Positions 1 through 64,000 of a stretch of DNA of 64,000 nucleotides are shown here, piece after piece. Position numbers and translations under genes: made by a program. Where the stretch lies: NCBI RefSeq assembly GCF_003641145.1, contig NZ_CP032744.1, forward strand, positions 2,666,001 through 2,730,000, given 5' to 3'. The stretch's first letter is position 1. Each line of letters begins with the position of its first letter. The notes beneath the pieces were generated by a model that was not told the DNA's origin, did no database searches, and saw only the letters and a list, made by a program, of their open reading frames with translations. The stretch comes from Lactiplantibacillus paraplantarum. GTDB lineage: Bacteria > Bacillota > Bacilli > Lactobacillales > Lactobacillaceae.

Positions 1-1396
1 AACTCGCAATGGCGGCCTTAGATGTCGACTTAGCCACGTCTTGAATCGCGATCAGGCCAACGATTTGATGGTTTAAGCCAACATACACAACCGTTTTAGC
101 CGCATCCTGGAGCCGAATCGCTTGTCGTTGTAGTTCAGCACTAATTGGTTCATCGGTCAATAATTTATGATTACCGACCACGGCTGCTTGCCCGTCAACT
201 TGGGCCGTCACTCCTTTACCTTCAATGGCTTGGAAATCCGTTGCGGTCGGCGCTGCAACACCAAGCGCCTGGCCACGTTTTAAAATTGCCGCAGCTAACG
301 GATGTTCTGACGCAGCTTCCAAACTAGTTGCCACCCGCAATACTTGGGTTTCATCACCAATCACATCCGTTACTTGTGGTTGACCAACCGTAATTGTACC
401 AGTCTTATCAAAAACCACCGTTTTAACATCATTGACCGCTTCCAAAACCTCACCGTTTTTAATCAAGATCCCCATTTTAGCGCCTCGTCCAGTACCGACC
501 ATTAATGCAGTGGGGGTTGCTAATCCTAACGCACACGGGCACGCAATAACTACGACGGCCACGGCAAAAATCAAGGCATTAGCGAGACTGACACCTAAGA
601 AGACGTACCAAGTCAAAAATGTCATAATCGCAATAATTAACACAATCGGGACAAAAACATCAGAAACTTTATCCGTTAACTTTTGAATCGGTGCATGACT
701 ATTTTGGGCTTTTTTAACGAGTTCAACGATTTGTGCTAGCATTGTTTGATCGCCAACCTTGCTAGCCTTGAACAGAAAGGTCCCATTGCTATTGATTGTT
801 GAACCAATCACTGCATCAGCTACCGTTTTTTGAACCGGCATACTTTCCCCAGTAACCATTGATTCATCAACCGTCGACCGCCCTTCCGTAATGACACCAT
901 CAACTGGAATCTTTTGCCCTGGTTTCACTCGAATAATATCATCAACCACGACCTGGTCCAATGGCACCTTAACAAATTCTTCGTTGCGCAACACTTCTGC
1001 TTCCTTAGCTTGCAAACCAACTAGTTTAGCCACCGCGCTAGAAGCATTGTGTCGCATTCGTTCTTCAAAGACTTGTCCTAGTAAGACAAACGTTGTGACC
1101 AAGGCAGCACTCTCGAAAAAGACCGCCTGACCAGTAGCCATCGCATATAAACTGTAAAAATAAGCCGTTGCAGTTCCAATTGCCACTAACGTATCCATAT
1201 TGGCGTGATGCTTCGTAAATGACGCCCACGCACTCTGCAAAAACGGTCGCGCTGAAACAACCATAATGACGGTCGTCAAAACTAACTGTGTCCAATCGCC
1301 ACCAGGAAGCATCCAACCAAACGGCATTAAAATCATATTAGCTAATAATGGTAAAGAAAAGATTAATGAAATCCAAAACCGCTTTGTTGTATTCAT
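1..1396 (-). CDS. Copper-exporting P1B-type ATPase, N-terminal 465 codons (gene continues past the left edge)
   Basis: Predicted copper-transporting P-type ATPase of the plasma membrane. The translation shows the actuator motif VTGES near residue 182, the membrane metal site CPC near residue 285, and the phosphorylation motif DKTGT near residue 330, which is diagnostic of the P1B class with Cu(I)/Ag(I) preference. It begins at an ATG directly before the first membrane segment ([13 protein letters not shown]), so the usual N-terminal CxxC metal-binding domain is absent. The start overlaps the stop of the upstream cupredoxin gene by four bases (ATGA), indicating translational coupling. The C-terminal part of the nucleotide-binding domain lies outside the window. 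Class is certain; copper rather than silver or another soft metal is inferred from the cupredoxins and the operator sites. Confidence 0.93.
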
Positions 1397-1665
1397 CCCT
1401 CAATCACCACCTTGCCATGAACCATGTCCATGCCACACCTAAACTGAAATTCACCGGTCTGATCAGTTGGAATCGTCACCGTTTGCGGTTGATCAAGCGG
1501 TAAGTCCATTGCAAAGTCCAACGATTTTGAATGCACGTGTTCCAAACACCCCTGTGTACTTGTTCGGGTAAACGTTAATTGTGCCGGAATAGCCTTTTTT
1601 AAGGTGATTACCGCTGGTTCATAATGACCATTCACGGTAATATTAATATTTTGTTGTGCTGTCAT
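1393..1665 (-). CDS. Small cytosolic-type cupredoxin-like protein (90 aa)
   Basis: Plastocyanin-like (cupredoxin_1) fold protein of the copper operon. The end reads [16 protein letters not shown], and a Cys (GCLEHVHS) and His residues occur earlier, giving Cys/Met/His residues usable as copper ligands. There is no signal peptide or membrane segment. I chose the ATG at 1665 ([10 protein letters not shown]) because GGAGG lies 8 bases before it; the in-frame ATG at 1680 overlaps that ribosome binding site and is probably not used. The gene lies between the membrane-anchored paralogue and the ATPase, with a 14-base gap and a 4-base overlap respectively. A role in handing copper to the ATPase, which lacks its own N-terminal metal-binding domain, is inference. 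Confidence 0.85.
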
Positions 1666-1679
1666 TACCTTAGCCTCCA

Positions 1680-2054
1680 TTATTTAATAATCAATTTGCC
1701 ATGGAACATATCCATACCACACGCCCATTGGTATTCGCCTGGCTTACTAGTGTCAATAGCAATGGCTTCAGCCTGATTTTGCGGTAATTCTTGATTAATA
1801 CCAAAATCGCTAAAAACCACGTGATCCAGACATCCGGACGCGTCTTTGCGTGTAAAGTTCAATATCGCCGGCACGCCCTTTTTCAACACGATCTGTTCCG
1901 GCGAGTAACCACCCTTGACTTCAACATCAACTTGTTGTAAATCAGCAGACGCATCCGCGGTTACCGTTGCCGTAGCGTGCTTACCGAAAAACCACCATAA
2001 GATGAACCCGATTGCTAACAAACCAATTAACAAGACTAACCCTTTAATAACCAT
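1680..2054 (-). CDS. Membrane-anchored cupredoxin-like protein (124 aa)
   Basis: First gene of the copper operon. One N-terminal membrane segment (VIKGLVLLIGLLAIGFILWW) is followed by a short linker and a cupredoxin domain ending CGMDMFHGKLIIK, closely similar to the next gene's product. An upstream Cys-His pair (GCLDHVVF) may complete the metal site. The start at 2054 (MVIKG) has GGAAGG about 9 bases upstream; the in-frame ATGs further upstream sit too close to that site or inside the operator. The N-in topology predicted from the sequence would place the domain outside the membrane. The pair looks like a tandem duplication in which one copy kept a membrane anchor. Confidence 0.85.
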   Translation of the reverse strand: MVIKGLVLLIGLLAIGFILWWFFGKHATATVTADASADLQQVDVEVKGGYSPEQIVLKKGVPAILNFTRKDASGCLDHVVFSDFGINQELPQNQAEAIAIDTSKPGEYQWACGMDMFHGKLIIK

Positions 2055-2086
2055 TAAATTCATTCCTTCCACTTTTTTCCATCGTT

Positions 2087-2096
2087 TACACATGTA
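2087..2096. promoter_or_regulatory. CopY-type operator box 2 (TACACATGTA)
   Basis: Perfect match to TACAnnTGTA, just downstream of the -10 element and 39 bases (start to start) from box 1. No copY-like repressor gene is inside the window; it is presumably elsewhere. Confidence 0.82.
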
Positions 2097-2108
2097 ATCT
2101 ATACAAGT

Positions 2109-2137
2109 ATCTTAGCGCCATCGTTTACAATTGTCAA
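2109..2137 (-). promoter_or_regulatory. Sigma-A promoter of the copper operon
   Basis: On the minus strand TTGACA (2132-2137) is followed, after 17 bases, by TAAGAT (2109-2114). This is near consensus and sits about 55 bases upstream of the first gene. Both elements touch CopY-type operator boxes. Confidence 0.85.
2126..2135. promoter_or_regulatory. CopY-type operator box 1 (TACAATTGTC)
   Basis: Matches the lactic-acid-bacterial cop box TACAnnTGTA at 9 of 10 positions, and overlaps the -35 hexamer of the copper promoter. Confidence 0.75.
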
Positions 2138-2294
2138 CGATAAATATTATTTTTAGGCATAACCCTTAGTTTTTTTAACTACTCATACCAGTTTCTACTA
2201 TAATATGTCTGCTCGTAGGACACTATTTGATGAGCCATCCATTTTGTGCAACTTCCCCCTGCTTGCTAAACTGAGCACGGGCCCCCAACCCAAA

Positions 2295-2340
2295 AGAAGC
2301 CGCTCATTACGTCCAACAATGAACGTAATGAGCGGCTTCT
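2295..2340 (-). terminator. Terminator of the 1378-aa adhesin gene
   Basis: Perfect 18-bp inverted repeat (2295-2312 with 2323-2340, 10-base loop) followed by TTTT on the minus strand. The rest of the 350-base gap between the copper operon and the adhesin shows no coding signal. Confidence 0.85.
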
Positions 2341-2447
2341 GAAATATTGAGCATACCACTTTCACATAAAGGAGCAGATTAATTTACACGTGAAACGTAC
2401 TTGTAGCCTTGCACAATCGATACTAATCTTGATAACTTTAAGGCATA

Positions 2448-5400
2448 CTAATCCCGTTGCTTAAGTTTGACCCAACTGAGAACCGAACTTAACGCTAATA
2501 TGATTACCCCCCAAAGGGATAACTGATTGTCTTGTTCATCAGTCTGAGGTAGAACCTTCGTACGGCCTTGCTTTGGTCCCCGGGGCGTCGCTGGTTGCGC
2601 ACTGACCCAACCAATCCCTGAAGTCGATTTAGTTGTCCCTTGCTGCGACGTATCCACAGCCGAGCTGGTCCGCACCCGCTTTGATTCTTGGTGCGGCACA
2701 TTTGACGTCCCTGGCTGGTCACTTGCTGGATTGAGCGCATCGCCCAATCCGTTCGCTTGATCCGGCCGATTTGGTTGCTCCGGCTGCTCTGGTTGACTCG
2801 TCTGCTCTGGCTGATCCGGCTGCTCTGGCTGATCCGGTTGGTCTGGTTGACTCGGTTGGTCTGGCTGACTCGGTTGGTCCGGCTGATCCGGCTGATCTGG
2901 CTGACTCGGTTGGTCCGGCTGATCCGGCTGACTCGGTTGGTCCGGCTGATCTGGCTGATCCGGTTGGTCTGGCTGACTCGGTTGGTCTGGCTGACTCGGT
3001 TGGTCCGGCTGGTCCGGTTGGTCCGGCTGGTCTGGCTGACTCGGTTGGTCCGGCTGATCTGATAACTGATTGTAAATGACTGTTACCACCTGATCCGCAG
3101 TCGTTGCATTAACTTGTTGTGCCGCAACCGTGGCTAACGTTGCCGTAGCGTCTGCCACGATTGGGGAAATGACGCTGGCCATGGTCGCCGTTGTTACTGG
3201 TACCCAGTCTTGATAGGTCATTTGGCCTGTCACCAAGTCAATCGTCACACTTCGCTGAAACCGAACAGTTTGACGAACCGGTGCCGCAACCTGCGTACCA
3301 TCACCGTAGACGTAGTGAATTGTCCGCGTAACCGTGTGCGTTAAATCAGCTTCACCACTTTCATCCGGGAAGACAATATTAGGATTACCAGGAGCAATCG
3401 GATTCGGATCACTGGGGGTTACCGTGATAGTTCGATGGCCATAAGTCACCATCACTGTTGTTAGATCGGTATCATCGACCGCTACAACCCACGAAGCGAC
3501 AGTTTTAAGATCCGGATCAGTATAACCTTTAGCACCTAAATCTGGTGACGCCACAGCATCAAATTGATTGCGCCCAACTACCGTCCATGCCCGATCGGCT
3601 TGGTTCGTATCAATCAAGCCATCGCCGTTCAAATCATACCCTAAATATTTTCCAGTCTTCTTTTCAATAATCGCCGTTCGCTGGTAAACGACTAATTGTT
3701 GCACGTTTGCCGCAACCGATTGGTGGGTTTGACGATCAATATATGTGATAACCCGCCGTTTATTTTGGTATTCCGTAACAGCTTGCGTTGCTAGGCGATA
3801 ATAGACATTGATCGTCACATCCTTATCATTTACACCAGCAACCATCTGTTCCGGTACTACTTTTAAATCAGGAACCGCGTACCCGTCGCTGCTCAGATCA
3901 GGTGATTTGACCGTCTCGAACCACGGCGCTGATCCAACTAACAGCCAAGCCTCATCCGCTGTCTGGGTATCGACCTGCCCATCCCCATCTGTGTCATATC
4001 CAAGAATGGTGCCATCGTGGGCGATTATCGTTAACAATTCATACTTAATCGTTTGAACCACAGGTTGAACCGCGTCAATCGCTTGCAACGTCCCCGCATC
4101 AAGATAGTTAATCGTTCGTGTAATTGTCCGTTGAGTCGTTTCGACATGCGTTTGTTGCTGATACTTAACGACCACATCAGCATTCATCGTTATACCACCA
4201 CCATTAATGACAACTTCTTGTGCTACGACAACTGGAATATCTGGCGCTTGATAACCCTGCATGGACAAATCTGGGGAAATCACTTGTGCCCATCGCTGAT
4301 AATCAGTTGGATTCACTAACCGCCATGCCAGTGAACCATCACTAGTATCAAAGGCACCGTCGCCATCCGTATCATATCCTAACAACTCGTGAGTTTCGGC
4401 ATTAAGAATCGCTAAGCGCACGACCGGCACCGTTTGAACCACTGATTTAGCAATGGATTTTCCAGTCCGCCCATCTTGATACTGAATCGTCCGTGTAATA
4501 TTTGAATATTCAGGAACCTGCTGCACAGGTGTTACGGGTTCTTGAGATGCTAACACATTTATCCAAGTGGTCGCCGTCTGGTCATTAAATTGATAAGTGA
4601 TCAGATAACGATGTTGACCTGCAACATGCGTATTAACCGCATTCAATCCCGGCAAACGGTTGCCGGCCGCATCTGTAATTGTGATAGTCAATTCGCCAGT
4701 TGTTATCAAATCTTGAAAGCCAGCCAGAGTATCAATAACGGTACCATTCGACTTAATCACTGCAATTAGATAAGCTAACGGATCATCACCAACCATTTGA
4801 CCAAAGCTATAATTATGCTCATTTTGACTCGTAATCATTTCCCAGACCGCACTATCACCATCGCCATAACCATATTGCAAAACTGCCGCCGAATCGACAT
4901 TTTGGTTAGTTGTAAAGACTGCATGTGGTGCAACCATTTTGCCTGCGATGGCCGTCGTATTCTTGATTCGCGTTGCCTGATTAAAATTCCAGACCAAATT
5001 GGACGTGCTACTGGAAAAGCCGCCACCAATTGTTAATTCAGAGGCCCCTGTGACCACGTTATAGATGACCACATCATCGTCAGTAAAACCGGTTGTCCGA
5101 ATACCACTGTGCCAGTCATTTAAATCAATATTTACGGCATAATAATGATGCCCTTGATAACTCCCTAGATCAGTCGTTCCAGACTCGCCAATGAGTGCTT
5201 TTGACAATGTACCACCATTGGTTGCTGGTAAAATCGTGCCTGCACTAACTAACTGATTATAGAAATCACTAATATTGACCTGGGCTTGATTAAACTCACG
5301 GGGATCAGCTAGCGAAGAATTGATTGTGACCGTTGGTACGCCTTTAATGGCACCGTTACCCGTTGGCCGTGGCCTAGAATAATCCATATCCTGATTGGCA

Positions 5401-6584
5401 ACGGATCGATCTACTAATCCGTTACTAGTCGTAAACGTGATTGTATTATTAGTCACTGATAAGCCACCATTCACAATCATATCCCACTCGGAATCTTTCC
5501 CTGGCCGAATCGTTGCGCCCGCATTGATTACGTGCAGCCCACCGCTGATGGTCGCCACACTGCCGTCAAACGAACTATTCACAATTGTAATCCCCGTTAA
5601 AGCAATAATGCGATAGGTGGATAACCAATCTTGGATTAATGCAATTAAAGCCGGCCGACCATACTGTTTGACATACTGCTCGAGATAACTTTTATCAGCC
5701 AAATTCTTCGCCGTTGCTAGAAATGCCGACGCGGTGGCCGTTCGCCCATCACCCGCTTGTTTCACTGTAGCTGCAGTCGCCGTAATCGCTGGCTTAATTT
5801 CTGATACCTTATTCGCTACTGTAGATTGGGCCCCAACGCTTACTTTATCTGACTGCATCTGAGTACTCTTACTCGCTGAAAAAGCCTTTGAAGATTGTTG
5901 ATTGGTTGTCGAATTCGGGACGTCTTTCGCAACCGGTAATAATTCACCACTTGCCGTTGTAACGGATGGTTGCGCTGTAGCAGAATTTGTGAGTTGGGCA
6001 CTCTTAGCATTACTTGTCGCAGTTGACTGCTGACTTGACATTGAATGCTTTCCGGATGGCATTATGGTGCTCGTCGAATTCGACGAACGCTTCGAATTAT
6101 CAGAACTAGCCACTTGACTTGAACTCGTTGAAGCAGACGTCTGACTAGTGCTTGCAGCCGATTCGACCGCTACTGACTCACTCACCCGTTGACCAGAAGT
6201 GGTGGCACTTGTCCTCGCTTCTGATTCTGACTGGCTAGATGTCTGTCGCTGTGATGCACTGTCAGCGACTGGTTGCTTAACAACACCCGCTTGACTTTCT
6301 GTCTCGGTAGCAGCAGTTGTAGATAGTGCTACCGTACTAGTCGAATGTGCAGCCGTCGCGCGCTCACTGTCAGCTGCAGAAGTTACTGAAGTCTTATTTT
6401 TTCCTGCGGATGGGCGCTCATTAGCCACCTTGGGCAAAGCTGCATGCAGCTTTGCCACAACGGCACCTGTTTGACTGGCTTGAACGGCCATTGGTACTAC
6501 ACCCCAACCTAAAATTAAGACACTCGAAAATAACCAAACTTTTGGATGATTAAAACGTTGCTTTTCACGCGAATATCGCATCAT
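2448..6584 (-). CDS. Large sortase-anchored adhesin with choice-of-anchor-A and Mub/MucBP-like repeats (1378 aa)
   Basis: Predicted cell-wall-anchored surface adhesin. In order: a signal segment (about residues 12-37, ending VQAS), a Ser/Thr-rich low-complexity stretch to about 290, and a domain at about 295-600 resembling the choice-of-anchor A fold (GGLHVINAGATIRPG, later GKMVAPHAVF). Four Mub-type repeats follow at about 690-1120, three of them carrying a GYDxxGDGxxDT element. Next is a Pro-Asp-Gln stalk at about 1175-1265, then LPQTDE near 1342, a hydrophobic segment and a basic tail (KLKQRD). LPQTDE is the usual L. plantarum variant of LPXTG. AGGGG stands 7 bases before the first ATG. 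Binding to mucin or another host or plant polymer is family inference. Confidence 0.9.
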   Translation of the reverse strand: MMRYSREKQRFNHPKVWLFSSVLILGWGVVPMAVQASQTGAVVAKLHAALPKVANERPSAGKNKTSVTSAADSERATAAHSTSTVALSTTAATETESQAGVVKQPVADSASQRQTSSQSESEARTSATTSGQRVSESVAVESAASTSQTSASTSSSQVASSDNSKRSSNSTSTIMPSGKHSMSSQQSTATSNAKSAQLTNSATAQPSVTTASGELLPVAKDVPNSTTNQQSSKAFSASKSTQMQSDKVSVGAQSTVANKVSEIKPAITATAATVKQAGDGRTATASAFLATAKNLADKSYLEQYVKQYGRPALIALIQDWLSTYRIIALTGITIVNSSFDGSVATISGGLHVINAGATIRPGKDSEWDMIVNGGLSVTNNTITFTTSNGLVDRSVANQDMDYSRPRPTGNGAIKGVPTVTINSSLADPREFNQAQVNISDFYNQLVSAGTILPATNGGTLSKALIGESGTTDLGSYQGHHYYAVNIDLNDWHSGIRTTGFTDDDVVIYNVVTGASELTIGGGFSSSTSNLVWNFNQATRIKNTTAIAGKMVAPHAVFTTNQNVDSAAVLQYGYGDGDSAVWEMITSQNEHNYSFGQMVGDDPLAYLIAVIKSNGTVIDTLAGFQDLITTGELTITITDAAGNRLPGLNAVNTHVAGQHRYLITYQFNDQTATTWINVLASQEPVTPVQQVPEYSNITRTIQYQDGRTGKSIAKSVVQTVPVVRLAILNAETHELLGYDTDGDGAFDTSDGSLAWRLVNPTDYQRWAQVISPDLSMQGYQAPDIPVVVAQEVVINGGGITMNADVVVKYQQQTHVETTQRTITRTINYLDAGTLQAIDAVQPVVQTIKYELLTIIAHDGTILGYDTDGDGQVDTQTADEAWLLVGSAPWFETVKSPDLSSDGYAVPDLKVVPEQMVAGVNDKDVTINVYYRLATQAVTEYQNKRRVITYIDRQTHQSVAANVQQLVVYQRTAIIEKKTGKYLGYDLNGDGLIDTNQADRAWTVVGRNQFDAVASPDLGAKGYTDPDLKTVASWVVAVDDTDLTTVMVTYGHRTITVTPSDPNPIAPGNPNIVFPDESGEADLTHTVTRTIHYVYGDGTQVAAPVRQTVRFQRSVTIDLVTGQMTYQDWVPVTTATMASVISPIVADATATLATVAAQQVNATTADQVVTVIYNQLSDQPDQPSQPDQPDQPDQPDQPSQPDQPSQPDQPDQPDQPDQPSQPDQPDQPSQPDQPDQPDQPSQPDQPSQPDQPDQPEQPDQPEQTSQPEQPEQPNRPDQANGLGDALNPASDQPGTSNVPHQESKRVRTSSAVDTSQQGTTKSTSGIGWVSAQPATPRGPKQGRTKVLPQTDEQDNQLSLWGVIILALSSVLSWVKLKQRD
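2792..3058 (-). repeat. Tandem repeat encoding the (PDQPSQPDQ)n stalk
   Basis: Short direct repeats built on ccggctgatc/cggttggtct-type units encode alternating PDQP and PSQP tetrapeptides. Repeats like these usually change in number between strains and adjust the reach of the adhesin from the wall. Confidence 0.85.
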
Positions 6585-6715
6585 TACTTGCCCCTGTCAA
6601 TCTTAGTCAAATATCGACATGTTTTGAATTTTAAGGCATAGTATACCCACATTATTAATAGCAAAACGGGGATTTGTATTTACGTGAGAAAAGTTATCTT
6701 CAAAAATACAAATGA

Positions 6716-7477
6716 TTAGTCAGTTCGCGTATTGAGTTGTCGAAATTCTAAAGGTGTCTGACCCGTCTCCTTCTTAAACCGCCTTGAAAAGTCAGCAGCA
6801 TCGTAAAAGCAGAGCTCGCCAGCAATCGCACGAATCGTTAAGTCGGAAGCCAATAGCATATGTTCAGCTTCCTGAATTTTTTTAGCATTGATATAATCGC
6901 GAATCGACATATGCATCTCTTGACTAAATGATCGTCGAACCGCTTCGGGATTACATCGATGATTAATGTGCATCAAGACTTTTTTTACGGATAATTGGTC
7001 GTGCAAGTGAGCATTTGTGTAATACATGACATCTAGTGTAGATTCTAAGTGCGCATTGTAGGCCAACGCATTCGGCTTAGCGATCGCAGCAAAATCACGG
7101 ACAATTTGTACCACTAGCGGTTGGTAGCGCTCCGTTGTAACGGGTAACCGGTCCAGCCAGCGATGGTAATCATTACGCAACTTAACGAACTCATAAATCT
7201 CAGCATGGTTTTGAATACCTTCAAATGCCAACACATCCACCAGTGCGTTTAATTGCAGACGCTTTTCCTCGCTCGATAATTTATTCAACAAATCCCGTGA
7301 ACGCGTCAAATTTTCTTTTGCAAATTGAATTCCTTCTTCGACCTTACCGGCTCGATAAAATCGAATAAAATCTCGTTCTAAGTAACCTAATAGAATCAGT
7401 CCCTTAGTTGTTGGGTGCTGATCATTATAATCTCGCATTTGATGCAAATATTGTACAAATTGTAATTCCGTCCCCAT
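6716..7477 (-). CDS. AraC-family transcriptional regulator (253 aa)
   Basis: The C-terminal 90 residues form a double helix-turn-helix of AraC/XylS type: the first helix pair around YINAKKIQEAEHMLL and the second with the signature AADFSRRFKKETGQTPLEFR. The first 160 residues are a helical effector domain that I do not recognise. AAAGGAG precedes the ATG with good spacing. It lies upstream of the adhesin gene in the same direction with a 131-base gap, so it may regulate that gene, but no shared operator is visible. The family is certain; the ligand and targets are unknown. Confidence 0.9.
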   Translation of the reverse strand: MGTELQFVQYLHQMRDYNDQHPTTKGLILLGYLERDFIRFYRAGKVEEGIQFAKENLTRSRDLLNKLSSEEKRLQLNALVDVLAFEGIQNHAEIYEFVKLRNDYHRWLDRLPVTTERYQPLVVQIVRDFAAIAKPNALAYNAHLESTLDVMYYTNAHLHDQLSVKKVLMHINHRCNPEAVRRSFSQEMHMSIRDYINAKKIQEAEHMLLASDLTIRAIAGELCFYDAADFSRRFKKETGQTPLEFRQLNTRTD

Positions 7478-7655
7478 AACCTACAACTCCTTTATGTCAT
7501 TAGTCAAAATTTATTAACACAAAAATAATGCTCATTTTAACAGATGTCGCCAGGTAATACCATTTACATTTGCCGTCTAACAATTTACAATACTAACTAA
7601 TCCCGCTGTACACTAATGATTCTAGCAAATAATTTTTATTTGACAATCAATCCGC

Positions 7656-7689
7656 AAAAAAAAGGTATCCAATAAAAATCGGATGCCTT
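7656..7689 (-). terminator. Probable terminator downstream of the TfoX-C gene
   Basis: A 9-bp stem with one mismatch (7662-7670 with 7681-7689) is followed on the minus strand by eight T. The remainder of 7478-7822 is AT-rich with no gene visible. Confidence 0.65.
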
Positions 7690-7822
7690 CAACAAACGAC
7701 GCTATTTGGTCGTATTAACCACTTATTAGTGGCCAATTAAAGCGTTCACATTTAACGCGTTGATTAACGCACGACCCTAAGTCTAATCACGGGTCACTGA
7801 ACGCAATCACCAGCACGACCAT

Positions 7823-8086
7823 TTAGGCCAAAGCTCTAAAGTACTGCTTCAAATCTTCACGGGTCGCCGCCGGCAATTGCGGATAAGCACAATCCTCAAT
7901 CGCGCCTTCTAGCGAATAAAGCAACTGAATGCACGCATGTGGATTGACTTTTTTGATTGCTGCAAACGCGGCTTTACTGCCCGCCGCTTCTAGTTCTGTC
8001 GGTGTCGTAATAGCCACTTGCTGCAACTGCTTTGCCAGTGTCGGGCCAATATTTTGTAATCCCGTTAATTCAGCCAATTCTATCAT
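7823..8086 (-). CDS. TfoX C-terminal-domain-like helix-hairpin-helix protein (87 aa)
   Basis: Resembles the stand-alone C-terminal domain of TfoX/Sxy: a helix-hairpin-helix GLQNIGPTLAKQLQQVAI followed by ELEAAGSKAAFAAIKK and LLYSLEGAI. In Gram-negative bacteria TfoX activates competence, but isolated C-terminal domains are widespread in Firmicutes with no proven role. The gene sits 38 bases beyond the stop of the orphan histidine kinase, in the same direction, so the two may be cotranscribed. The family is well supported by the motif pattern; the function is not known. Confidence 0.75.
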   Translation of the reverse strand: MIELAELTGLQNIGPTLAKQLQQVAITTPTELEAAGSKAAFAAIKKVNPHACIQLLYSLEGAIEDCAYPQLPAATREDLKQYFRALA

Positions 8087-8124
8087 ATCCTTTCAACTTA
8101 TAACCTCAGTTTATCACAAATCAA

Positions 8125-9453
8125 TTAAGGCGTAATAACAAGTTCTGCTACAAAATCATTGCTTTCAATACAATAATTAACTAATAATTGATTAGTCGTT
8201 AACTGCTCAATACTACTCAATCCATATCCTAAATGACCTGGCTTAGTTGTAAACCGACTTTTTTTAATTGCTGATAAATCCAGAATTTCATTATTCGGAA
8301 TTTGGTTACGCACGTTAAAGACCACAGTATGGGCATCTTGATTCGTAACGCTGAGCACAACTTGGTGATTACTTCTGATTGCGGCATCAGTCGCATTATC
8401 TAGTAAGTTGCCCAAGATCCGTACTACCTTGATCTGTGGAATGGGCGGTAATTGGATATCTTCCAAAATGACTACGGCTAACTTAACGCCTTGGTTCATG
8501 GCAGCTTCGTATTTAGCATAAATCAAGCCGCTGGCGGTCGGCAATGCCAGCCGGCTTAGACCGGCTAACTCTGATTGTTGATTGAGATGATCACTACCGG
8601 GTAATACTTCCGTCTCAAAATAATTTTTCAAACCCACCATGTCATTATTTTGAATGAACGATGATAAGCTCAATAAGATATTTTGATAATCATGCTTAAA
8701 TAGATGCAGGTCACGATTATGATGGCTGAGCAATTCATTATAGCTCGAAACTTCCAATAATAATTGTGCGTCATTCAAATGGCTATTTTTATTATTAATT
8801 AAATAAAAACCAATGATGCCAAACGTAACACTAGCAGCAATCGCCATGTACGTCTGCGAGTTAACCGTCCACTCCATCGCAAACGCATACGCAATCACGT
8901 AGATAATAAAGAAAAGTAATACTAACAAATAATCGCTTACTTCCACTCGAGCACGTTGCAAAAAATCTGCTGCTGAGGTGCGCACCAACCAGCCATGTGC
9001 CAGAAATGCCAAAATTAGCACTACTGGGATTTCCAGAATGGCCGCCAAAAAAACGTTAAAATCAGCCGTCGCGTTAAAACCGACTGCCTGCCGCAATAAC
9101 ATCGGGGCCGTTGGTGCAATAATTGCCTTAGCCGCCACACCCATAATCGCACTGATCAAACGTTTAACTGCGTTCAAAAAAATCGTGACCGGTAACATTA
9201 GCAACCACTGTGTATACAATAACCTTGAACTCATAAAGGTATTAACCGCCACTAACGGAATAATCAAGAAAAAAACTAGTGGAATTTGCGGAAATAATAA
9301 CGTCCCAACCTCGCCAAAGGCCTGTGCTCCCATAATCATCAATATCCATGCAATACTAATTCGCCAGGTAACGTATTCACGAAAACCAATGAGTAAAAAC
9401 AGCATTTCACAATAACCCGAAATAAGTGACAATACGAAGAAAACCGTTGACAT
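8125..9453 (-). CDS. Orphan AgrC/LamC-type sensor histidine kinase (443 aa)
   Basis: Membrane sensor kinase of the peptide-sensing HPK10 group. The first 215 residues contain about six hydrophobic segments. The H-box is FKHDYQN near residue 254, followed by an N-box (NLLDNATDA) and a G-box (GYGLSS), so the GHKL ATPase domain is complete. The ATG at 9453 (MSTVFF) follows GAGGTGG at good spacing; an in-frame ATG 15 bases upstream precedes that site. No response regulator lies beside it; the downstream neighbour is the TfoX-C protein. It could signal through the LamR-like regulator at 25261-25998, whose own kinase has the same domain plan. Kinase identity is certain, the partner is inference. 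Confidence 0.9.
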   Translation of the reverse strand: MSTVFFVLSLISGYCEMLFLLIGFREYVTWRISIAWILMIMGAQAFGEVGTLLFPQIPLVFFLIIPLVAVNTFMSSRLLYTQWLLMLPVTIFLNAVKRLISAIMGVAAKAIIAPTAPMLLRQAVGFNATADFNVFLAAILEIPVVLILAFLAHGWLVRTSAADFLQRARVEVSDYLLVLLFFIIYVIAYAFAMEWTVNSQTYMAIAASVTFGIIGFYLINNKNSHLNDAQLLLEVSSYNELLSHHNRDLHLFKHDYQNILLSLSSFIQNNDMVGLKNYFETEVLPGSDHLNQQSELAGLSRLALPTASGLIYAKYEAAMNQGVKLAVVILEDIQLPPIPQIKVVRILGNLLDNATDAAIRSNHQVVLSVTNQDAHTVVFNVRNQIPNNEILDLSAIKKSRFTTKPGHLGYGLSSIEQLTTNQLLVNYCIESNDFVAELVITP

Positions 9454-9527
9454 GCAACCACCTCTCATAACATTAATAAGTATTTGTTAAGCTACCTTCC
9501 GAACGTATTAAAGCAAAAAAAATCGCT

Positions 9528-9553
9528 ATTATATCTTGTTTACATTGTAGTCG
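9528..9553 (-). promoter_or_regulatory. Possible promoter of the orphan kinase gene
   Basis: On the minus strand TATAAT (9528-9533) lies about 75 bases upstream of the start, with a weak TTAACG 18 bases before it. The rest of the gap 9454-9900 holds only this and the csc1 terminator. Confidence 0.4.
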
Positions 9554-9718
9554 TTAATTACGATTTCGGTCAGTATAGGCGCTTACAATTTTATTTAACG
9601 ACCAGCAAACTATCGTATCGACATTCCTGAATATACCTCCATTAGAAATTTCAAGGCAAAATCTAATCTTAACTAGGGCAACACGTATTCACTTTAGTTC
9701 CTGATCAAATGACAAAAA

Positions 9719-9755
9719 ATGCGCGCCAAGAACCGATCTAATCCTTGGCGCGCAT
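9719..9755 (-). terminator. Terminator of csc cluster 1
   Basis: Perfect 12-bp GC-rich stem (9719-9730 with 9744-9755) followed by TTTTTTG on the minus strand, about 145 bases after the last csc gene. Confidence 0.88.
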
Positions 9756-9900
9756 CGTTACTCATTATTCTTAATTAGTACCAACAACGCATTTACTCAT
9801 TAAATATCGGTCACCTATAAATGAACGTTGCTGTCAAACGCTTTAAACATGACTAATTTTAGCTTAACGACCTAGTCTAGCCGCAGTTCTTCGTCAGCTT

Positions 9901-11388
9901 TCACGGAGTATCTTGCAATGTCCAATTAACCGTGCCGCTATAACTATCCACTTGAACACTTGGCTGAACATCTAATAATATCCCTTTATTGGCCGACCAG
10001 GCATTCGTCACGTTAGTACTTGACGTCCCTGCAACTTTAGTACCGGTGCCAACGGTTACGGAAGCATTAGTTAAGACTTGCTTGCTACCACCATTAAGAT
10101 AAATCAGATTGCCGCTGAGTGCTCGCGTACTAGACTTCATCGCAGTCGCGGTAGCCCGCAAATACCAACGTGACCCCGTTTTGCGTGTATCATTAACGAT
10201 AACATTCCAGCTATTGGTCGGCTGATATAGGGTTTCCTTAAATGGCACCGTTAGCGTCCCAAAGGTCATGCTACTAGGTAGAGACTCAAGTTTGAGCGTG
10301 CCGTCCCGCATAGTTACAGTGATGGCCTTAGCATCCGATTGTAATCCCAAACTGCCCTTAGCATAAATATTGACCGTCATACTTCCACCAACCGCTAAAC
10401 TACTTAACTGACTAGCTAGGCCAGTCTCTTTAGCCGCATAAGTCATCGTGTCCGTCGCGCTATCCGGATTCGTCGCAACGATCCCCGCCTGCTTCACGAT
10501 CCAAGCGACCACCGCACTGTCACTATTGAGATTGTCCAAATCCCCCGGATAAATATCAATTGCTGTCTTAGTACTGGTGATATTCAGCTTCTTCAGTGTG
10601 ACCGCTGCCGTAGCAGTTCCCTTATCACCAGTAACTTCATCGACTTCGGTAACCGTAACACTACTTAAACTGCCTAAAGCCGTCCCCAAATTAAGCGTAT
10701 AATTGCCGTCACTTCCGACCGTCGTGGTTACACCATTAACATTGCTACTAATCGTATTGCCTGGCGTTCCGGTTCCTTTAATAACCGTATCCGTTGAATA
10801 GAGTGTCCCTGTAATTTGAGGTGCAAGTGCTTGAACATTAAACTTACCCACATAATGAGTGGAATCCTGACCATCTACAAAGACCCGAAAACCAATATAA
10901 ATCGGCAGAGAATTTTTGATATCTTTTAGGTTAACCGATAATGTTTGCGCTCGATTAGCTGAACTAATAGTCACTGAATTACCACTACCAATACTTGCCG
11001 GTGTTTTTGTTAGTAACGTGATTCCAGTATAAGTGTTCACTGGATTTTTCATAATGTCGTAATAGACACTCGACATTTCGTACTTAGCCAACCTGAGCGA
11101 AATTGTTCCAGTCATAGTTACCGAAATTTGAGTCGTTTGGTTCGTTATCCGGCCATTATCTGCATAATTAGCCGTCACCGCACCCAACTTAGGATAACTA
11201 CTTAAACCGCCATCGCTAATACTTCCAAGTACAGCACCAGTGCTTTTATCTTCAAAAGCAGCATTTGACTTCACGTCTGTCATCTTGTCCGTCAGAGTAG
11301 CTGCCATGCCACTAATACTGGCAAATGTCAGTAGCCACACAACGCTGAGTCCAATTGTTAGCAACCATCCTATTCGTCCATTACGCAC
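9901..11388 (-). CDS. cscC: WxL-domain surface protein, large type, csc cluster 1 (495 aa)
   Basis: Secreted protein held non-covalently on peptidoglycan by a C-terminal WxL domain. The signal peptide is about residues 7-30 (ending SGMA). The middle contains bacterial Ig-like segments, for example GTGTPGNTISSNVNGVTTTV. The two WxL motifs are WYLRATA, about 90 residues from the end, and NWTLQDTP at the terminus. The start overlaps the upstream LPXTG gene by 8 bases. In csc clusters the large WxL protein is called CscC. A ligand, possibly a plant polysaccharide, has been proposed for the family but cannot be read from the sequence. Confidence 0.88.
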   Translation of the reverse strand: MRNGRIGWLLTIGLSVVWLLTFASISGMAATLTDKMTDVKSNAAFEDKSTGAVLGSISDGGLSSYPKLGAVTANYADNGRITNQTTQISVTMTGTISLRLAKYEMSSVYYDIMKNPVNTYTGITLLTKTPASIGSGNSVTISSANRAQTLSVNLKDIKNSLPIYIGFRVFVDGQDSTHYVGKFNVQALAPQITGTLYSTDTVIKGTGTPGNTISSNVNGVTTTVGSDGNYTLNLGTALGSLSSVTVTEVDEVTGDKGTATAAVTLKKLNITSTKTAIDIYPGDLDNLNSDSAVVAWIVKQAGIVATNPDSATDTMTYAAKETGLASQLSSLAVGGSMTVNIYAKGSLGLQSDAKAITVTMRDGTLKLESLPSSMTFGTLTVPFKETLYQPTNSWNVIVNDTRKTGSRWYLRATATAMKSSTRALSGNLIYLNGGSKQVLTNASVTVGTGTKVAGTSSTNVTNAWSANKGILLDVQPSVQVDSYSGTVNWTLQDTP

Positions 11389-11803
11389 CTCGTTCCCCCC
11401 TAACTTGTTGCTTGATCATTTGGTATAAACCACCTGCTAAAACACAAGCTAGTAACCCCATACCAATGAGTAAGCCTTCCAAAAACACGTGCTCACTAGT
11501 CTGCGGTAGTCGCCCACTATAACCAACTTGGCGATATTGGTGACCACCAATTACTGACTGGTCACCATCACCAGCCCGGCGATCATCCACATTATACTGT
11601 GGCTTAGTATGGGCCGACTTTACGAGATACGGTTTATCACCACTTGGTATCACCCGCTCAGGAACAATCTGATCGGCATGATAATCAGTTTCATAAAAAC
11701 CAACACTTATTTCGGTTTGTCCATGCGTCGCTGCTTGCACTGGTGACGCCCAGTTCAACATGAATAGGACCCCTAGCATTAACCACCATTGTTTACTCGG
11801 CAT
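11381..11803 (-). CDS. cscD: Small LPXTG-anchored protein, csc cluster 1 (140 aa)
   Basis: Short sortase substrate of the CscD type: signal peptide (about 1-24, ending VQAA), a charged middle region of about 70 residues, the sorting motif LPQTSE near residue 100, a hydrophobic segment and a short basic tail ending RGERGA. It lies between the DUF916 gene (28-base gap) and the large WxL gene (8-base overlap). CscD proteins are thought to provide the covalent wall anchor for an assembly of WxL and DUF916 proteins. Confidence 0.9.
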   Translation of the reverse strand: MPSKQWWLMLGVLFMLNWASPVQAATHGQTEISVGFYETDYHADQIVPERVIPSGDKPYLVKSAHTKPQYNVDDRRAGDGDQSVIGGHQYRQVGYSGRLPQTSEHVFLEGLLIGMGLLACVLAGGLYQMIKQQVRGERGA

Positions 11804-11831
11804 GGTGCTTCCCCCATTTCATCGTCCTAAC

Positions 11832-12896
11832 CTAGGCACGCCGACGTTTTCTAATCCAGAAAAAGAGTAAGAATCCAATCAGTCCAACGATCAGCATGGC
11901 TAACGCCCCGAATAAAATGAACCAGCCAACGTTAATCCCCGAATTATCAACAGAGGCCTTATTATATTTTTCAGCAGTGGCCGTACTAATGACAAAATCT
12001 TTATCAAAACTCCACCGATGATCCTTATTTTTAGCAACCAAATGAACATGGTACGTTCCGGCCTGTAAGCGGCTATTTCCGGTTAAGATGGGAACTTTAT
12101 AAACTGAATTAGGCGCTAACTGCACATTTTTCTGACTGAAAGTCTTAATAACCTTATTGCTATTTTTACTCGTTAGTTTGGCAGTAACAGTTAGTTTAGG
12201 TACAATCACCGCGGTAACATTACGTAACTGTGGAAAAACACCCCGGCGGTAATTTTGCATGCCAGCGGTAATCGTATCTAATTTCAGCTGTGGCGCTGGA
12301 ACCGATCCAGTCGTATACTTCATCCCAATGACATATGAATACTGATTTGCAATATTCATGGATCCTTTGACGCTCCCCGTCACTTTATTCGTCACTCGCT
12401 TGAAGTACCAACCACCTAAAAGGACCCCATTAAAAGTCGCCTGTGGCATTTTAACGGTTGCGGTGACTACTTTTGAGCCGTTTGCTGGAATCGTCACCGT
12501 TGTCGGCCCCTGAACTTTGGTAATTTGGTCCATCCGATACTTCAAAGAAGGGTCATAGTGCTTCGTCGGAGTCACGTATTCAATGATCCCATTCCCATTA
12601 GTATAAGCCGTATGAATCGCAGTCTGAACTTTGATCTCAGCGTTAGTCACATTGTAAATCGTCGTTTGTATTTGTTGTTGTCGTCCCGGCGTCATTTTTA
12701 AATCAAAATAAGAATTATGCTGATCAATTTGGTTCGCTGGAATTTTGGCTGCAACGCTGAAACCGATATCATTACTCTGCGTTGCTTTAGCACTCGTACT
12801 GCTCGTGTTACCAGCTGTCAATCCAGTAATACCACTAATTTGTAAGCCCAATACGATGCTACCAATCATTATCAATAGCCGTTTCATTAATTGCAT
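11832..12896 (-). CDS. cscA: DUF916/DUF3324 membrane-anchored protein, csc cluster 1 (354 aa)
   Basis: CscA-type protein. It has a signal peptide, then a DUF916 domain beginning IGFSVAAKIPANQID and continuing SYFDLKMTPGRQQQI, then a DUF3324 domain, one membrane segment (about 320-345) and a basic cytosolic tail (IRKRRRA). The domains therefore sit outside, tethered to the membrane. These proteins always accompany WxL proteins; structural work on the family suggests DUF916 contacts WxL domains and peptidoglycan. GGGGGCGAG precedes the ATG at 12896. The paralogues at 15194 and 58780 share the same plan with longer tails. Confidence 0.92.
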   Translation of the reverse strand: MQLMKRLLIMIGSIVLGLQISGITGLTAGNTSSTSAKATQSNDIGFSVAAKIPANQIDQHNSYFDLKMTPGRQQQIQTTIYNVTNAEIKVQTAIHTAYTNGNGIIEYVTPTKHYDPSLKYRMDQITKVQGPTTVTIPANGSKVVTATVKMPQATFNGVLLGGWYFKRVTNKVTGSVKGSMNIANQYSYVIGMKYTTGSVPAPQLKLDTITAGMQNYRRGVFPQLRNVTAVIVPKLTVTAKLTSKNSNKVIKTFSQKNVQLAPNSVYKVPILTGNSRLQAGTYHVHLVAKNKDHRWSFDKDFVISTATAEKYNKASVDNSGINVGWFILFGALAMLIVGLIGFLLFFWIRKRRRA

Positions 12897-12952
12897 CTTC
12901 TCGCCCCCACTAACTTATGTATTCGGGGCGCCACCACCGCCCCTGATGTCGC

Positions 12953-13657
12953 TTATTCAGTTGGTAAATCGCTCAATGTCCAATTGAGATTAGCGCTATA
13001 TGCTTGGGCTTTGACCGTGTTGGCTTTAATATTTAGTGTCAACGCCTTCGGATCTAAGCGGCTAACCGTTACCCCGGAACCACCGCCCTTATCGGCATTC
13101 AAAACCGCGCTTGACCCGACAGTACCATTCAATGCCACTTCTGAAGCTGTCGATACGGCGCCATTGGTTTCCGAACCACTGTTAACCACTTCACCCTGTG
13201 GTAAGCTCAGCGTTGCACCCTTAGCGGCCGTGCCATCGGTTCCTGTTAAGTTGGAGCCGGTAACCGTTAATTTCCAACCGGCATTGGTCCCCCGAACATC
13301 TGAAACTTCCACGACCATCCGATCCTGCCATAACAAGGTGTATGAACTAGTTGGATCCACCTTATACTGTTGATCGTTTAAAACGTCTAATTCGTGAGTT
13401 CCATATCCTAACGATTTAGAAACAAAAATTAGTGACAAATCACCACCAGCTGCCGCACCGTTGTCACCATCGCCATCAGTACTTGGTGTATTAGGATCAC
13501 TTGGATCAACCGGTGTCACTGACGATGTACTCTTAGTGAACTCCGCTTTAATATCCGTATTCCCACTACGATTTTCTGCTGCATTAGCCACAATTGGTGC
13601 GCTACCTGCTAATAATAAAGTTCCTGCCATTAATAAGTGTCCTAACATTGGTTTCAT
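12953..13657 (-). CDS. cscB: WxL-domain surface protein, short type, csc cluster 1 (234 aa)
   Basis: First gene of cluster 1. The signal peptide ends near residue 27 (VANAAE). A short Pro/Asp-rich linker contains a DGDGDNG run, then a WxL domain with the proximal motif AGWKLTV and terminal NWTLSDLP. GGGGG stands upstream of the ATG. The product is secreted and predicted to bind peptidoglycan through the WxL domain. Compared with the short WxL proteins at 16308 and 59900 it has an added acidic linker. Confidence 0.9.
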   Translation of the reverse strand: MKPMLGHLLMAGTLLLAGSAPIVANAAENRSGNTDIKAEFTKSTSSVTPVDPSDPNTPSTDGDGDNGAAAGGDLSLIFVSKSLGYGTHELDVLNDQQYKVDPTSSYTLLWQDRMVVEVSDVRGTNAGWKLTVTGSNLTGTDGTAAKGATLSLPQGEVVNSGSETNGAVSTASEVALNGTVGSSAVLNADKGGGSGVTVSRLDPKALTLNIKANTVKAQAYSANLNWTLSDLPTE

Positions 13658-13848
13658 GATATAAATCCCCCTTTTTCATTTACCAGCTCTTATTAAGCCT
13701 TCATCAACTAAGAATGGTGGTCATTATCAATAGTGCTTACTCCCATGACAATTTATAATTGCTGGCACTAAATCACTTGCGACCTCCCTCAATAACAATG
13801 AAATATTGATTAATTAATTTAAATGCCGACTCCTTTGACCACATTTTC

Positions 13849-13854
13849 ATTATA
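13849..13854 (-). promoter_or_regulatory. Probable -10 element of csc cluster 1
   Basis: TATAAT on the minus strand, 192 bases upstream of the first csc gene; the -35 is weak (TTAGCG at 18 bases), consistent with a promoter needing an activator. The rest of the 703-base gap (13658-14360) holds the cre site and a terminator and no gene. Confidence 0.45.
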
Positions 13855-13920
13855 TAAGCCAGTCCATAACAGCGCTAACAATGTATAACGTTAACTATAT
13901 TTACAAACCCGGGCTCTTCG

Positions 13921-13934
13921 TGTAACCGTTATCA
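13921..13934. promoter_or_regulatory. CcpA binding site (cre) upstream of csc cluster 1
   Basis: TGTAACCGTTATCA fits the cre consensus TGWAANCGNTNWCA at every position. It lies 67 bases upstream of the proposed -10, a position more typical of CcpA activation than of repression. Confidence 0.7.
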
Positions 13935-14112
13935 ACATTGACTTATTTGAGATTATTAAGCGAACTTCCTTTGCATTATTAATTTCAAAACAACTGTTAT
14001 TTTTAATAAATAAATTCATATAGCAGATCAGTCATAGCTAACAAATTAATTGTCAGTAGTTAGATTCCCTAAGCCACTGTGTCCTGAAGCTGCCAATAGC
14101 ACAAAAAACAGC

Positions 14113-14145
14113 CTAAAAGGTAACGTTTCAAGCGTTACTTTTTAG
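14113..14145 (-). terminator. Terminator of the GyrI-like gene
   Basis: 13-bp stem with one mismatch (14113-14125 with 14133-14145), followed by a T-run on the minus strand. It lies about 215 bases after the stop codon. Confidence 0.75.
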
Positions 14146-14360
14146 ACTATTGGATATTCCATTAAAAAATTAATCCGCAATCGCCCTCTTCGCTGACCAC
14201 ATTTTCCCACCGGATAGTCGTTGTCCCGATATCACCGTATGTGCTTGACCGCCTTTAACATTTGGCCGGCTTTGACCATAAGTTATCCTAAGAACTAGTA
14301 TTCATATTAAATCATGTTCCAATTTATCAAGGATGCCAGTTATCAGTCACCTGCGCTCAA

Positions 14361-14987
14361 TTAATTAGGCGCGATTCGGTATCTTAGAATTGTTTTCAAC
14401 TTATCAGGCGCGCCCCGCCGAGCATCCGACAGATAGATTTCACGATGGATTTTGCTAAGACGGTGCCTATCTTGACTAGCTACAAGTTGATCTAACTTGG
14501 CAAAACTAGCCGGTTCATCATCATAAGCACCAATGTGCAGAATTTGCGCAACCTGCATGGCCTCGAACTGTTGAATTTCTATCTGTTCTGTCGGTAACTT
14601 TTTCTTAGCTTTAACGGCCGCTAAAGCCGGTGCAATCAACTTAGTGGGAACAAAATCGGGAATTCGAATCATAATATCATAACTGAATTCATCTTTATCC
14701 AGATAATCAAGCTGTTGTCCCTTAGTCGTCAATGACCAGACCCCTTCAAGTGGGAAAACTACATAGTCATCAAATGCACACGCCTGCGCTTGCGCATATT
14801 GTTTATACGCATTCTTTAGACCATAGGCTGCCGGATACAAAGTTTGCAATTGCACTTGAAACGCCGGACCATTAGGATTGCCGGTCCCATGTAAGACCAT
14901 GAAAGTTTGGGCCGGTATCGTCAACAATTGTGGCCGCTGTTTAGTGGTATAAGTGGTTCTTTCTTGTTTACGCCATTCATACTTCAT
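14361..14987 (-). CDS. GyrI-like small-molecule-binding domain protein (208 aa)
   Basis: Whole-length GyrI-like/SOUL-type protein of the group annotated as GyrI-like effector-binding proteins. Typical features are TIPAQTFMVLHGTGNPNG near the start, FPLEGVWSLTTKG in the middle, and the C-terminal HREIYLSDARR(G)APDKLKTILRYRI. No DNA-binding domain is attached. The gene is monocistronic with its own terminator. Such proteins bind small cationic or hydrophobic compounds and some hydrolyse them; the ligand here is unknown. Confidence 0.85.
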   Translation of the reverse strand: MKYEWRKQERTTYTTKQRPQLLTIPAQTFMVLHGTGNPNGPAFQVQLQTLYPAAYGLKNAYKQYAQAQACAFDDYVVFPLEGVWSLTTKGQQLDYLDKDEFSYDIMIRIPDFVPTKLIAPALAAVKAKKKLPTEQIEIQQFEAMQVAQILHIGAYDDEPASFAKLDQLVASQDRHRLSKIHREIYLSDARRGAPDKLKTILRYRIAPN

Positions 14988-15148
14988 TTTTCGCTCACAT
15001 CCTTTAAATTAGCTACATTTTTATTATACTTAGTAATCATACTGGCCGCACGTTACTAACCTAGTTACTCTAGAAAGTTGCATCCTAATTCAGATACTCA
15101 CTGTTGCGGCCCCAATTGACCATGCATCGTTTGATAAGTCGCAAAAAA

Positions 15149-15171
15149 GACGCGGCCAACCTGACCGCGTC
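15149..15171 (-). terminator. Terminator of csc cluster 2
   Basis: 7-bp GC stem (GACGCGG/CCGCGTC) followed by six T on the minus strand, 23 bases past the DUF916 stop. Confidence 0.75.
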
Positions 15172-15193
15172 CTAATATTCCAATATGAGGTTC

Positions 15194-16234
15194 CTATTTA
15201 TCTTTGAGCTGTGCTTCCAACTGCTTAATCTTTTGCTGTTTACGATGGATATACCATGCAATCAACAATAGTAAGATGACCAGCAAGCCGAGACTGAACC
15301 ACAGCCACCAATTAGTATGGTGTTCAATCACTGCCGTTTTGTTTAACTGGTTGGCACGATTACGTGTTATTTCAAAATCTTTCGTAAACGTCCAATGTTG
15401 TTTTTTAGATGTTACTGCCAATTTAGCCGTATAGTAGCCCGGCTTTAACGCATCCCGACCAACCCGTAATGGTAAATCATAAACGGAATTAGGTGCCATC
15501 TGACCATGTTCATTGACTTGTTTATAGCGAACTTTTTGGCTCCCCCGGCGATAAATCTGGACATCAGTTTTAACTTGATTTAAGAAGGCTGCCGTCCGGT
15601 TTTGTAAAGCTAAACTAATTTGGTTATAGCCGTTATTTTGAGTTGCATCAATCTTACCCAAAGTCAGCTTGTTCTTGGTAAGCGCACGATCACCGTGTAA
15701 TACGACAGCCACTGAGTACGCATATTGATTCTTAATGGCCATCGCACTCTTACGCTGTTGTTTCGCTGCTTTTTTTAAGAAACTTAGCCCACCAACGACG
15801 ACACCATTGTACTTGCGCGCAGGCATCTTTACTTTGAAGGTCACAATTTTACTCGTCCCTTTAGCTAGCGTTATTTTATCCTCGGCGGTCGTAATTAATT
15901 GACTAGTATCGGCCGGTAAATCAATATTCTTGCCCGCAGTGGTTGCCTGATACTCAACCACTCCATTGGGATTCGTCGTTGCCGGTGCAATACTAGTATG
16001 CACGACAATTGCTTGAGTACTCGTATTCGTGACTTTAACCGCCAAGGTGATCATTTGATTAGGCGCTAACTTCAAATCATAGTAGGCAACGGCCTTATCC
16101 ACTTGATATTTTGAAGCAACTGGCGCGACCTCAAAACCGACCGTATTCGCCGAAACCCTTTGGCACCAACTAAAACTAGCTAAACCGATTAGCAAACCAA
16201 CGCCGAACTGCCACCATCTTCTCGTTAACATCAT
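15194..16234 (-). CDS. cscA: DUF916/DUF3324 membrane-anchored protein, csc cluster 2 (346 aa)
   Basis: Last gene of cluster 2. Signal peptide ending VSAN; DUF916 starting VGFEVAPVASKYQVDKAVAYYDLKL (residues split across the domain start); DUF3324 with NGVVVGGLSFLKKA; a membrane segment at about 305-325 (LWFSLGLLVILLLLIAWYI); and a Lys/Glu-rich cytosolic helix (HRKQQKIKQLEAQLKDK). Closely related to the cluster 3 copy at 58780, including that helix, so clusters 2 and 3 appear to be duplicates. The gene is open throughout even though two partners upstream are damaged. Confidence 0.92.
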   Translation of the reverse strand: MMLTRRWWQFGVGLLIGLASFSWCQRVSANTVGFEVAPVASKYQVDKAVAYYDLKLAPNQMITLAVKVTNTSTQAIVVHTSIAPATTNPNGVVEYQATTAGKNIDLPADTSQLITTAEDKITLAKGTSKIVTFKVKMPARKYNGVVVGGLSFLKKAAKQQRKSAMAIKNQYAYSVAVVLHGDRALTKNKLTLGKIDATQNNGYNQISLALQNRTAAFLNQVKTDVQIYRRGSQKVRYKQVNEHGQMAPNSVYDLPLRVGRDALKPGYYTAKLAVTSKKQHWTFTKDFEITRNRANQLNKTAVIEHHTNWWLWFSLGLLVILLLLIAWYIHRKQQKIKQLEAQLKDK

Positions 16235-16307
16235 TTCTCCCCCTAATTATGATTCGGAAAAATGACATTAACACCTGCTCGTCCACTATTTTTCCGATCA
16301 GTAATTG

Positions 16308-16916
16308 TTAGCTATTCGCCGGCGTTGTGCTTAAACTCCAAGTTAAAGTCGTACTATAACTTCCCTCAGCCCGTGCCGTTGTCTTGGGCACCATTAATTG
16401 TGACTTGGTAATATCAGCCACATTCTTACCATTACCTTTCCCCGTAGCGGCCGTCATCAAGACCTTATCACTATTGAGGGTATCTAAAGAAACGCCCGTA
16501 TTAGCCGTAGCATCCGCACCGGTCGTTGATGTGTTCATATCTAAGACACCATTTAACGTCAGGATTGCGCCCGTCAATTCTTTATTTGAAACGGCTTTTT
16601 CGTTCTTAAAGACATCATTTTGTTTAACTCATAAATCCCAACCAGCCGCAGTTCCCCGTAAATCCACTACGGATACTGCAGCTGATTTGTTCGTATTATT
16701 GTAATTATCGTCCTTATCAGCAGCCTGAATCTGATTGGTCCCAAAGTCTAGACTGGCACCCGTCAAGTCAGTATCCCCATTATCAATGGTAATGTTGCCC
16801 CCTTGAAAACCAACCGTTCCATTAGACGTCTGGGGTGTATCTGCTGCACTGGCTGTTAAGCCAAATGTTGCGATCAATGCCGTTGAGAATAAAAGTCCTA
16901 ATAATGTTTTTTTCAT
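16308..16916 (-). pseudogene. cscB: Short WxL protein gene interrupted by one in-frame TGA, csc cluster 2
   Basis: A 203-codon frame runs from ATG at 16916 to the stop at 16308 and is complete except for TGA at 16629-16631. The signal peptide (ending ASAADTPQT) and first half end at the proximal WxL motif GTAAGWDL; directly after the TGA the same frame continues VKQNDVFKNEKAVSNKEL and ends LTWSLSTTPANS. The lesion removes the second half of the WxL domain, so a truncated product should not bind the wall. A single C-to-G change from TCA (Ser) would explain it. The ATG overlaps the upstream stop by four bases. Read-through, or a base-calling error, cannot be excluded. Confidence 0.85.
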
Positions 16917-17284
16917 GATAATAAGCTCCTTTTTTTTAAATAATTAAATAATTGCCAACTAATTAAAATAACCAGTAACCCAATACCACCAATAAAGGCC
17001 CTCAGCCACCACTGTTCACTCGTTTGTGGTAACCACCCTAGGCTCTGCTGAGGCCCGGACTGCCGCACGTTCGGTTGCCGGACAACTGAACTACTAGTTT
17101 TTGACGCTTCAGTTACATGCAACTGCTTTTCACCATCACCTTGACTTACCGATTCAGTCTTGCCATCAAACCGAATCGTTGCTGGGCTGTCGGCTGTACT
17201 AGCCACACCAATAACCGGTGTTGACAACCACCCCCACCAAAGCAGGGTACTGATGACAATTGTGATAAATCCCCATTGCTTCAC
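16913..17284 (-). CDS. cscD: Small LPXTG-anchored protein, csc cluster 2 (123 aa)
   Basis: CscD-type sortase substrate: signal peptide ending IGVAS, charged middle, LPQTSE near residue 88, membrane segment and basic tail KKRSLLS. I chose GTG at 17284 (followed by KQWGFI) because AGGAG lies 8 bases upstream; other in-frame GTG/TTG codons nearer 17293 abut that site. The stop overlaps the start of the next WxL gene (ATGA). About 180 bases separate it from the frameshifted WxL gene upstream. Confidence 0.88.
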   Translation of the reverse strand: MKQWGFITIVISTLLWWGWLSTPVIGVASTADSPATIRFDGKTESVSQGDGEKQLHVTEASKTSSSVVRQPNVRQSGPQQSLGWLPQTSEQWWLRAFIGGIGLLVILISWQLFNYLKKRSLLS

Positions 17285-17462
17285 CAACACCACTCCTCAC
17301 AGATTGTTATTTATCATACAAAAATCTAGCAACAGCTTTGACCACTATTAATTATTAATCAGAAACAATTATCGTTGTACATTGTAAATATACATAACTA
17401 ACTTACTGGCCACAACCAAGCCGTCTTACAAATATTGCGTTAGCTAATCATTATTTTTTTTA

Positions 17463-20181
17463 TTATCGATTGGGTACTGTTCGTGCGAGCGTCCAGGTTA
17501 ACGTCGTCTGATACGTATCAGTCAACGCCTGATCAGTCGGTACTTGTAAAGATAACATGCCAAGAGTCGACCGCGGTCCAAGGACATTGATTCCCTGATG
17601 TGAGCTAGTTTGATAATTGTTGACAATTAAGCTAGCAACGCCCGGCGTTAGCGTCGATTCCTTGCCCGTCTGTTGATCTTTATATCTGAGCACCGCGGTC
17701 AACGGGTGTACCGACTTTTCCCCAGTGAAGCCAGCAGCTGCCAGGGTCGCATTCAATGACCACGTTGCCCCCAATGACCGACCATCTTGAATAACTAAGC
17801 CAGTATCATAAGTGGCCCCATAATTTTCTGATTTGCCAGTAATTAAATTCTGCCCAAAATCAATCGACTTAGGAGCTGAAACAAACATCAGTTTTCCAGG
17901 GCTATACGTTAACGTGATTGTCTCATCCTTATCCGTAAATTCCCCTTGAATCCCCTCTGGCTGATCCGGCATATACCCCTCAATTTCAATGGGCTTAATA
18001 TGATAAGCGTCACCAGTTATACCGCTAATTTTAGTGTTCGCTACCAGCTCCTTACCAGTAGCGTCCACGTATTTCACGGTAATCGTATTTCCAGTGGCCC
18101 ATTCGAATTCACCAACCAGATTTTTGCCATCATACTTAGTCATCAAATCAGTGGATGTATAAACTTTTTTATTGTTCAAGCTGCGCCATTTACCAATATA
18201 GGGGGCTTCATTACTAGGAGTTGGTAAGTTCCAACGTTCACTATTAAAGAAATTAAAACTGGGGCCTAATAATAGTCGCTTAGGCGGCAATTGAGCGTTA
18301 AAAGTGTCAGCATAACTGCGCGCACTATTTGTATTCCACCTCGTTAAATCCAATTGTTCTAGCTTAGTATTTTGAAAAGTAGCGTCAAAGTTAGTCACTT
18401 TGGCTGTGTTCCACGCACCAAGATTTAACGTCTGCAATCCTGAACACTCGGCAAACATCTGTGACATATCCGTTGCTGAACTCGTCTGCCAATTCTCGAT
18501 GGGTAAGCTAGTTAACTGTGGATTACCGTAAAATACTTGCCCCATATCAACAACCTTACTCGTGTCCCACTTGCCGACTGGCAAATTATTTACTTGCCTG
18601 ACTTCGGTAAAAATGCCTCTCATTGTCGTCACATTACCAGTCTGCCAATCGTCAACTGGCAGTGCCATTACGCGACTCATTTCGGAGAAAGTACCGGCCA
18701 TGTTTTGAACATTCTGAGTACGCCACTTGCTAATCGGGAGCTGCTTTACCTCATCAACATTGGCAAACGTGCCCGCCATATTCGTCACCTTGCTAGTTTG
18801 CCAATTATCAACCGGCAAGGCCGTAACACTACTCATGCCCGCAAAAGTAAACCCAAGATTTTGAACATTCTGGGTATTCCACTTTGCAATTGGCAAGGTT
18901 GTTAAACTCGCACACCCACTGAAAGTCGAATTTAAATCGATAACCTTGCTAACATTCCAATTATCAAGTGGCAGCTGGGCCAATTTGGCATCATTGTAAA
19001 AAGTATTGCGTAGCGTCTCAACATTACTCGTATTCCAGTTATCAAGTGGCAAGGACGTGATATTCGGTAACTTGGCAAAAGTGCCATCTAATGAATTAAC
19101 GCGACTGGTGTCCCAATTAGCAACATTGAGGCTTTCCAAGCTCGTATCACCGGAGAAGACCAACTGCATATTGATAACTCGTCCGGTTTGCCACTTATCA
19201 ACTGGCAACGTTTTAACCTTAGTCATTCCTCTAAACATCGCTGACATATTCGTCACTAAGCGCGTATCCCAATTAGCAACATCCAATGAAGTCAGTGAAG
19301 TACAATCGGTGAATGTTCGCATTAACGTGGCCACTTTACTCGTATTCCACTTACCGACTGGCAGTGACGTTAACGAACTAGCACCATTGAATGTATCAAT
19401 CAAGTATTGCACTGAATGCGTGTCCCAGTTAGCGACATTCAACGTGGCTAACTTGGCACAATTCTGAAACGTGGCTTGCATCTTCGTTACCTGACTAACA
19501 TCCCAACTGTTGACATCCAACGCTACTAATTGTGAACATCCACGAAATATCCGTCACGCCGGTGAGATTAAGATTAGCTAGGCCATCAACATTCGTAACG
19601 TTAGGCAAATTAGCAAATAAATATGAATAATCATGAATAGTAGTCGCTGTAATCTGACCTTCAATAACAATTTTTAAAACTTGCGTCGCTTGATAACCAT
19701 TGGCATTCAACGTTTTGACAAGCCAGCTCCCCGCACTCGACCCAACCGAAGTTCCAAATGAGCCACCACTTAAGTGTAATGTTCCGTTGGTATCCAGGGT
19801 CATCTTAACAGTGCCATTGACCATTGCTGCCGCCTTAGTGGCTCGTGTAATGGCCGTTTCCGAGCGTTGATTTTCATCAACGCTTTCCTGGATTGTACTA
19901 TCACGATAACGATTACTAACTGACTCTGAACCTGACTGACTTACTAGCACTTTATTTTCTTGAGAATTTGGTCCGGTTGGTGACGTCGAAGTACTTGCTT
20001 CACCTTGTGACATCGCTTCTGTATCGGAAAAAACACTGCTAGTCGATGATATTGTCTGATCACCACTCAACTGTGATCGGGGTATTGCTTGAATGATTGT
20101 TCGTGATTCTCGATAGCCAATCACGCTCATTGCTAGTGCCAGCCCCAGACCACCCCGATACCATAATCGCCGGTGCTGCAT
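17463..20181 (-). pseudogene. cscC: Frameshifted BspA-like (DUF285) WxL surface protein gene, csc cluster 2
   Basis: Two overlapping reading frames make one protein. The first (from ATG 20181, MQHRRLW, with AAGGGGG 7 bases upstream) gives a signal region, a Ser-rich stretch and the first BspA repeat, then runs into a stop at 19495. The second (to 17463) continues with some 16 repeats of the form W[DN]TSxVTxMxxTFxxCxxLxxLxV, a MucBP-like domain (TVKYVDATGKELV), and a C-terminal WxL domain (TWSLNATL and LTWTLARTVPNR). The break is at 19531-19550. Restoring a second copy of the 11-mer TTTCGTGGATG joins the frames exactly, giving WMFRGCSQL, which fits the repeat consensus and makes 909 residues. 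As it stands the protein would lack its wall-binding domain. Confidence 0.85.
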
Positions 20182-20334
20182 CCCATCGCCCCCTTCAATA
20201 AATTGTATTTTAACATCTCTGAACATTAATTATCTTACATTATTTCAAGTACCTAACTATGAAAAAAAGGCTTACAATTTTGTGGATACTTTAATATTAA
20301 ATTTTTATTGGTTCAATATTATTAGTATCGTTAC

Positions 20335-20363
20335 TGGCAATTAGCTAATAAGTGTCTTATAAT
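20335..20363 (+). promoter_or_regulatory. Probable promoter of the HesB-like gene
   Basis: TATAAT at 20358-20363 with CTGGCA 18 bases upstream; 35 bases before the start codon, with AAGGAG between. Confidence 0.5.
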
Positions 20364-20397
20364 GCTTATTAAAAGTAAGCAAGGAGTCTGATATTCT

Positions 20398-20787
20398 ATG
20401 TCTAATCGTCAGTTAACATTTGATTCAGCCGTCGTTAATAAGTTATCATCGAAACTTGATGATCAAAAGCGGCTATTATTAACTTTTGAAGACGGCGTCG
20501 GTGCTTTTTCACAACACGCCATGCTGCACATGCAAACTCAATTCACACTTAATATTGTCTCAGCAACGACTCCCACCGAGGGCTATCATACAATTCTTGA
20601 TTCCAACCTCGGACCCGTTGCTGTCAAAGATTATTCAGTAGCAGATCTCCAGCAAACTATGACTATCCGCTTAAATACCCATCAAAACACCCTGCAACTC
20701 ACTGGTGAGGGTGGCATGATCGATGATAACGTTGGCTTGATTGACTTTACCGATCCAGATGGCATTAAGAAGAACCCCTCGCGTTAA
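20398..20787 (+). CDS. HesB/IscA-like fold protein (Fe-S biosynthesis family), 129 aa
   Basis: Resembles the lactobacillar proteins annotated as iron-sulfur cluster biosynthesis family (HesB-like): a beta-rich fold with KRLLLTFEDGVGAFS, FTLNIV and a C-terminal GLIDFTDPDG. The cysteines that bind clusters in IscA are absent (no Cys in the sequence), so a scaffold role is doubtful and the true function is unknown. AAGGAG precedes the ATG by 11 bases. Monocistronic with a strong terminator. Confidence 0.6.
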   Translation: MSNRQLTFDSAVVNKLSSKLDDQKRLLLTFEDGVGAFSQHAMLHMQTQFTLNIVSATTPTEGYHTILDSNLGPVAVKDYSVADLQQTMTIRLNTHQNTLQLTGEGGMIDDNVGLIDFTDPDGIKKNPSR

Positions 20788-20820
20788 CTACTTGTATTAA
20801 AAATCAACCATTGACTGAAA

Positions 20821-20852
20821 AACAACTTCTCCAGAATTTTGGAGAAGTTGTT
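20821..20852 (+). terminator. Terminator of the HesB-like gene
   Basis: Perfect 13-bp stem (20821-20833 with 20840-20852, 6-base loop) followed by TTTC. The rest of 20788-21109 contains only chance open frames. Confidence 0.85.
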
Positions 20853-21109
20853 TTCATATTGCTTATGGCGAACAATAAACCACTAGTTTTACTTATGAGA
20901 ACGAGCAAGACTTGCATTAAAACTCTCTTTTCGGTAATCGGCTTAATCGGCCACCACCCGATTAAACAGCGTGAACGCTTATATCTGCAATTCTCTAAAA
21001 ACACCTGCTGGTCGCGCGTACTAAATGTTTTTTTGCCAAACTGTCCTGTTCAGAGTCCAAGATGACTGCTCATAACTTTACGGAGTAGTCGTTTTAATTG
21101 CAACTAGCT

Positions 21110-21763
21110 CTATTGGACCGACTTTAAGTACGTTATGACATCCATTAACGTCGGAACAATTGCAGTTGCTTGATCAGCATACGGCTGGTTAGGTCGCTTC
21201 ATATCAGGGACACAAATCACTGGAATATTCGCTGCTGTCGCCGCCTGAATACCAGCCTCGCTATCTTCTAGGACTAAACAATCGGCTGGTTGTTGCTTGA
21301 GCTTGGCACATGCCATTAGAAAAATATCTGGGTAAGGCTTACCGTGATCAACGTCTGGTCCAAAAGTGAATTGATCAAAATACTGTGCCACATCATGAGC
21401 CGTTAATATACTCAAAGCCCGCTCCTGAATACTGGAGGAAGCCAACGCCACTGAATAATGGGCGGCATGTAAAAACTGCAACAATTCCCGTGCACCTGGC
21501 TTAAGATCGACCCCATCCTGCATGAACGTCTTCTCCAGCGCCAATGACTGCTTTAGTCCGCTATCAACATCAAATGGCAAATCAAAACGCTCAATCAAGT
21601 GTTGCATATTTGTGACTGCTGACTTACCACTATATTCCTGCGCATAAGTTGCCATTGATAGTGTCTTTCCATGCGCTTGCACCATTTGTTGATACATCTT
21701 TAACGAAATAACCTCACTATCAATCAGTAATCCATCTAAATCAAAAATAACCGCCTTCGTCAT
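21110..21763 (-). CDS. HAD-superfamily phosphatase/phosphoglucomutase-like hydrolase (217 aa)
   Basis: HAD subfamily IA enzyme with all motifs: I DLDGLLIDSE, II ASSS, III HGKPYPD, IV EDSEAGIQAA. The helical cap after motif I (about residues 15-80) matches the beta-phosphoglucomutase/sugar-phosphatase group. The ATG at 21763 has GGGAG 9 bases upstream; an in-frame TTG nine bases earlier touches that site. The precise substrate cannot be assigned; the gene stands alone, not next to a maltose or trehalose phosphorylase as true beta-PGM genes usually do. Confidence 0.85.
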   Translation of the reverse strand: MTKAVIFDLDGLLIDSEVISLKMYQQMVQAHGKTLSMATYAQEYSGKSAVTNMQHLIERFDLPFDVDSGLKQSLALEKTFMQDGVDLKPGARELLQFLHAAHYSVALASSSIQERALSILTAHDVAQYFDQFTFGPDVDHGKPYPDIFLMACAKLKQQPADCLVLEDSEAGIQAATAANIPVICVPDMKRPNQPYADQATAIVPTLMDVITYLKSVQ

Positions 21764-21934
21764 CGCTGCCAACTCCCATTCTATTTATCGTCAATAGTCT
21801 AAGCTTATCATAATCGCCCATAAATGTAAGCGGACTCATCAAGACTAATGTTAAGTTTTCTAACTAATTTTTACTCTGGACAAACTGTTAACGAGCAGGC
21901 ACGCTAATAATAGCCAGTGAGAGGAAACAGCTCT

Positions 21935-22084
21935 TTGAATCAGGTACAATCAAAGTCCTTTTCAAAGATTATATTTTTGCCAAATCCGTGGGGCCTCGGT
22001 ATTCAAATCACCCAGCTAGTTATCACACTCAGTTGGCTAGGGGCCAATTGGTTCCTTGCTCGTCGTCAAAATTCAAAACATTAA
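21935..22084 (+). CDS. Possible small membrane peptide (49 aa, TTG start)
   Basis: Open frame with GAGAGGA 8-9 bases before a TTG. The product is basic at both ends (SKSFSKII, ARRQNSKH) with a hydrophobic centre (ITQLVITLSWLGANWFLA). The stop is followed 12 bases later by a strong hairpin terminator, which suggests a transcribed unit between the HAD and HxlR genes. I do not recognise a family. A non-ATG start and the absence of a clear promoter keep confidence low. Confidence 0.35.
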   Translation: MNQVQSKSFSKIIFLPNPWGLGIQITQLVITLSWLGANWFLARRQNSKH

Positions 22085-22096
22085 TTTATTCCAGTC

Positions 22097-22139
22097 AAAA
22101 AGGTGCGCCAGAATGGTTCCATTCTTAGCGCATCTTTTT
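22097..22139 (+). terminator. Bidirectional hairpin terminator
   Basis: Outer stem AAAAAGGTGCGC/GCGCATCTTTTT plus inner perfect stem AGAATGG/CCATTCT. It serves the small open frame on the plus strand and/or the HxlR gene on the minus strand. Confidence 0.8.
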
Positions 22140-22160
22140 AACTTAGGTTAAACTCGTCTG

Positions 22161-22523
22161 TTATAAATCATCTCGGTGCAGCAGTGCAATCTCCTCACCC
22201 GCAGCGCGACGCCGATCAATATTATCTTCCCCCCACACACATAATTCATGTAAGACCACGGACAAACTTCGACCATAATCACTTAATCCATATTCTACGC
22301 GTGGTGGCACTTGTTGGTATACTTTGCGAGTCACAATATTAGCCGCTTCTAACTCCCGTAATTGTTGCACTAACATTTTCTGCGAGATTTGAGGAATCGC
22401 ACGTTCCAATTCACTCGTCCGCATCGTCTGAGTACGTAGGTGGCATAAAATAATTGATTTCCATTTACCACCAATAATCTCCATTGTGGCTTCAACCCCA
22501 ATATGATACGTCTTATTTTCCAT
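22161..22523 (-). CDS. HxlR-family winged-helix regulator (120 aa)
   Basis: Complete HxlR (MarR-like) protein: ATMEIIGGKWKSIILCHL, then the wing QISQKMLVQQLRELE and PRVEYGLSDYG. The start at 22523 (MENKTYHIG) has GGAG 9 bases upstream. Divergent to the MFS transporter gene; the 126-base spacer carries repeated AAGT-N4-ACTT dyads, so it most likely represses that gene in response to a toxic compound or redox signal. One Cys near residue 26, in the ILCHL segment, is a position used for redox sensing in some family members. Confidence 0.9.
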   Translation of the reverse strand: MENKTYHIGVEATMEIIGGKWKSIILCHLRTQTMRTSELERAIPQISQKMLVQQLRELEAANIVTRKVYQQVPPRVEYGLSDYGRSLSVVLHELCVWGEDNIDRRRAAGEEIALLHRDDL

Positions 22524-22571
22524 AATTATCGTCTCCATTCTATACTTACTTTTTAGTGGGTATAGTACTTT

Positions 22572-22587
22572 AAAGTCGGTACTTGTC
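22572..22587. promoter_or_regulatory. Probable HxlR operator of the MFS gene
   Basis: AAAGTCGGTACTTGTC with the dyad AAGT-N4-ACTT; a second half-spaced dyad (AAGTCACTT) follows at 22591-22599. The same 16-mer, differing only at two central bases, occurs before the other HxlR target at 34993. Confidence 0.6.
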
Positions 22588-22649
22588 TAAAAGTCACTTG
22601 CTAGTATAATCATTATTTATCAACTAAGCAATAGCAGGAGGCTTTTCTT

Positions 22650-23855
22650 ATGACAAAACAGTTCAATCCTAGCTGGACACTTTTTGCGCTCGCAATTAGT
22701 GCCTTTGCAATCGGGGCAACAGAATTTATTAGCGTTGGCTTAATGCCACTACTCGTTAGCAGTTTTCATATCAACTTAGCACAGGCTGGGTTGACCGTCT
22801 CAATCTACGCCATTGGTATTATGATTGGCGCTCCCGTCATGACATTGCTCACTGGTCGGCTCAACCGCCACCGACTGATGATGTTAATCATGATTTTATT
22901 TATTATCGGTAACTTGCTGGCCGCCAGTGCCCCTACGTTTGGTATTCTACTCGCTGGTCGGGTCGTGGCCGCTTTAGCTCATGGTATTTTTATGACCGTG
23001 GCATCAGTGATCGCCGCTGACGTGGTCGCACCTGCCAAACGAGCCTCAGCAATCGCCATCATGTTTACCGGACTAACCGTCGCCACCGTTACTGGTGTGC
23101 CACTGGGAACGATGATTGGCCAATTAGGTGGTTGGCGCTGGTCCTTTATCTTCATTAGTTTAATTGGTGTCATTGGCTTACTAGCAGATTACTGGTTAAT
23201 TCCTCGTAACCTACCATTACCAAGCAAGGCGACGGTCCGGGGGATTATCCGGGTTCTTACTAATCCGCAGTTGTTATTTGCCTTACTCGTTACAGCATTA
23301 GGTTATGGTGGCACGTTCGTAGTTTATACCTATCTATCCCCACTATTGGAACAACAAATGCACTGGTCGGCTAGCGCCGTAGTCTTAATTCTAGTCGTCT
23401 ATGGCTTAATGGTTGCCCTTGGTAATACGCTGGGTGGACGTTGGGCCAATGCCCGCCCACTGATTGCACTATTCAAAATGTTCAGCGGGTTGCTCGTCAC
23501 TTTACTAATTTTAAGCATCACTGGCCACAGTCACTGGTTAGGTCTACTGACCGTCCTATTAATGGGTATCTTTGCCTTCATGAACGTACCAGGACTGCAG
23601 CTGTATATCGTTCAGTTAGCTGAACAAAATACACCTCACGACATTACGATGGCTTCCGCATTAAATATTTCCGCTTTTAACGTCGGCATCGCACTTGGCT
23701 CTGGTATTGGTGGGCAAGTGACAACCAACCTTGGTTTAGGCTGGACGCCGATTTTCGGTGCCGGCATGGTGGCTGTTAGTCTGGTCCTATTGTTAGGCCT
23801 GATTTGGTTGGCTCGGCCAGCCAAAGATGCAGATCAGAACTGTGTCCAAAACTAA
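22650..23855 (+). CDS. Major facilitator superfamily efflux transporter, DHA1 type (401 aa)
   Basis: Twelve hydrophobic segments spanning the length, with the DHA1 features GATEFISVGLMP in helix 1, the loop motif TGRLNRHRLMM between helices 2 and 3, and the antiporter-type TGVPLGTMIGQ in helix 5. It belongs to the AraJ/YdhP-like drug or sugar efflux group driven by the proton gradient. AGGAGG stands 7 bases before the ATG. Divergent from the HxlR regulator, which probably controls it. Substrate unknown. Confidence 0.9.
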   Translation: MTKQFNPSWTLFALAISAFAIGATEFISVGLMPLLVSSFHINLAQAGLTVSIYAIGIMIGAPVMTLLTGRLNRHRLMMLIMILFIIGNLLAASAPTFGILLAGRVVAALAHGIFMTVASVIAADVVAPAKRASAIAIMFTGLTVATVTGVPLGTMIGQLGGWRWSFIFISLIGVIGLLADYWLIPRNLPLPSKATVRGIIRVLTNPQLLFALLVTALGYGGTFVVYTYLSPLLEQQMHWSASAVVLILVVYGLMVALGNTLGGRWANARPLIALFKMFSGLLVTLLILSITGHSHWLGLLTVLLMGIFAFMNVPGLQLYIVQLAEQNTPHDITMASALNISAFNVGIALGSGIGGQVTTNLGLGWTPIFGAGMVAVSLVLLLGLIWLARPAKDADQNCVQN

Positions 23856-23869
23856 CTACTAAATAAAAT

Positions 23870-23937
23870 CACTAGGCTTAACGATCGAATGATACCTGAC
23901 TATCAGGTTGCCTTATCGCTGAGCTTAGTGGTTTTTA
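23870..23937 (+). terminator. Terminator of the MFS gene
   Basis: Long imperfect hairpin (outer CACTAGGCTTA with GAGCTTAGTG, inner perfect ACCTGA/TCAGGT) followed by GTTTTTATTT. The remaining gap to 24385 holds no gene, only a fragment of the MITE-like arm at 24261. Confidence 0.7.
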
Positions 23938-24260
23938 TTTACGCTAAATTTAAAGCAAGTTAAGTATGCTTAGCTTACTTTATAACCAGTTACTACGCTT
24001 TTTCACTAATGGAGCCGCGCGAATCATCGTGAAAACGCACGGTAGCCCTAACTAGCCGCCAACTTCCATTTACTTCATACATCACGAACCATTATTTAAG
24101 CCGCCTTAACCCCCTTTTAGGATACTGCAGTCAGCTTAAAGACTCCATTTGGAACTTTTATGCCCAATCTGCGCAATATTTTAGTGATTAGCTTCTTTAG
24201 TCAAAATCAATGAGGTTGCATTTTTGCTTTCAGAAAGCTATAACGGTAAATGTACAATTG

Positions 24261-24282
24261 ATACGCATTGTGCTAGTTAATT
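24261..24282 (+). repeat. Isolated arm of the MITE-like element
   Basis: 22 bases identical to the left terminus of the element at 35938 (including the two bases before it). No opposing arm is visible, so this is a remnant or chance similarity. Confidence 0.45.
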
Positions 24283-24385
24283 CTTATTTAACCGTTCGTA
24301 TTAACTAACCAGTATTAATGACTAAGTCAGCACTACTAAGTAGACAATTGACAATATCGGGGATAACAAAGTATGGGGGCGTAAC

Positions 24386-25009
24386 ATGCAACGCAGATCA
24401 ATATTAATTTTATTAGCCAGTATCACTTTAATTATCGGAACATTAACGGTCGGAACTGTCACAATTGTAGGGGCAACTCATCCGACCAGTCAAACAACGA
24501 TGACGACTAAAAAGACACCGACGAAGGTTAAGTCGAAAGCCCAAGTAACGGTTATGCGCACGCCAATCAACTGGCGTCAATCATCCGAAAAAGTCGCGTA
24601 CCCCACGGTGAATCACTATCCGAACTTATGGATCCACGTTTCACTAGCCAAACAACGGTTATATCTGATGAATCACCAACACGTTCTTTATACGATGTAC
24701 GCTTCTAGCGGTGTGCCAACCGCCGATCGTAAAACACCCCGCGGTACCTATCATGTGCAGGCTGAACGGGGTAAATATTTTTATAGCGCTAGTGTTAATG
24801 AAGGCGCCTATTATTGGGTTTCATGGCTCAACCATGGTGAATATTTATTCCATTCCACCCCAGTTGATGCCCAGGGACACTTTATCAAGTCCGATGCCGC
24901 CAAGCTCGGTAAACAACCATCCTCGCATGGTTGTATTCACCTTAGCGTCGCAGATTCTAAGTGGGTCTACGATAACATTAAGTACGGTACTAAGGTCGTT
25001 ATTGATTAA
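24386..25009 (+). CDS. L,D-transpeptidase (YkuD domain), membrane-anchored (207 aa)
   Basis: N-terminal signal anchor (residues 4-28), a Thr/Lys-rich linker, then a YkuD catalytic domain at about 75-207 with LWIHVSLAKQRLYLM, RKTPRGTYHV and the catalytic HSTPVD...SSHGCIHLS, where Cys and His are the active residues. Enzymes of this family make 3-3 peptidoglycan cross-links, attach proteins or trim stem peptides outside the membrane; which of these applies is unclear. GGGGGCG precedes the ATG. Single gene with a strong downstream terminator. Confidence 0.92.
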   Translation: MQRRSILILLASITLIIGTLTVGTVTIVGATHPTSQTTMTTKKTPTKVKSKAQVTVMRTPINWRQSSEKVAYPTVNHYPNLWIHVSLAKQRLYLMNHQHVLYTMYASSGVPTADRKTPRGTYHVQAERGKYFYSASVNEGAYYWVSWLNHGEYLFHSTPVDAQGHFIKSDAAKLGKQPSSHGCIHLSVADSKWVYDNIKYGTKVVID

Positions 25010-25131
25010 CAGTCACAAGGCGTTAAAACCTATCATCCTTATCAAACCCACTTAATATTATTGAACAACTTGGCACCAATATTTTGAAGATAACCAAGCA
25101 ATTAAGTACCGAATAAGCTCATCTTGATAAT

Positions 25132-25174
25132 AAATAACCGGTTCGAGAAGGTAGACTTCTTGAACCGGTTATTT
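25132..25174. terminator. Bidirectional terminator between the L,D-transpeptidase and LamR-like genes
   Basis: 19-bp stem with one wobble (25132-25150 with 25156-25174, 5-base loop); A/T-rich on both outer sides; the genes are convergent. Confidence 0.85.
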
Positions 25175-25260
25175 AGTCTTACGTGCTTTGAACAACCTTG
25201 CCTCTGACATCCATATGGTCACCATTGATATTGGGATTATTTCCCTAAAGTCGAGCACCA

Positions 25261-25998
25261 CTAGTTGCTAACTTGGCGTGTTAAGTGGCGGCTAGCCTGC
25301 GCAGAGCACAGTACCGATTCCCCATCGGCCATCGTTAATTGGTGATAATGCTTATCTAACGACCGAATTCGGGTTAAATTAACAACGTACGACTTATGAC
25401 ACCGATAAAAGTTACGATTTAAATCGGGAACATCTTTCAACAGCCCATAATACTCCAGCTCGCCATCATCTAGGTGAATTACGATTTTATGAGGGCTCAT
25501 CGAACTCTCAAAAAATAAAATGTGTTGAACATCTAATGACCGAATCGTCTCGCCAATCTTAATCTGAATATAACTATTTTGATCATTTTCTTCAGCCTTA
25601 AACCGATCCTGTGCCACCTTTAAAACCTCATTCAATCGTTTATATAGCCGATCAGGAAAATCCTTCAGTATGAAATCTAAGGCTTCGACCTGATACTGAA
25701 AAACGGTTAGTGAGAGCTCCGTATGCGTTGTAATAAAGACAATCTTACTACGCCCGCCCAAATCACGAATTTGGCTTGCCAATTGGATACCATTGATATC
25801 GGAATTCAAAGCAATATCTAGGAGAAAAATGGCCTTTTCAGGTTGTTCACTTTCAACCTGCGTTAAGATTGCATGTGGATCTGGACTGGTTAGTCCAAAA
25901 CTCATATCTAATTGCTGATCAATAATCACTTTGCTAACCAGTTGTTCCAAGTTCTGTAACTGTTTAGCATCGTCTTCACAAATATACACTTTAATCAT
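25261..25998 (-). CDS. lamR: LytTR-type response regulator, AgrA/LamA/LamR family (245 aa)
   Basis: Receiver domain (about 1-125) with the acidic pair EDD at 8-10, the phospho-acceptor Asp in LLDIAL near residue 60, and Lys near 112 (ILKDF), followed by a LytTR DNA-binding domain (about 140-243) with FYRCHKSYVVNL and the LDKHYHQLTMADG turn. Four bases separate it from the kinase gene. In L. plantarum two such systems are known, lamBDCA and lamKR; the absence of an AgrB-like protease gene here matches lamKR. Known roles in that species are adherence and surface polysaccharide control. The symbol is assigned by family and context. Confidence 0.85.
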   Translation of the reverse strand: MIKVYICEDDAKQLQNLEQLVSKVIIDQQLDMSFGLTSPDPHAILTQVESEQPEKAIFLLDIALNSDINGIQLASQIRDLGGRSKIVFITTHTELSLTVFQYQVEALDFILKDFPDRLYKRLNEVLKVAQDRFKAEENDQNSYIQIKIGETIRSLDVQHILFFESSMSPHKIVIHLDDGELEYYGLLKDVPDLNRNFYRCHKSYVVNLTRIRSLDKHYHQLTMADGESVLCSAQASRHLTRQVSN

Positions 25999-26002
25999 TT
26001 TA

Positions 26003-27253
26003 TTATTCCCACTTTACCGTTAAACGCTGTACAAAGACTGACTCCAGTAACCGCGTCTCCAAGATCATATTTTCGTTGCGATTCACAATAGTGCTAAGTT
26101 GACTTAACCCCAAGCCCCGATCCTGTCCCTTGGTTGAATACCCCGCTACTTTTAACTGCCATAAAGGTGGCAATTGGTCAAACACGGTATTTTGGACTAA
26201 GAATACCGTACTTTGCGCCGTCATGAAGACGGCTCCTGTTAATTCACCACTATAATGACCGGCAGTTGCTTCAATTGCATTATCCAAAATAATGCCCAAC
26301 GCAATATCTAAATCCAATTCATTGGTGGTCACACTTTCAAGGACTTGTTTCAAGTCGAAGTGCACGTTGATTCCTTGCGATTGCGCATAACTGAGTTTAC
26401 TGAACAAAATACTCTTAATCGATTTAACCTTAACCCGACTTAAATCTTCGAGCCTATATTGTTCATCACTGACCCGCTTAGTCACTGGGGCAATATTTTG
26501 CTGGTAATATTCCCGTAATCCACTTAAATCATCTGTTTTTAAATATTCACTAATGGAGAGCATCATATTCTGATAATCATGGCGAAAGCGACGCAGTTCG
26601 TTGTAATGCGCTTCGATCTCATTCATATACCGCGTATCATTTTTGATTTGCAGGTTTTGTTGCTGAACCTTATATTTAGCTCGAATCGTAATCCGATATT
26701 CATCGTATATGGCGATTGCAAAGCCGATGACCACCATTAACACAACTAAATTACTAATAACAATTCGTAGTTCATTATCGAGCCCCTCACTGACAATGAT
26801 ATATAAATAAATCACGAGCAACAACACCGCTGTGATGCGGTTCAAAGTTGGTCGGTCAAACGTCGTCTTGATATGCGTGTTCATTAAAATCGCGTTCAAA
26901 ATAATTAGACCGAGCAGTTGTAAACCCGTGAAAATAATGAGGTACGTATTATTTAGCTTAATCGAATACGCCAATAATGAACTGATATGATCAATGACAA
27001 TCGACCAAATTCCCACTTGCAAGCCAATAAAAAATGCTTCACTAAAACTCCGCGTATGCCACCAGGTAAACAGCATGACCATCACTAACAACGGCAACCA
27101 TATATAAGTCCCCATCGTGGTAAAAGCAACGCTGCTAACGAGGCTACAGGCCAAAGCATAGCTGATATCCAAAATAGTGATGGTTCGCCAATCACGTAGC
27201 AGAACCTTAACAAATAAAAACAAGAATAACGTTTGCACAAAAATCATCACCAT
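26003..27253 (-). CDS. lamK: AgrC/LamK-type peptide-sensing histidine kinase (416 aa)
   Basis: About six membrane segments in residues 1-195, then a coiled stretch, the H-box RHDYQNMMLS near residue 226, the N-box LGIILDNAIEA, and the G-box GLGLSQL. GGGG 7 bases upstream supports the ATG at 27253. A 41-codon open frame ends inside its first codons (see 27247-27372). It forms an operon with the LytTR regulator. The ligand is expected to be a cyclic peptide by analogy with Agr/Lam systems; no agrB-like processing gene is nearby. Confidence 0.88.
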   Translation of the reverse strand: MVMIFVQTLFLFLFVKVLLRDWRTITILDISYALACSLVSSVAFTTMGTYIWLPLLVMVMLFTWWHTRSFSEAFFIGLQVGIWSIVIDHISSLLAYSIKLNNTYLIIFTGLQLLGLIILNAILMNTHIKTTFDRPTLNRITAVLLLVIYLYIIVSEGLDNELRIVISNLVVLMVVIGFAIAIYDEYRITIRAKYKVQQQNLQIKNDTRYMNEIEAHYNELRRFRHDYQNMMLSISEYLKTDDLSGLREYYQQNIAPVTKRVSDEQYRLEDLSRVKVKSIKSILFSKLSYAQSQGINVHFDLKQVLESVTTNELDLDIALGIILDNAIEATAGHYSGELTGAVFMTAQSTVFLVQNTVFDQLPPLWQLKVAGYSTKGQDRGLGLSQLSTIVNRNENMILETRLLESVFVQRLTVKWE

Positions 27254-27372
27254 GCGTATCCCCGCAAATTCACACGACTCATCACTGATAACTGAATAAA
27301 GTCGTTGTCATTATTGTGCATCGATCTGACTGGCCCGGTTGCTTCAAATAATTGTTTACCCCATTGCGCCAT
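27247..27372 (-). CDS. Small peptide gene translationally coupled to the LamK-like kinase (41 aa, unrecognised)
   Basis: ATG at 27372 is preceded by AAGGGGG with 7 bases spacing. The frame (beginning MAQWGKQLFEATGPVRS, ending SVMSRVNLRGYAW) stops at TGA 27247-27249, inside the kinase's first codons, so the two would be cotranslated. The N-terminal third is amphipathic, the centre is acidic/Asn-rich (HNNDNDF), and the end is basic and aromatic. It has no Cys and does not look like AgrD or LamD. I cannot assign a family. Possible roles are a signal precursor, a leader peptide controlling kinase translation, or a chance frame. Confidence 0.5.
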   Translation of the reverse strand: MAQWGKQLFEATGPVRSMHNNDNDFIQLSVMSRVNLRGYAW

Positions 27373-27576
27373 CCAAGCGCCCCCTTGCATACTCATTTCA
27401 TTGATATTCCACGTCAAACTTGTGGTTAAAGTTTAAAACAATCCTCTGCACTTGAAAAGAATACATAGTTACACCAATTATTCAACTAGCCTTTAAGACC
27501 CCAAACCATTACTTCAAGACTACTGGTCGTCAGCGACTGACCACGTAACATCCCTAAAAGAGCCTGAGAAAAAACT

Positions 27577-27624
27577 AATTGTGCCCAGTTTCTTAAAAGA
27601 CTTCTCAAGAAACTGGGCACAATT
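27577..27624. terminator. Strong terminator after the TetR gene
   Basis: Perfect 18-bp stem (27577-27594 with 27607-27624, 12-base loop) with T-runs on both sides. The rest of 27373-27694 shows no gene. Confidence 0.88.
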
Positions 27625-27694
27625 TTTCAATTAATATTCTCGAAACGTGCGCCAAAAGATTGCTTGTTCTACTTTCCTTGGCGTGTTAAACATT

Positions 27695-28276
27695 CTAATC
27701 GCGCTTCATCGCATCCCAAATCATCGCGAAAATGTCATCAAACGTGTACTGGTTCTGATCATACCGGCCCTTACTAATATTCGTCGTATGCGTATGAATC
27801 GTAGAAAACACCACCCCCATATGCAGACTAACCGGTAAATTCTTGATTACTTTAGCGTCGATTGCCATTGTCAATAATTTAACAACAATATTATTCGGAT
27901 CGGCCTCCTCTGGTGAAATGGTCATGTTTTGACCGTTTAATGCTTTGATTTGCTGCATAATTGTTAAACTATCGGGATTGGCTAAGGAGTACTCGTACAC
28001 CTGCTGCACGTACAGTCGAATACGGGCAGTCAAATCAATCGCTGGATCACTTAGCCGGGCCAAATCAGTTGTACTGAGAATCCGCGTCGTCTCACGTGCA
28101 TAGACACTGTCAATCAACGCCTGCTTATTTTTAAAGTAGAGATAAACATTGGATTGTGCAATGCCAACGCGCTTCGCCACCTTAGTTGTTGAAACGCCCG
28201 CTGGCCCTTCAGCGAGAATAATTGCGGCAACTGCATCTTGAATCTTAACTTGTTTGTTCATATCTTTTTTCTTCAT
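27695..28276 (-). CDS. TetR-family repressor of the divergent reductase/SSADH operon (193 aa)
   Basis: N-terminal TetR helix-turn-helix (about 10-55) with GVSTTKVAKRVGIAQSNVYLYFKNK, followed by a helical ligand domain. Divergent to the NmrA-like gene, with three matching 18-bp dyads between them, so autoregulation and repression of the operon are very likely. ATG at 28276 lacks a good ribosome binding site; the ATG at 28261 (MNKQ) is an alternative with a weak one. Its 5' end lies next to the first operator. Confidence 0.9.
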   Translation of the reverse strand: MKKKDMNKQVKIQDAVAAIILAEGPAGVSTTKVAKRVGIAQSNVYLYFKNKQALIDSVYARETTRILSTTDLARLSDPAIDLTARIRLYVQQVYEYSLANPDSLTIMQQIKALNGQNMTISPEEADPNNIVVKLLTMAIDAKVIKNLPVSLHMGVVFSTIHTHTTNISKGRYDQNQYTFDDIFAMIWDAMKRD

Positions 28277-28288
28277 GTCATCAGTATA

Positions 28289-28306
28289 AAAGATAAAAAT
28301 ATCTTT
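28289..28306. promoter_or_regulatory. TetR operator 1
   Basis: AAAGATA-N4-TATCTTT, perfect 7-4-7 dyad, close to the TetR start. Confidence 0.85.
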
Positions 28307-28313
28307 TTCAAGC

Positions 28314-28342
28314 TTGACAAAGATAGATTTATCTTTTATGAT
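28314..28342 (+). promoter_or_regulatory. Promoter of the reductase/SSADH operon
   Basis: TTGACA (28314-28319), 17 bases, TATGAT (28337-28342); near consensus, hence the need for tight repression. Confidence 0.85.
28319..28336. promoter_or_regulatory. TetR operator 2
   Basis: AAAGATA-N4-TATCTTT dyad that fills the 17-base spacer of the operon promoter, overlapping the last -35 base. Confidence 0.88.
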
Positions 28343-28353
28343 AATAATCGTTG

Positions 28354-28371
28354 AAAGATAGGTTTATCTTT
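28354..28371. promoter_or_regulatory. TetR operator 3
   Basis: AAAGATA-N4-TATCTTT dyad just downstream of the -10 element, where the transcript begins. Confidence 0.85.
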
Positions 28372-28409
28372 TAAAAAACAAAATCAAACTTTGAAGAGGT
28401 TTTATAATT

Positions 28410-29324
28410 ATGAAAATTGCAATGTTAGGTTCATTAGGTAATATCAATCGGATCGTTGTTCCCAAGCTCGTCCAAGCTGGTCATGACGTCACCGTTATCT
28501 CAACTAGTCCGAAGCGTCAAGCTTCAATTGAAGCCGTCGGGGCGCATGCCGCCATTGGTACAATGACTGATGTTGATTTCTTATCCACTACTTTTACTGG
28601 CAAAGATGTGGTTTACTTGATGCTTTCCGGTGGGATTGGCGATGATCCATTCGCCGGCGCAATTGCTCAGGCTAAAATTTGGAAACAGGCAATTGAAAAT
28701 GCCGGCGTCCTCAACGTTGTCAACCTAAGTAGCATCGGCGCAGATGCCGATGAAGTGGCTGGTTCGCTACATGCTTACAACTTAATTGAACATGAATTAC
28801 GACAACTTGACGGGGTTAATCTGGCTTTTGTCCGTCCAACCGGATTTTACGCTAACTTGTTCGGTAACTTAGCGACAATCAAAGCCGAACATAAAATTTA
28901 CTCCAGCACACCTGCTGATTCAGCACAAAAATACGTTGCTCCCGAAGACATTGCCCGTGTCGTTTATCCCCTAATTGATCACACGCCAACTGGTATCACC
29001 GTTAAATACGCCTTCAGTGATACGTTTACTGGTGACCAATTCGTCGCTGATCTCCGCGATGCCCTCAAGATGCCTGACTTACAATGGGTACAAATCTCAG
29101 ATGATCAATACCAAGCTAACTTGACGAACCACGGTGTTCCCGTTAAAATTGCCGCTTCATTAGTCCAAACTAGCCGCTACCAGCGCGACCCTGAAGGGCT
29201 TTATACCGATTTGAACGCTTCGGATACTGACGCTGGTCAAGTCAAATTAGCTGACTTTGTCCGTACTTTTGTGGTAGCGTACAAGGGTGAAGGCGGTTAC
29301 CATTCCAGTACTATCGCAGATTAA
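28410..29324 (+). CDS. NmrA-like atypical SDR / NAD(P)-binding protein (304 aa)
   Basis: Rossmann-fold protein beginning MKIAMLGSLGNINRIVVPKL, a variant of the GxxGxxG nucleotide motif, with NLSSIGAD and VRPTGFYANLF further on, typical of NmrA/quinone-reductase-like atypical SDRs. The classical YxxxK pair is not evident, so it may reduce quinones or act as a redox sensor. Forty bases upstream of the aldehyde dehydrogenase gene and under the same TetR-controlled promoter. The joint substrate is unknown; an aldehyde or quinone stress response is a reasonable guess. Confidence 0.85.
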   Translation: MKIAMLGSLGNINRIVVPKLVQAGHDVTVISTSPKRQASIEAVGAHAAIGTMTDVDFLSTTFTGKDVVYLMLSGGIGDDPFAGAIAQAKIWKQAIENAGVLNVVNLSSIGADADEVAGSLHAYNLIEHELRQLDGVNLAFVRPTGFYANLFGNLATIKAEHKIYSSTPADSAQKYVAPEDIARVVYPLIDHTPTGITVKYAFSDTFTGDQFVADLRDALKMPDLQWVQISDDQYQANLTNHGVPVKIAASLVQTSRYQRDPEGLYTDLNASDTDAGQVKLADFVRTFVVAYKGEGGYHSSTIAD

Positions 29325-29363
29325 TCGCTTACAACACTAGAGAATTTTAGGAGGAATTTTACT

Positions 29364-30776
29364 ATGGCTTATCAAACAATCAATCCTTATACCAATGAAG
29401 TTGTTAAAACTTACGACAACGCAACTGCCGACCAAATCGAACAGGCCTTAACGACCGGCGACGCCCTCTATCACCAATGGCGTCATGAACCCGTTAGTTC
29501 CCGTGCAGCCAGCCTCCATAAAATTGCTGCATTGTTACGTGAACACAAAGATGAATTAGCGAAAATCGCAACGATCGATATGGGGAAGCTACTGACCGAG
29601 TCTCAGGGAGAAGTTGAACTCTGTGCTATGATTGCTGACTATTACGCTGATCATGGCGCTGAATTGTTGGCACCAACTCCAATCAGCACCCAAGCAACGG
29701 GCGATGCCGAAATTGAAAAACAAGCAACCGGTGTCCTGATGTTGGTTGAACCTTGGAACTTCCCGTATTACCAAATCATGCGGGTCTTTGCACCGAACTT
29801 CATGGTCGGTAATCCGATGATTCTAAAGCACGCCTCTAACACCCCTGGTTCGGCCGCAGCGTTCGCCAAGATCGTTGAAGAAGCTGGCGCTCCAGCCGGT
29901 AGTTTAGCAAATCTCTTCTTAAATTACGATCAAGTTGGCGATATCATCGCTGACTCGCGCATCCAAGGCGTGGCGCTGACTGGTTCTAAGCGTGGCGGGC
30001 AAGCGGTTGCTAAGGCGGCCGGTGCTAACTTGAAGAAGAGTTCCATGGAATTAGGTGGTTCCGATGCTTTCATCGTCCTAGCTGATGCTGATATTGACGA
30101 AGCAGTCAACTTAGCATGGCGTGTCCGGTTATACAACGCTGGGCAAGTCTGCACTTCATCCAAACGTTTTATTGTCGCTGCGGATGTGTACGATGAGTTC
30201 TTAGCAAAACTGAAAGAACGTTTTGCCAAATTAGTCCCTGGCGATCCTATGGACCCACAAACGACTTTGGCACCAATGAATTCTAAGCGTGCCAAAGAAA
30301 AACTCCAGGACCAAGTTGACCGCGCCGTTGCTGGTGGTGCCACCGTTGCTTACGGCAACCAGCCGATCGACTTACCTGGTCAGTTCTTCCAACCAACGAT
30401 TTTGACGGACATCGATCAAGACAACCCACTCTTTTATGAAGAAATGTTTGGCCCAGTTGCCCAAGTCTTCAAAGTCGATTCCGAACAAGCAGCCATCGAT
30501 TTAGCCAACAATTCTGAATTAGGCTTAGGTGGGATTGTCTTTGCGGGGACTGCAGCTCATGGCAAAGCGGTTGCGCAACAAGTCGAAACTGGGATGGTTT
30601 TTGTTAACACCTTCCTCAGTTCCTTACCTGAACTACCATTTGGTGGCGTTAAGGGTTCCGGTTACGGTCGCGAGTTAAGCAGCCTGGGCTTAATGGCCTT
30701 TGTTAACGAAAAATTAGTCGTTACTGCTCAGAAACCTGACTACGATAACGGTGCTGGTGGCCTAGTTATTTTATAA
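29364..30776 (+). CDS. gabD: NAD(P)-dependent succinate-semialdehyde-type aldehyde dehydrogenase (470 aa)
   Basis: Full-length ALDH superfamily enzyme. Visible are the cofactor region PWNFPYYQIMR, the Glu motif MELGGSDAF near residue 230, and the catalytic Cys in NAGQVCTSSKRF near residue 265, with PFGGVKGSGYGRE at the C-terminus. The overall pattern matches the NADP-dependent succinate-semialdehyde dehydrogenases annotated as gabD in lactobacilli. GGAGG lies 9 bases before the ATG. Second gene of the TetR-regulated operon; the absence of GABA aminotransferase nearby means the aldehyde could be a different one. Confidence 0.88.
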   Translation: MAYQTINPYTNEVVKTYDNATADQIEQALTTGDALYHQWRHEPVSSRAASLHKIAALLREHKDELAKIATIDMGKLLTESQGEVELCAMIADYYADHGAELLAPTPISTQATGDAEIEKQATGVLMLVEPWNFPYYQIMRVFAPNFMVGNPMILKHASNTPGSAAAFAKIVEEAGAPAGSLANLFLNYDQVGDIIADSRIQGVALTGSKRGGQAVAKAAGANLKKSSMELGGSDAFIVLADADIDEAVNLAWRVRLYNAGQVCTSSKRFIVAADVYDEFLAKLKERFAKLVPGDPMDPQTTLAPMNSKRAKEKLQDQVDRAVAGGATVAYGNQPIDLPGQFFQPTILTDIDQDNPLFYEEMFGPVAQVFKVDSEQAAIDLANNSELGLGGIVFAGTAAHGKAVAQQVETGMVFVNTFLSSLPELPFGGVKGSGYGRELSSLGLMAFVNEKLVVTAQKPDYDNGAGGLVIL

Positions 30777-30798
30777 ACATTAACTCATCACTACAACA

Positions 30799-30846
30799 AA
30801 ACAGGCTTTGAAACCGCGTCGCTTGACGTGATCTCAAAGCCTGTTT
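30799..30846. terminator. Bidirectional terminator between SSADH and muramidase genes
   Basis: Perfect 13-bp stem AAACAGGCTTTGA/TCAAAGCCTGTTT, 22-base loop; convergent genes. Confidence 0.8.
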
Positions 30847-30877
30847 CTTTATTGCATTAGTAATTGGTCACTAATTG

Positions 30878-33519
30878 TTAGCCGATCTTAGCAACGTAAT
30901 GGTAAGCACCAGAGTTAGATAGGTACTTCAGCCATTGATAGCCATTAGCGGAAACCGTACCAACATAATAAACGGATTCGCCCGCATAGTATTGGCCAAC
31001 AACCGAGGCATTCAAACTAGCTGCGGTCCGAATGTTCGTTGTGGTCTTAAACGTGTACGTGCCAGTTGCCGCCGTAGTCTTGTTTGCGGAAGATGACGTG
31101 GTCGTTGCTGCGCCACCACTAACTTTAACGTAGTGTTGGGCACCACTGTAACTTGTATAACGTAACCAAGTTTGACCGTTAGTAGTTACCTTGGCATTGT
31201 AATTGACCGTATTGCCTTTGTAGTAAGTCCCAACCGTTGAAGCAGCATCGCTTGCTGAAGACTTGATTGCCGTGGCCTTAGCAAACTTGTAAGTACCAGT
31301 TTGCGCAACCGTCTTGGCACTCGCCGTCGACGTTGACTTGCTGGTGGTCGTTGACGTTGCAGCACCACTAACCTTAACGTAGTGTTGCGCACCACTATAA
31401 CTCAAGTAACGTAGCCAAGTTTGACCATTCTTAGTTACCTTAGCATTATAGTAAACTGTGTCGCCTTTATAGTAAGTGCCTAACGTCTTCGCAGAATCAC
31501 TAACGGAACCTTTGATGGCTGTGGTCTTCGTAAACTTGTAAGTACCAGTTTCAGCCTTAGTCACCGTCTTGCTCGTGCTTGTCGTTGGTTTAGTGGTTGT
31601 CGTAGCCTTAGCAGCGCTACTAATCTTAACGTAGTGTTGCGCACCACCATAGCTTAAGTAACGCAGCCAAGTGGCCCCATCCTTAGTAACTTTAGCATTA
31701 TAGTAGACCGTATCGCCCTTGTAGTAAGTGCCTAACGTCTTCGCAGAATCACTAACAGAGCCCTTGATGGCTGTGGTCTTCGTAAACTTGTAAGTGCCAG
31801 TTTCAGCCTTAGTCACCGTCTTACTTGTGCTCGTCGTTGGCTTGGTAGTCGTCGTAGTCTTAGCGGCATCACTAATCTTAACGAAGTGTTCCGCACCACT
31901 GTAACTTAAGTAACGTAACCAAGTTTCACCCGCAGTCGTTACCTTGGCATTATAGTAAACTTTGTTGCCCTTACTATATGAACCAACCGTAGTGGCACTA
32001 TCACTAGCAGCGCTCTTGATGGCCGTTGTCTTAGTAAAGGTGTACCAACCAGAAGCTTTTTTGGTCGTGGTACTACTGGTATTTGTACCGGTACTCGTAT
32101 TGCTGGTACTAGTATTGCCAGTACTCGTATTACTGCTTGTGTTATCAGTTGTTGTGTCAGAATCCGTCGTATCGTCACTACTCGTCGTTGTCACAAACGT
32201 ATTAGTTCCGGCACTATCTTCAATTAAACCATTGTAATCGATGCTGACATCAATGTAGCCGGTATAATCGGAACCGGTTGGCAAGAGTGCCGTATCGGAG
32301 AATTGCCAAGCACCATCCCCCGTATTCCAAAGGTTATCAGCAGAAGGCGTGTATGGATATTGGGCCCGCCAAACGCGTGATTGACCAACCGTCTTAACAA
32401 CAGCATCCCGATATAAGTATGAGTTTGAGGTGTATACCCCGTGGTTCGTATAGCCATATGAATCTAACGTTGACCAGAAAGTATTTAAGTTTGCTGTGGC
32501 GTTAACTGAGTATGAAGCAGTGTCTTCCATATCCGCAAATAATAAGACTTTCGTTGAAACACTATTCTTCACTAAGAAGCTGGCCATGTTAGTGGCTTCA
32601 GACTTAGCCGCATCGGCTGTACTGAATGTTGCGTAGTGATAAAAGTCAACGTTCAAACCCGCCTTGTTCGCCATCTGAGCCTGCGTTAATGCGGCTGGGT
32701 TCGTGTAATCAGTGCCTTCAGTCGACTTAACGATGACCGTCTTAACACCAGCAGCCTTTAACTTATTGAAATCAGATTGCGTCATCGTACTTTGATATGA
32801 CGCCACGTCCACAACGTCAACACGTGGCCGCGTCGTATCGCCAATCGTCCAAACATCGGTTGTTTCAGTTGCAGCCGCCGTATAGGCAACGGCAGCAACT
32901 TTAGCCGTGGCTTTCTTAGCAGTTGTTGCCGTGCTACTTACAGTACTGGAAGTTGCTGAAACAGCTTTGACTGTTGCTGAGCTAGAAGCAGCACTGGCAG
33001 CACTACTCGTAGCAGCACTACTTACTTGGCTGGTTGCAACCGTACTTGTGGCAGCACTAGTCGCTTGGCTCGTCGACGTACTTGCTTGACTAGCGGCACT
33101 AACTGAAGTGCTTGTTGCCGTGCTGGCCGCAGATTTAGTTGACTGACTAGTAACGGAGCTAGCGGCGGTGCTAGTAGCTTGGCTCGTCGTGGCACTCGAT
33201 GAAGCTGTCGTAGCTTGACTGGTCGTCTAGTTGACGCACTTGTTACTTGGGTCGTGGCACTGGCAGCAACTGCCGTAGCTTTAGTGGTTGCATCGCTAGT
33301 GGCTGTACTCGTTGCAATCTGCGATGACGTACTGGCAGCTGAAGAAGTTGCAGTAGCGACCGTAGTTGTATCAGCATGCACATTGGTATTGCTAAGTACT
33401 GAACCGCCTAAAAATGAGAAGAAAGTTAAACCAGCAACTAGCCAGAGTTTTCCTGACTTGTAAAGTTTAAATCTTTCCGACTGACTAACATCAATTGGAT
33501 TCTGTGATTTGAAATTCAT
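30878..33519 (-). pseudogene. Frameshifted GH25 muramidase with five SH3-like cell-wall-binding repeats
   Basis: The start (ATG 33519) gives a KxYKxGKxW signal peptide (KLYKSGKLW, cleavage after NVHA) and a Ser/Thr/Ala-rich stretch. At about 33227 this frame leaves the coding track. The next frame carries on the same S/T/A-rich composition, then a GH25 lysozyme domain (DVASYQ, FADMED, DVSIDYNG), a Thr/Ser linker and five repeats of about 70 residues (for example TWLRYLSYSGAQHYVKIS). Adding one base (AGACG to AGCACG) restores a single 880-aa protein. Without it the catalytic half has no signal peptide. The enzyme class is certain; whether the lesion is real is not. Confidence 0.85.
30890..32060 (-). 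repeat. Five tandem SH3-like repeat units in the muramidase gene
   Basis: Units of about 230-250 bases. The copies around 31390-31560 and 31630-31800 are nearly identical at the DNA level, indicating recent duplication or gene conversion. Confidence 0.8.
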
Positions 33520-33763
33520 ATAAACACCCTTTTTTATTTACTCAAAACAACTTAATTATAAAGGGTAATTTCACATACCCGCAAGTACATTTAGCATAAT
33601 AATTGTATTTTTTGACAATTATTTTTCAATATTAATCATATACAGGGTTAATATCACGTTAATACCACTCTTTAGCTTAATAATAATCAGCTGAGAATAA
33701 TGACCTAGTCCATTAATAATTGATTATCTTTAATTGTTCATGGTAATTTTGATTATTAGAACT

Positions 33764-33953
33764 TATTACACTAGTTAATTTGTCATGCTTAATTCGTGTC
33801 AATTAGTTAAATCATTATTCAGCAGCAAGTAGTGCCCCTAATGCGACCACCAAAGCTGAATGCCAATCACTGGAACGTCGCTGGTTGTTTTTAGCCTTAA
33901 AAATTGGCATAGTTTAATCATGATTGATACTCAATAATCACTAGTACAATGTG
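33764..33953. mobile_element. MITE-like element, older copy
   Basis: The right arm (from about 33907, TGGCATAGTTTAATCATGAT onward to CACTAGTACAATG) matches the right arm of the element at 35938 over 47 bases with about 7 differences. The left arm (CTAGTTAATTTGTCATG at 33771) also matches, but its outer end is degenerate. The two arms are inverted relative to each other. It carries no open frame and lies in the 487-base gap upstream of the muramidase gene. Confidence 0.6.
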
Positions 33954-34006
33954 TCATCATTTGTTTTACTAGTGAAACAACACTCTCAGATGGAGGCCTA
34001 ATATAC

Positions 34007-34291
34007 ATGAAAACTTATCAATTTGACGCACCAATTCAAGCCGCAACAGCAGGTAAAGGTGGTGCCTACGTTGCTTGCCCCTTCGATATTCGTCAGCGTT
34101 TTGGTAAGGGCCGAGTCAAAGTGCACGCTACCTTCAATGGTATCCCTTACGACGGCTCAATCGTCAATATGGGGGTTAAAAATCCCGATGGTAGCATTTG
34201 TTATATTTTAGGTATTCGCAAAGCTATTCGCGCGCTGATCCACAAAGATATTGGCGATGTAGTGACCGTTACCATCACCGTAATTGGTTAG
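34007..34291 (+). CDS. DUF1905-family small protein (94 aa)
   Basis: Complete DUF1905 domain: beta-barrel pattern with the signature CPFDIRQRFGKGRVKVHATFNG and MGVKNPDGSICYILGIRKAIR, then GDVVTVTITV. Function of the family is unknown; members often accompany an OmdA (bacteriocin/osmotic) domain, which is absent here. ATGGAGG stands 10 bases before the ATG. Single gene with a strong terminator. Confidence 0.9.
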   Translation: MKTYQFDAPIQAATAGKGGAYVACPFDIRQRFGKGRVKVHATFNGIPYDGSIVNMGVKNPDGSICYILGIRKAIRALIHKDIGDVVTVTITVIG

Positions 34292-34428
34292 TGACCATCG
34301 CCAACTCCACGCTTTACTTGCTGTGATTCCGAATCACCTTGAACGGATGTAATACAACTATTTAAATCGCGGTCATGTTTAGCTGTAAGTCGGTCAAAAA
34401 AGCAATGACCACCACTAGCTTCAGAGAC

Positions 34429-34476
34429 AAATAAGCGCGTTAAGAATTCACGGTCAAATTCTTAACGCGCTTATTT
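34429..34476 (+). terminator. Terminator of the DUF1905 gene
   Basis: Perfect 20-bp stem (34429-34448 with 34457-34476), 8-base loop, then TTTC. The remainder of 34292-34592 shows no gene. Confidence 0.9.
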
Positions 34477-34592
34477 TTTCGGTAATCAAAAGCCGAGCAC
34501 TGACGTTGCATTCGCAAGCAACCTTATTCTTCGAGTTATGTCGCCATGCGTATTGGCAGATATGCAGTAACGGTTAGTTTCGACCTACCATG

Positions 34593-34958
34593 CTATTCAT
34601 CACACAGTGAGCGTTCAATCAAGGCTGGATCAATATGCTGATCGCCCCATGTACAAATAGCATCTAAAATTGGAATCAAACTCAATCCTTTAGCCGTCAA
34701 CCGATACTCAACATGCGGCTGAGCTGTCTTAAAATCATGCCGTTCGACTAATTCATCTTGTTCCAATTCTTTCAATTGACTCGCTAGCGTTTTATGTGAC
34801 ACCACCTGAATATGATGTTGTAAGTCAGCAAAGCGACTGACTTTAACTTCAGCCAGTTCAAATAAGATCATAATCTTCCACTTACCACGAATCAGTTGCA
34901 TGGTCGCATCAAACTCATTACGGTAGCGTGGTTGCGCATTTACCCGTTCTTTTAACAT
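34593..34958 (-). CDS. HxlR-family winged-helix regulator (121 aa)
   Basis: HxlR protein: ATMQLIRGKWKIMILFEL, QVVSHKTLASQLKELEQ, PHVEYRLTAKG. Divergent to an SDR gene; the spacer has the same 16-base dyad as the HxlR/MFS pair at 22.5 kb. Residues Cys near 103 and 119 are at the C-terminal end. Likely represses the SDR gene and itself. Confidence 0.9.
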   Translation of the reverse strand: MLKERVNAQPRYRNEFDATMQLIRGKWKIMILFELAEVKVSRFADLQHHIQVVSHKTLASQLKELEQDELVERHDFKTAQPHVEYRLTAKGLSLIPILDAICTWGDQHIDPALIERSLCDE

Positions 34959-34992
34959 TATCAGATCCCCGTTCTCGATTGGTAGTTACCTA

Positions 34993-35008
34993 AAAGTGCG
35001 TACTTGTC
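34993..35008. promoter_or_regulatory. Probable HxlR operator of the SDR gene
   Basis: AAAGTGCGTACTTGTC, AAGT-N4-ACTT dyad; differs from the site at 22572 only in two central bases. Confidence 0.6.
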
Positions 35009-35091
35009 GCGTTTAATTTAGCCAAGTATACTGTAAATCGTTGAAAATTCAAGTAACAACAATTATCCAAGAATTACGGAGGACTGAAAAT

Positions 35092-35820
35092 ATGAAACCA
35101 CTAGTCGTCATTACCGGGGCCAGTTCTGGCTTTGGAGCTGAAATTGCCAAGTTATTCGCCGCTGACGGTTACCCACTGTTACTTTTAGGGCGTCGCCAAG
35201 AAAAGCTAGCTACCTTAGCTGCGAACTTCAAACACGCCATGATTGCCGCGGTCGACGTGACCAACTACGCCCAATTTGAAACTGCCATTCGTAAGGCCGA
35301 AGCCAAGTATGGCAAGACCGATTTATTGGTCAACAATGCCGGGTTAATGCTACTTGGTAACGTTCAAAATCAAGATCCAAAAGAATGGCAGACCATGCTC
35401 AACACGAATGTGATGGGCGTGCTAAACGGGACCCAAATCGTTTTAAATGACATGCGTGCGCGGGAACACGGAACCATTCTCAACATGTCATCTTTGGCTG
35501 GCAAAAAAACATTTGTTAATCACGCGGCTTACGTCGCCTCTAAGTTCGGCGTGCACGGCTTATCTGAAACGCTCCGTGAAGAAAATGCGCCGAAGAACGT
35601 TCGGGTCATGTTAGTGGCTCCCGGAGCAGCTGAAACGGAATTGTTGACCCATGTCACCAGCGAATCTGCCTTGTCTGATTACGAAGCGTGGAAAGCTTCC
35701 ATGGGTGGTCTAACCTTAGACCCTAAGCATGTCGCCGAAACGGTTAAGTTCATGTACGATATGCCACAAAACGTCAATATCCGTGAAGTTGACATTGCCG
35801 CTACGGCTCAAGACGCTTAA
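35092..35820 (+). CDS. Short-chain dehydrogenase/reductase (242 aa)
   Basis: Classical SDR with the nucleotide motif TGASSGFG, the NNAG motif near residue 85, and the active-site YVASK with Ser (NMSSLAG) 13 residues earlier. GGAGG lies 10 bases before ATG 35092; in-frame upstream codons have no ribosome binding site. The substrate is unknown; serine-dehydrogenase-like or carbonyl reductases of this type are common in the species. Divergent from its probable HxlR repressor. Confidence 0.9.
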   Translation: MKPLVVITGASSGFGAEIAKLFAADGYPLLLLGRRQEKLATLAANFKHAMIAAVDVTNYAQFETAIRKAEAKYGKTDLLVNNAGLMLLGNVQNQDPKEWQTMLNTNVMGVLNGTQIVLNDMRAREHGTILNMSSLAGKKTFVNHAAYVASKFGVHGLSETLREENAPKNVRVMLVAPGAAETELLTHVTSESALSDYEAWKASMGGLTLDPKHVAETVKFMYDMPQNVNIREVDIAATAQDA

Positions 35821-35847
35821 ATTCGACAATCTAATAACCCTCAATCA

Positions 35848-35892
35848 CCCCCACCTAATCATGCCGACATTCCGCGCATTGTTAGGTGGGGG
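35848..35892 (+). terminator. Terminator of the SDR gene
   Basis: 11-bp stem CCCCCACCTAA/TTAGGTGGGGG with a 23-base loop, followed by a T-rich stretch. Confidence 0.75.
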
Positions 35893-35928
35893 TTGTCGTT
35901 TTCAAAACTCAATCGCACATTTAAAATC

Positions 35929-36156
35929 TACTGAATACGCATTGTGCTAGTTAATTTGTCATGAATCATGATTAAAAATGGCTATCTTTAAGTTTAAAAG
36001 CTATCAGCCGAGTCCCACTGAAAAGCCTGCAATTGGCACCCAGCCCCGGAGGTCGTCCTAGGACGCACATATACTGACGAATAGTAATCCAACTAACTGG
36101 CATGTTTTAATCATGATTCATACTAAATAATAACTAGCGCAATGCATTACTGAATA
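35929..36156. repeat. 9-bp direct repeats (TACTGAATA) flanking the MITE-like element
   Basis: Copies at 35929-35937 and 36148-36156 are identical and sit exactly outside the inverted termini, as expected of a target-site duplication. Confidence 0.7.
35938..36147. mobile_element. MITE-like element with inverted termini and 9-bp target duplication
   Basis: A 210-bp non-coding element. Left terminus (CGCATTGTGCTAGTTA, continuing through TGAATCATGATTAAAA) and the reverse complement of the right terminus (ATGCATTGCGCTAGTTAT, likewise reaching TGAATCATGATTAAAA) agree over about 40 bases with few differences. It is flanked by direct repeats TACTGAATA at 35929-35937 and 36148-36156. Too short to encode a transposase; it must have been moved by one supplied elsewhere. 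Confidence 0.75.
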
Positions 36157-36195
36157 ATCTTAACCATTGTTGCTATTACTACCACAACACCGTCA

Positions 36196-36762
36196 CTAAT
36201 CGGCCCCCTGAGTCAACGCCTGCATCGTCGCCGTCTGCAAAGTGGCTAGTAACTCATGAATCGTTGTTAACGACTCCAACTGACCTCCAAGTAGCCATTC
36301 GCGCCAAATTGCGTATACCCCGGCACTCATAAACTTAGTCCAATACTTAAGTTGCACTGCAGTGAGGGGCCCATTTTCCATCGTTGTTTGGTAATAAGTC
36401 GTCATATTATCATTAAAAAGTCGTTGAATAATGCTTTCAAAACCACGTTGCTCAGCTAGTCGTAACGTCGGGGCAAGTTCACTGAAGAATTGGCCCATCG
36501 CGAGTAACTTTTGATTGGCCGGTACGTGCTGTAAGACGTCCTGAAACCGGGCCGCAATCGCGGGTGCAAAATACGCCGTCAACAGATCGTCCAGCGTCGC
36601 AAAATTTCGATAAAAGGCCATCCGACTGACCCCCGCTCTTTTGACGACTTGCGTCACCGTAATTGTATCTAAATCATGCGTTTTCAATAATTGTAGTAAG
36701 GCCGTCGTTAAATAGGTTTGTGAATCTTTCTTGATGGCTTGGGCGTGATTAGTCGCTGCCAT
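36196..36762 (-). CDS. TetR-family regulator (188 aa)
   Basis: TetR helix-turn-helix with ITVTQVVKRAGVSRMAFYRNFATLDDLL at about 33-62 and a helical C-terminal half of the kind seen in TetR_C proteins near dhaS-like regulators. GAGG upstream of ATG 36762. Divergent from the epimerase gene at 36889; the spacer contains the perfect dyad GTTACA-N2-TGTAAC. Confidence 0.9.
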   Translation of the reverse strand: MAATNHAQAIKKDSQTYLTTALLQLLKTHDLDTITVTQVVKRAGVSRMAFYRNFATLDDLLTAYFAPAIAARFQDVLQHVPANQKLLAMGQFFSELAPTLRLAEQRGFESIIQRLFNDNMTTYYQTTMENGPLTAVQLKYWTKFMSAGVYAIWREWLLGGQLESLTTIHELLATLQTATMQALTQGAD

Positions 36763-36842
36763 AACAATTCCTCCGTTCTGTCACAGATGCTCGTGATTAA
36801 CTTGTATTCGCTATGACTCCATTGTAAGATACTGGCACAGAC

Positions 36843-36856
36843 GTTACAAGTGTAAC
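36843..36856. promoter_or_regulatory. Probable TetR operator before the epimerase-like gene
   Basis: GTTACA-AG-TGTAAC, perfect 6-2-6 dyad, located about 10 bases downstream of a -10-like TAAGAT (-35-like TTGTAT 17 bases earlier). Confidence 0.6.
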
Positions 36857-36888
36857 AATCGATCACAATTCAATTTGGAGGATTTCTC

Positions 36889-37929
36889 ATGCAAAAACAA
36901 TTAGTCGTCGTCACTGGTGGCAGTGGCTTCATCGCCATTCACATCATTCGTCAATTATTACAACAAGGCTACGCCGTCCGTACAACGGTCCGCTCCCTTA
37001 CTAAGGCCCCTGTGATTAAAGAAATGCTGACCAATGGCGGTATCACCGACCTTTCCGCGCTCGAAATCGTGGTGGCCGACTTGGCCCATGATGATCACTG
37101 GCAAACCGTTATGACCGGAGCAACTTATACGATCGACGTGGCATCACCAACGCCCAAGCTTGATTTCAAAAACAAAGCTGAGATGATTCGCCCAGCTGTC
37201 GACGGTGTTCGGCGGGTCCTAACGGCTAGTCGGGACGCCGGCGTCAAACGCGTCGTTTTAACATCCGCATACGGGGCCATCTTTGCCGGTCACAAAAATC
37301 GTACCACCCCCTACACTGAAGAAGACTGGTCCGATCTCAATTGGAAAGCGATTCATCCCTATCAGGAATCAAAGACGCGTGCTGAATTAGCCGCATGGGA
37401 CTTCATCAACCATGAGGGGCGCGGGCTAGAATTAACAACGGTCAATCCAGTTGCCGTCATGGGTCCAGTGTTGTCTGCAAAATATTCACATTCCAACATT
37501 CAAATTCAACAATTCTTAGAAGGACAAGTAAAGGCCGTACCGAACGTGGATTCCGGCTATGTGGACGTACGCGATGTTGCTAGCTTGCACTTGCTTGCCA
37601 TGACCGCACCGCAAGCTAATGGCGAACGTTTTCTAGCCACAACAGGTGAGACGTTATCCATGCTAGATGTCGCCAATATCTTACGCCAGGCCTTACCAGA
37701 CTTTGCCAGTCAGCTACCAACCAAGACGATCCCCAATGCAGTCGTTAAGTTAGCCGCTAAGACTCGGCCAGAATTACGGATGGTGGCCTCGCTAGTTGGG
37801 ACTTACGCGGGGACAAGTAATCACAAAGCCCAAACATTGCTGGACTGGCATCCCCGCCCCGCTGCAGAAGCTATTATTGCAACGGCGCAGTCAATGATCG
37901 ACCTCGGCATCATCACTAAACCACAATAA
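36889..37929 (+). CDS. Extended SDR, dihydroflavonol-reductase/cinnamyl-alcohol-reductase-like (346 aa)
   Basis: Rossmann motif VTGGSGFIAIHIIRQL at the start, the acidic NADP-binding region TTVRSL, and the catalytic YQESKTRAE near residue 163 preceded by TSAYGAIFAG. This is the pattern of the anthocyanidin/dihydroflavonol-4-reductase-like extended SDRs, which in bacteria reduce aldehydes and ketones, often methylglyoxal or phenolic compounds. GGAGG lies 9 bases before the ATG. Likely controlled by the divergent TetR protein. Confidence 0.88.
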   Translation: MQKQLVVVTGGSGFIAIHIIRQLLQQGYAVRTTVRSLTKAPVIKEMLTNGGITDLSALEIVVADLAHDDHWQTVMTGATYTIDVASPTPKLDFKNKAEMIRPAVDGVRRVLTASRDAGVKRVVLTSAYGAIFAGHKNRTTPYTEEDWSDLNWKAIHPYQESKTRAELAAWDFINHEGRGLELTTVNPVAVMGPVLSAKYSHSNIQIQQFLEGQVKAVPNVDSGYVDVRDVASLHLLAMTAPQANGERFLATTGETLSMLDVANILRQALPDFASQLPTKTIPNAVVKLAAKTRPELRMVASLVGTYAGTSNHKAQTLLDWHPRPAAEAIIATAQSMIDLGIITKPQ

Positions 37930-38027
37930 TATTCTGGCTGTTCGCACTGATCAGGCTTACTACGGAAGTCAATTGACCATAACCGATTAACATCCAGACG
38001 CACCCACTAGCCTAACTTAGTACACAA

Positions 38028-38079
38028 AAATCCCCTTGTGGATAACTGCTTAAAAGAGCAGTTATCCACAAGGGGATTT
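38028..38079. terminator. Bidirectional terminator between epimerase and aldo-keto reductase genes
   Basis: Perfect 23-bp stem (38028-38050 with 38057-38079), 6-base loop; convergent genes. Confidence 0.9.
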
Positions 38080-38103
38080 CATTATTGCTGTTATTAATTG
38101 CGA

Positions 38104-39057
38104 TTAAGGCAGATCGTTCCCGGCTGCAAAGTAGACGTCGTACCATTCCTGGCGCGTCAACGTGACATCGGTCCCCGCAATACTCTCATCGAGGTGTTGC
38201 GGATTCATTGAGCCTAAAATAACTTGCATATTGGCCGGATGACGTAAGATCCAGGCCGTTGCAATCGCATTCTTAGTGACATGATACTGATCGGCTAATT
38301 CTTGTAATTTCGTATTCAATTCTGGGAACTTCGGATTATCAATAAAAGTCCCGGCAAACATGCCGTATTGATAGGGTGACCAAGCTTGAATCGTCATGTG
38401 GTGTAACCGCGAATATTCGATAATTTCACCATCATGATTAAGACTAGCGGCATCTTGCATGTTCGTGTGCAACCCAAACTGAATTGGGCCGGTGTGCATA
38501 ACCCCAAATTGTAATTGGTTGATCATTAATTTCTGGTTGACCGCCGCTTGTAACATCTCGACCTGCATTGGGTTAAAGTTGGAAACCCCAAAGTGCCGCA
38601 CCTTCCCAGCGGCCTGCAATTCGTCAAACGCCGCAGCGACTTCGGCGGGATCCATCAGTGGATCGGGCCGGTGTAATAGAAATGAATCCAGGTAGTCAAG
38701 CTGCATCCGTTGCAAGATCTTATCGACCGTTGCAATCAAATGTTGCTTAGAAAAGTCGTAGCGTTGCCCAAAGACTAGTTCACCAGAACTCTTTTCAGGA
38801 TCGAGCACAATGCCACCCTTAGATTGAATGAAAAAGTCTTCGCGCTTTAAACTCGACTGTTTTAACGCTTGCCCAAAGATTCGTTCCGAATCACCGTTGC
38901 CATAAATATCCGCCGAATCAATAAAATTAACGCCACGGTCATGAACGGTCTCTAAGACGTTTGCCGCCGCTGGTGCGTCTAAGCGAACCATCCGCATAAT
39001 GCCTAACGCAACCGCGGACGCTTTGAGCTGACTAGCGCCGATTTGAATTGTTTTCAT
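38104..39057 (-). CDS. Aldo/keto reductase (317 aa)
   Basis: AKR family with the catalytic tetrad visible: Asp and Tyr in FIDSADIYGNG (near 46-56), Lys in FIQSKGG (near 79), His in LLHRPDPLMDP (near 127). The C-terminal part has the cofactor-binding ILGSMNPQHLDESI. It resembles the YdhF-type oxidoreductases of Firmicutes. Substrate unknown. Stands alone with its own upstream region of 380 bases in which I see no clear operator. Confidence 0.93.
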   Translation of the reverse strand: MKTIQIGASQLKASAVALGIMRMVRLDAPAAANVLETVHDRGVNFIDSADIYGNGDSERIFGQALKQSSLKREDFFIQSKGGIVLDPEKSSGELVFGQRYDFSKQHLIATVDKILQRMQLDYLDSFLLHRPDPLMDPAEVAAAFDELQAAGKVRHFGVSNFNPMQVEMLQAAVNQKLMINQLQFGVMHTGPIQFGLHTNMQDAASLNHDGEIIEYSRLHHMTIQAWSPYQYGMFAGTFIDNPKFPELNTKLQELADQYHVTKNAIATAWILRHPANMQVILGSMNPQHLDESIAGTDVTLTRQEWYDVYFAAGNDLP

Positions 39058-39439
39058 GATTATTGTCCCCTTTTCGATGAATTATAGTTAAAAACATCTG
39101 CCAACGAGACTAATGATAGTTGTTAGAGCCGACTATAAGTCAAGCGGATTTAATTATTTTTTCGCTAACTGCTAGAATACACTGATAGCACCCATTTTTT
39201 GCTCGTTAGTTAAGCACACTGTCAGTAGCATACAGTTACTGCTCAAATTTATAATTACTAGCAGACCTTGACCGAACCGTCCTAAATAAATAAAATATAA
39301 TGGTATCTGACATTGTAATGCGTATCGTTTTCAAAAATCATTCAATGGGCTGCTTAATGTGACTGAATCATGATAGTACTAGCAACGTCATCAGCGCTAA
39401 GCTCAACGCACCACTAATTTATAAAACTGGTAGGTAATC
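39058..39439. other. Intergenic region without recognised features
   Basis: AT-rich 382 bases between divergent genes. A stretch near 39364 (GAATCATGATAGTACTAGCA) is loosely like the MITE-like right arm but too degenerate to call. Confidence 0.5.
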
Positions 39440-39760
39440 ATGACAATCTTTTCTAGAGAAACACTTTTATTAAATGTTTTAAACGAATTAGCCGAAAAGA
39501 CTAATCTCAAAAGCAGTGACTTAGTTTTTCTGAACTATGACTTTTCGAACCAAGAAATTACTGATTTGATGGCCGTACTTTCCGAAAAGCAACTCAAGAA
39601 AACCCCAATCACTGACCAAGAATTTGAAAAAATAGTGGCGGTAGCTAAACCAGATTTACAAGGTATTCACTCCGTTTGTCAACAATTAGTCACCACTTTT
39701 ATTGCTGAAGAACGCTTCTTGGCTGTATTTGACGATGGCACATGCCATCCTTCAAACTAG
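39440..39760 (+). CDS. Hypothetical protein (106 aa)
   Basis: Open frame with GGTAGGT 5 bases before ATG. The product is acidic, helical in appearance, with no signal peptide and no membrane segment; one recognisable feature is the repeated LxxLxxL spacing in LLLNVLNELAEKTNLKSSDL and the end EERFLAVFDDGT. I do not recognise a family; a length near 100 and all-helical composition are compatible with immunity or small regulatory proteins, but this is not evidence. Codon use is like its neighbours. Confidence 0.65.
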   Translation: MTIFSRETLLLNVLNELAEKTNLKSSDLVFLNYDFSNQEITDLMAVLSEKQLKKTPITDQEFEKIVAVAKPDLQGIHSVCQQLVTTFIAEERFLAVFDDGTCHPSN

Positions 39761-39953
39761 CCGTTTAATTAAATAGAACCGATTTTAACTGTTCCTTGTA
39801 CTGGTCCCTGACAAGTTATCAGATTTCCCATTGACAAGTCTTTAAACTGGCCGGATTTAACATAGTATCGTTCGAACAACTTTTATATTAAAGAGTCGGA
39901 TTAGTAAAGATGAAAAGCATCGCTAACTGATAAAAATCAATCTCCAAAAATAA

Positions 39954-39981
39954 AGCGCGTAACACTGAATTGTCACGCGCT
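39954..39981 (-). terminator. Terminator of the small membrane protein gene
   Basis: Stem AGCGCGT/ACGCGCT with a 14-base loop, followed by TTTATTTTT on the minus strand. Confidence 0.7.
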
Positions 39982-40012
39982 AGCTTATACTAGGTTTACA
40001 CATACACAATCA

Positions 40013-40252
40013 TTATTTGAACTTGTTCCAGACACATTCAATAACTAGAATAATCCCGAAAAAAGCAAAAGTTCCTAAAAAGTAATGTATCAACGTTGTT
40101 AAATAAGCAAACCAATCGTATGGTAGTTGGTTATAACGATCGATACTACCTTTCACTACAAACAGTAAAACAAACTCAAGCATCAACATAATCTTATTAA
40201 TATTGATAAAATTATCAACTTGTTTTTGATATCGTAAATAGACTTTTTTCAA
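40013..40252 (-). CDS. Small two-helix membrane protein (79 aa, TTG start)
   Basis: TTG start with GGGGGG 6-7 bases upstream. Two hydrophobic segments (KIMLMLEFVLLFVV and FLGTFAFFGIILVIECVW) with basic ends (KKVYLRYQK, NKFK). No family recognised. A terminator follows. The 330-base region upstream (40253-40583) holds only a short unsupported open frame on the minus strand ending at 40366. Confidence 0.6.
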   Translation of the reverse strand: MKKVYLRYQKQVDNFININKIMLMLEFVLLFVVKGSIDRYNQLPYDWFAYLTTLIHYFLGTFAFFGIILVIECVWNKFK

Positions 40253-40583
40253 TCTTATCCCCCCAAAAAAGTATTACCTCGCAAGATGTGTTTAATACCA
40301 TCATATCAATGAACTGCTGCGCCTGTCACTGTTGTCTTGAAGTTATGATTATTAGTCTCAAAAGTTTATACAGTTTGGCCCATCAATTCAACAAGGAATA
40401 TTAACGGCTTAAGCCAGTGCCACAAAAGCCCACGTAGATAATCGAGATGCCCCGTTGCAATCAATTGTTGCTTAACCATTCGTAGTACACAGCTCTGAAC
40501 GGACCGTGAATTTTTTAGCCTAGTACTTAATACAAGCCCGAAAACAACTTAGCTGATTAACAATAAATGAAATTCGCCATGGG

Positions 40584-42062
40584 CTACTTCGCCGCCTTCA
40601 ATTTGTTAGTTAATAATAAGGTTGGCAAAATAATGACTATTGCAGCAATTGCAATCACTAGAAAGCCTTGTTGAAACGCTGCTAAGCGAATTGCTTGCAA
40701 ATGGCTTGTGGTAAAAGCTTGTAGGTGCGCCGCGGCGACGTGATACGTTCCTGCTTTCAGCTCCCGTTCAAACACATTCACTTGGTGTGTGGAATACGCC
40801 GTTACAATCGTCGTAATCAAAGCAGATCCAAACGCACTCCCAATATTTTGGATAATTCGGGTCCCAATTGTTGCGGCGGGCACTTGTTCAGGTTGCATTC
40901 CGGTATAGGCATCGGCCATCAACGGCATTAAAATACCACCAGCACCGATCCCCCGCACAAATAAAATAAGTGCCAAAATCCAGTACGACGTCTGTTGACC
41001 AAACCAATAAAACGGTAAGGTACCGACAAACGTGATGACGACACTTCCCAGAACCACGTACTTAGCGCCTATTTGATCTGTTAGCCTTCCCGTTAACGTC
41101 CGCGAAACTAGCATGCCTGCTCCCTGAGGTAATAATGCTAAAGCGGCGTTAATCACGCTCATTCCCCGAACGTTCTGAAAATAGAGCGGTAGTAATAACA
41201 TTGCACCGTTCAATACCGTCCCAGCGATAAATAATCCTAAACCAGCACCATCAAATGATGCAAACTTAAATAAGTGCAATGGCACCACCGCTCGTTCTTT
41301 CTGCCAAGCGGCCCATACGACATAACTAATCAACGCCAGCGCCCCTAGAATTAACATCTCAATACTTGTGGCGTTATTAAATCGGTCAGTATGCGCGGCA
41401 TTAACCAAACTATAGATGATGGCACTTGAGGACACAATTAGTAGCAAGATACCGATAAAGTCCATTTTCGCTGTTCGATTTTGTGCCGGATAATTCGGCA
41501 TCTTCCACAAAATCAAAGCGATCGAAATTAGGACAACCGGGACATTAATCCAAAAAATCCAATGCCACGATGCAAATTTGATAATGATTCCGCCGATAAC
41601 CGGTCCGATTAATGGTCCTAAAATCATTGGTAGCCCCACTGTTGCCATCATCTGGCCCATCACAGCTGCACCCGCAGTTTGCACAAGTAAGGTCGTCAAG
41701 AGTGGCATAATCAGGCCACCCGCGAAGCCTTGAACTAACCGAGCAATAATCAATAATTGAATATTTGGTGCTACGGCTGCAAATATCGAGCCAACGCCAA
41801 ACAAAATCTCACCAGCCACAAAGACCGCTTTACCATCAAATCGATTGAGTAACCAACTGGAAAATGGCACCGCGACCCCCGTTGCCAGTAAATAACCTGT
41901 AACTGCCCACTGGACCGTCGTCACGCTACTATGAAAACTAGTCACTAAGTTGTTAATGGCAATGTTGATCATGGTTGAATCTAATAATGGTGCCATCGCA
42001 CCAAACACGACGACCCAGGCAATCGTCATAGTTGCTTTTGAAATTTTTGCTTTTGCTTGCAT
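40584..42062 (-). CDS. MFS multidrug transporter, DHA2 (14-TM) family (492 aa)
   Basis: Fourteen hydrophobic segments; EmrB/QacA signatures are DSTMINIAINNL in helix 1, the loop LLNRFDGKAVF between helices 2 and 3, and GPLIGPVIGGIII in helix 5. Predicted proton-driven export of lipophilic or cationic drugs. GGAGG 4-8 bases before ATG 42062. Divergent from a TetR gene, with two near-identical dyads in the spacer. Confidence 0.92.
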   Translation of the reverse strand: MQAKAKISKATMTIAWVVVFGAMAPLLDSTMINIAINNLVTSFHSSVTTVQWAVTGYLLATGVAVPFSSWLLNRFDGKAVFVAGEILFGVGSIFAAVAPNIQLLIIARLVQGFAGGLIMPLLTTLLVQTAGAAVMGQMMATVGLPMILGPLIGPVIGGIIIKFASWHWIFWINVPVVLISIALILWKMPNYPAQNRTAKMDFIGILLLIVSSSAIIYSLVNAAHTDRFNNATSIEMLILGALALISYVVWAAWQKERAVVPLHLFKFASFDGAGLGLFIAGTVLNGAMLLLPLYFQNVRGMSVINAALALLPQGAGMLVSRTLTGRLTDQIGAKYVVLGSVVITFVGTLPFYWFGQQTSYWILALILFVRGIGAGGILMPLMADAYTGMQPEQVPAATIGTRIIQNIGSAFGSALITTIVTAYSTHQVNVFERELKAGTYHVAAAHLQAFTTSHLQAIRLAAFQQGFLVIAIAAIVIILPTLLLTNKLKAAK

Positions 42063-42077
42063 ATTATCCTCCTAATT

Positions 42078-42096
42078 AAGAAACCTAAAGTATCTT
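42078..42096. promoter_or_regulatory. TetR-type operator A of the MFS/TetR pair
   Basis: AAGAAAC-N5-GTATCTT, a dyad with one mismatch per half. Confidence 0.65.
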
Positions 42097-42140
42097 ATTT
42101 GCATAACTGGTATAATACGCTATATAAAGAAAAAGTCAAT

Positions 42141-42159
42141 AAGAAACTTCGAGTATCTT
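42141..42159. promoter_or_regulatory. TetR-type operator B of the MFS/TetR pair
   Basis: AAGAAAC-N5-GTATCTT; same as site A outside the 5-base centre. The 63-base spacing equals six helical turns. Confidence 0.65.
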
Positions 42160-42180
42160 ATTTTAAAAAAGAGGGATTAC

Positions 42181-42780
42181 ATGACTAAAACACGTCGTCG
42201 TGGTGCCGAGCTTGAAACCGCCATCTATCAAGCTGCCCGTGACATCTTAACTCAAGGCGGTCTTGAGCAATTGACGTTCGCTAACGTCGCGGAACAGGCC
42301 GGCACTAGTAAGCCCGTCATTTACCGACGCTGGCGCTCACCACTAGAGCTCGCAATTGCGGCTATCCAGGACCAAATTATTACGGAAAATCATGGTCAAC
42401 TAGACGAAGTGAACTTGACCGGTCAGACACTTGCTGAAGATTTATTCCAAGTACTCAAGCGCTTCACTGTCAGTATTAATACATTCAATCAAGCACTAGT
42501 CATCACTTGGTTTCACCACCTAGATCAACAAGCTAATCCAGAAGTTAAGGATTTGCTCAATGCCGTGAAAAAGATTGACGCCCATGCGATTGAACGCGTA
42601 TGTCAGCGCGCACAGCAACGTGGAGAATTGCGGGCTGGGACTTTATCACGCGACTTACAACTGATGCCATTCGACTGGCTACGCTACCGTGCCTTTGCCA
42701 ATGAACCGATTACTGATGCCACCCTACATCTACTTGTCGATTATTTATTAGTCCCCGCTTATCAGCACGCGTTGGGATGA
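42181..42780 (+). CDS. TetR-family regulator with TetR_C_16-like C-terminus (199 aa)
   Basis: Helix-turn-helix LTFANVAEQAGTSKPVIYRRWRS at about 33-55, then a helical domain with FDWLRYRAF typical of regulators of DHA2 exporters. GAGGG 7 bases upstream of the ATG. Divergent from the MFS gene at 40584; expected to repress it and itself. Ends at a strong terminator. Confidence 0.9.
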   Translation: MTKTRRRGAELETAIYQAARDILTQGGLEQLTFANVAEQAGTSKPVIYRRWRSPLELAIAAIQDQIITENHGQLDEVNLTGQTLAEDLFQVLKRFTVSINTFNQALVITWFHHLDQQANPEVKDLLNAVKKIDAHAIERVCQRAQQRGELRAGTLSRDLQLMPFDWLRYRAFANEPITDATLHLLVDYLLVPAYQHALG

Positions 42781-42816
42781 TGATTACCGCTGGTTATACA
42801 AACGAGCGCAGACAAC

Positions 42817-42862
42817 AAAACGCGCAAATTACTCAATTTACTGTGAGTAATTTGCGCGTTTT
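42817..42862 (+). terminator. Terminator of the TetR gene
   Basis: Perfect 19-bp stem (42817-42835 with 42844-42862), 8-base loop. Confidence 0.88.
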
Positions 42863-42912
42863 AAAATTTTGTCCCAGTCCGATTTGCTTTTCGTTAAATG
42901 ATTAACTAACCA

Positions 42913-43842
42913 TTACTTCAACAAATCCGTCTTCACCATATCAATCATTTGTGAATAAGCAATTGGTCCCGAATACTGCCAACTGCTACTGTCACCATAC
43001 TGGTACAGATGGTTGTTTTTCACGGCCTTGATATTTTTCCACAGCGGGTCTTTAAATAACGACGCACTCTTTTGACTATTCACTAAGAAAATATCATCCG
43101 CATCCAACTTAGCGAGTTTTTCCAACGAGACCGCTGACCAATCCGCCGTGGCTGACTTAGAAACCTGTTTAACGAGGCTCGGTTCACCCAATTTTAAGTC
43201 TTGATACAACAAGGCTCCGCTAGCTGAATTGTCATTGACCATATAGGCCGTATTATTGGTGACCCACAACACTGCCACTTTATGCTGACCCGACTTTTTC
43301 AACGCTTGCCGCGTCGTTTGGACCTGCTTGTCATACTTAGCAAGGACTTTTTTGGCCTTAGCCTGACGATCGACTACCTTAGCCACATCAAGGAAAGTTT
43401 GACGCCACGTTACCGTGGTCCCATTTTTGACAACGTAGGTCGGGGCGATTTTATTATATTGCGCATACTTGCCATTGGCAACCGCACTACTCGTGCCCAT
43501 CAGAATCAAATCTGGTTTGGCCTTGGTTACCGCTTCATATGGCAACGAATAGTCAATTAGCGGCACCCCTTTCAACTGCTTTTTCAAGTAAGCCTGCGTA
43601 CCACTCCCATTTTTGACTGACCACTGCACGACCGGCTTGATCCCCAGTGCCACCAGATCATCTTCAAGATAACTCGCGACAATCCGCTTGGGGTGCTTAG
43701 GAACTTTGACGTGATGTTTCAAATAATCCGTCCGTGTCACCGTAGTACTTGTGGTCTGTTTAGCTCCACACGCCCCCAATAACAAGCTGCCCGTTAAACC
43801 TAAAACTAACCCTAACTTTACCATTTGCCACCGTTTTGTCAC
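42913..43842 (-). CDS. Iron-complex ABC transporter substrate-binding lipoprotein (309 aa)
   Basis: FecB/FhuD-type (class III) binding protein. A lipobox LLLGAC puts the mature Cys near residue 25. Characteristic segments are PKRIVASYLEDDLVALGI and DLILMGTSS, then KLDADDIFLVN and WKNIKAVKN. GTG at 43842 has GGAG 6 bases upstream; the earlier GTG at 43854 overlaps it. Divergently arranged with the ATPase and permease genes, which makes a full importer. The ligand is probably a ferric siderophore or haem. Confidence 0.88.
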   Translation of the reverse strand: MTKRWQMVKLGLVLGLTGSLLLGACGAKQTTSTTVTRTDYLKHHVKVPKHPKRIVASYLEDDLVALGIKPVVQWSVKNGSGTQAYLKKQLKGVPLIDYSLPYEAVTKAKPDLILMGTSSAVANGKYAQYNKIAPTYVVKNGTTVTWRQTFLDVAKVVDRQAKAKKVLAKYDKQVQTTRQALKKSGQHKVAVLWVTNNTAYMVNDNSASGALLYQDLKLGEPSLVKQVSKSATADWSAVSLEKLAKLDADDIFLVNSQKSASLFKDPLWKNIKAVKNNHLYQYGDSSSWQYSGPIAYSQMIDMVKTDLLK

Positions 43843-43873
43843 AACTGTCTCCACCTTTCAAACGCTACCAAAA

Positions 43874-43902
43874 TTATTAGTGAAAACACTATCAATTGTC
43901 AA
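43874..43902 (-). promoter_or_regulatory. Promoter of the binding-protein gene
   Basis: TTGACA (43897-43902), 17 bases, TAATAA (43874-43879), on the minus strand. Confidence 0.7.
43878..43891. promoter_or_regulatory. Possible operator dyad (TAGTG-N4-CACTA)
   Basis: Perfect 5-4-5 dyad across the -10 region of the binding-protein promoter. TTACTAA/TTAGTAA/TTACTAA repeats follow at 43934-43971 toward the ATPase gene. No regulator gene is adjacent; the sites do not clearly fit a Fur box. Confidence 0.4.
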
Positions 43903-44091
43903 CCAAAACATTTAAGATAAGACTATTAATTGCTTACTAATTTATGGTTAGTAACTTTATTTCATTACTAAATCGCCGTTTTCAAAAGTTACATATCGTG
44001 CGACTTGATTGTGTACAATTTAACAAATTAATAAAGAACTGAAGATTTCGCAACTTATGACCTGCTAAGCTTCTTGAAAGGACACGTACTC

Positions 44092-44886
44092 GTGAATACC
44101 ATTGAAACACAAAATATTAGTATCGGTTATGGCACCAAGGTAATCGTTGACCAATTGTCGATGACGATTCCTCACGGGCAGATCACCACCCTGATTGGTC
44201 CTAACGGTAGTGGCAAATCAACCTTGATTCGCGCCATCGCGCACCTGTTGAAACCAACAGCCGGCGTCATTTTACTCGACCACCAAAATATTCAACAAAT
44301 CAAAAGTAAAACGTTTGCTAAGAAAATCGCCGTCTTGCCACAAACTAATCAAACCGCTAATGACCTTACCGTCGAAGAACTCGTTAGCTTCGGTCGCTTA
44401 CCCTATCGGCGAGCACTGAGTGGGTTGACTGCCACTGATCATCAAAAGATTGAGTGGGCACTAACCCAGGCTAGTCTGCAAGATTTACGTCAACGGCCCC
44501 TCAGCACACTCTCCGGTGGACAACGACAACGGGCGTGGATCGCCATGGCCGTTGCCCAAGATACCGATACGATCATCCTGGATGAGCCCACCACTTACTT
44601 GGATCTGACGCATCAATTAGAAGTCATGCAACTCGTCAAACAGCTCAATGAACAGGCCCACCGAACGATTATTATGGCACTACATGATTTGAATCATGCC
44701 GCTCGAATCTCCGACCAGCTGATTGCCTTAAAGGATGGCCACGTTTTGGCCCATGGTCCCGTATCAACCGTCATGACAGCTGAAAACTTAAAAACGATTT
44801 TTAACATTGACGCGACGCTCGTCGATTATCATGGCACCCCGTTGATTTTAACGTACAACGGCTGTCAGGATGTGGCACCCGTATGA
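44092..44886 (+). CDS. Iron-complex ABC transporter ATPase (264 aa)
   Basis: FecE/FhuC-type ATPase: Walker A GPNGSGKST near residue 37, Q-loop LPQTNQ, signature LSGGQRQRAWIAMA, Walker B TIILDEPTTYLDL, switch His in ALHDLNHA. GTG at 44092 (VNTIETQNIS) lies 9 bases after AAAGGA; the upstream in-frame TTG is inside that site. Overlaps the first permease gene by four bases. Confidence 0.92.
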   Translation: MNTIETQNISIGYGTKVIVDQLSMTIPHGQITTLIGPNGSGKSTLIRAIAHLLKPTAGVILLDHQNIQQIKSKTFAKKIAVLPQTNQTANDLTVEELVSFGRLPYRRALSGLTATDHQKIEWALTQASLQDLRQRPLSTLSGGQRQRAWIAMAVAQDTDTIILDEPTTYLDLTHQLEVMQLVKQLNEQAHRTIIMALHDLNHAARISDQLIALKDGHVLAHGPVSTVMTAENLKTIFNIDATLVDYHGTPLILTYNGCQDVAPV

Positions 44887-45881
44887 GAGCAACAACTAAA
44901 TATCTGAGCATTCTCGGTCTCAGTATCGCCATGCTTTTACTAGTAACGTTACTCAGTCTACGGTTCGGGGCTGATCAAATGACAACGACCACCGTCTGGC
45001 GTGCTTTGACTAGGGCCCATCCAGCCAATCTGGATCAACAAATCATTCGTCATATTCGCGTCCCCCGTGTGATTGGGGCCGCCTTGATTGGGGCGGCCCT
45101 TGCCGGTAGCGGGGCGTTGATGCAAGCCGTAACTCGAAATCCACTGGCCGATTCCGGCCTATTGGGAATCAACGCGGGAGCGGGCCTAATGTTAACCCTG
45201 TGTCTCGCTTTTTTTCCGCACCTCTCAACCTTGCAAACAACTGGTTGGGCAATCGTTGGCGCCGCTGCTAGTGCTGGGTTAATTTTCTGCATCAGTACCG
45301 CCCGGCACGTCCAACTTGATCCAACCATCTTGGTATTGGCGGGAATTGCAATCAGCAGCTTGCTAACCGCACTTAGTGAAGGGTTAGCCCTCGTCTTGCA
45401 ACTCAAACAGGACTTGGCTTTTTGGTATTTTGGCGGATTAGGTGCCGTCAGTTGGTCGCAACTGAAATTCCTTGGACCAGGGCTTGCAGTCGGTCTCATC
45501 TTGACATTACTACTGGCCCCCCAACTAAACCTCGCCTACCTTACTGATGATAACGCCCAAAGCTTAGGGAAGAGCCTCCCAATACTCCGAGGATTAGCGC
45601 TAGCCTGTGCCGTGATTCTATCCGGAATTTCGGTTGCATTAGTCGGTACGATTACCTTCGTTGGCCTGATGATTCCACATATGGCGCACTGGTTAGTTGG
45701 GGCCAGTTACCGCTACAGCATGCCATTGACCTTAGTTCTAGGCGCAACTTTGACCGTGGGTGCTGACTTGATTGCGCGTTTGGTCAATCCACCTCACGAG
45801 ACCCCCTTTGGTATTATCATCTCGCTAATTGGGGTTCCCTGCTTCATCTACTTAGCACGAAAGGAGTCGATGACCGCATGA
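44883..45881 (+). CDS. FecCD-type permease 1 (332 aa)
   Basis: About nine to ten membrane segments; the FecCD hallmarks are IRHIRVPRVIGAALIGAALAGSGALMQ (residues 48-75, given here as the region) and NPLADSGLLGINAGAG, plus GTITFVGLMIPHMAHWLVG near the C-terminal third. Overlaps both neighbours by 4 bases (ATGA), so the three genes are one translational unit. Forms the importer with the second permease. Confidence 0.9.
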   Translation: MRATTKYLSILGLSIAMLLLVTLLSLRFGADQMTTTTVWRALTRAHPANLDQQIIRHIRVPRVIGAALIGAALAGSGALMQAVTRNPLADSGLLGINAGAGLMLTLCLAFFPHLSTLQTTGWAIVGAAASAGLIFCISTARHVQLDPTILVLAGIAISSLLTALSEGLALVLQLKQDLAFWYFGGLGAVSWSQLKFLGPGLAVGLILTLLLAPQLNLAYLTDDNAQSLGKSLPILRGLALACAVILSGISVALVGTITFVGLMIPHMAHWLVGASYRYSMPLTLVLGATLTVGADLIARLVNPPHETPFGIIISLIGVPCFIYLARKESMTA

Positions 45882-46873
45882 CCATCCACCGACGTGTATG
45901 TACTTGGTCCGTCTGCTTAGCAGGTTGTATCCTAGTCCTCGCCCTAATTAATCTCAGTACCGGTACAATGGCAATCGGGTTACCAGCACTCTTCCAAATC
46001 ATTAGTGGTCACGGCGCTGCTACGGACACACTAGTTCTATTCAACTTTCGGCTTCCGCGTATTATTCTAGCGCTGGTCGTTGGCTGGGCCTTGGCCTTAG
46101 CAGGTAACGTCCTACAAACGATTACGAATAACCCGATGGCCGATCCTAGTCTATTAGGGATTAACAACGGTGCTGGTCTCGCGGTGATGCTGCTCATTAT
46201 TAGTGCCGGTACGAACGCCTCCTTGACGTTTAGTCTACCGATTGTAGCACTGCTTGGCGCGTGGTTGAGTACCGCACTGATTTTTCTATTAGCCAACCAG
46301 CCACAGCGGGGGATCTCATCAAAACGGTTATTATTAGTCGGCGTCGCCCTCTCCGGCTGTTTTTCAGCGTTAATGGTCTTGATGACCCTTAAGTTGTCCC
46401 CAGATAACTACCAATTCGTCATGAACTGGTTAGCTGGTAGCTTATGGGGCACTGATTGGGCCTATATCGGTTGGGCCTTACCATGGCTCGTGGCCGGTAG
46501 TATCATTCTTTTGATTCAATTACCCGTCCTAGATGCATTTACGTTAGGAACGACCACGGCACAAACCTTAGGCCTCAACTTGAAACACCAGCAGCTCGGC
46601 CTAATCAGCGTCGCTGCGATGCTCGCGGGCGTCAGCGTTGCCATTAGCGGTGGTATCAGCTTTATCGGTTTGATCACCCCTAACCTAGCCCGCCGAATCG
46701 TGGGATCGCGACAACGCTATCAGCTTCCACTAGCAGGGCTACTAGGAAGTACGTTATTACTGGCCGCGGACACTTTAGGCAAACTAATTACCACAACTAC
46801 AGAATTACCGGCCGGTGTATTAGTCGCGCTAATTGGGGCCCCTTACTTTATTTATTTGTTGGTGCGGGGATAG
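45878..46873 (+). CDS. FecCD-type permease 2 (331 aa)
   Basis: FecCD permease with FRLPRIILALVVGWALALAG, NPMADPSLLGINNGAG and GGISFIGLITPNLARRIVG. Similar to permease 1 in plan but divergent in sequence, as usual for the heterodimeric FecC/FecD type. Last gene of the operon. Confidence 0.9.
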   Translation: MTIHRRVCTWSVCLAGCILVLALINLSTGTMAIGLPALFQIISGHGAATDTLVLFNFRLPRIILALVVGWALALAGNVLQTITNNPMADPSLLGINNGAGLAVMLLIISAGTNASLTFSLPIVALLGAWLSTALIFLLANQPQRGISSKRLLLVGVALSGCFSALMVLMTLKLSPDNYQFVMNWLAGSLWGTDWAYIGWALPWLVAGSIILLIQLPVLDAFTLGTTTAQTLGLNLKHQQLGLISVAAMLAGVSVAISGGISFIGLITPNLARRIVGSRQRYQLPLAGLLGSTLLLAADTLGKLITTTTELPAGVLVALIGAPYFIYLLVRG

Positions 46874-47006
46874 CCACTTTTCGCTACACACTAACAAACC
46901 AACTCATGAGTGCTATTAAGCTTAGTTACTAGTTGGCCGCATTACTTAATCAGACTATCTACGCGGTATTTATTATTATTGGTACCCGAATGTCACAATT
47001 CATAAT

Positions 47007-47060
47007 AAAATAACCATCGTCGATCTACCAGTAATCTGATAAGTTGACGGTGGTTATTTT
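47007..47060. terminator. Terminator between the ABC permease and SDR genes
   Basis: Stem AAAATAACCATCGTC with GACGGTGGTTATTTT (one wobble), about 20-base loop; T-rich on both sides; convergent genes. Confidence 0.75.
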
Positions 47061-47168
47061 TAAAGTCAAATCACTTTAAGCTGGCTTACCCTGCTGACAG
47101 ATGCTGGGTCATCACACTTCTTGCTGGGCTGGCCGTACCAACACTTCGCTAATCGCAACGTGCTTAGG

Positions 47169-47858
47169 CTAGTCAATCGCAAATAAGACAGCGTTGGCGA
47201 TGTCTTCTGGATTCAAGGCCAATCCTTGACTGTCATCCGCATTCATTAGCTCACTGATGCCCGCCTGAATTTGTGTATTGCCAATCGTATTGACTAACTC
47301 AGTTCGCACTGCACCGGGTGACACGATGGTTGACCGAATCCCGTGACCCTTTTCTTCTTGGCGTAAACCCTCCATAATAGCTCGCACCGCATATTTGGTT
47401 CCATTATACACAGCCGATGCGGGATAAACGACATGACCGGCTACTGAATCTGTTGCAATAATCAACCCATCGTGTTGTTTTTGCATGATTGGTAAGACTT
47501 TTCCGATGCCATTCAAAACCCCCATGATATTGACGTTGAGCATCATCTGCCACTTATCATAATCCCGGTCACTCAAATTACCTTGCGGCATCGTACCAGC
47601 GTTGTTGTATAGCACATCGACGCGCCCAAACTTGGCAACGGCTAAGTCAATCAATGCCCGAACTTGTTGGCGATCCGTCACGTCAGTTACTTGATAGAAT
47701 GCGTTATCGCCAATTGTCTGGCTCAAAGCTTGTAGCCGGTCTTCTCGACGGGCGCCCAAAACGACTTTGGCACCCTTAGCTGCTAGTAACTTAGCGGTTG
47801 CCGCGCCAATACCACTAGACGCACCCGTAATAACGACAACTTTATTATCAATACTCAT
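47169..47858 (-). CDS. Short-chain dehydrogenase/reductase (229 aa)
   Basis: Classical SDR: TGASSGIGAATAKLL, NNAG near residue 87, Ser in ATDSVAGHV and YNGTKYA (YxxxK) near 152-156. The basic LGARREDR after the second strand suggests NADP preference. Followed upstream by the acetyltransferase gene with 25 bases between, so the two form an operon. Resembles YdfG/serine-type 3-hydroxy acid dehydrogenases; substrate open. Confidence 0.9.
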   Translation of the reverse strand: MSIDNKVVVITGASSGIGAATAKLLAAKGAKVVLGARREDRLQALSQTIGDNAFYQVTDVTDRQQVRALIDLAVAKFGRVDVLYNNAGTMPQGNLSDRDYDKWQMMLNVNIMGVLNGIGKVLPIMQKQHDGLIIATDSVAGHVVYPASAVYNGTKYAVRAIMEGLRQEEKGHGIRSTIVSPGAVRTELVNTIGNTQIQAGISELMNADDSQGLALNPEDIANAVLFAID

Positions 47859-47883
47859 TTGTTAATAACCTCCGTTAACTTGC

Positions 47884-48429
47884 TTAATCAATTGTTTTAA
47901 TCACCTTAGCAGGAACTCCCGCCACTACCGTATTTGCAGGCACCGATTTTGTCACGACCGCACCAGCACCCACAACGGCATTTTCACCAACTGTGACCCC
48001 GGCTAAGACCTTGGCTCCCGCCCCAATCCAGGCATTTCGCCCAATGTGAATTGGTTGAACTTCAACTGCGTGCCGCTTAGCAGGATCTAACGGGTGATTG
48101 ACGGATAGTAACATCGCCCCCGGACCAATCAACACGTCATCTGCCAGTTCAATCCCGCCTAGATCAGTAATCTGAACATTGTCATTAATGAAGACGCGGT
48201 TACCAATCTTTAAATTACGCCCATAATCCGTCCACAATGGGACGCGAACTTCTACAGAGTCATCAATCGATTGGCCCGTGATTGCGGCTAATAACTGTCG
48301 CATTTTACTAGGCTGGTGCGTCGTATTTAATTGTTGAATTCGCTGCTGATTCGCGTCCACGATTGGCTGAATGGCTTGTAAATAAGCCTGATCTAAATAC
48401 TTTGGTTTGATGATGTCACCCTCCCTCAT
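47884..48429 (-). CDS. Hexapeptide-repeat (maltose/nodulation-type) O-acetyltransferase (181 aa)
   Basis: Left-handed beta-helix enzyme with repeats such as IGNRVFINDNVQI, LIGPGAMLLSVNHPLD (active-site His) and VGAGAVVTKSVPANTVVAGVPAKVI. The family acetylates a sugar hydroxyl with acetyl-CoA. The N-terminal helical Mac domain is shorter than usual. The ATG at 48429 has no good ribosome binding site; AGGGAGGG lies inside the first codons, 4-7 bases before two ATC codons, so the true start is uncertain. First gene of a two-gene operon with the SDR. Confidence 0.85.
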   Translation of the reverse strand: MREGDIIKPKYLDQAYLQAIQPIVDANQQRIQQLNTTHQPSKMRQLLAAITGQSIDDSVEVRVPLWTDYGRNLKIGNRVFINDNVQITDLGGIELADDVLIGPGAMLLSVNHPLDPAKRHAVEVQPIHIGRNAWIGAGAKVLAGVTVGENAVVGAGAVVTKSVPANTVVAGVPAKVIKTID

Positions 48430-48551
48430 GAATTAAACTCAGTATACGGGTCTAAAACGAATATGTTAAATACTTATAATTAATAATTATATATAGCGAA
48501 AAAGCATAGTTACCCTTTGACTGATTCATAGTGACTCAGGCTCAAAAAAGC

Positions 48552-48581
48552 GTTCCACAATCTTCTCCAAGATTCCAGAAC
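48552..48581 (-). terminator. Terminator of the GH4 gene
   Basis: Stem around AATCTT-CTCC-AAGATT extended by GTTCC/GGAAC pairs, followed by TTTTTT on the minus strand. Confidence 0.7.
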
Positions 48582-48599
48582 ACTTCATTAGCGTTAATA

Positions 48600-48660
48600 C
48601 TTGGCATGGTAACGCCTTTACTAACGATAACCATCGTTATGCGGTTACGCCCATGCCAAG
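48600..48660. other. Structured inverted repeat after the GH4 gene
   Basis: Outer arms CTTGGCATGG/CCATGCCAAG enclose TAACG repeats and an inner perfect hairpin TAACGAT-AACC-ATCGTTA. There is no T-run, so it is not a plain terminator; a 3' stabilising structure or a small repeat element is possible. Confidence 0.5.
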
Positions 48661-48665
48661 CCTAC

Positions 48666-50072
48666 TTAATCTGATACGACTTGAGTGACTTCTGACAACT
48701 CAGCAGCTACCGTATCTTGAACCATTATGCCAGCAGCAATTAACGCTTGAATCTTATCAGCAAATTGTGGTAAATAAGCCTGATGCGCAATCAAGAGTTC
48801 ATCTAACACTCGCTTGGCAGTTGCACCACTCGGAATTAGTGGATTCATTGTGAAGGCTTGCAGTGCAAGGCCATAGTCACCGGTAACGGCCGCTTCAACG
48901 ATCACTAACTCCATATTTTTCATTAATTGTAGCCAGCCGCGTTCAGCTGGTTGAAAATGACCAAACGCCATTGGAACAGCCCCAGCAGCACCAATCTGTG
49001 CCGAAACTTCCACAACATGATCACTCGGTAAGTCTGGCACGCTCCCTTGATTCAAGGTCGAAACCACCATATGGGTCTTCTTATCTCGGTAAATCGACGC
49101 AATCGCCTCACAGGCCGCATCGGAATAGTGCGCACCACCCCGTTCAGCTAATTGCTTAGGTTTATAATCCAATTCAGGATCACGATATAACTCGAACAAT
49201 TCCTCTTCAATTTGAGTCACTTGTTGTGCTCGCGTCTTATTCTCACGATACTCCGCTAACCCGTGCGCGGTCATTTCTTCCTGTCGGTAATAATAGCGAT
49301 GATAACCACACGGAATCATCCGCATCGCAGCTAATTGGTCTTTGAAAAATGGCACATCAAAAATATTAGTCGGCAGTCCGGCATCATTATCACCAAATAA
49401 TTTGTCGATAATCGTCATTGTTACTTCTTGACCCGATTCATCCCAAACGCGGTGCCAATGAAAATGATCAATACCAGCAAATTTATACGTGAGCTGATCT
49501 AATGTCTTACCAATCAATTCTGGCTCACTCAACATTGCCATCACTGGGACGTTACATAATCCAATAACCCGGTCCCAATGGCCGTATGTCCTGATTGCTT
49601 CTGTAATCATGCCACTAGGATTCGTAAAGTTAATCAGCCAGGCTTGCGGACACAATCTCTTCATATCGGCCACAATGTCTAAGATTACCGGTACCGTCCG
49701 AAAAGCTTTAAATATCCCACCAGCCCCATTAGTTTCTTGACCAATCAATCCATAATAATTGGGAATGCGTTCATCTTTAATACGTGCAGGTAACCGCCCT
49801 ACTCGAAATTGGGTGGAAACAAAGTCTGCGTCCTTCAATGCCGCCTGCCGATCCAAGGTTAAGTGTACCTCCCAATCCAGCCCAGCCGCTTTGACCATCC
49901 GTTGAGCCATCGCACCGACAATTTTTAGCTTTTCCATCCCCGCTTCAATATCCACCAACCAAATTTCCTTAATTGGCAATTGCTCGCGCCGTTTAATATA
50001 GCCCTCAATCAATTCAGGGGTGTAACTCGACCCACCACCAATGGTAACTAATTTCAATGCATCGTGTGACAT
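48666..50072 (-). CDS. GH4 6-phospho-beta-glucosidase (468 aa)
   Basis: NAD- and Mn-dependent family 4 glycosidase: N-terminal Rossmann motif TIGGGSSYTPELIEG, then QFRVGRL, ETNGAGG, the metal/catalytic region FTNPSGM and GLCNVP, and HFHWHRVWD. These match LicH/CelF-type enzymes hydrolysing cellobiose-6-phosphate-like substrates imported by a PTS. No PTS gene is next to it. A LacI regulator lies directly upstream and a LacI-type dyad sits in the promoter. Confidence 0.92.
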   Translation of the reverse strand: MSHDALKLVTIGGGSSYTPELIEGYIKRREQLPIKEIWLVDIEAGMEKLKIVGAMAQRMVKAAGLDWEVHLTLDRQAALKDADFVSTQFRVGRLPARIKDERIPNYYGLIGQETNGAGGIFKAFRTVPVILDIVADMKRLCPQAWLINFTNPSGMITEAIRTYGHWDRVIGLCNVPVMAMLSEPELIGKTLDQLTYKFAGIDHFHWHRVWDESGQEVTMTIIDKLFGDNDAGLPTNIFDVPFFKDQLAAMRMIPCGYHRYYYRQEEMTAHGLAEYRENKTRAQQVTQIEEELFELYRDPELDYKPKQLAERGGAHYSDAACEAIASIYRDKKTHMVVSTLNQGSVPDLPSDHVVEVSAQIGAAGAVPMAFGHFQPAERGWLQLMKNMELVIVEAAVTGDYGLALQAFTMNPLIPSGATAKRVLDELLIAHQAYLPQFADKIQALIAAGIMVQDTVAAELSEVTQVVSD

Positions 50073-50124
50073 AAGCTGACCTCCGTATTAAAGTTATATT
50101 GTTTAACACGGTTAGTATAAATTG

Positions 50125-50138
50125 TGGGAATGTTCCCA
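50125..50138. promoter_or_regulatory. LacI-type operator (TGGGAATGTTCCCA) in the GH4 promoter
   Basis: Perfect 6-2-6 dyad directly after a minus-strand TTGACA (50139-50144), with TATACT 19 bases later. Such a position would block RNA polymerase. Confidence 0.75.
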
Positions 50139-50152
50139 TGTCAAGTCATAAG

Positions 50153-51115
50153 TTAACACGAGGATCGAAAAATCAGCCGTGGTGTTAGTTGTTGATACGG
50201 CCGACTAGTCTGTTGAATCCGATTAATCAAATAAGTATAGGCGTTTTGTGCTTGACCTTGAAGCTGAGCATCAACCGTTGTAATCGCCATCAATCGTCCA
50301 AATTCGCTATTATCAAAACCAAACACTCGGCAATCTTCTGGAACGCGTTTACCATGCAACCGCAATGTTGCAATAAACTCGGCAGCGACATAATCTGCGT
50401 ACAATACTACGACCTGAGGTGGATTAGGCGTTTGTAACCAAGTTAAAGCCGCTTGCTCACCAGCATGTTGTTGATGTTGGTGTGCTTGTTGCCATTCCTG
50501 ATCAATTTGAGGATATTTTCGTTTAAAAGCTGCGATTGCGTGCAACCGTGCCTGGGTATTGCTTGCCCGCTTATTGTTTAACACATGGCCAATCCGGGTA
50601 TATCCTTGGTTGACCAAATAAGTCAGAATTTGAAGATACAAGGGATAATGATCAATGTACGAAGAATAGATTTCATTTGAATCTATTCGCTGCCAAGTGG
50701 CAATGGGCCCGTATTTAGTATATGGTTCAATCTTATCCCAACGATTATGGCGTACTGCAATATAAACCGCATCCAATTCATGAGTCATCAATTGATTCAA
50801 AACATGTAATTCATCCGCCGCATTGGTTGTTTGATACATGTTAACTCGGTAACCGTCACTTTGAGCAATCTGCGTAAAATAATTAATTAAATCGCCCATC
50901 ACCGGTGCATATTCATTAACTAAAAAACCAATTGTTTTGGTTCGCTGAGCCTTCAATTGGCGCGCCAATTGGTTGGGAACATAATTAACTTGGTGCATCG
51001 CTGCTAACACACGTTTTCGGACCGGTGCGCTAACATAACCGTGCCCACTGACAACTCGTGAAACCGTTGACTTTGATGTTTGGGCAAGCTTCGCAACATC
51101 AAAAATAGTCGCCAT
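50153..51115 (-). CDS. LacI-family repressor of the GH4 gene (320 aa)
   Basis: N-terminal helix-turn-helix MATIFDVAKLAQTSKSTVSR and hinge NYVPNQLARQL, then a periplasmic-binding-type domain. GAGGAGG 8 bases before ATG 51115 sets the start. Located directly upstream of the GH4 gene on the same strand, with the operator between them. The effector is likely a phosphorylated or free beta-glucoside. Confidence 0.9.
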   Translation of the reverse strand: MATIFDVAKLAQTSKSTVSRVVSGHGYVSAPVRKRVLAAMHQVNYVPNQLARQLKAQRTKTIGFLVNEYAPVMGDLINYFTQIAQSDGYRVNMYQTTNAADELHVLNQLMTHELDAVYIAVRHNRWDKIEPYTKYGPIATWQRIDSNEIYSSYIDHYPLYLQILTYLVNQGYTRIGHVLNNKRASNTQARLHAIAAFKRKYPQIDQEWQQAHQHQQHAGEQAALTWLQTPNPPQVVVLYADYVAAEFIATLRLHGKRVPEDCRVFGFDNSEFGRLMAITTVDAQLQGQAQNAYTYLINRIQQTSRPYQQLTPRLIFRSSC

Positions 51116-51191
51116 GCTTCCCACCTCCTCTTAATCCTAGCTTACTCGATTAACACATTAAAATTCAAGCAACTAAGCTGGGTGTCAGCGC

Positions 51192-51222
51192 TTGTGTTGG
51201 GACTGCCCCCCCATGTTATACT
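51192..51222 (+). promoter_or_regulatory. MerR-type promoter with a 19-base spacer
   Basis: TTGTGT, 19 bases containing TGGGACTGC and seven C, TATACT. Long spacers of 19-20 bases are the hallmark of MerR-activated promoters. Confidence 0.6.
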
Positions 51223-51253
51223 CGGTTCAATCGAATACAAGGAGGCTCGTCTC

Positions 51254-51670
51254 ATGAATACCGCCGCATTTTGCCATCACGTTCATACCACTCGTGATAC
51301 ATTACGCTATTATGAACAGATCCACTTATTGGTTCCCAAACGTACCAATAACCGCTACCGTCAATATGATGCCGCTGATCAACAAACATTTCAACTTATT
51401 CGCCAGTTGCAACGAGCCGGCCTAACATTGACTGAAATCAAACAAGTGCTATCCTTGCGCCAGCAATCTGTAACACCAAGCTGTCATGATGAAACACTGC
51501 TCTTCATTCAACACAAAGCCAGCGAATTCTACCACCAAGCCACATTTTTTCAACAATTGGCCAGCCTGGCTGATCAATTAGCAGATGCACTTGAACATGA
51601 TGAGTCGCTAAAATTCCAACAATTGTTATCACATTTAGGAGGTACGGATGATCAAACTAATTCATGCTAG
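51254..51670 (+). CDS. MerR-family transcriptional regulator (138 aa)
   Basis: Winged-helix start FCHHVHTTRDTLRYYEQIHLLVPKR with the expected DTLRYYE motif, then NRYRQYDAAD and a long coiled coil. GGAGG 8 bases before ATG 51254. Two Cys occur (FCHH, SCHD) but no metal-site pattern. Overlaps the next gene by 23 bases. Confidence 0.9.
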   Translation: MNTAAFCHHVHTTRDTLRYYEQIHLLVPKRTNNRYRQYDAADQQTFQLIRQLQRAGLTLTEIKQVLSLRQQSVTPSCHDETLLFIQHKASEFYHQATFFQQLASLADQLADALEHDESLKFQQLLSHLGGTDDQTNSC

Positions 51671-51980
51671 TATCCGTTGCTTATTAGAGATGACAACGAT
51701 TATCCTGTTCTTAATAAGCGGTTTACGGACGGCTAGTTGGCAGCGTATCACCATCTTACTCACCCTTTTACTGCTCATTTTATTTTGGTCACGTTACATG
51801 GCGCCACTTTCAGCATCACGATGGCCATCGCACCGGCGATTACTCGTAGAATGTCTGCTCTTCGGTAGTACGATCATCTTAACCTACAGCCTAATTAATC
51901 CAATCTGGGCTAGTGTTTATGCTGTCATTGCAATTATCAATACAACTAGTGAACATCTCATTACTACTCCCTCACTTTAA
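51648..51980 (+). CDS. DUF2568 (YrdB-like) membrane protein (110 aa)
   Basis: Four hydrophobic segments with the family pattern FWSRYMAPLSASRWP and LLVECLLFGS. Function unknown. GGAGG 5 bases upstream of ATG 51648; begins inside the MerR gene, so expression is coupled. MerR-DUF2568 pairs recur in lactobacilli. Confidence 0.82.
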   Translation: MIKLIHASIRCLLEMTTIILFLISGLRTASWQRITILLTLLLLILFWSRYMAPLSASRWPSHRRLLVECLLFGSTIILTYSLINPIWASVYAVIAIINTTSEHLITTPSL

Positions 51981-52154
51981 AGCTTAACAAGCCTATTAAC
52001 ACCGGCCAACCTAGCAATGGACAACCAAGCAAAAGCAGCCGCCTTCAAACAGTACCAACAAATTATTCATGGTCGTCTTCAACATTTGAAAGCAATCGAT
52101 CAGTTATTGGCTACTAAAATCGACTATTTTGAAAATCATTCCACTAATGTTTAA
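51981..52154 (+). pseudogene. Possible C-terminal remnant of a MerR-family gene
   Basis: The frame is open from just after the DUF2568 stop to TAA at 52152-52154. The end, FKQYQQIIHGRLQHLKAIDQ followed by LLATKIDYFENH, resembles the final coiled coil of MerR regulators (KIxYYE). The only ATG (52017) lacks a ribosome binding site. Read as leftover of a lost regulator gene; a real 45-residue protein is less likely. Confidence 0.4.
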
Positions 52155-52163
52155 AGTATAAAC

Positions 52164-52221
52164 AAAACGCCTAATATCCTAGTAACAGTATTCTTACCAA
52201 TACTAGGATGTTAAGCGTTTT
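52164..52221. terminator. Strong bidirectional terminator before the giant adhesin's 3' end
   Basis: About 21-bp imperfect stem (52164-52184 with 52201-52221) flanked by T-runs on both strands. Confidence 0.85.
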
Positions 52222-52247
52222 TTGTGTGCTATCGTTAGACAAATTCA

Positions 52248-55200
52248 TTACTTCTCATAGTGCTTGCGTTTTAATTCACCAAAGCCCAACAATAACGTCG
52301 CTAAGGTTACCCCTAGTATTTCAGTCATCAATTCGGACCGGCGACTTTCACTGGTTTGCGGTAATTGTCTCGACGTAGCTACTCTAGTCTTATTAGTCTG
52401 CACCGTTGCTTCGCTTGCCGCTTTAATTATCGGGGTCGCCTTTACAGCGTTAGCACGACTGGTTATTGCCATTTGTGACGGTTCAAGTGCAGATAATTGA
52501 TTGCTAGTTGTGACGTGATCAGCCTTCACGATTGTCGTTGGCTTTGTTGGTTGCAATAAATGAACTAATTTTGCCGGTGTCGTCGACTGCGCTGGCTTAA
52601 GCAAATCATCCGCGCCTGTTGGTTTTGCCGGTTTTACTGGCTTTAATGGCTTTAATGGTTCTACTGGTTTTGTCGGTTCGATTGGCTTTGTCGGTTCTGT
52701 CGGTGTTAGGTTATCCAACGCATAGGTTAACGTTTGGACATCATCAACACTATCAGCCGTAATTGTTACAGCCTGCGTAGTTGCTGTCAACGCATAGTAC
52801 TTCGCAATCGTTGGGGCAGTCAAGGCCGTGAAGTTCAGCACGGTCGGTTCCCAATCGCGATACGTCGCCACGCCAGTCACCGCGTCTTCAATGCCAGAAC
52901 GTGTAAATGTTAGTGCCCGGATTGTATCGGCTTGAAGCATCTGCCCAGATTGATCCTGATAGTGCACCGTTTGTGTCACCGTTTTAGTGAGTTGATCTTG
53001 GTCGGTAATCGCTAGCTTATTATGCGCCAAATACACCGTATATCTCTGAACAACGCCATCTTGATTGAAGACAGCCCCCATTGATGGATAGTCATTACTC
53101 ATCAAGACGTAACCAGCTTTAACGTATTGTGCAATCACTGACGCTGGTTGATAATCCGCTTGAGTGCCGAACAATCCAGTCAGCGTAACGCTAGCTCCCA
53201 GTTGATGCCCCACTGTGACATCGATATAAGTGACCATCGCCGTTTCGATATTCGCTTGGTAAACAACTGTTTGTTGTACATCAGCATCACCAGCCTTGAC
53301 CGTTATACCATCGACGCGGACAGCACTCGGAGTATAACCTGTAATGACTGGTGAATCGATGGTCGCGTATGCACCCGTCACGATGGATTCAGCTGTATCC
53401 CAATCCGTATACGTGACTTTCTTCGTTACTTGGTCAAAGGTCGCCGTTCGATGGAAGATCACCGTTTGCGCCACAGTTGGGGCAGCGTTTTGTCCATCAC
53501 CATAAACGTAATTGATGATGCGCTTAGAGCGAGTCGTTAGATCCTCAATCCCGGTCCCAACCGGATATTTAGGCCCATCTGGGTTAGTTGGATCAATCGG
53601 CTGACCTGGTTTCCCAGGCTTAGTTGGAGTGACGGTCGTCAACTGATGCGTTAGTTTGACCGTATAGACTTTCATCACATCATCCTGGTCAAAGCTAATT
53701 CCGGTTATTGGAACATTGTTCGAAGTTAATTGATAGCCTAAGCTTTTATAAGCCGCAATCTGCGAAGCCGGTGAATAGTCACTAACGGTGTCATAATCAC
53801 CAGTCACCAATCTCGTTGCTAACGTATCGCCACTCGTCACATCAACAAATACAATGGACGCCACCTCTGGTTTAGCTGTATACGTAATCACGACTGGTTG
53901 TAGCTCACTTTGGCTAGTGACCGTGATTGCACCAACTTCAGCAGCACTGGCCTGATAGCCAGTAATCGTCGGTGACGTGACCACAGCCAACGATGCAGTC
54001 TGACCAGGTGCAACCACCCAATCACTATAGATCAACTGTTTGCCAGTCACCATATCAAAAGTCGCTGTCCGCTCAAAAGTGACCGACTGGTTAACAGCAG
54101 CCGCTGCTAACTTGCCAGTCGCATACTGGTACATGATGGTGCGCGTCACCGTTTGCTGCAATGAATCACGGCCGGTATCAGCCGGATATTTAGGTCCACC
54201 TGGATAATTAGTATCGATGGGCTGACCGGGCTGTCCCGGATGGTCAACGCTGACCGTTACCCGGCGATGTACTAGTGTAATCCTATAAGTCGGGTCATCC
54301 TGATTATATGTCAGCTGATTAGGTAAATCCGAACTGGCTAATTCATAGCCTAACTTTTCATACTTCGCAATATCAGCAGTAGCCGTATAGTTAGCTGAGT
54401 CACCATAATTTCCACGAAGCTCAACGGTCGCTAAAACTTGATTGCCGGTGGTTTCATCAATAAATTGAATCTTAATCGTTTCGGGATTGACGGTATAGAT
54501 CACCGTCTTCGTCATGACTTCACCAACACTAGCGGGCATTGCCGCGGCAACCGTCGCTGTATCTGCCGTGTAACCAGTAATGATTGGCGAAACAACGACT
54601 GGATAGCCACCAGTCGCACTCGTTGTCCAGTTACCATATGAAAGCAATGTCCCATCTACCGCATCGACTATTGCCGTACGAGTATACCCCACTGTTTGAA
54701 TCACATTATCTAATCCAGTTGGTGTTTGGTCGGCATAGACGTAATTAATTATCCGCTGACTAGTGGTCGTTAAGTCACTAACCGTCAAGCTACCTGGATG
54801 ATCGACCGTGACCGTGGTTGTTCCATGCGTCAAGTACACATAGTAGGTCTGTTCAGTATCTTGATCAAAACGAATCGACGTTGGGACTTGATCCGAAACT
54901 AAGACGTAGCCTAATTCTTCATACGCCTCAATGTCATTAGCCGTCGTATAATTTACCGACGTACTAAAGCTACCACTGAGCGGCACCCGCTTTAAAGTCG
55001 CGTTATTTTGATCCTGATCGACGTAAACCACAGTGATCTTTTCTGTATTTGCCAGATAGGTGTAAACGACTTGCCCACCAACATCGGTTAAAGTGCCATC
55101 CGCTTGATAACCGGTACTTCCTGGTTGCAAGGTATAGCCAATTTTATTGTGAGCAGCCGCGGTATCACTCGTTGTATAGTTCAAATAATCGGTAGCGTTG

Positions 55201-58200
55201 ATATTCACACCGTGCGTCGCAGTTCCGCTGATTGTTGATGTCAGCTTAAAAGTGCCGTCTGCCGCTTGGTACCCATAGTTATAAACAACCGTCACAGCGC
55301 CAACCGTCAGCTCACCACTAGCTGGATTGGTTATCTCATAATTATTATTGACCGCCGCACTCGTTAAAGTTACCGTAATCATTTTCGTACCGGGATCCGT
55401 TAGCCCCGATGTTAACGTGTAACCGATTGTCTGCCCCGCAACGACACCGGTAATGACTGGTATAATATTCTGCTCCTGACCGTTGGCCCACAGAATCGTA
55501 TCTGGCAAGGCGATAGTCACTGGCCGTTTAGTAATCGTTAACGTCCCACCAACATTAACATTGCCTGCGATTAGCAAGTTCGGATTAGCGGCAGCTAAAG
55601 CAGCCATTCCAGCCGCATTCAGCGTCACCGCGTACGTTCCCACATTTTGATCGATTGTTGTGGTATCGAGATAATTCGTCGAAACATGATACGCCGTTGT
55701 GCCACTCACAACCACTGCAGTGTCATCAATGGTCCAATTGCTAGGAGCCACGTATTCTGTGGGCAAGTACACCGTGTAACTACTTGGATCAGTCGTTGCA
55801 TCGTTGTCATAGACCTTTGAAGCCGGTGCGATGGTTATTCGAGCCGTAGCATCCGTACTGGTAGTAACGTAGCGCTGATAAGTGACCGTGTACACCGTAT
55901 TCTCATCACCAGAATAGTTCTGCGTTGATGCCACCGTGTTAGTATTCAGATAGTATGTCACACCATCTTGTGTAATTGTCGTTGGCAACTTAGTCATTGG
56001 GACATACGTTGCACCACTATCTCCCGTATAGGTCACCGTGCCTAACGCCGCACCATCGTTCCCGACTAACTGATAAGTATCAGTAATAGTCTTAGCTGAT
56101 AATGTGTAATGATATAAATAATCCGTAAAACCACTACCAATCGTAACCGCATCTGCAATACCTAGGGCATCCGCAACACGATCAATATTAGTATAATTTT
56201 GTAAACTTAACGAATAGCTACCATCAGTTTCATTAGGATCATCAGTCACATACACAACTGCCGAGTCAGGACTGGAAACTTGGTTACCAATTAAGCCGCT
56301 GGTCACCCCACTACTTTGAACAGCAATGACCGGCAATAGTGTATATTTCAGCGTCGAAAATGAGCCACCATTATAAACACTCGTTTGATCAAAATGAACC
56401 TGAAATGTTTGGCGGTCATTATAATCGGTAAGTTGAGTGACCACTAATCCCTGATAAGTCACGTTGTTTTGGGTCATCATCGTTTCAATAGCAGCCGTTA
56501 AAGTACTAACCGGATCAGTTGCGACTTGAGCAGCCCCATTACTGGCCGTAGTAGCAACTTTAAAGCCTGATGGCACAATAATATACTCAGTAAGATTGTT
56601 CACTGCCGTTTCTGATTGACTGATATTAAGAAGCGGCAAAATCAAGTACAACGCCTGACCATACGATAAATCAATTCCCCTTGTTCGGGCATGAGAAATC
56701 GTCAACACTGAAATCGGGGTCTCAACGCTAGCTTGCGCCCCATAATTTGCGGGCGATAAAATGACAGCGGTGCTAGTCTTGACCAACACCACCCCATCAC
56801 CAACAGTCGTACTATCAAAGGTCGTACTATTAAGATCAGATAAAGTCGTCATCGCAGCATCAGTTAAAGTGATAGTGTATTTACCCACAACGCCAGAATT
56901 AACGACTTCTGAATATGTCGTGTATGCAATTGGTACATTATACACAATTGCATCAGTCTGCGTATCATCATAACTAATTGTCCAATCAGCTGGAACTACA
57001 AGGGAACGACTATTAATAGTCGCTTGAACGACACTAAGCGTCTTGTTCACCATCACCGTTGTCGCGCCCATTGTAATAAGATCATGGGCAGCAATCACTA
57101 ACTGACCAGTAATAATCGCATCGGCAGTAATCGCGTCATTCGGATTAGCCTGCTGCAAAGCTACCAGTCCCTGATTTGACAAGGTTAACTGGTAAGTTCC
57201 AGATTCCGTTGCTGTGGGAACCACAATATCCCCACTGTCACTGGCTATCATGTACGTATTAGTTGTGCCATCTGTAGCCGAGCTAGCTAGCGTCCACGCA
57301 CTCGGCACCTTATACTGACTAGGTACCGTGATCGTATACGCACTGGGGGTGGCATCACCATAATTAATACTGGCTGAGCCAATCGTGATTATCGCACTTG
57401 GTACCGGAGCCTGCTCAATAGTTAATGTCCCCGTCACCACATTAGCAGCTGTAATATCTGCGCTGTTATTAGCTTCCGATAACTTAGTAATACCAGTTGT
57501 CGAAAGTGCGATTGTATATGTCCCGATTTCTGAACTGAACTTAGCCGTATCAACATCTGCTAAGTCCGTCACTGTATAAACATTGGCCGTACTTGTCGCT
57601 GCCCAATCTGCAGGCGCCTTAGTTCCATCAGCCAACGTAACCGTATAACGATTTGGTGTATCGGTCTTACCGTCATATGTTTTCGTAGCTGAATTAACTG
57701 TTGCAACCGTTGTAACAGCCGCTCGGGACGTGCTTGACGGACTAGCAATTGCGGCCGAAAAACTAGCCACACTGACCGTCTCCGCCACATTAGTTTTAGT
57801 CCTTGTTTTGATAAGCGTTGCCGTCGTATCAGGATTTGTCTCACTAATCGCAACACCACTAGTTTTTGTCGAACTACTAGTCGTAGCATCGGCCGCCGTA
57901 CTGGCTGTTGTTGCTGCACTCGCATTTGCAACACTGGACTTAGTAGCCGTGTTCGCATGACTAGTCGTTGAGCTTGCGTCACCTTCCGCAGCAACAGACA
58001 CCGAGTTAGCTGAAGTCGTTGCAACGTTATTGTTAGAATCGGTACTCGTTGTTTGCGTTCCATCACTACTATCATTCTGTTTAGTCGCCGTGTCCGATTC
58101 AGTACTAGCAGTACTCGTGCTGACCGTAGCTTTAGTTGTTAACGTGGCACTAGTCCCAGTGACTTCTGTCGTTTCGGTCTGACTCGTGGCAGTACTAGTT

Positions 58201-58346
58201 GTATCCGCCTTCACTTGAAGCTGAGCTAGTCCCGTCCCAATTGTTAGGGTACTGAGCCCAGCAACTAACCACAGCCGTCCCTTCTTATACATTTTATAAG
58301 TTCGTTTCTCAACCAAACGAGCTTGTTGCAAGCGCCGTTTCTGCAT
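52248..58346 (-). CDS. Giant LPXTG-anchored adhesin with MBG and MucBP/Mub repeats (2032 aa)
   Basis: The signal peptide carries a KxYKxGKxW variant (KMYKKGRLW). A Ser/Thr-rich stretch runs to about 210. Then come MBG-type Ig repeats (VYDNDATTDPSSYTVYLP and three relatives) from about 210 to 900, interrupted by a 200-residue segment at about 540-760 without a recognised family. Alternating MucBP and Mub units (VDHPG..., RTIxYxY...) run from about 1000 to 1900, followed by a Pro/Lys-rich stalk (EPTKPIEP). LPQTSE lies near residue 1995, then a membrane segment and basic tail. GAGGTG 8 bases upstream supports the ATG at 58346. Mucin or glycan binding is inferred from the domains. Confidence 0.92.
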   Translation of the reverse strand: MQKRRLQQARLVEKRTYKMYKKGRLWLVAGLSTLTIGTGLAQLQVKADTTSTATSQTETTEVTGTSATLTTKATVSTSTASTESDTATKQNDSSDGTQTTSTDSNNNVATTSANSVSVAAEGDASSTTSHANTATKSSVANASAATTASTAADATTSSSTKTSGVAISETNPDTTATLIKTRTKTNVAETVSVASFSAAIASPSSTSRAAVTTVATVNSATKTYDGKTDTPNRYTVTLADGTKAPADWAATSTANVYTVTDLADVDTAKFSSEIGTYTIALSTTGITKLSEANNSADITAANVVTGTLTIEQAPVPSAIITIGSASINYGDATPSAYTITVPSQYKVPSAWTLASSATDGTTNTYMIASDSGDIVVPTATESGTYQLTLSNQGLVALQQANPNDAITADAIITGQLVIAAHDLITMGATTVMVNKTLSVVQATINSRSLVVPADWTISYDDTQTDAIVYNVPIAYTTYSEVVNSGVVGKYTITLTDAAMTTLSDLNSTTFDSTTVGDGVVLVKTSTAVILSPANYGAQASVETPISVLTISHARTRGIDLSYGQALYLILPLLNISQSETAVNNLTEYIIVPSGFKVATTASNGAAQVATDPVSTLTAAIETMMTQNNVTYQGLVVTQLTDYNDRQTFQVHFDQTSVYNGGSFSTLKYTLLPVIAVQSSGVTSGLIGNQVSSPDSAVVYVTDDPNETDGSYSLSLQNYTNIDRVADALGIADAVTIGSGFTDYLYHYTLSAKTITDTYQLVGNDGAALGTVTYTGDSGATYVPMTKLPTTITQDGVTYYLNTNTVASTQNYSGDENTVYTVTYQRYVTTSTDATARITIAPASKVYDNDATTDPSSYTVYLPTEYVAPSNWTIDDTAVVVSGTTAYHVSTNYLDTTTIDQNVGTYAVTLNAAGMAALAAANPNLLIAGNVNVGGTLTITKRPVTIALPDTILWANGQEQNIIPVITGVVAGQTIGYTLTSGLTDPGTKMITVTLTSAAVNNNYEITNPASGELTVGAVTVVYNYGYQAADGTFKLTSTISGTATHGVNINATDYLNYTTSDTAAAHNKIGYTLQPGSTGYQADGTLTDVGGQVVYTYLANTEKITVVYVDQDQNNATLKRVPLSGSFSTSVNYTTANDIEAYEELGYVLVSDQVPTSIRFDQDTEQTYYVYLTHGTTTVTVDHPGSLTVSDLTTTSQRIINYVYADQTPTGLDNVIQTVGYTRTAIVDAVDGTLLSYGNWTTSATGGYPVVVSPIITGYTADTATVAAAMPASVGEVMTKTVIYTVNPETIKIQFIDETTGNQVLATVELRGNYGDSANYTATADIAKYEKLGYELASSDLPNQLTYNQDDPTYRITLVHRRVTVSVDHPGQPGQPIDTNYPGGPKYPADTGRDSLQQTVTRTIMYQYATGKLAAAAVNQSVTFERTATFDMVTGKQLIYSDWVVAPGQTASLAVVTSPTITGYQASAAEVGAITVTSQSELQPVVITYTAKPEVASIVFVDVTSGDTLATRLVTGDYDTVSDYSPASQIAAYKSLGYQLTSNNVPITGISFDQDDVMKVYTVKLTHQLTTVTPTKPGKPGQPIDPTNPDGPKYPVGTGIEDLTTRSKRIINYVYGDGQNAAPTVAQTVIFHRTATFDQVTKKVTYTDWDTAESIVTGAYATIDSPVITGYTPSAVRVDGITVKAGDADVQQTVVYQANIETAMVTYIDVTVGHQLGASVTLTGLFGTQADYQPASVIAQYVKAGYVLMSNDYPSMGAVFNQDGVVQRYTVYLAHNKLAITDQDQLTKTVTQTVHYQDQSGQMLQADTIRALTFTRSGIEDAVTGVATYRDWEPTVLNFTALTAPTIAKYYALTATTQAVTITADSVDDVQTLTYALDNLTPTEPTKPIEPTKPVEPLKPLKPVKPAKPTGADDLLKPAQSTTPAKLVHLLQPTKPTTIVKADHVTTSNQLSALEPSQMAITSRANAVKATPIIKAASEATVQTNKTRVATSRQLPQTSESRRSELMTEILGVTLATLLLGFGELKRKHYEK

Positions 58347-58393
58347 CTTTAATCACCTCAAAAAGCAGCCATACTTATCACTTTTACGCGTGC

Positions 58394-58420
58394 CACTAGT
58401 TATTATTTAGCATAATTCAT
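58394..58420. repeat. Partial arm of the MITE-like element upstream of the giant adhesin
   Basis: CACTAGTTATTATTTAGCAT and the following ATTCAT match the reverse complement of the right arm of the element at 35938 with few differences. No second arm was found in 58347-58779; this gap otherwise holds only a terminator. Confidence 0.45.
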
Positions 58421-58724
58421 AGCGGATTAATGGCCGTAAACCACATTATTTTTATATTAACTAATAATACGTTTTATATTAATAATAAGTATACGCTTTT
58501 TATCAATTAGCATTACGCCCTATCTAACTATTTTTAGGTACCAGTATCATACATTTATAGGTTAAACTTCAATTTCATTCCTGAACCCGTTAATCGGATA
58601 ATACTGAAATAATCGTCTGAGAAGACTGCATATAATCATTAGTCAGTATTTATTCATCATTTTTACTATCTAAACTATACAATGACCGACATGATCCATC
58701 ATTGTCAGTTACTGCAAACACCAT

Positions 58725-58768
58725 AAAACGACTTCTCAAAACCAGTACTGGTTTTGAAAAGTCGTTTT
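58725..58768 (-). terminator. Terminator of csc cluster 3
   Basis: Long inverted repeat AAAACGACTTCTCAAAACCA with its partner around the centre AGTACT, T-run on the minus strand. Confidence 0.82.
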
Positions 58769-58779
58769 ATTAATCAGAA

Positions 58780-59826
58780 CTATTTATCTTTCTCTGCTAA
58801 TTGTTTTTCTAATGCTTTGATCTTCTTTTGTTTGCGTCGAATGTACCAAATTACCAGCACCATTAGCAATAGTAGTAATAAGCCAATCCCGATATATAGC
58901 CACCAGTTAGGCCCTTGATTCAAGACCGCCGTCTTATTCAAGGTATCGGCCTGCCCCTGCGTAATCACAAAGTTCTGCTTAAACTGCCAGTGTTGCTTCT
59001 TGGAAGTGACTTTCACGACCGCTGTGTATTTACCGGCCGCTAGCGCCTTTTCCCCCGTCCGTAATGGCAATTTATAGATTGAATTAGGTGCCATCTGGCC
59101 GTTTGCTAACTTTTGATGGTAGACAACTTTACTGCCTCCCCGATGATAAATCTTAATGTTAGTCTGTACTTTATTTAGGTAAGCCGCCGTATGGTTAACC
59201 AACGGAAAATTAATGACATTGCGCCCATTAATCTGCTTGACCGCAATCTTATTCATTGTTAGCTGATTGGTTGTTAAATCCTTACTACCATGCAAAATTA
59301 CGGCTTCAGTATAAGCGTATTGGTTATTGACTGCCACGGCCTTTTTAGTATCAGTTGCCGTGGCCTTTTTCAGGAAAGTTATCCCACCTGCTAAAATACC
59401 TTGATAACTTTGGGCCGGCATCTTAATTTGAAACTTGACCGTCTTGATTTGCCCCTTAGCCAGCTTGACTTGTGGTTCATCAGTTGTCACTAATTTGCTA
59501 ATATCATACGGCAAATTTGCGCTGCGATTATTCGTATGTTTGTATTCCACAACACCATTAATATTTGTCGTGGCCTTAGCGATACCTATATTGATTGTAA
59601 TGGGCGCACTAGCCGTATTATGAATTTTGACCGCAACGATTTGTGTTTGTCGCGGTTTTAACTTCAAGTCAAAGTAAGAGAGACGCTTATCGACCTGACT
59701 GCTAGACTGGACTGGCGTGATTTCAAAGCCGACACCCTGATCAGCGGCCGCTGCTTGTCCCATCATTAATAAACTAACAACACCGGCCAATAATATTCCC
59801 AATATACATTGCAATCGTTTCTGCAC
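58780..59826 (-). CDS. cscA: DUF916/DUF3324 membrane-anchored protein, csc cluster 3 (348 aa)
   Basis: Signal peptide ending AAAAD; DUF916 beginning GVGFEITPVQSSSQVDKR; DUF3324 with ILAGGITFLKK; a membrane segment at about 308-328 (LYIGIGLLLLLLMVLVIWYI); and the cytosolic helix RRKQKKIKALEKQLAEKDK. Closest to the copy at 15194. Last gene of the cluster, 73 bases after the short WxL gene. Confidence 0.93.
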   Translation of the reverse strand: MQKRLQCILGILLAGVVSLLMMGQAAAADQGVGFEITPVQSSSQVDKRLSYFDLKLKPRQTQIVAVKIHNTASAPITINIGIAKATTNINGVVEYKHTNNRSANLPYDISKLVTTDEPQVKLAKGQIKTVKFQIKMPAQSYQGILAGGITFLKKATATDTKKAVAVNNQYAYTEAVILHGSKDLTTNQLTMNKIAVKQINGRNVINFPLVNHTAAYLNKVQTNIKIYHRGGSKVVYHQKLANGQMAPNSIYKLPLRTGEKALAAGKYTAVVKVTSKKQHWQFKQNFVITQGQADTLNKTAVLNQGPNWWLYIGIGLLLLLLMVLVIWYIRRKQKKIKALEKQLAEKDK

Positions 59827-59899
59827 TTTAACCCCGCCTTTTTCTCAGATTATGTATCGACATTGGCCGTAGCCAACATCGGCTAACTAGTCACCCAGA

Positions 59900-60463
59900 T
59901 TAGTTACCTGGTGTGACACTTAAGTTCCAAGTTAACGTAGTGGTATAACCCGTAGCTAACTTAGTCGTTTCTCCAGGAACAACCAACTTAGAATCACTAA
60001 ATGTCACCGTTGAATCTCCGTTACCAGTACCATTTTTAGCAGAAGCGACGGTCCCCGCTGCACCTGCAGTCTCAGTCGTCCCCGGCACTAACGTAGTACT
60101 GCCATTCGTCACTGCCGAATCACTCTCAGTACCAGCAACTGTTAAAGCCGCATTCGTCAAAGCTGATCCAGTCCCATCGGTGGCCGTATTGAATTGTTGC
60201 CCCTGAGCAACCGTCAAGGTCCAACCCGCACTAGTCCCACGCAAGTCGCTTACCGTAACCGTTGGGGTAGTCGTAGTATCTAAGGTGGCATTACTTGAGG
60301 TAATTGCATTGCTACCGAAAGCCAAATTAGTGGTATCAACGCTCATTGACAGTGTTCCCCCAGTAAACGTTACATCACCTGTCGAAGTATCAGCATTAGC
60401 CACAACCGTCGTGGCTCCCAAAAGTCCTGCAGAAATCATTAATCCAAAAACGAATTTTTTCAT
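59900..60463 (-). CDS. cscB: WxL-domain surface protein, short type, csc cluster 3 (187 aa)
   Basis: Intact counterpart of the interrupted gene at 16308. Signal peptide ending VANADT, WxL domain with GTSAGWTLTV and terminal LTWNLSVTPGN. Comparison shows that the codon after the proximal WxL motif is normally Thr/Ser followed by Val, which is where cluster 2 has TGA. GAAAGG upstream of the ATG. Confidence 0.92.
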   Translation of the reverse strand: MKKFVFGLMISAGLLGATTVVANADTSTGDVTFTGGTLSMSVDTTNLAFGSNAITSSNATLDTTTTPTVTVSDLRGTSAGWTLTVAQGQQFNTATDGTGSALTNAALTVAGTESDSAVTNGSTTLVPGTTETAGAAGTVASAKNGTGNGDSTVTFSDSKLVVPGETTKLATGYTTTLTWNLSVTPGN

Positions 60464-60515
60464 TACAATACGCTTCCTTTCAAGCTAAGCTGTGTTTTTA
60501 ACTATGAATCACTAA

Positions 60516-62990
60516 TTAATTATTGGCCACGGTATTATTTAGACTCCACGAAATCGTGCCTTGATATTCGTCGATGGTGGCCGCACCACTCGGAACCTTT
60601 AGCAATAGCCCGGCATTATCTGACCAACTACCAGAGATATCGACACCCTCGTGATTAGTCGTTGTTTGTGAATAAACTTGGGCAGCTACTCCCGGCGACA
60701 ATATTATCTGACTATCACCAGTCTGGTAATACAACGTAGCTCCTAAAGTTCGACCAGTCTCAGTACCGACAAAGCCCGTGCTCCCAAGCTCAGCAGTTAA
60801 ATTCCATGTCGAATTTAACTTACCATTATTCTGAACTTCCAACAGCTTATCAAGGGTTGGGGCATACGTCTCAGTCGTTCCTGATAACGCATGACTACCA
60901 AAATCGAGCGTTGCCGGTGACGAATTAAAGAATAAGTTACCAGCGTAGACGTAAGTTACCGTAATTGCATCGTCACCGTACGTCCCAGTGGCATTATCCG
61001 GTGTTACGCTAAGTGTATAACCCGTAATGTCCTCAGAAGTCGTTGTATAATCCTGACCCGCTGTTCCAGATAGCGTTTGCTCAGCCGCAATTTCGGTTCC
61101 GTCTTCATCCACATACTTAACAGTCACTGCACCACCAACCTTCGCCCAGTTATAAGTTCCCGCCATTGTGCTACCGTCATAACTTGACATCAAGTCAGCC
61201 GAATTATACGTCTTGCCGCTGGTACCTTTTTGCCATTCACCAGTGTAAGGAGCAATACTACTAGGTGATTGCAAAGCCATCGTACTGTCACCATGGAAAG
61301 TAAAGTTGCTACCTAGTGTCAGATGCTGAAGCTTAGCATCACCAACAAAGACATTCGTGTACGTGGTTGCCTTACTAGTGTCCCAACTTGATAAATCTAA
61401 CGTTGTCAGCCCGGTGCAATTCATAAATACTTCCTGCATGTTGGTCACAAGCTTGGTATTCCAACCTGACAAATCCAATTTAGTTAACGCTTTATCATTA
61501 GCAAACATATCAGCTACTGTTGTTACGTTACTAGTTTGCCAATTACTTACATTGGCACTCGTCAAGGCAACACAATTATAAAATGTATGATCCATGGTCG
61601 TTACCTTACTAGTATTCCAGCTATCAACATCCAATGTGGTTACTTTGCTACAGCCTGTGAAAGTATAAGCTAAGCTAGCCACCGTACCAATATTCCAGCC
61701 ACTTATGTCGAGATGAGTGAGACTTGAACAATTCTGAAAGGTATTAGCTAGGGTAGTGACGTCGGACGTATCCCAACCACTAAGATTCAGTGTTGTCACC
61801 TTAGAACAATTCTGAAAGGTGCTGGCTAAACTAGTAATTACTGGAACAGTCCAATTACTAACATCTAAGGTCGTCACCTTAGAACAATTTTGAAAAGTCC
61901 CCGCTAAGGTCGTTACACTTTGAGTAGACCATTTGCTAACATCTAGCGTAGTTACCCCTGAACAGCCACTGAATAAATATGACATATCCGTAACATTGCT
62001 AGTATTCCAACCGCTAACATCCAAACTCGTTAGTGCAGCACATCTATAAAATAAATACCGCGCGGAAACTAAGCTATCTGTTTTCCAGGCACTTACATCC
62101 ACAGTCGCAAGATTCGAACAAGAAATAAACATCGAATTCATGCTGGTCACCTGGCTGACATTCCAACTTTTCGTTCCTACTTTAGTTAAAGCGGTGCAGC
62201 TGGCAAACATCCGACTCATATCAGTGACATTTCCCGTCTGCCACTCATCGGTATCACCAATCGATGTCAAGGCTGTACAGCCATCAAACATCCCACTCAT
62301 ATTAGTGACGGTTGAAAAATCAGTTTGACCAAAATCAACTGATGTCAACTTAGCATCCATGTAGAACATCTGTTGGGTACTGGTAACCCCATCCATTGAT
62401 AGATTACTGAGGCCCGTAATCGTCGTCAAGTTTGTTAAGTTCGAAAACAAATAGGCATAATTTGGCGCTGTTGTAATCGTAATTACGCCCGTTATTTTGA
62501 TACTCGTAATTGCTGTCGCATAATTCGCCCACGGTGACGCGCTTGCTAGTAAATATTGAAAGCTACCGCCACTTAGCGTTAATACGCCATCACTATCGAT
62601 GGTCCACGATACCGTTCCCATCGTTCCCGAAGCCGGTAGCTCACCCGTCGTACTCGTTGTATCGTTTGCTGCCGTACTACTGGTTGAGCTAGAACTACTC
62701 GAGCCATTGTCAGTCGTACTGCTACTAGAACTGCTTGATACGCTGCTAGTCGTATTGCCACTAGAACTGCTGTCATCAGTCGTGCTCGTCGTATCAGCGC
62801 TCACCGCCATCACGTTCGTAGCTGCAACCTTGCTCACAGCAGTGTCGTCAGTCGACGAGGACGAAGCGCTCGTTGGCGTTGTTGTAGCAGCCTGGGTTGC
62901 CAATGCAGGCACGATCATACTTAGTGGCGCACTTCCGCCTAAAATAAAACCAACGCTTAAAATCATTAACTTCGAAATTCGCCAACGCAC
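60516..62990 (-). CDS. cscC: BspA-like (DUF285) WxL surface protein, csc cluster 3 (824 aa)
   Basis: GTG start 7 bases after AGGAGG. Signal peptide to about 33 (ATQAAT), Ser/Thr-rich stretch, then about 16 BspA repeats (W[DN]TSxVTxMxxxFxxCxxLTxLD), a MucBP domain (VTVKYVDEDGTEIAAEQTL) and a WxL domain (TWNLTAEL, terminal ISWSLNNTV). Intact homologue of the frameshifted gene in cluster 2. Secreted and bound to the wall through WxL; BspA repeats in other bacteria bind host proteins. Confidence 0.92.
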   Translation of the reverse strand: MRWRISKLMILSVGFILGGSAPLSMIVPALATQAATTTPTSASSSSTDDTAVSKVAATNVMAVSADTTSTTDDSSSSGNTTSSVSSSSSSSTTDNGSSSSSSTSSTAANDTTSTTGELPASGTMGTVSWTIDSDGVLTLSGGSFQYLLASASPWANYATAITSIKITGVITITTAPNYAYLFSNLTNLTTITGLSNLSMDGVTSTQQMFYMDAKLTSVDFGQTDFSTVTNMSGMFDGCTALTSIGDTDEWQTGNVTDMSRMFASCTALTKVGTKSWNVSQVTSMNSMFISCSNLATVDVSAWKTDSLVSARYLFYRCAALTSLDVSGWNTSNVTDMSYLFSGCSGVTTLDVSKWSTQSVTTLAGTFQNCSKVTTLDVSNWTVPVITSLASTFQNCSKVTTLNLSGWDTSDVTTLANTFQNCSSLTHLDISGWNIGTVASLAYTFTGCSKVTTLDVDSWNTSKVTTMDHTFYNCVALTSANVSNWQTSNVTTVADMFANDKALTKLDLSGWNTKLVTNMQEVFMNCTGLTTLDLSSWDTSKATTYTNVFVGDAKLQHLTLGSNFTFHGDSTMALQSPSSIAPYTGEWQKGTSGKTYNSADLMSSYDGSTMAGTYNWAKVGGAVTVKYVDEDGTEIAAEQTLSGTAGQDYTTTSEDITGYTLSVTPDNATGTYGDDAITVTYVYAGNLFFNSSPATLDFGSHALSGTTETYAPTLDKLLEVQNNGKLNSTWNLTAELGSTGFVGTETGRTLGATLYYQTGDSQIILSPGVAAQVYSQTTTNHEGVDISGSWSDNAGLLLKVPSGAATIDEYQGTISWSLNNTVANN

Positions 62991-63028
62991 ACGATCACCT
63001 CCTATTTGGACATTGGTTGTCAGCCCAC

Positions 63029-63451
63029 TTATTCATGTAATACTGAATGCTGATAGCGTTCACATTTATTGCCATAGTATGCCGCCATTAATAATAAAAT
63101 TAATAGTAATAGTCCCATAATAACTAACAGCCACCGGCAGGCCTGCTCATCTGTTTGTGGTAAGTAGCCTCGCCAAGATGAACCTTGATTAGTTTGACGA
63201 TCATTTTTCCGATAAGCCCGGCTAGTTCTGGTTGAAATTTTCTTACTATCCGATTGTTTAGTTGCTTTTGTTATGGTGTCATGATGCTTAATCGTTGTTT
63301 GCGTATTTGTTGTTGAAGATGAGGTCGTCGTTTGTTGAAACGTCACTTGCGCTGTACTAGTATCATTGGCCCTAGCAATCATTGTTGGGGTAACAATGAC
63401 ACAAATGGCACCTATCATACCAACTAACCATGCTACCCATCGTCTCTTAAT
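63029..63451 (-). CDS. cscD: Small LPXTG-anchored protein, csc cluster 3 (about 141 aa, unusual start)
   Basis: CscD-type: signal peptide KRRWVAWLVGMIGAICVIVT to IARAN, a Thr/Ser/Lys middle, LPQTDE near residue 100, membrane segment, and a longer tail with Cys (NKCERYQHSVLHE). The start is odd: GGAGG (63460-63464) is followed 8 bases later by ATT at 63451, with no in-frame ATG/GTG/TTG in between; the in-frame TTG at 63466 overlaps the GGAGG. I used the ATT. If TTG is used the protein has 145 residues. Confidence 0.85.
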   Translation of the reverse strand: MKRRWVAWLVGMIGAICVIVTPTMIARANDTSTAQVTFQQTTTSSSTTNTQTTIKHHDTITKATKQSDSKKISTRTSRAYRKNDRQTNQGSSWRGYLPQTDEQACRWLLVIMGLLLLILLLMAAYYGNKCERYQHSVLHE

Positions 63452-63459
63452 AACAATCG

Positions 63460-63464
63460 CCTCC
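63460..63464 (-). promoter_or_regulatory. Ribosome binding site (GGAGG) that argues for an ATT start
   Basis: Strong Shine-Dalgarno with ideal spacing only to the ATT codon at 63451. Confidence 0.55.
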
Positions 63465-63596
63465 AAGTAAGGTTTGATTGCTTAATCATTAACCTTTTAT
63501 GCACAGTTTGGCAAAACACTAACCTGGTATTTTAGCCATTAAGGTTTGCATACAAAAATAGATAACAGCCACTACCATTTCCCCTATTCACTATGT

Positions 63597-63602
63597 AATT
63601 AT
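63597..63602 (-). promoter_or_regulatory. Probable -10 of csc cluster 3
   Basis: TATAAT on the minus strand with TTAACC 18 bases upstream, about 145 bases before the cluster. Otherwise the gap 63465-63899 is AT-rich without a gene. Confidence 0.45.
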
Positions 63603-63832
63603 AGCATTATTATTTTATAATGGTTAATGTTTTTTTAATATTTATTTCAAAAAAATTCACTAGCATAATCAATGCTCAGCACGTCCAAATTGGACATTAG
63701 GTTTAGCAGACTGCTGGCCGTTTATTTTCGCCAACTAATTGCTCAATATTACTATGACCAGTCAAGCAATTAAATTGCCACTTATATCTCAGTTTTAAAA
63801 CTGCTATATCACTACAGCCTATAATGCAAGAA

Positions 63833-63859
63833 AGTTGCCATCACTAAGAAATGGCAACT
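63833..63859 (-). terminator. Possible terminator of the alpha/beta hydrolase gene
   Basis: Perfect 9-bp stem AGTTGCCAT/ATGGCAACT with a 9-base loop; weak T-run on the minus strand. Confidence 0.55.
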
Positions 63860-63899
63860 GATTTAAGACAAATATTTAATTTGAAGATCACAGCCAACG

Positions 63900-64000
63900 C
63901 TAGTCTTTTTGCCCCCACTTATCCAAGATCAACTGGCCAATTTCCTGCCAATGAGTCTCAAGAACAAAGTGGCCACCATTTAATAAATGAACATCCACAT
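63900..64000 (-). CDS. Alpha/beta hydrolase, C-terminal end only
   Basis: The last 32 codons of a gene running in from the right edge. The visible residues VDVHLLNGGHFVLETH carry the catalytic His region (GGHFxLE) of the alpha/beta hydrolase family, followed by QEIGQLILDKWGQKD and the stop at 63900-63902. Confidence 0.75.
   Translation of the reverse strand, partial: VDVHLLNGGHFVLETHWQEIGQLILDKWGQKD

Follow-up and report, generated by a model that had tools for sequence, protein, structure and literature searches.

The window, the whole stretch of 64,000 nucleotides of Lactiplantibacillus paraplantarum DNA that was analysed, carries on its minus strand the two-component operon lamKR, preceded by a short open reading frame of 41 codons that overlaps the start of lamK and is referred to here as the uORF (Table 1). 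LamK matched the AgrC model over residues 5 to 410 of its 416 residues (E = 1.4e-52) with 179 bits, below the model cut-off of 500, and LamR matched the AgrA model (E = 2.8e-52) with 178 bits, below the model cut-off of 400. A transmembrane sensor with a GHKL kinase and a LytTR regulator together identified the pair as LamKR, which is reportedly the subject of the paper by Fujii et al. of 2008.

Table 1. Features of the lamKR locus, in positions of the window
Feature	Position	Strand	Basis or remark
lamR, AgrA-like LytTR response regulator, 245 aa	25261..25998	minus	AgrA model match
lamK, AgrC-like sensor kinase, 416 aa	26003..27253	minus	GHKL ATPase domain, six TM-like windows
uORF, 41 codons, MAQWGKQLFEATGPVRSMHNNDNDFIQLSVMSRVNLRGYAW	27247..27372	minus	ORF call; 42-codon counterpart in G015
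GGGG in last uORF codons, candidate Shine-Dalgarno (SD) motif for lamK restart	27260..27263	minus	6 nt 5' of ATG 27253
SD-like AAGGGGG, 7 nt 5' of ATG 27372	27380..27386	minus	sequence; identical in G015
Candidate -35 TTGAAT (27485-27480) and -10 TATTCT (27463-27458)	27458..27485	minus	by eye; absent from promoter scan
Direct repeat TCTTGAA-N14-TCTTAAA, candidate LytTR-regulator site	27492..27519	minus	only pattern match in G000

The uORF starts at ATG 27372-27370 on the minus strand and stops at TGA 27249-27247. The junction with the kinase, whose frame begins ATG GTG ATG, reads ATGGTGA and is an overlap of 7 nt. An earlier reading of this DNA, made from the sequence alone (the sequence-only reading), had proposed this ATG, an AAGGGGG motif 7 bases 5' of it, 41 codons and a TGA lying inside the first codons of the kinase, and all of these were confirmed from the sequence. 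The frame stays open for 15 codons 5' of ATG 27372, with TTG 27417 and in-frame ATGs at 27396 and 27390. The start held in common with G015, a genome taken as L. plantarum, is ATG 27372; in G015 a more-upstream ATG is followed directly by TAA. In G015, GGGG likewise lies 6 nt 5' of the kinase ATG.

The kinase was searched against 21 genomes of the genus, among them that of the window (G000). Close orthologues of lamK were found in G015 (80%) and G012 (74%), and more distant ones in G007 (48%) and G009 (44 to 45%). Compared with their G015 counterparts, LamK of the window showed 79.8% and LamR 84.9% identity; the values reported between L. paraplantarum and L. plantarum are 79% and 85% (PMC12405376), so the window is probably L. 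paraplantarum. A second kinase in G015 is a 59% paralogue, placed behind AgrB and an AgrD-like frame. In the agr-like operon of G015 (L064:5449-6160) the AgrD-like peptide, MKEKMYKVLSHLFQYVGTKQLVMCCHGILFETKIPDELKSKD, contains the ring candidate CHGIL, which differs from the ring sequences CVGIW of strain WCFS1 and CTGLF of L. paraplantarum CIRM-BIA 1870 (PMC12405376). In G016 lamKR is missing, with 100 bases separating asnB from TetR (L104:5051-5152) and the same neighbours kept; the best kinase match elsewhere in that genome was 30%. A search of a genome contig collection with the kinase query gave 14 pattern matches, none of them a relative, and a kinase alignment gave 16 loci, the closest being 48% identical, with the G015 and G012 orthologues not included.

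Short frames were present 5' of the kinase in several of these relatives. In G015 the same AAGGGGG is followed, six bases on, by an ATG opening 42 codons (MVQWAKRFSETKEPVVLISHNQNRCAGKIVVLMMSRLELWGS) that end as TGATG on the kinase ATG. In G012, AAGGGGCGCTGCTGATG opens a frame of 26 codons that are unrelated to the uORF of G000; its SD motif is AAGGGG, and its start was paired with those of G000 and G015 by motif and by eye, as MAFFT did not align it with the others. The stop in G012 lies 27 nt 5' of the aligned kinase start. An in-frame ATG is found in the G012 kinase (L063:4701-5981) ten codons 5' of the aligned start, in ATGA overlap with the stop of the short frame; only through this upstream ATG do stop and start overlap in G012, and either of the two kinase starts may be the one used. 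The frame of G007 has ten codons only, ending ten bases 5' of the kinase ATG in another frame relation, and no such frame was seen 5' of the kinase in G009. The distance from the ATG of the short frame to the aligned kinase ATG was 119 nt in G000, 128 nt in G015 and 107 nt in G012, all of which are 2 modulo 3. Alignment of G000 with G015 required gaps of 9 nt inside the frame and of 14 and 1 nt just upstream. In both genomes the short frame ends within the kinase start (an overlap of 7 nt in G000 and of 1 nt, as TGATG, in G015), through different stop codons. At an E value of 0.01, the uORF peptide matched in its own genome only (1 of the 21 genus genomes), and searches of a plasmid collection with the leader DNA and the peptide gave no match. 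The sequence-only reading had named a frame that is not conserved in related genomes as evidence against a gene, and this applied in part, as the frame is open in the nearest species (G015) and shorter in the next (G012).

The DNA upstream of the uORF was related to that of agr-like operons. A stretch of 105 nt (27415-27519), which includes the direct repeat and the candidate -35 and -10 hexamers of Table 1, aligned at 67% identity with the DNA that precedes lamB in G015 (E = 9e-11). The pattern TCTTNAA-N14-TCTTAAA matched 19 times in 14 of the 21 genomes, and four of the 19 matches lie before agr-like kinase operons: one at lamKR of G000, one at each of the two agr-like operons of G015 and one at the G007 gene that resembles lamK. 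Read backwards, the pattern matched 5 times in these genomes, twice in G000, so it lacks specificity by itself and weight falls on the shared place. The cross-talk reported between the lamKR and lamBDCA systems (PMC4919987, PMC3000848) would be in keeping with a promoter common to both.

Between TetR and the lamKR promoter (27554-27669, minus strand) lies one copy of an intergenic repeat that is dispersed in the genome, measures about 105 nt and contains a terminator-like hairpin. At least 30 copies (that of the window and 29 others) were counted in G000 among 36 matches, the other 6 matches being hairpin arms running the opposite way; this count is a lower bound, with 30 of 55 candidates scored. 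In 12 aligned copies the arms of the hairpin co-varied, as judged by eye, and the three Rfam matches, all at the hairpin (27558-27641), were below gathering scores. Parts of the repeat matched weakly in G005, G006, G007, G011, G014 and G020, with no match in G012, and the two G015 matches to the repeat query were promoter DNA.

The genome was also examined for the remaining parts of an agr-like system. AgrB (PF04647) was matched in 4 of the 21 genus genomes, in 3 cases with a score exceeding the cut-off, and G000 was without a match; LamB of G015 as a query found nothing in G000 at E values up to 10, an empty result of little weight because the search had no positive control. No LamC-like kinase was seen in G000, because the next-best kinase match was only 30% identical, and the lamKR operon contains no export gene. 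Full-length LamK and LamR are kept in G000, with no AgrB or LamC-like kinase of more than 30% identity detectable, and the LamKR of this genome is possibly a receptor pair lacking its own signal. Absence of lamB is common in L. plantarum, as arrays are reported to find the gene in 43% of strains (PMC3000848). These findings agreed with the earlier statement that lamKR is without a peptide gene of its own, and the remark that the short frame has no Cys and no AgrB partner was in line with the lack of Cys in the 41 residues and with the two empty searches.

The best explanation, to which we give about an even chance of being correct, is that the uORF serves as a leader whose translation is coupled to that of lamK, with the identity of the peptide mostly unimportant. 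Transcription from a promoter with the LytTR-type direct repeat (about 27458-27519) would produce a lamKR mRNA with roughly 75 to 80 nt 5' of ATG 27372, and the operon may be autoregulated. Ribosomes would be loaded by AAGGGGG, translate the 41 codons and terminate at the TGA that overlaps the beginning of lamK; reinitiation on lamK would be helped by the GGGG located within the final codons of the uORF. Output of LamK would track translation of the uORF, and the peptide would be a by-product. Like a coupled leader, the uORF has a stop that overlaps the downstream start in another frame and a ribosome-binding site of its own, identified as a motif only. A leader for ribosome loading was favoured over a hidden signal peptide because the start and the frame persist in the nearest relatives and the amino-acid sequence hardly does. 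The sequence-only reading had proposed a signal precursor or a regulatory leader; the shared SD and ATG, the stop overlap and the frame relation spoke for the leader, and divergence and the lack of AgrB or an export signal spoke against the precursor. Also counted in favour of coupling were the even spread of differences over codon positions, the low share (0.8%) of shuffled leaders with such a frame and an SD, the 9-nt length of the gap inside the frame and the precedent of cbrX-cbrA. Coupling itself faces objections. A GGGG of its own lies six bases 5' of the lamK ATG, so that coupling may not be needed; this motif speaks against strict dependence, as does a leader that is not unusually structured around the start (z = +0.78, +1.16 and +1.31 in G000; +0.33, -0.26 and +1.18 in the relatives). 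The early end of the G012 frame, the failure of MAFFT to align its start, the ten codons of G007, the lack of a visible frame in G009 and the share of shuffles that reach the same length from a fixed ATG (given below) were also counted against it.

The main rival to coupling, considered rather unlikely, is that an open frame arose by chance in the lamK leader and is either untranslated or translated without consequence. Dinucleotide-preserving shuffles (n = 5000) of the 194-nt leader (27447-27254) were scored for a frame of 41 codons or more that began with ATG, was not in the kinase frame and overlapped the kinase start by at most 15 nt. An equivalent frame was present in 4.2% of the shuffled leaders and in 0.8% when an SD-like motif was also required. 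When the ATG was kept in place, 15% of the sequences in a set of 4000 shuffles reached at least the length of the G000 uORF, so length alone is weak evidence; the corresponding values were 4.7% for G015, 30% for G012 and 40% for G012 with the upstream start, and for this reason none of the three frames is striking singly. Overall, the uORF modestly exceeds the expectation from chance. A chance frame would also fit the flat distribution of differences over codon positions, which between G000 and G015 were 17/16/19 in the 40 pairs of codons compared (in one pair the G015 codon is the stop), with 75/36/185 for the kinase and 14/10/78 for TetR in the same comparison. The shorter or absent frames of G012, G007 and G009 and the SD-like motif that lamK has of its own point the same way. 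Chance would not, however, readily account for an SD and ATG that are identical in G015 despite gaps in the flanking DNA, for a stop overlap kept via different codons or for three distances sharing one frame relation.

A functional small protein or an attenuator leader, which would act in the cell, for example on LamK, or whose translation would sense something, was judged improbable. The peptides of G000 and G015 have the same amino acid in 14 of 39 codons, at a DNA identity of 57%. Their common N-terminus, MxQWxK, and a BLOSUM62 sum of 59 in frame, where the two alternative frames give 13 and 17, favour such a role, but 9.55% of column permutations also reached a sum of 59. The dN/dS ratio by NG86 was 0.43, a value as low being found in 12.7% of 2000 column-permuted alignments. 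This analysis of selection covers a single pair of species and about 40 codons; within it there was no sign of positive selection, and the comparison points at most weakly to constraint on the uORF peptide. Neither Pfam nor NCBIfam gave a match to the peptide, which counts against such a role; the absence from Pfam says little, because one of two true LamD controls was also without a match and the other had chance-level matches only. An attenuator is further disfavoured by a leader with no terminator-like site inside it and no unusual structure.

Still less support was obtained for a signal precursor, a peptide that is linear or otherwise processed, secreted and sensed by LamK, and this reading was considered very improbable. 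The uORF resembles LamD and AgrD in its position directly before an AgrC-like kinase, as agrD precedes the 59% paralogue in G015, and in its length (41 to 42 residues against 42), and the usual ligand would be missing from a genome in which no AgrB was found. Unlike them, the uORF of G000 has no Cys, no adjoining AgrB and no sequence similarity to LamD. Local alignments to two LamD-type peptides of 42 residues, one from G015 and one from G004, were no better than shuffles for the uORF peptide of either G000 (p = 0.34 and 0.68) or G015 (p = 0.31 and 0.80), and the one Cys of the G015 uORF peptide lies, by alignment, outside any LamD-like context. No double glycine occurs anywhere in the G000 peptide, and Kyte-Doolittle analysis showed no hydrophobic stretch near its N-terminus (the best 8-residue mean in the first 25 was 0.80). 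A dN/dS ratio without indication of positive selection, the unrelated codons of G012 and an operon devoid of an export gene also weigh against secretion and sensing. Signal peptides can diverge fast, and poor conservation is thus not fatal to this reading. We regard as highly improbable the reading that LamKR are an agr-like receptor pair without LamB and LamD that uses, or is tuned by, a fast-diverging Cys-less leader peptide, which would then be a species-specific signal or an in-cell ligand of a new kind. Likewise highly improbable is a fossil of lamD (or of a lamB-lamD fusion), left behind if an agr-type operon was duplicated and the lamKR copy then lost lamBD: a lamKR promoter homologous to that of the G015 agr-like operon, the paralogous kinase and a position the same as that of LamD, with nearly its length, would fit, but the peptides of both species were no more alike to LamD than shuffles and DNA similarity to lamB or lamD was absent outside the promoter stretch.

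The 41-codon frame is real and is perhaps translated as a coupled leader. If coupling holds, a ribosome-delivering leader sets the dosage of LamK, and the normal level would be lost in any reporter or complementation construct truncated at the start annotated for lamK. The leader reading weakens one candidate for the own signal of lamKR. What LamK senses in G000, for example LamD-type peptides of other cells, becomes a testable question, which arises because a full-length LamKR lies under a promoter shared with agr-like operons in a genome without detectable AgrB or LamC-like kinase.

The lamKR operon of L. plantarum WCFS1, in which lp_3087 is lamR (PMC4919987, PMC3000848), is the same operon, the kinase and regulator being orthologous by identity and neighbours. 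WCFS1 carries lamBDCA besides lamKR, whereas searches of the genome of the window found no AgrB. A leader ORF is not mentioned in the available portions of PMC4919987 and PMC3000848, and the terms 'small ORF', 'open reading frame', 'upstream' and 'peptide gene' do not occur in the main text of PMC12405376. Among the matches listed for the literature on lamKR and lamBDCA, small proteins and coupling, no title or start of an abstract mentioned the 41-codon frame. Small proteins of L. plantarum DSM 20174 have been reported (PMC7903761) and may include the G015 peptide; a first description of the frame is not claimed.

Termination-reinitiation is described at ATGA and TGATG overlaps (PMC6728339), to which the TGATG of G015 and the ATGA option of G012 are alike; the G000 junction, ATGGTGA, departs from the classic overlap of 1 or 4 nt. 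Short upstream ORFs with ribosome delivery as their only role are covered in a review (PMC12548453). The closest tested case found is cbrX-cbrA of Pseudomonas putida (PMC6591292). As reported there, cbrX resembles the uORF in being an unannotated short ORF with its own ribosome-binding site and an out-of-frame overlap with the start of a sensor kinase, the overlap being 17 nt in cbrX-cbrA and 7 nt in uORF-lamK. The two cases differ in that cbrX is described as strongly conserved, no SD can be recognised for cbrA and its coupling was put to the test, whereas the uORF peptide is poorly conserved, lamK has GGGG and coupling is predicted; CbrA and LamK also belong to unrelated kinase families. Loss of the cbrX start lowered translation of the kinase, and a peptide of the same length and changed sequence supported cbrA translation nearly fully (PMC6591292).
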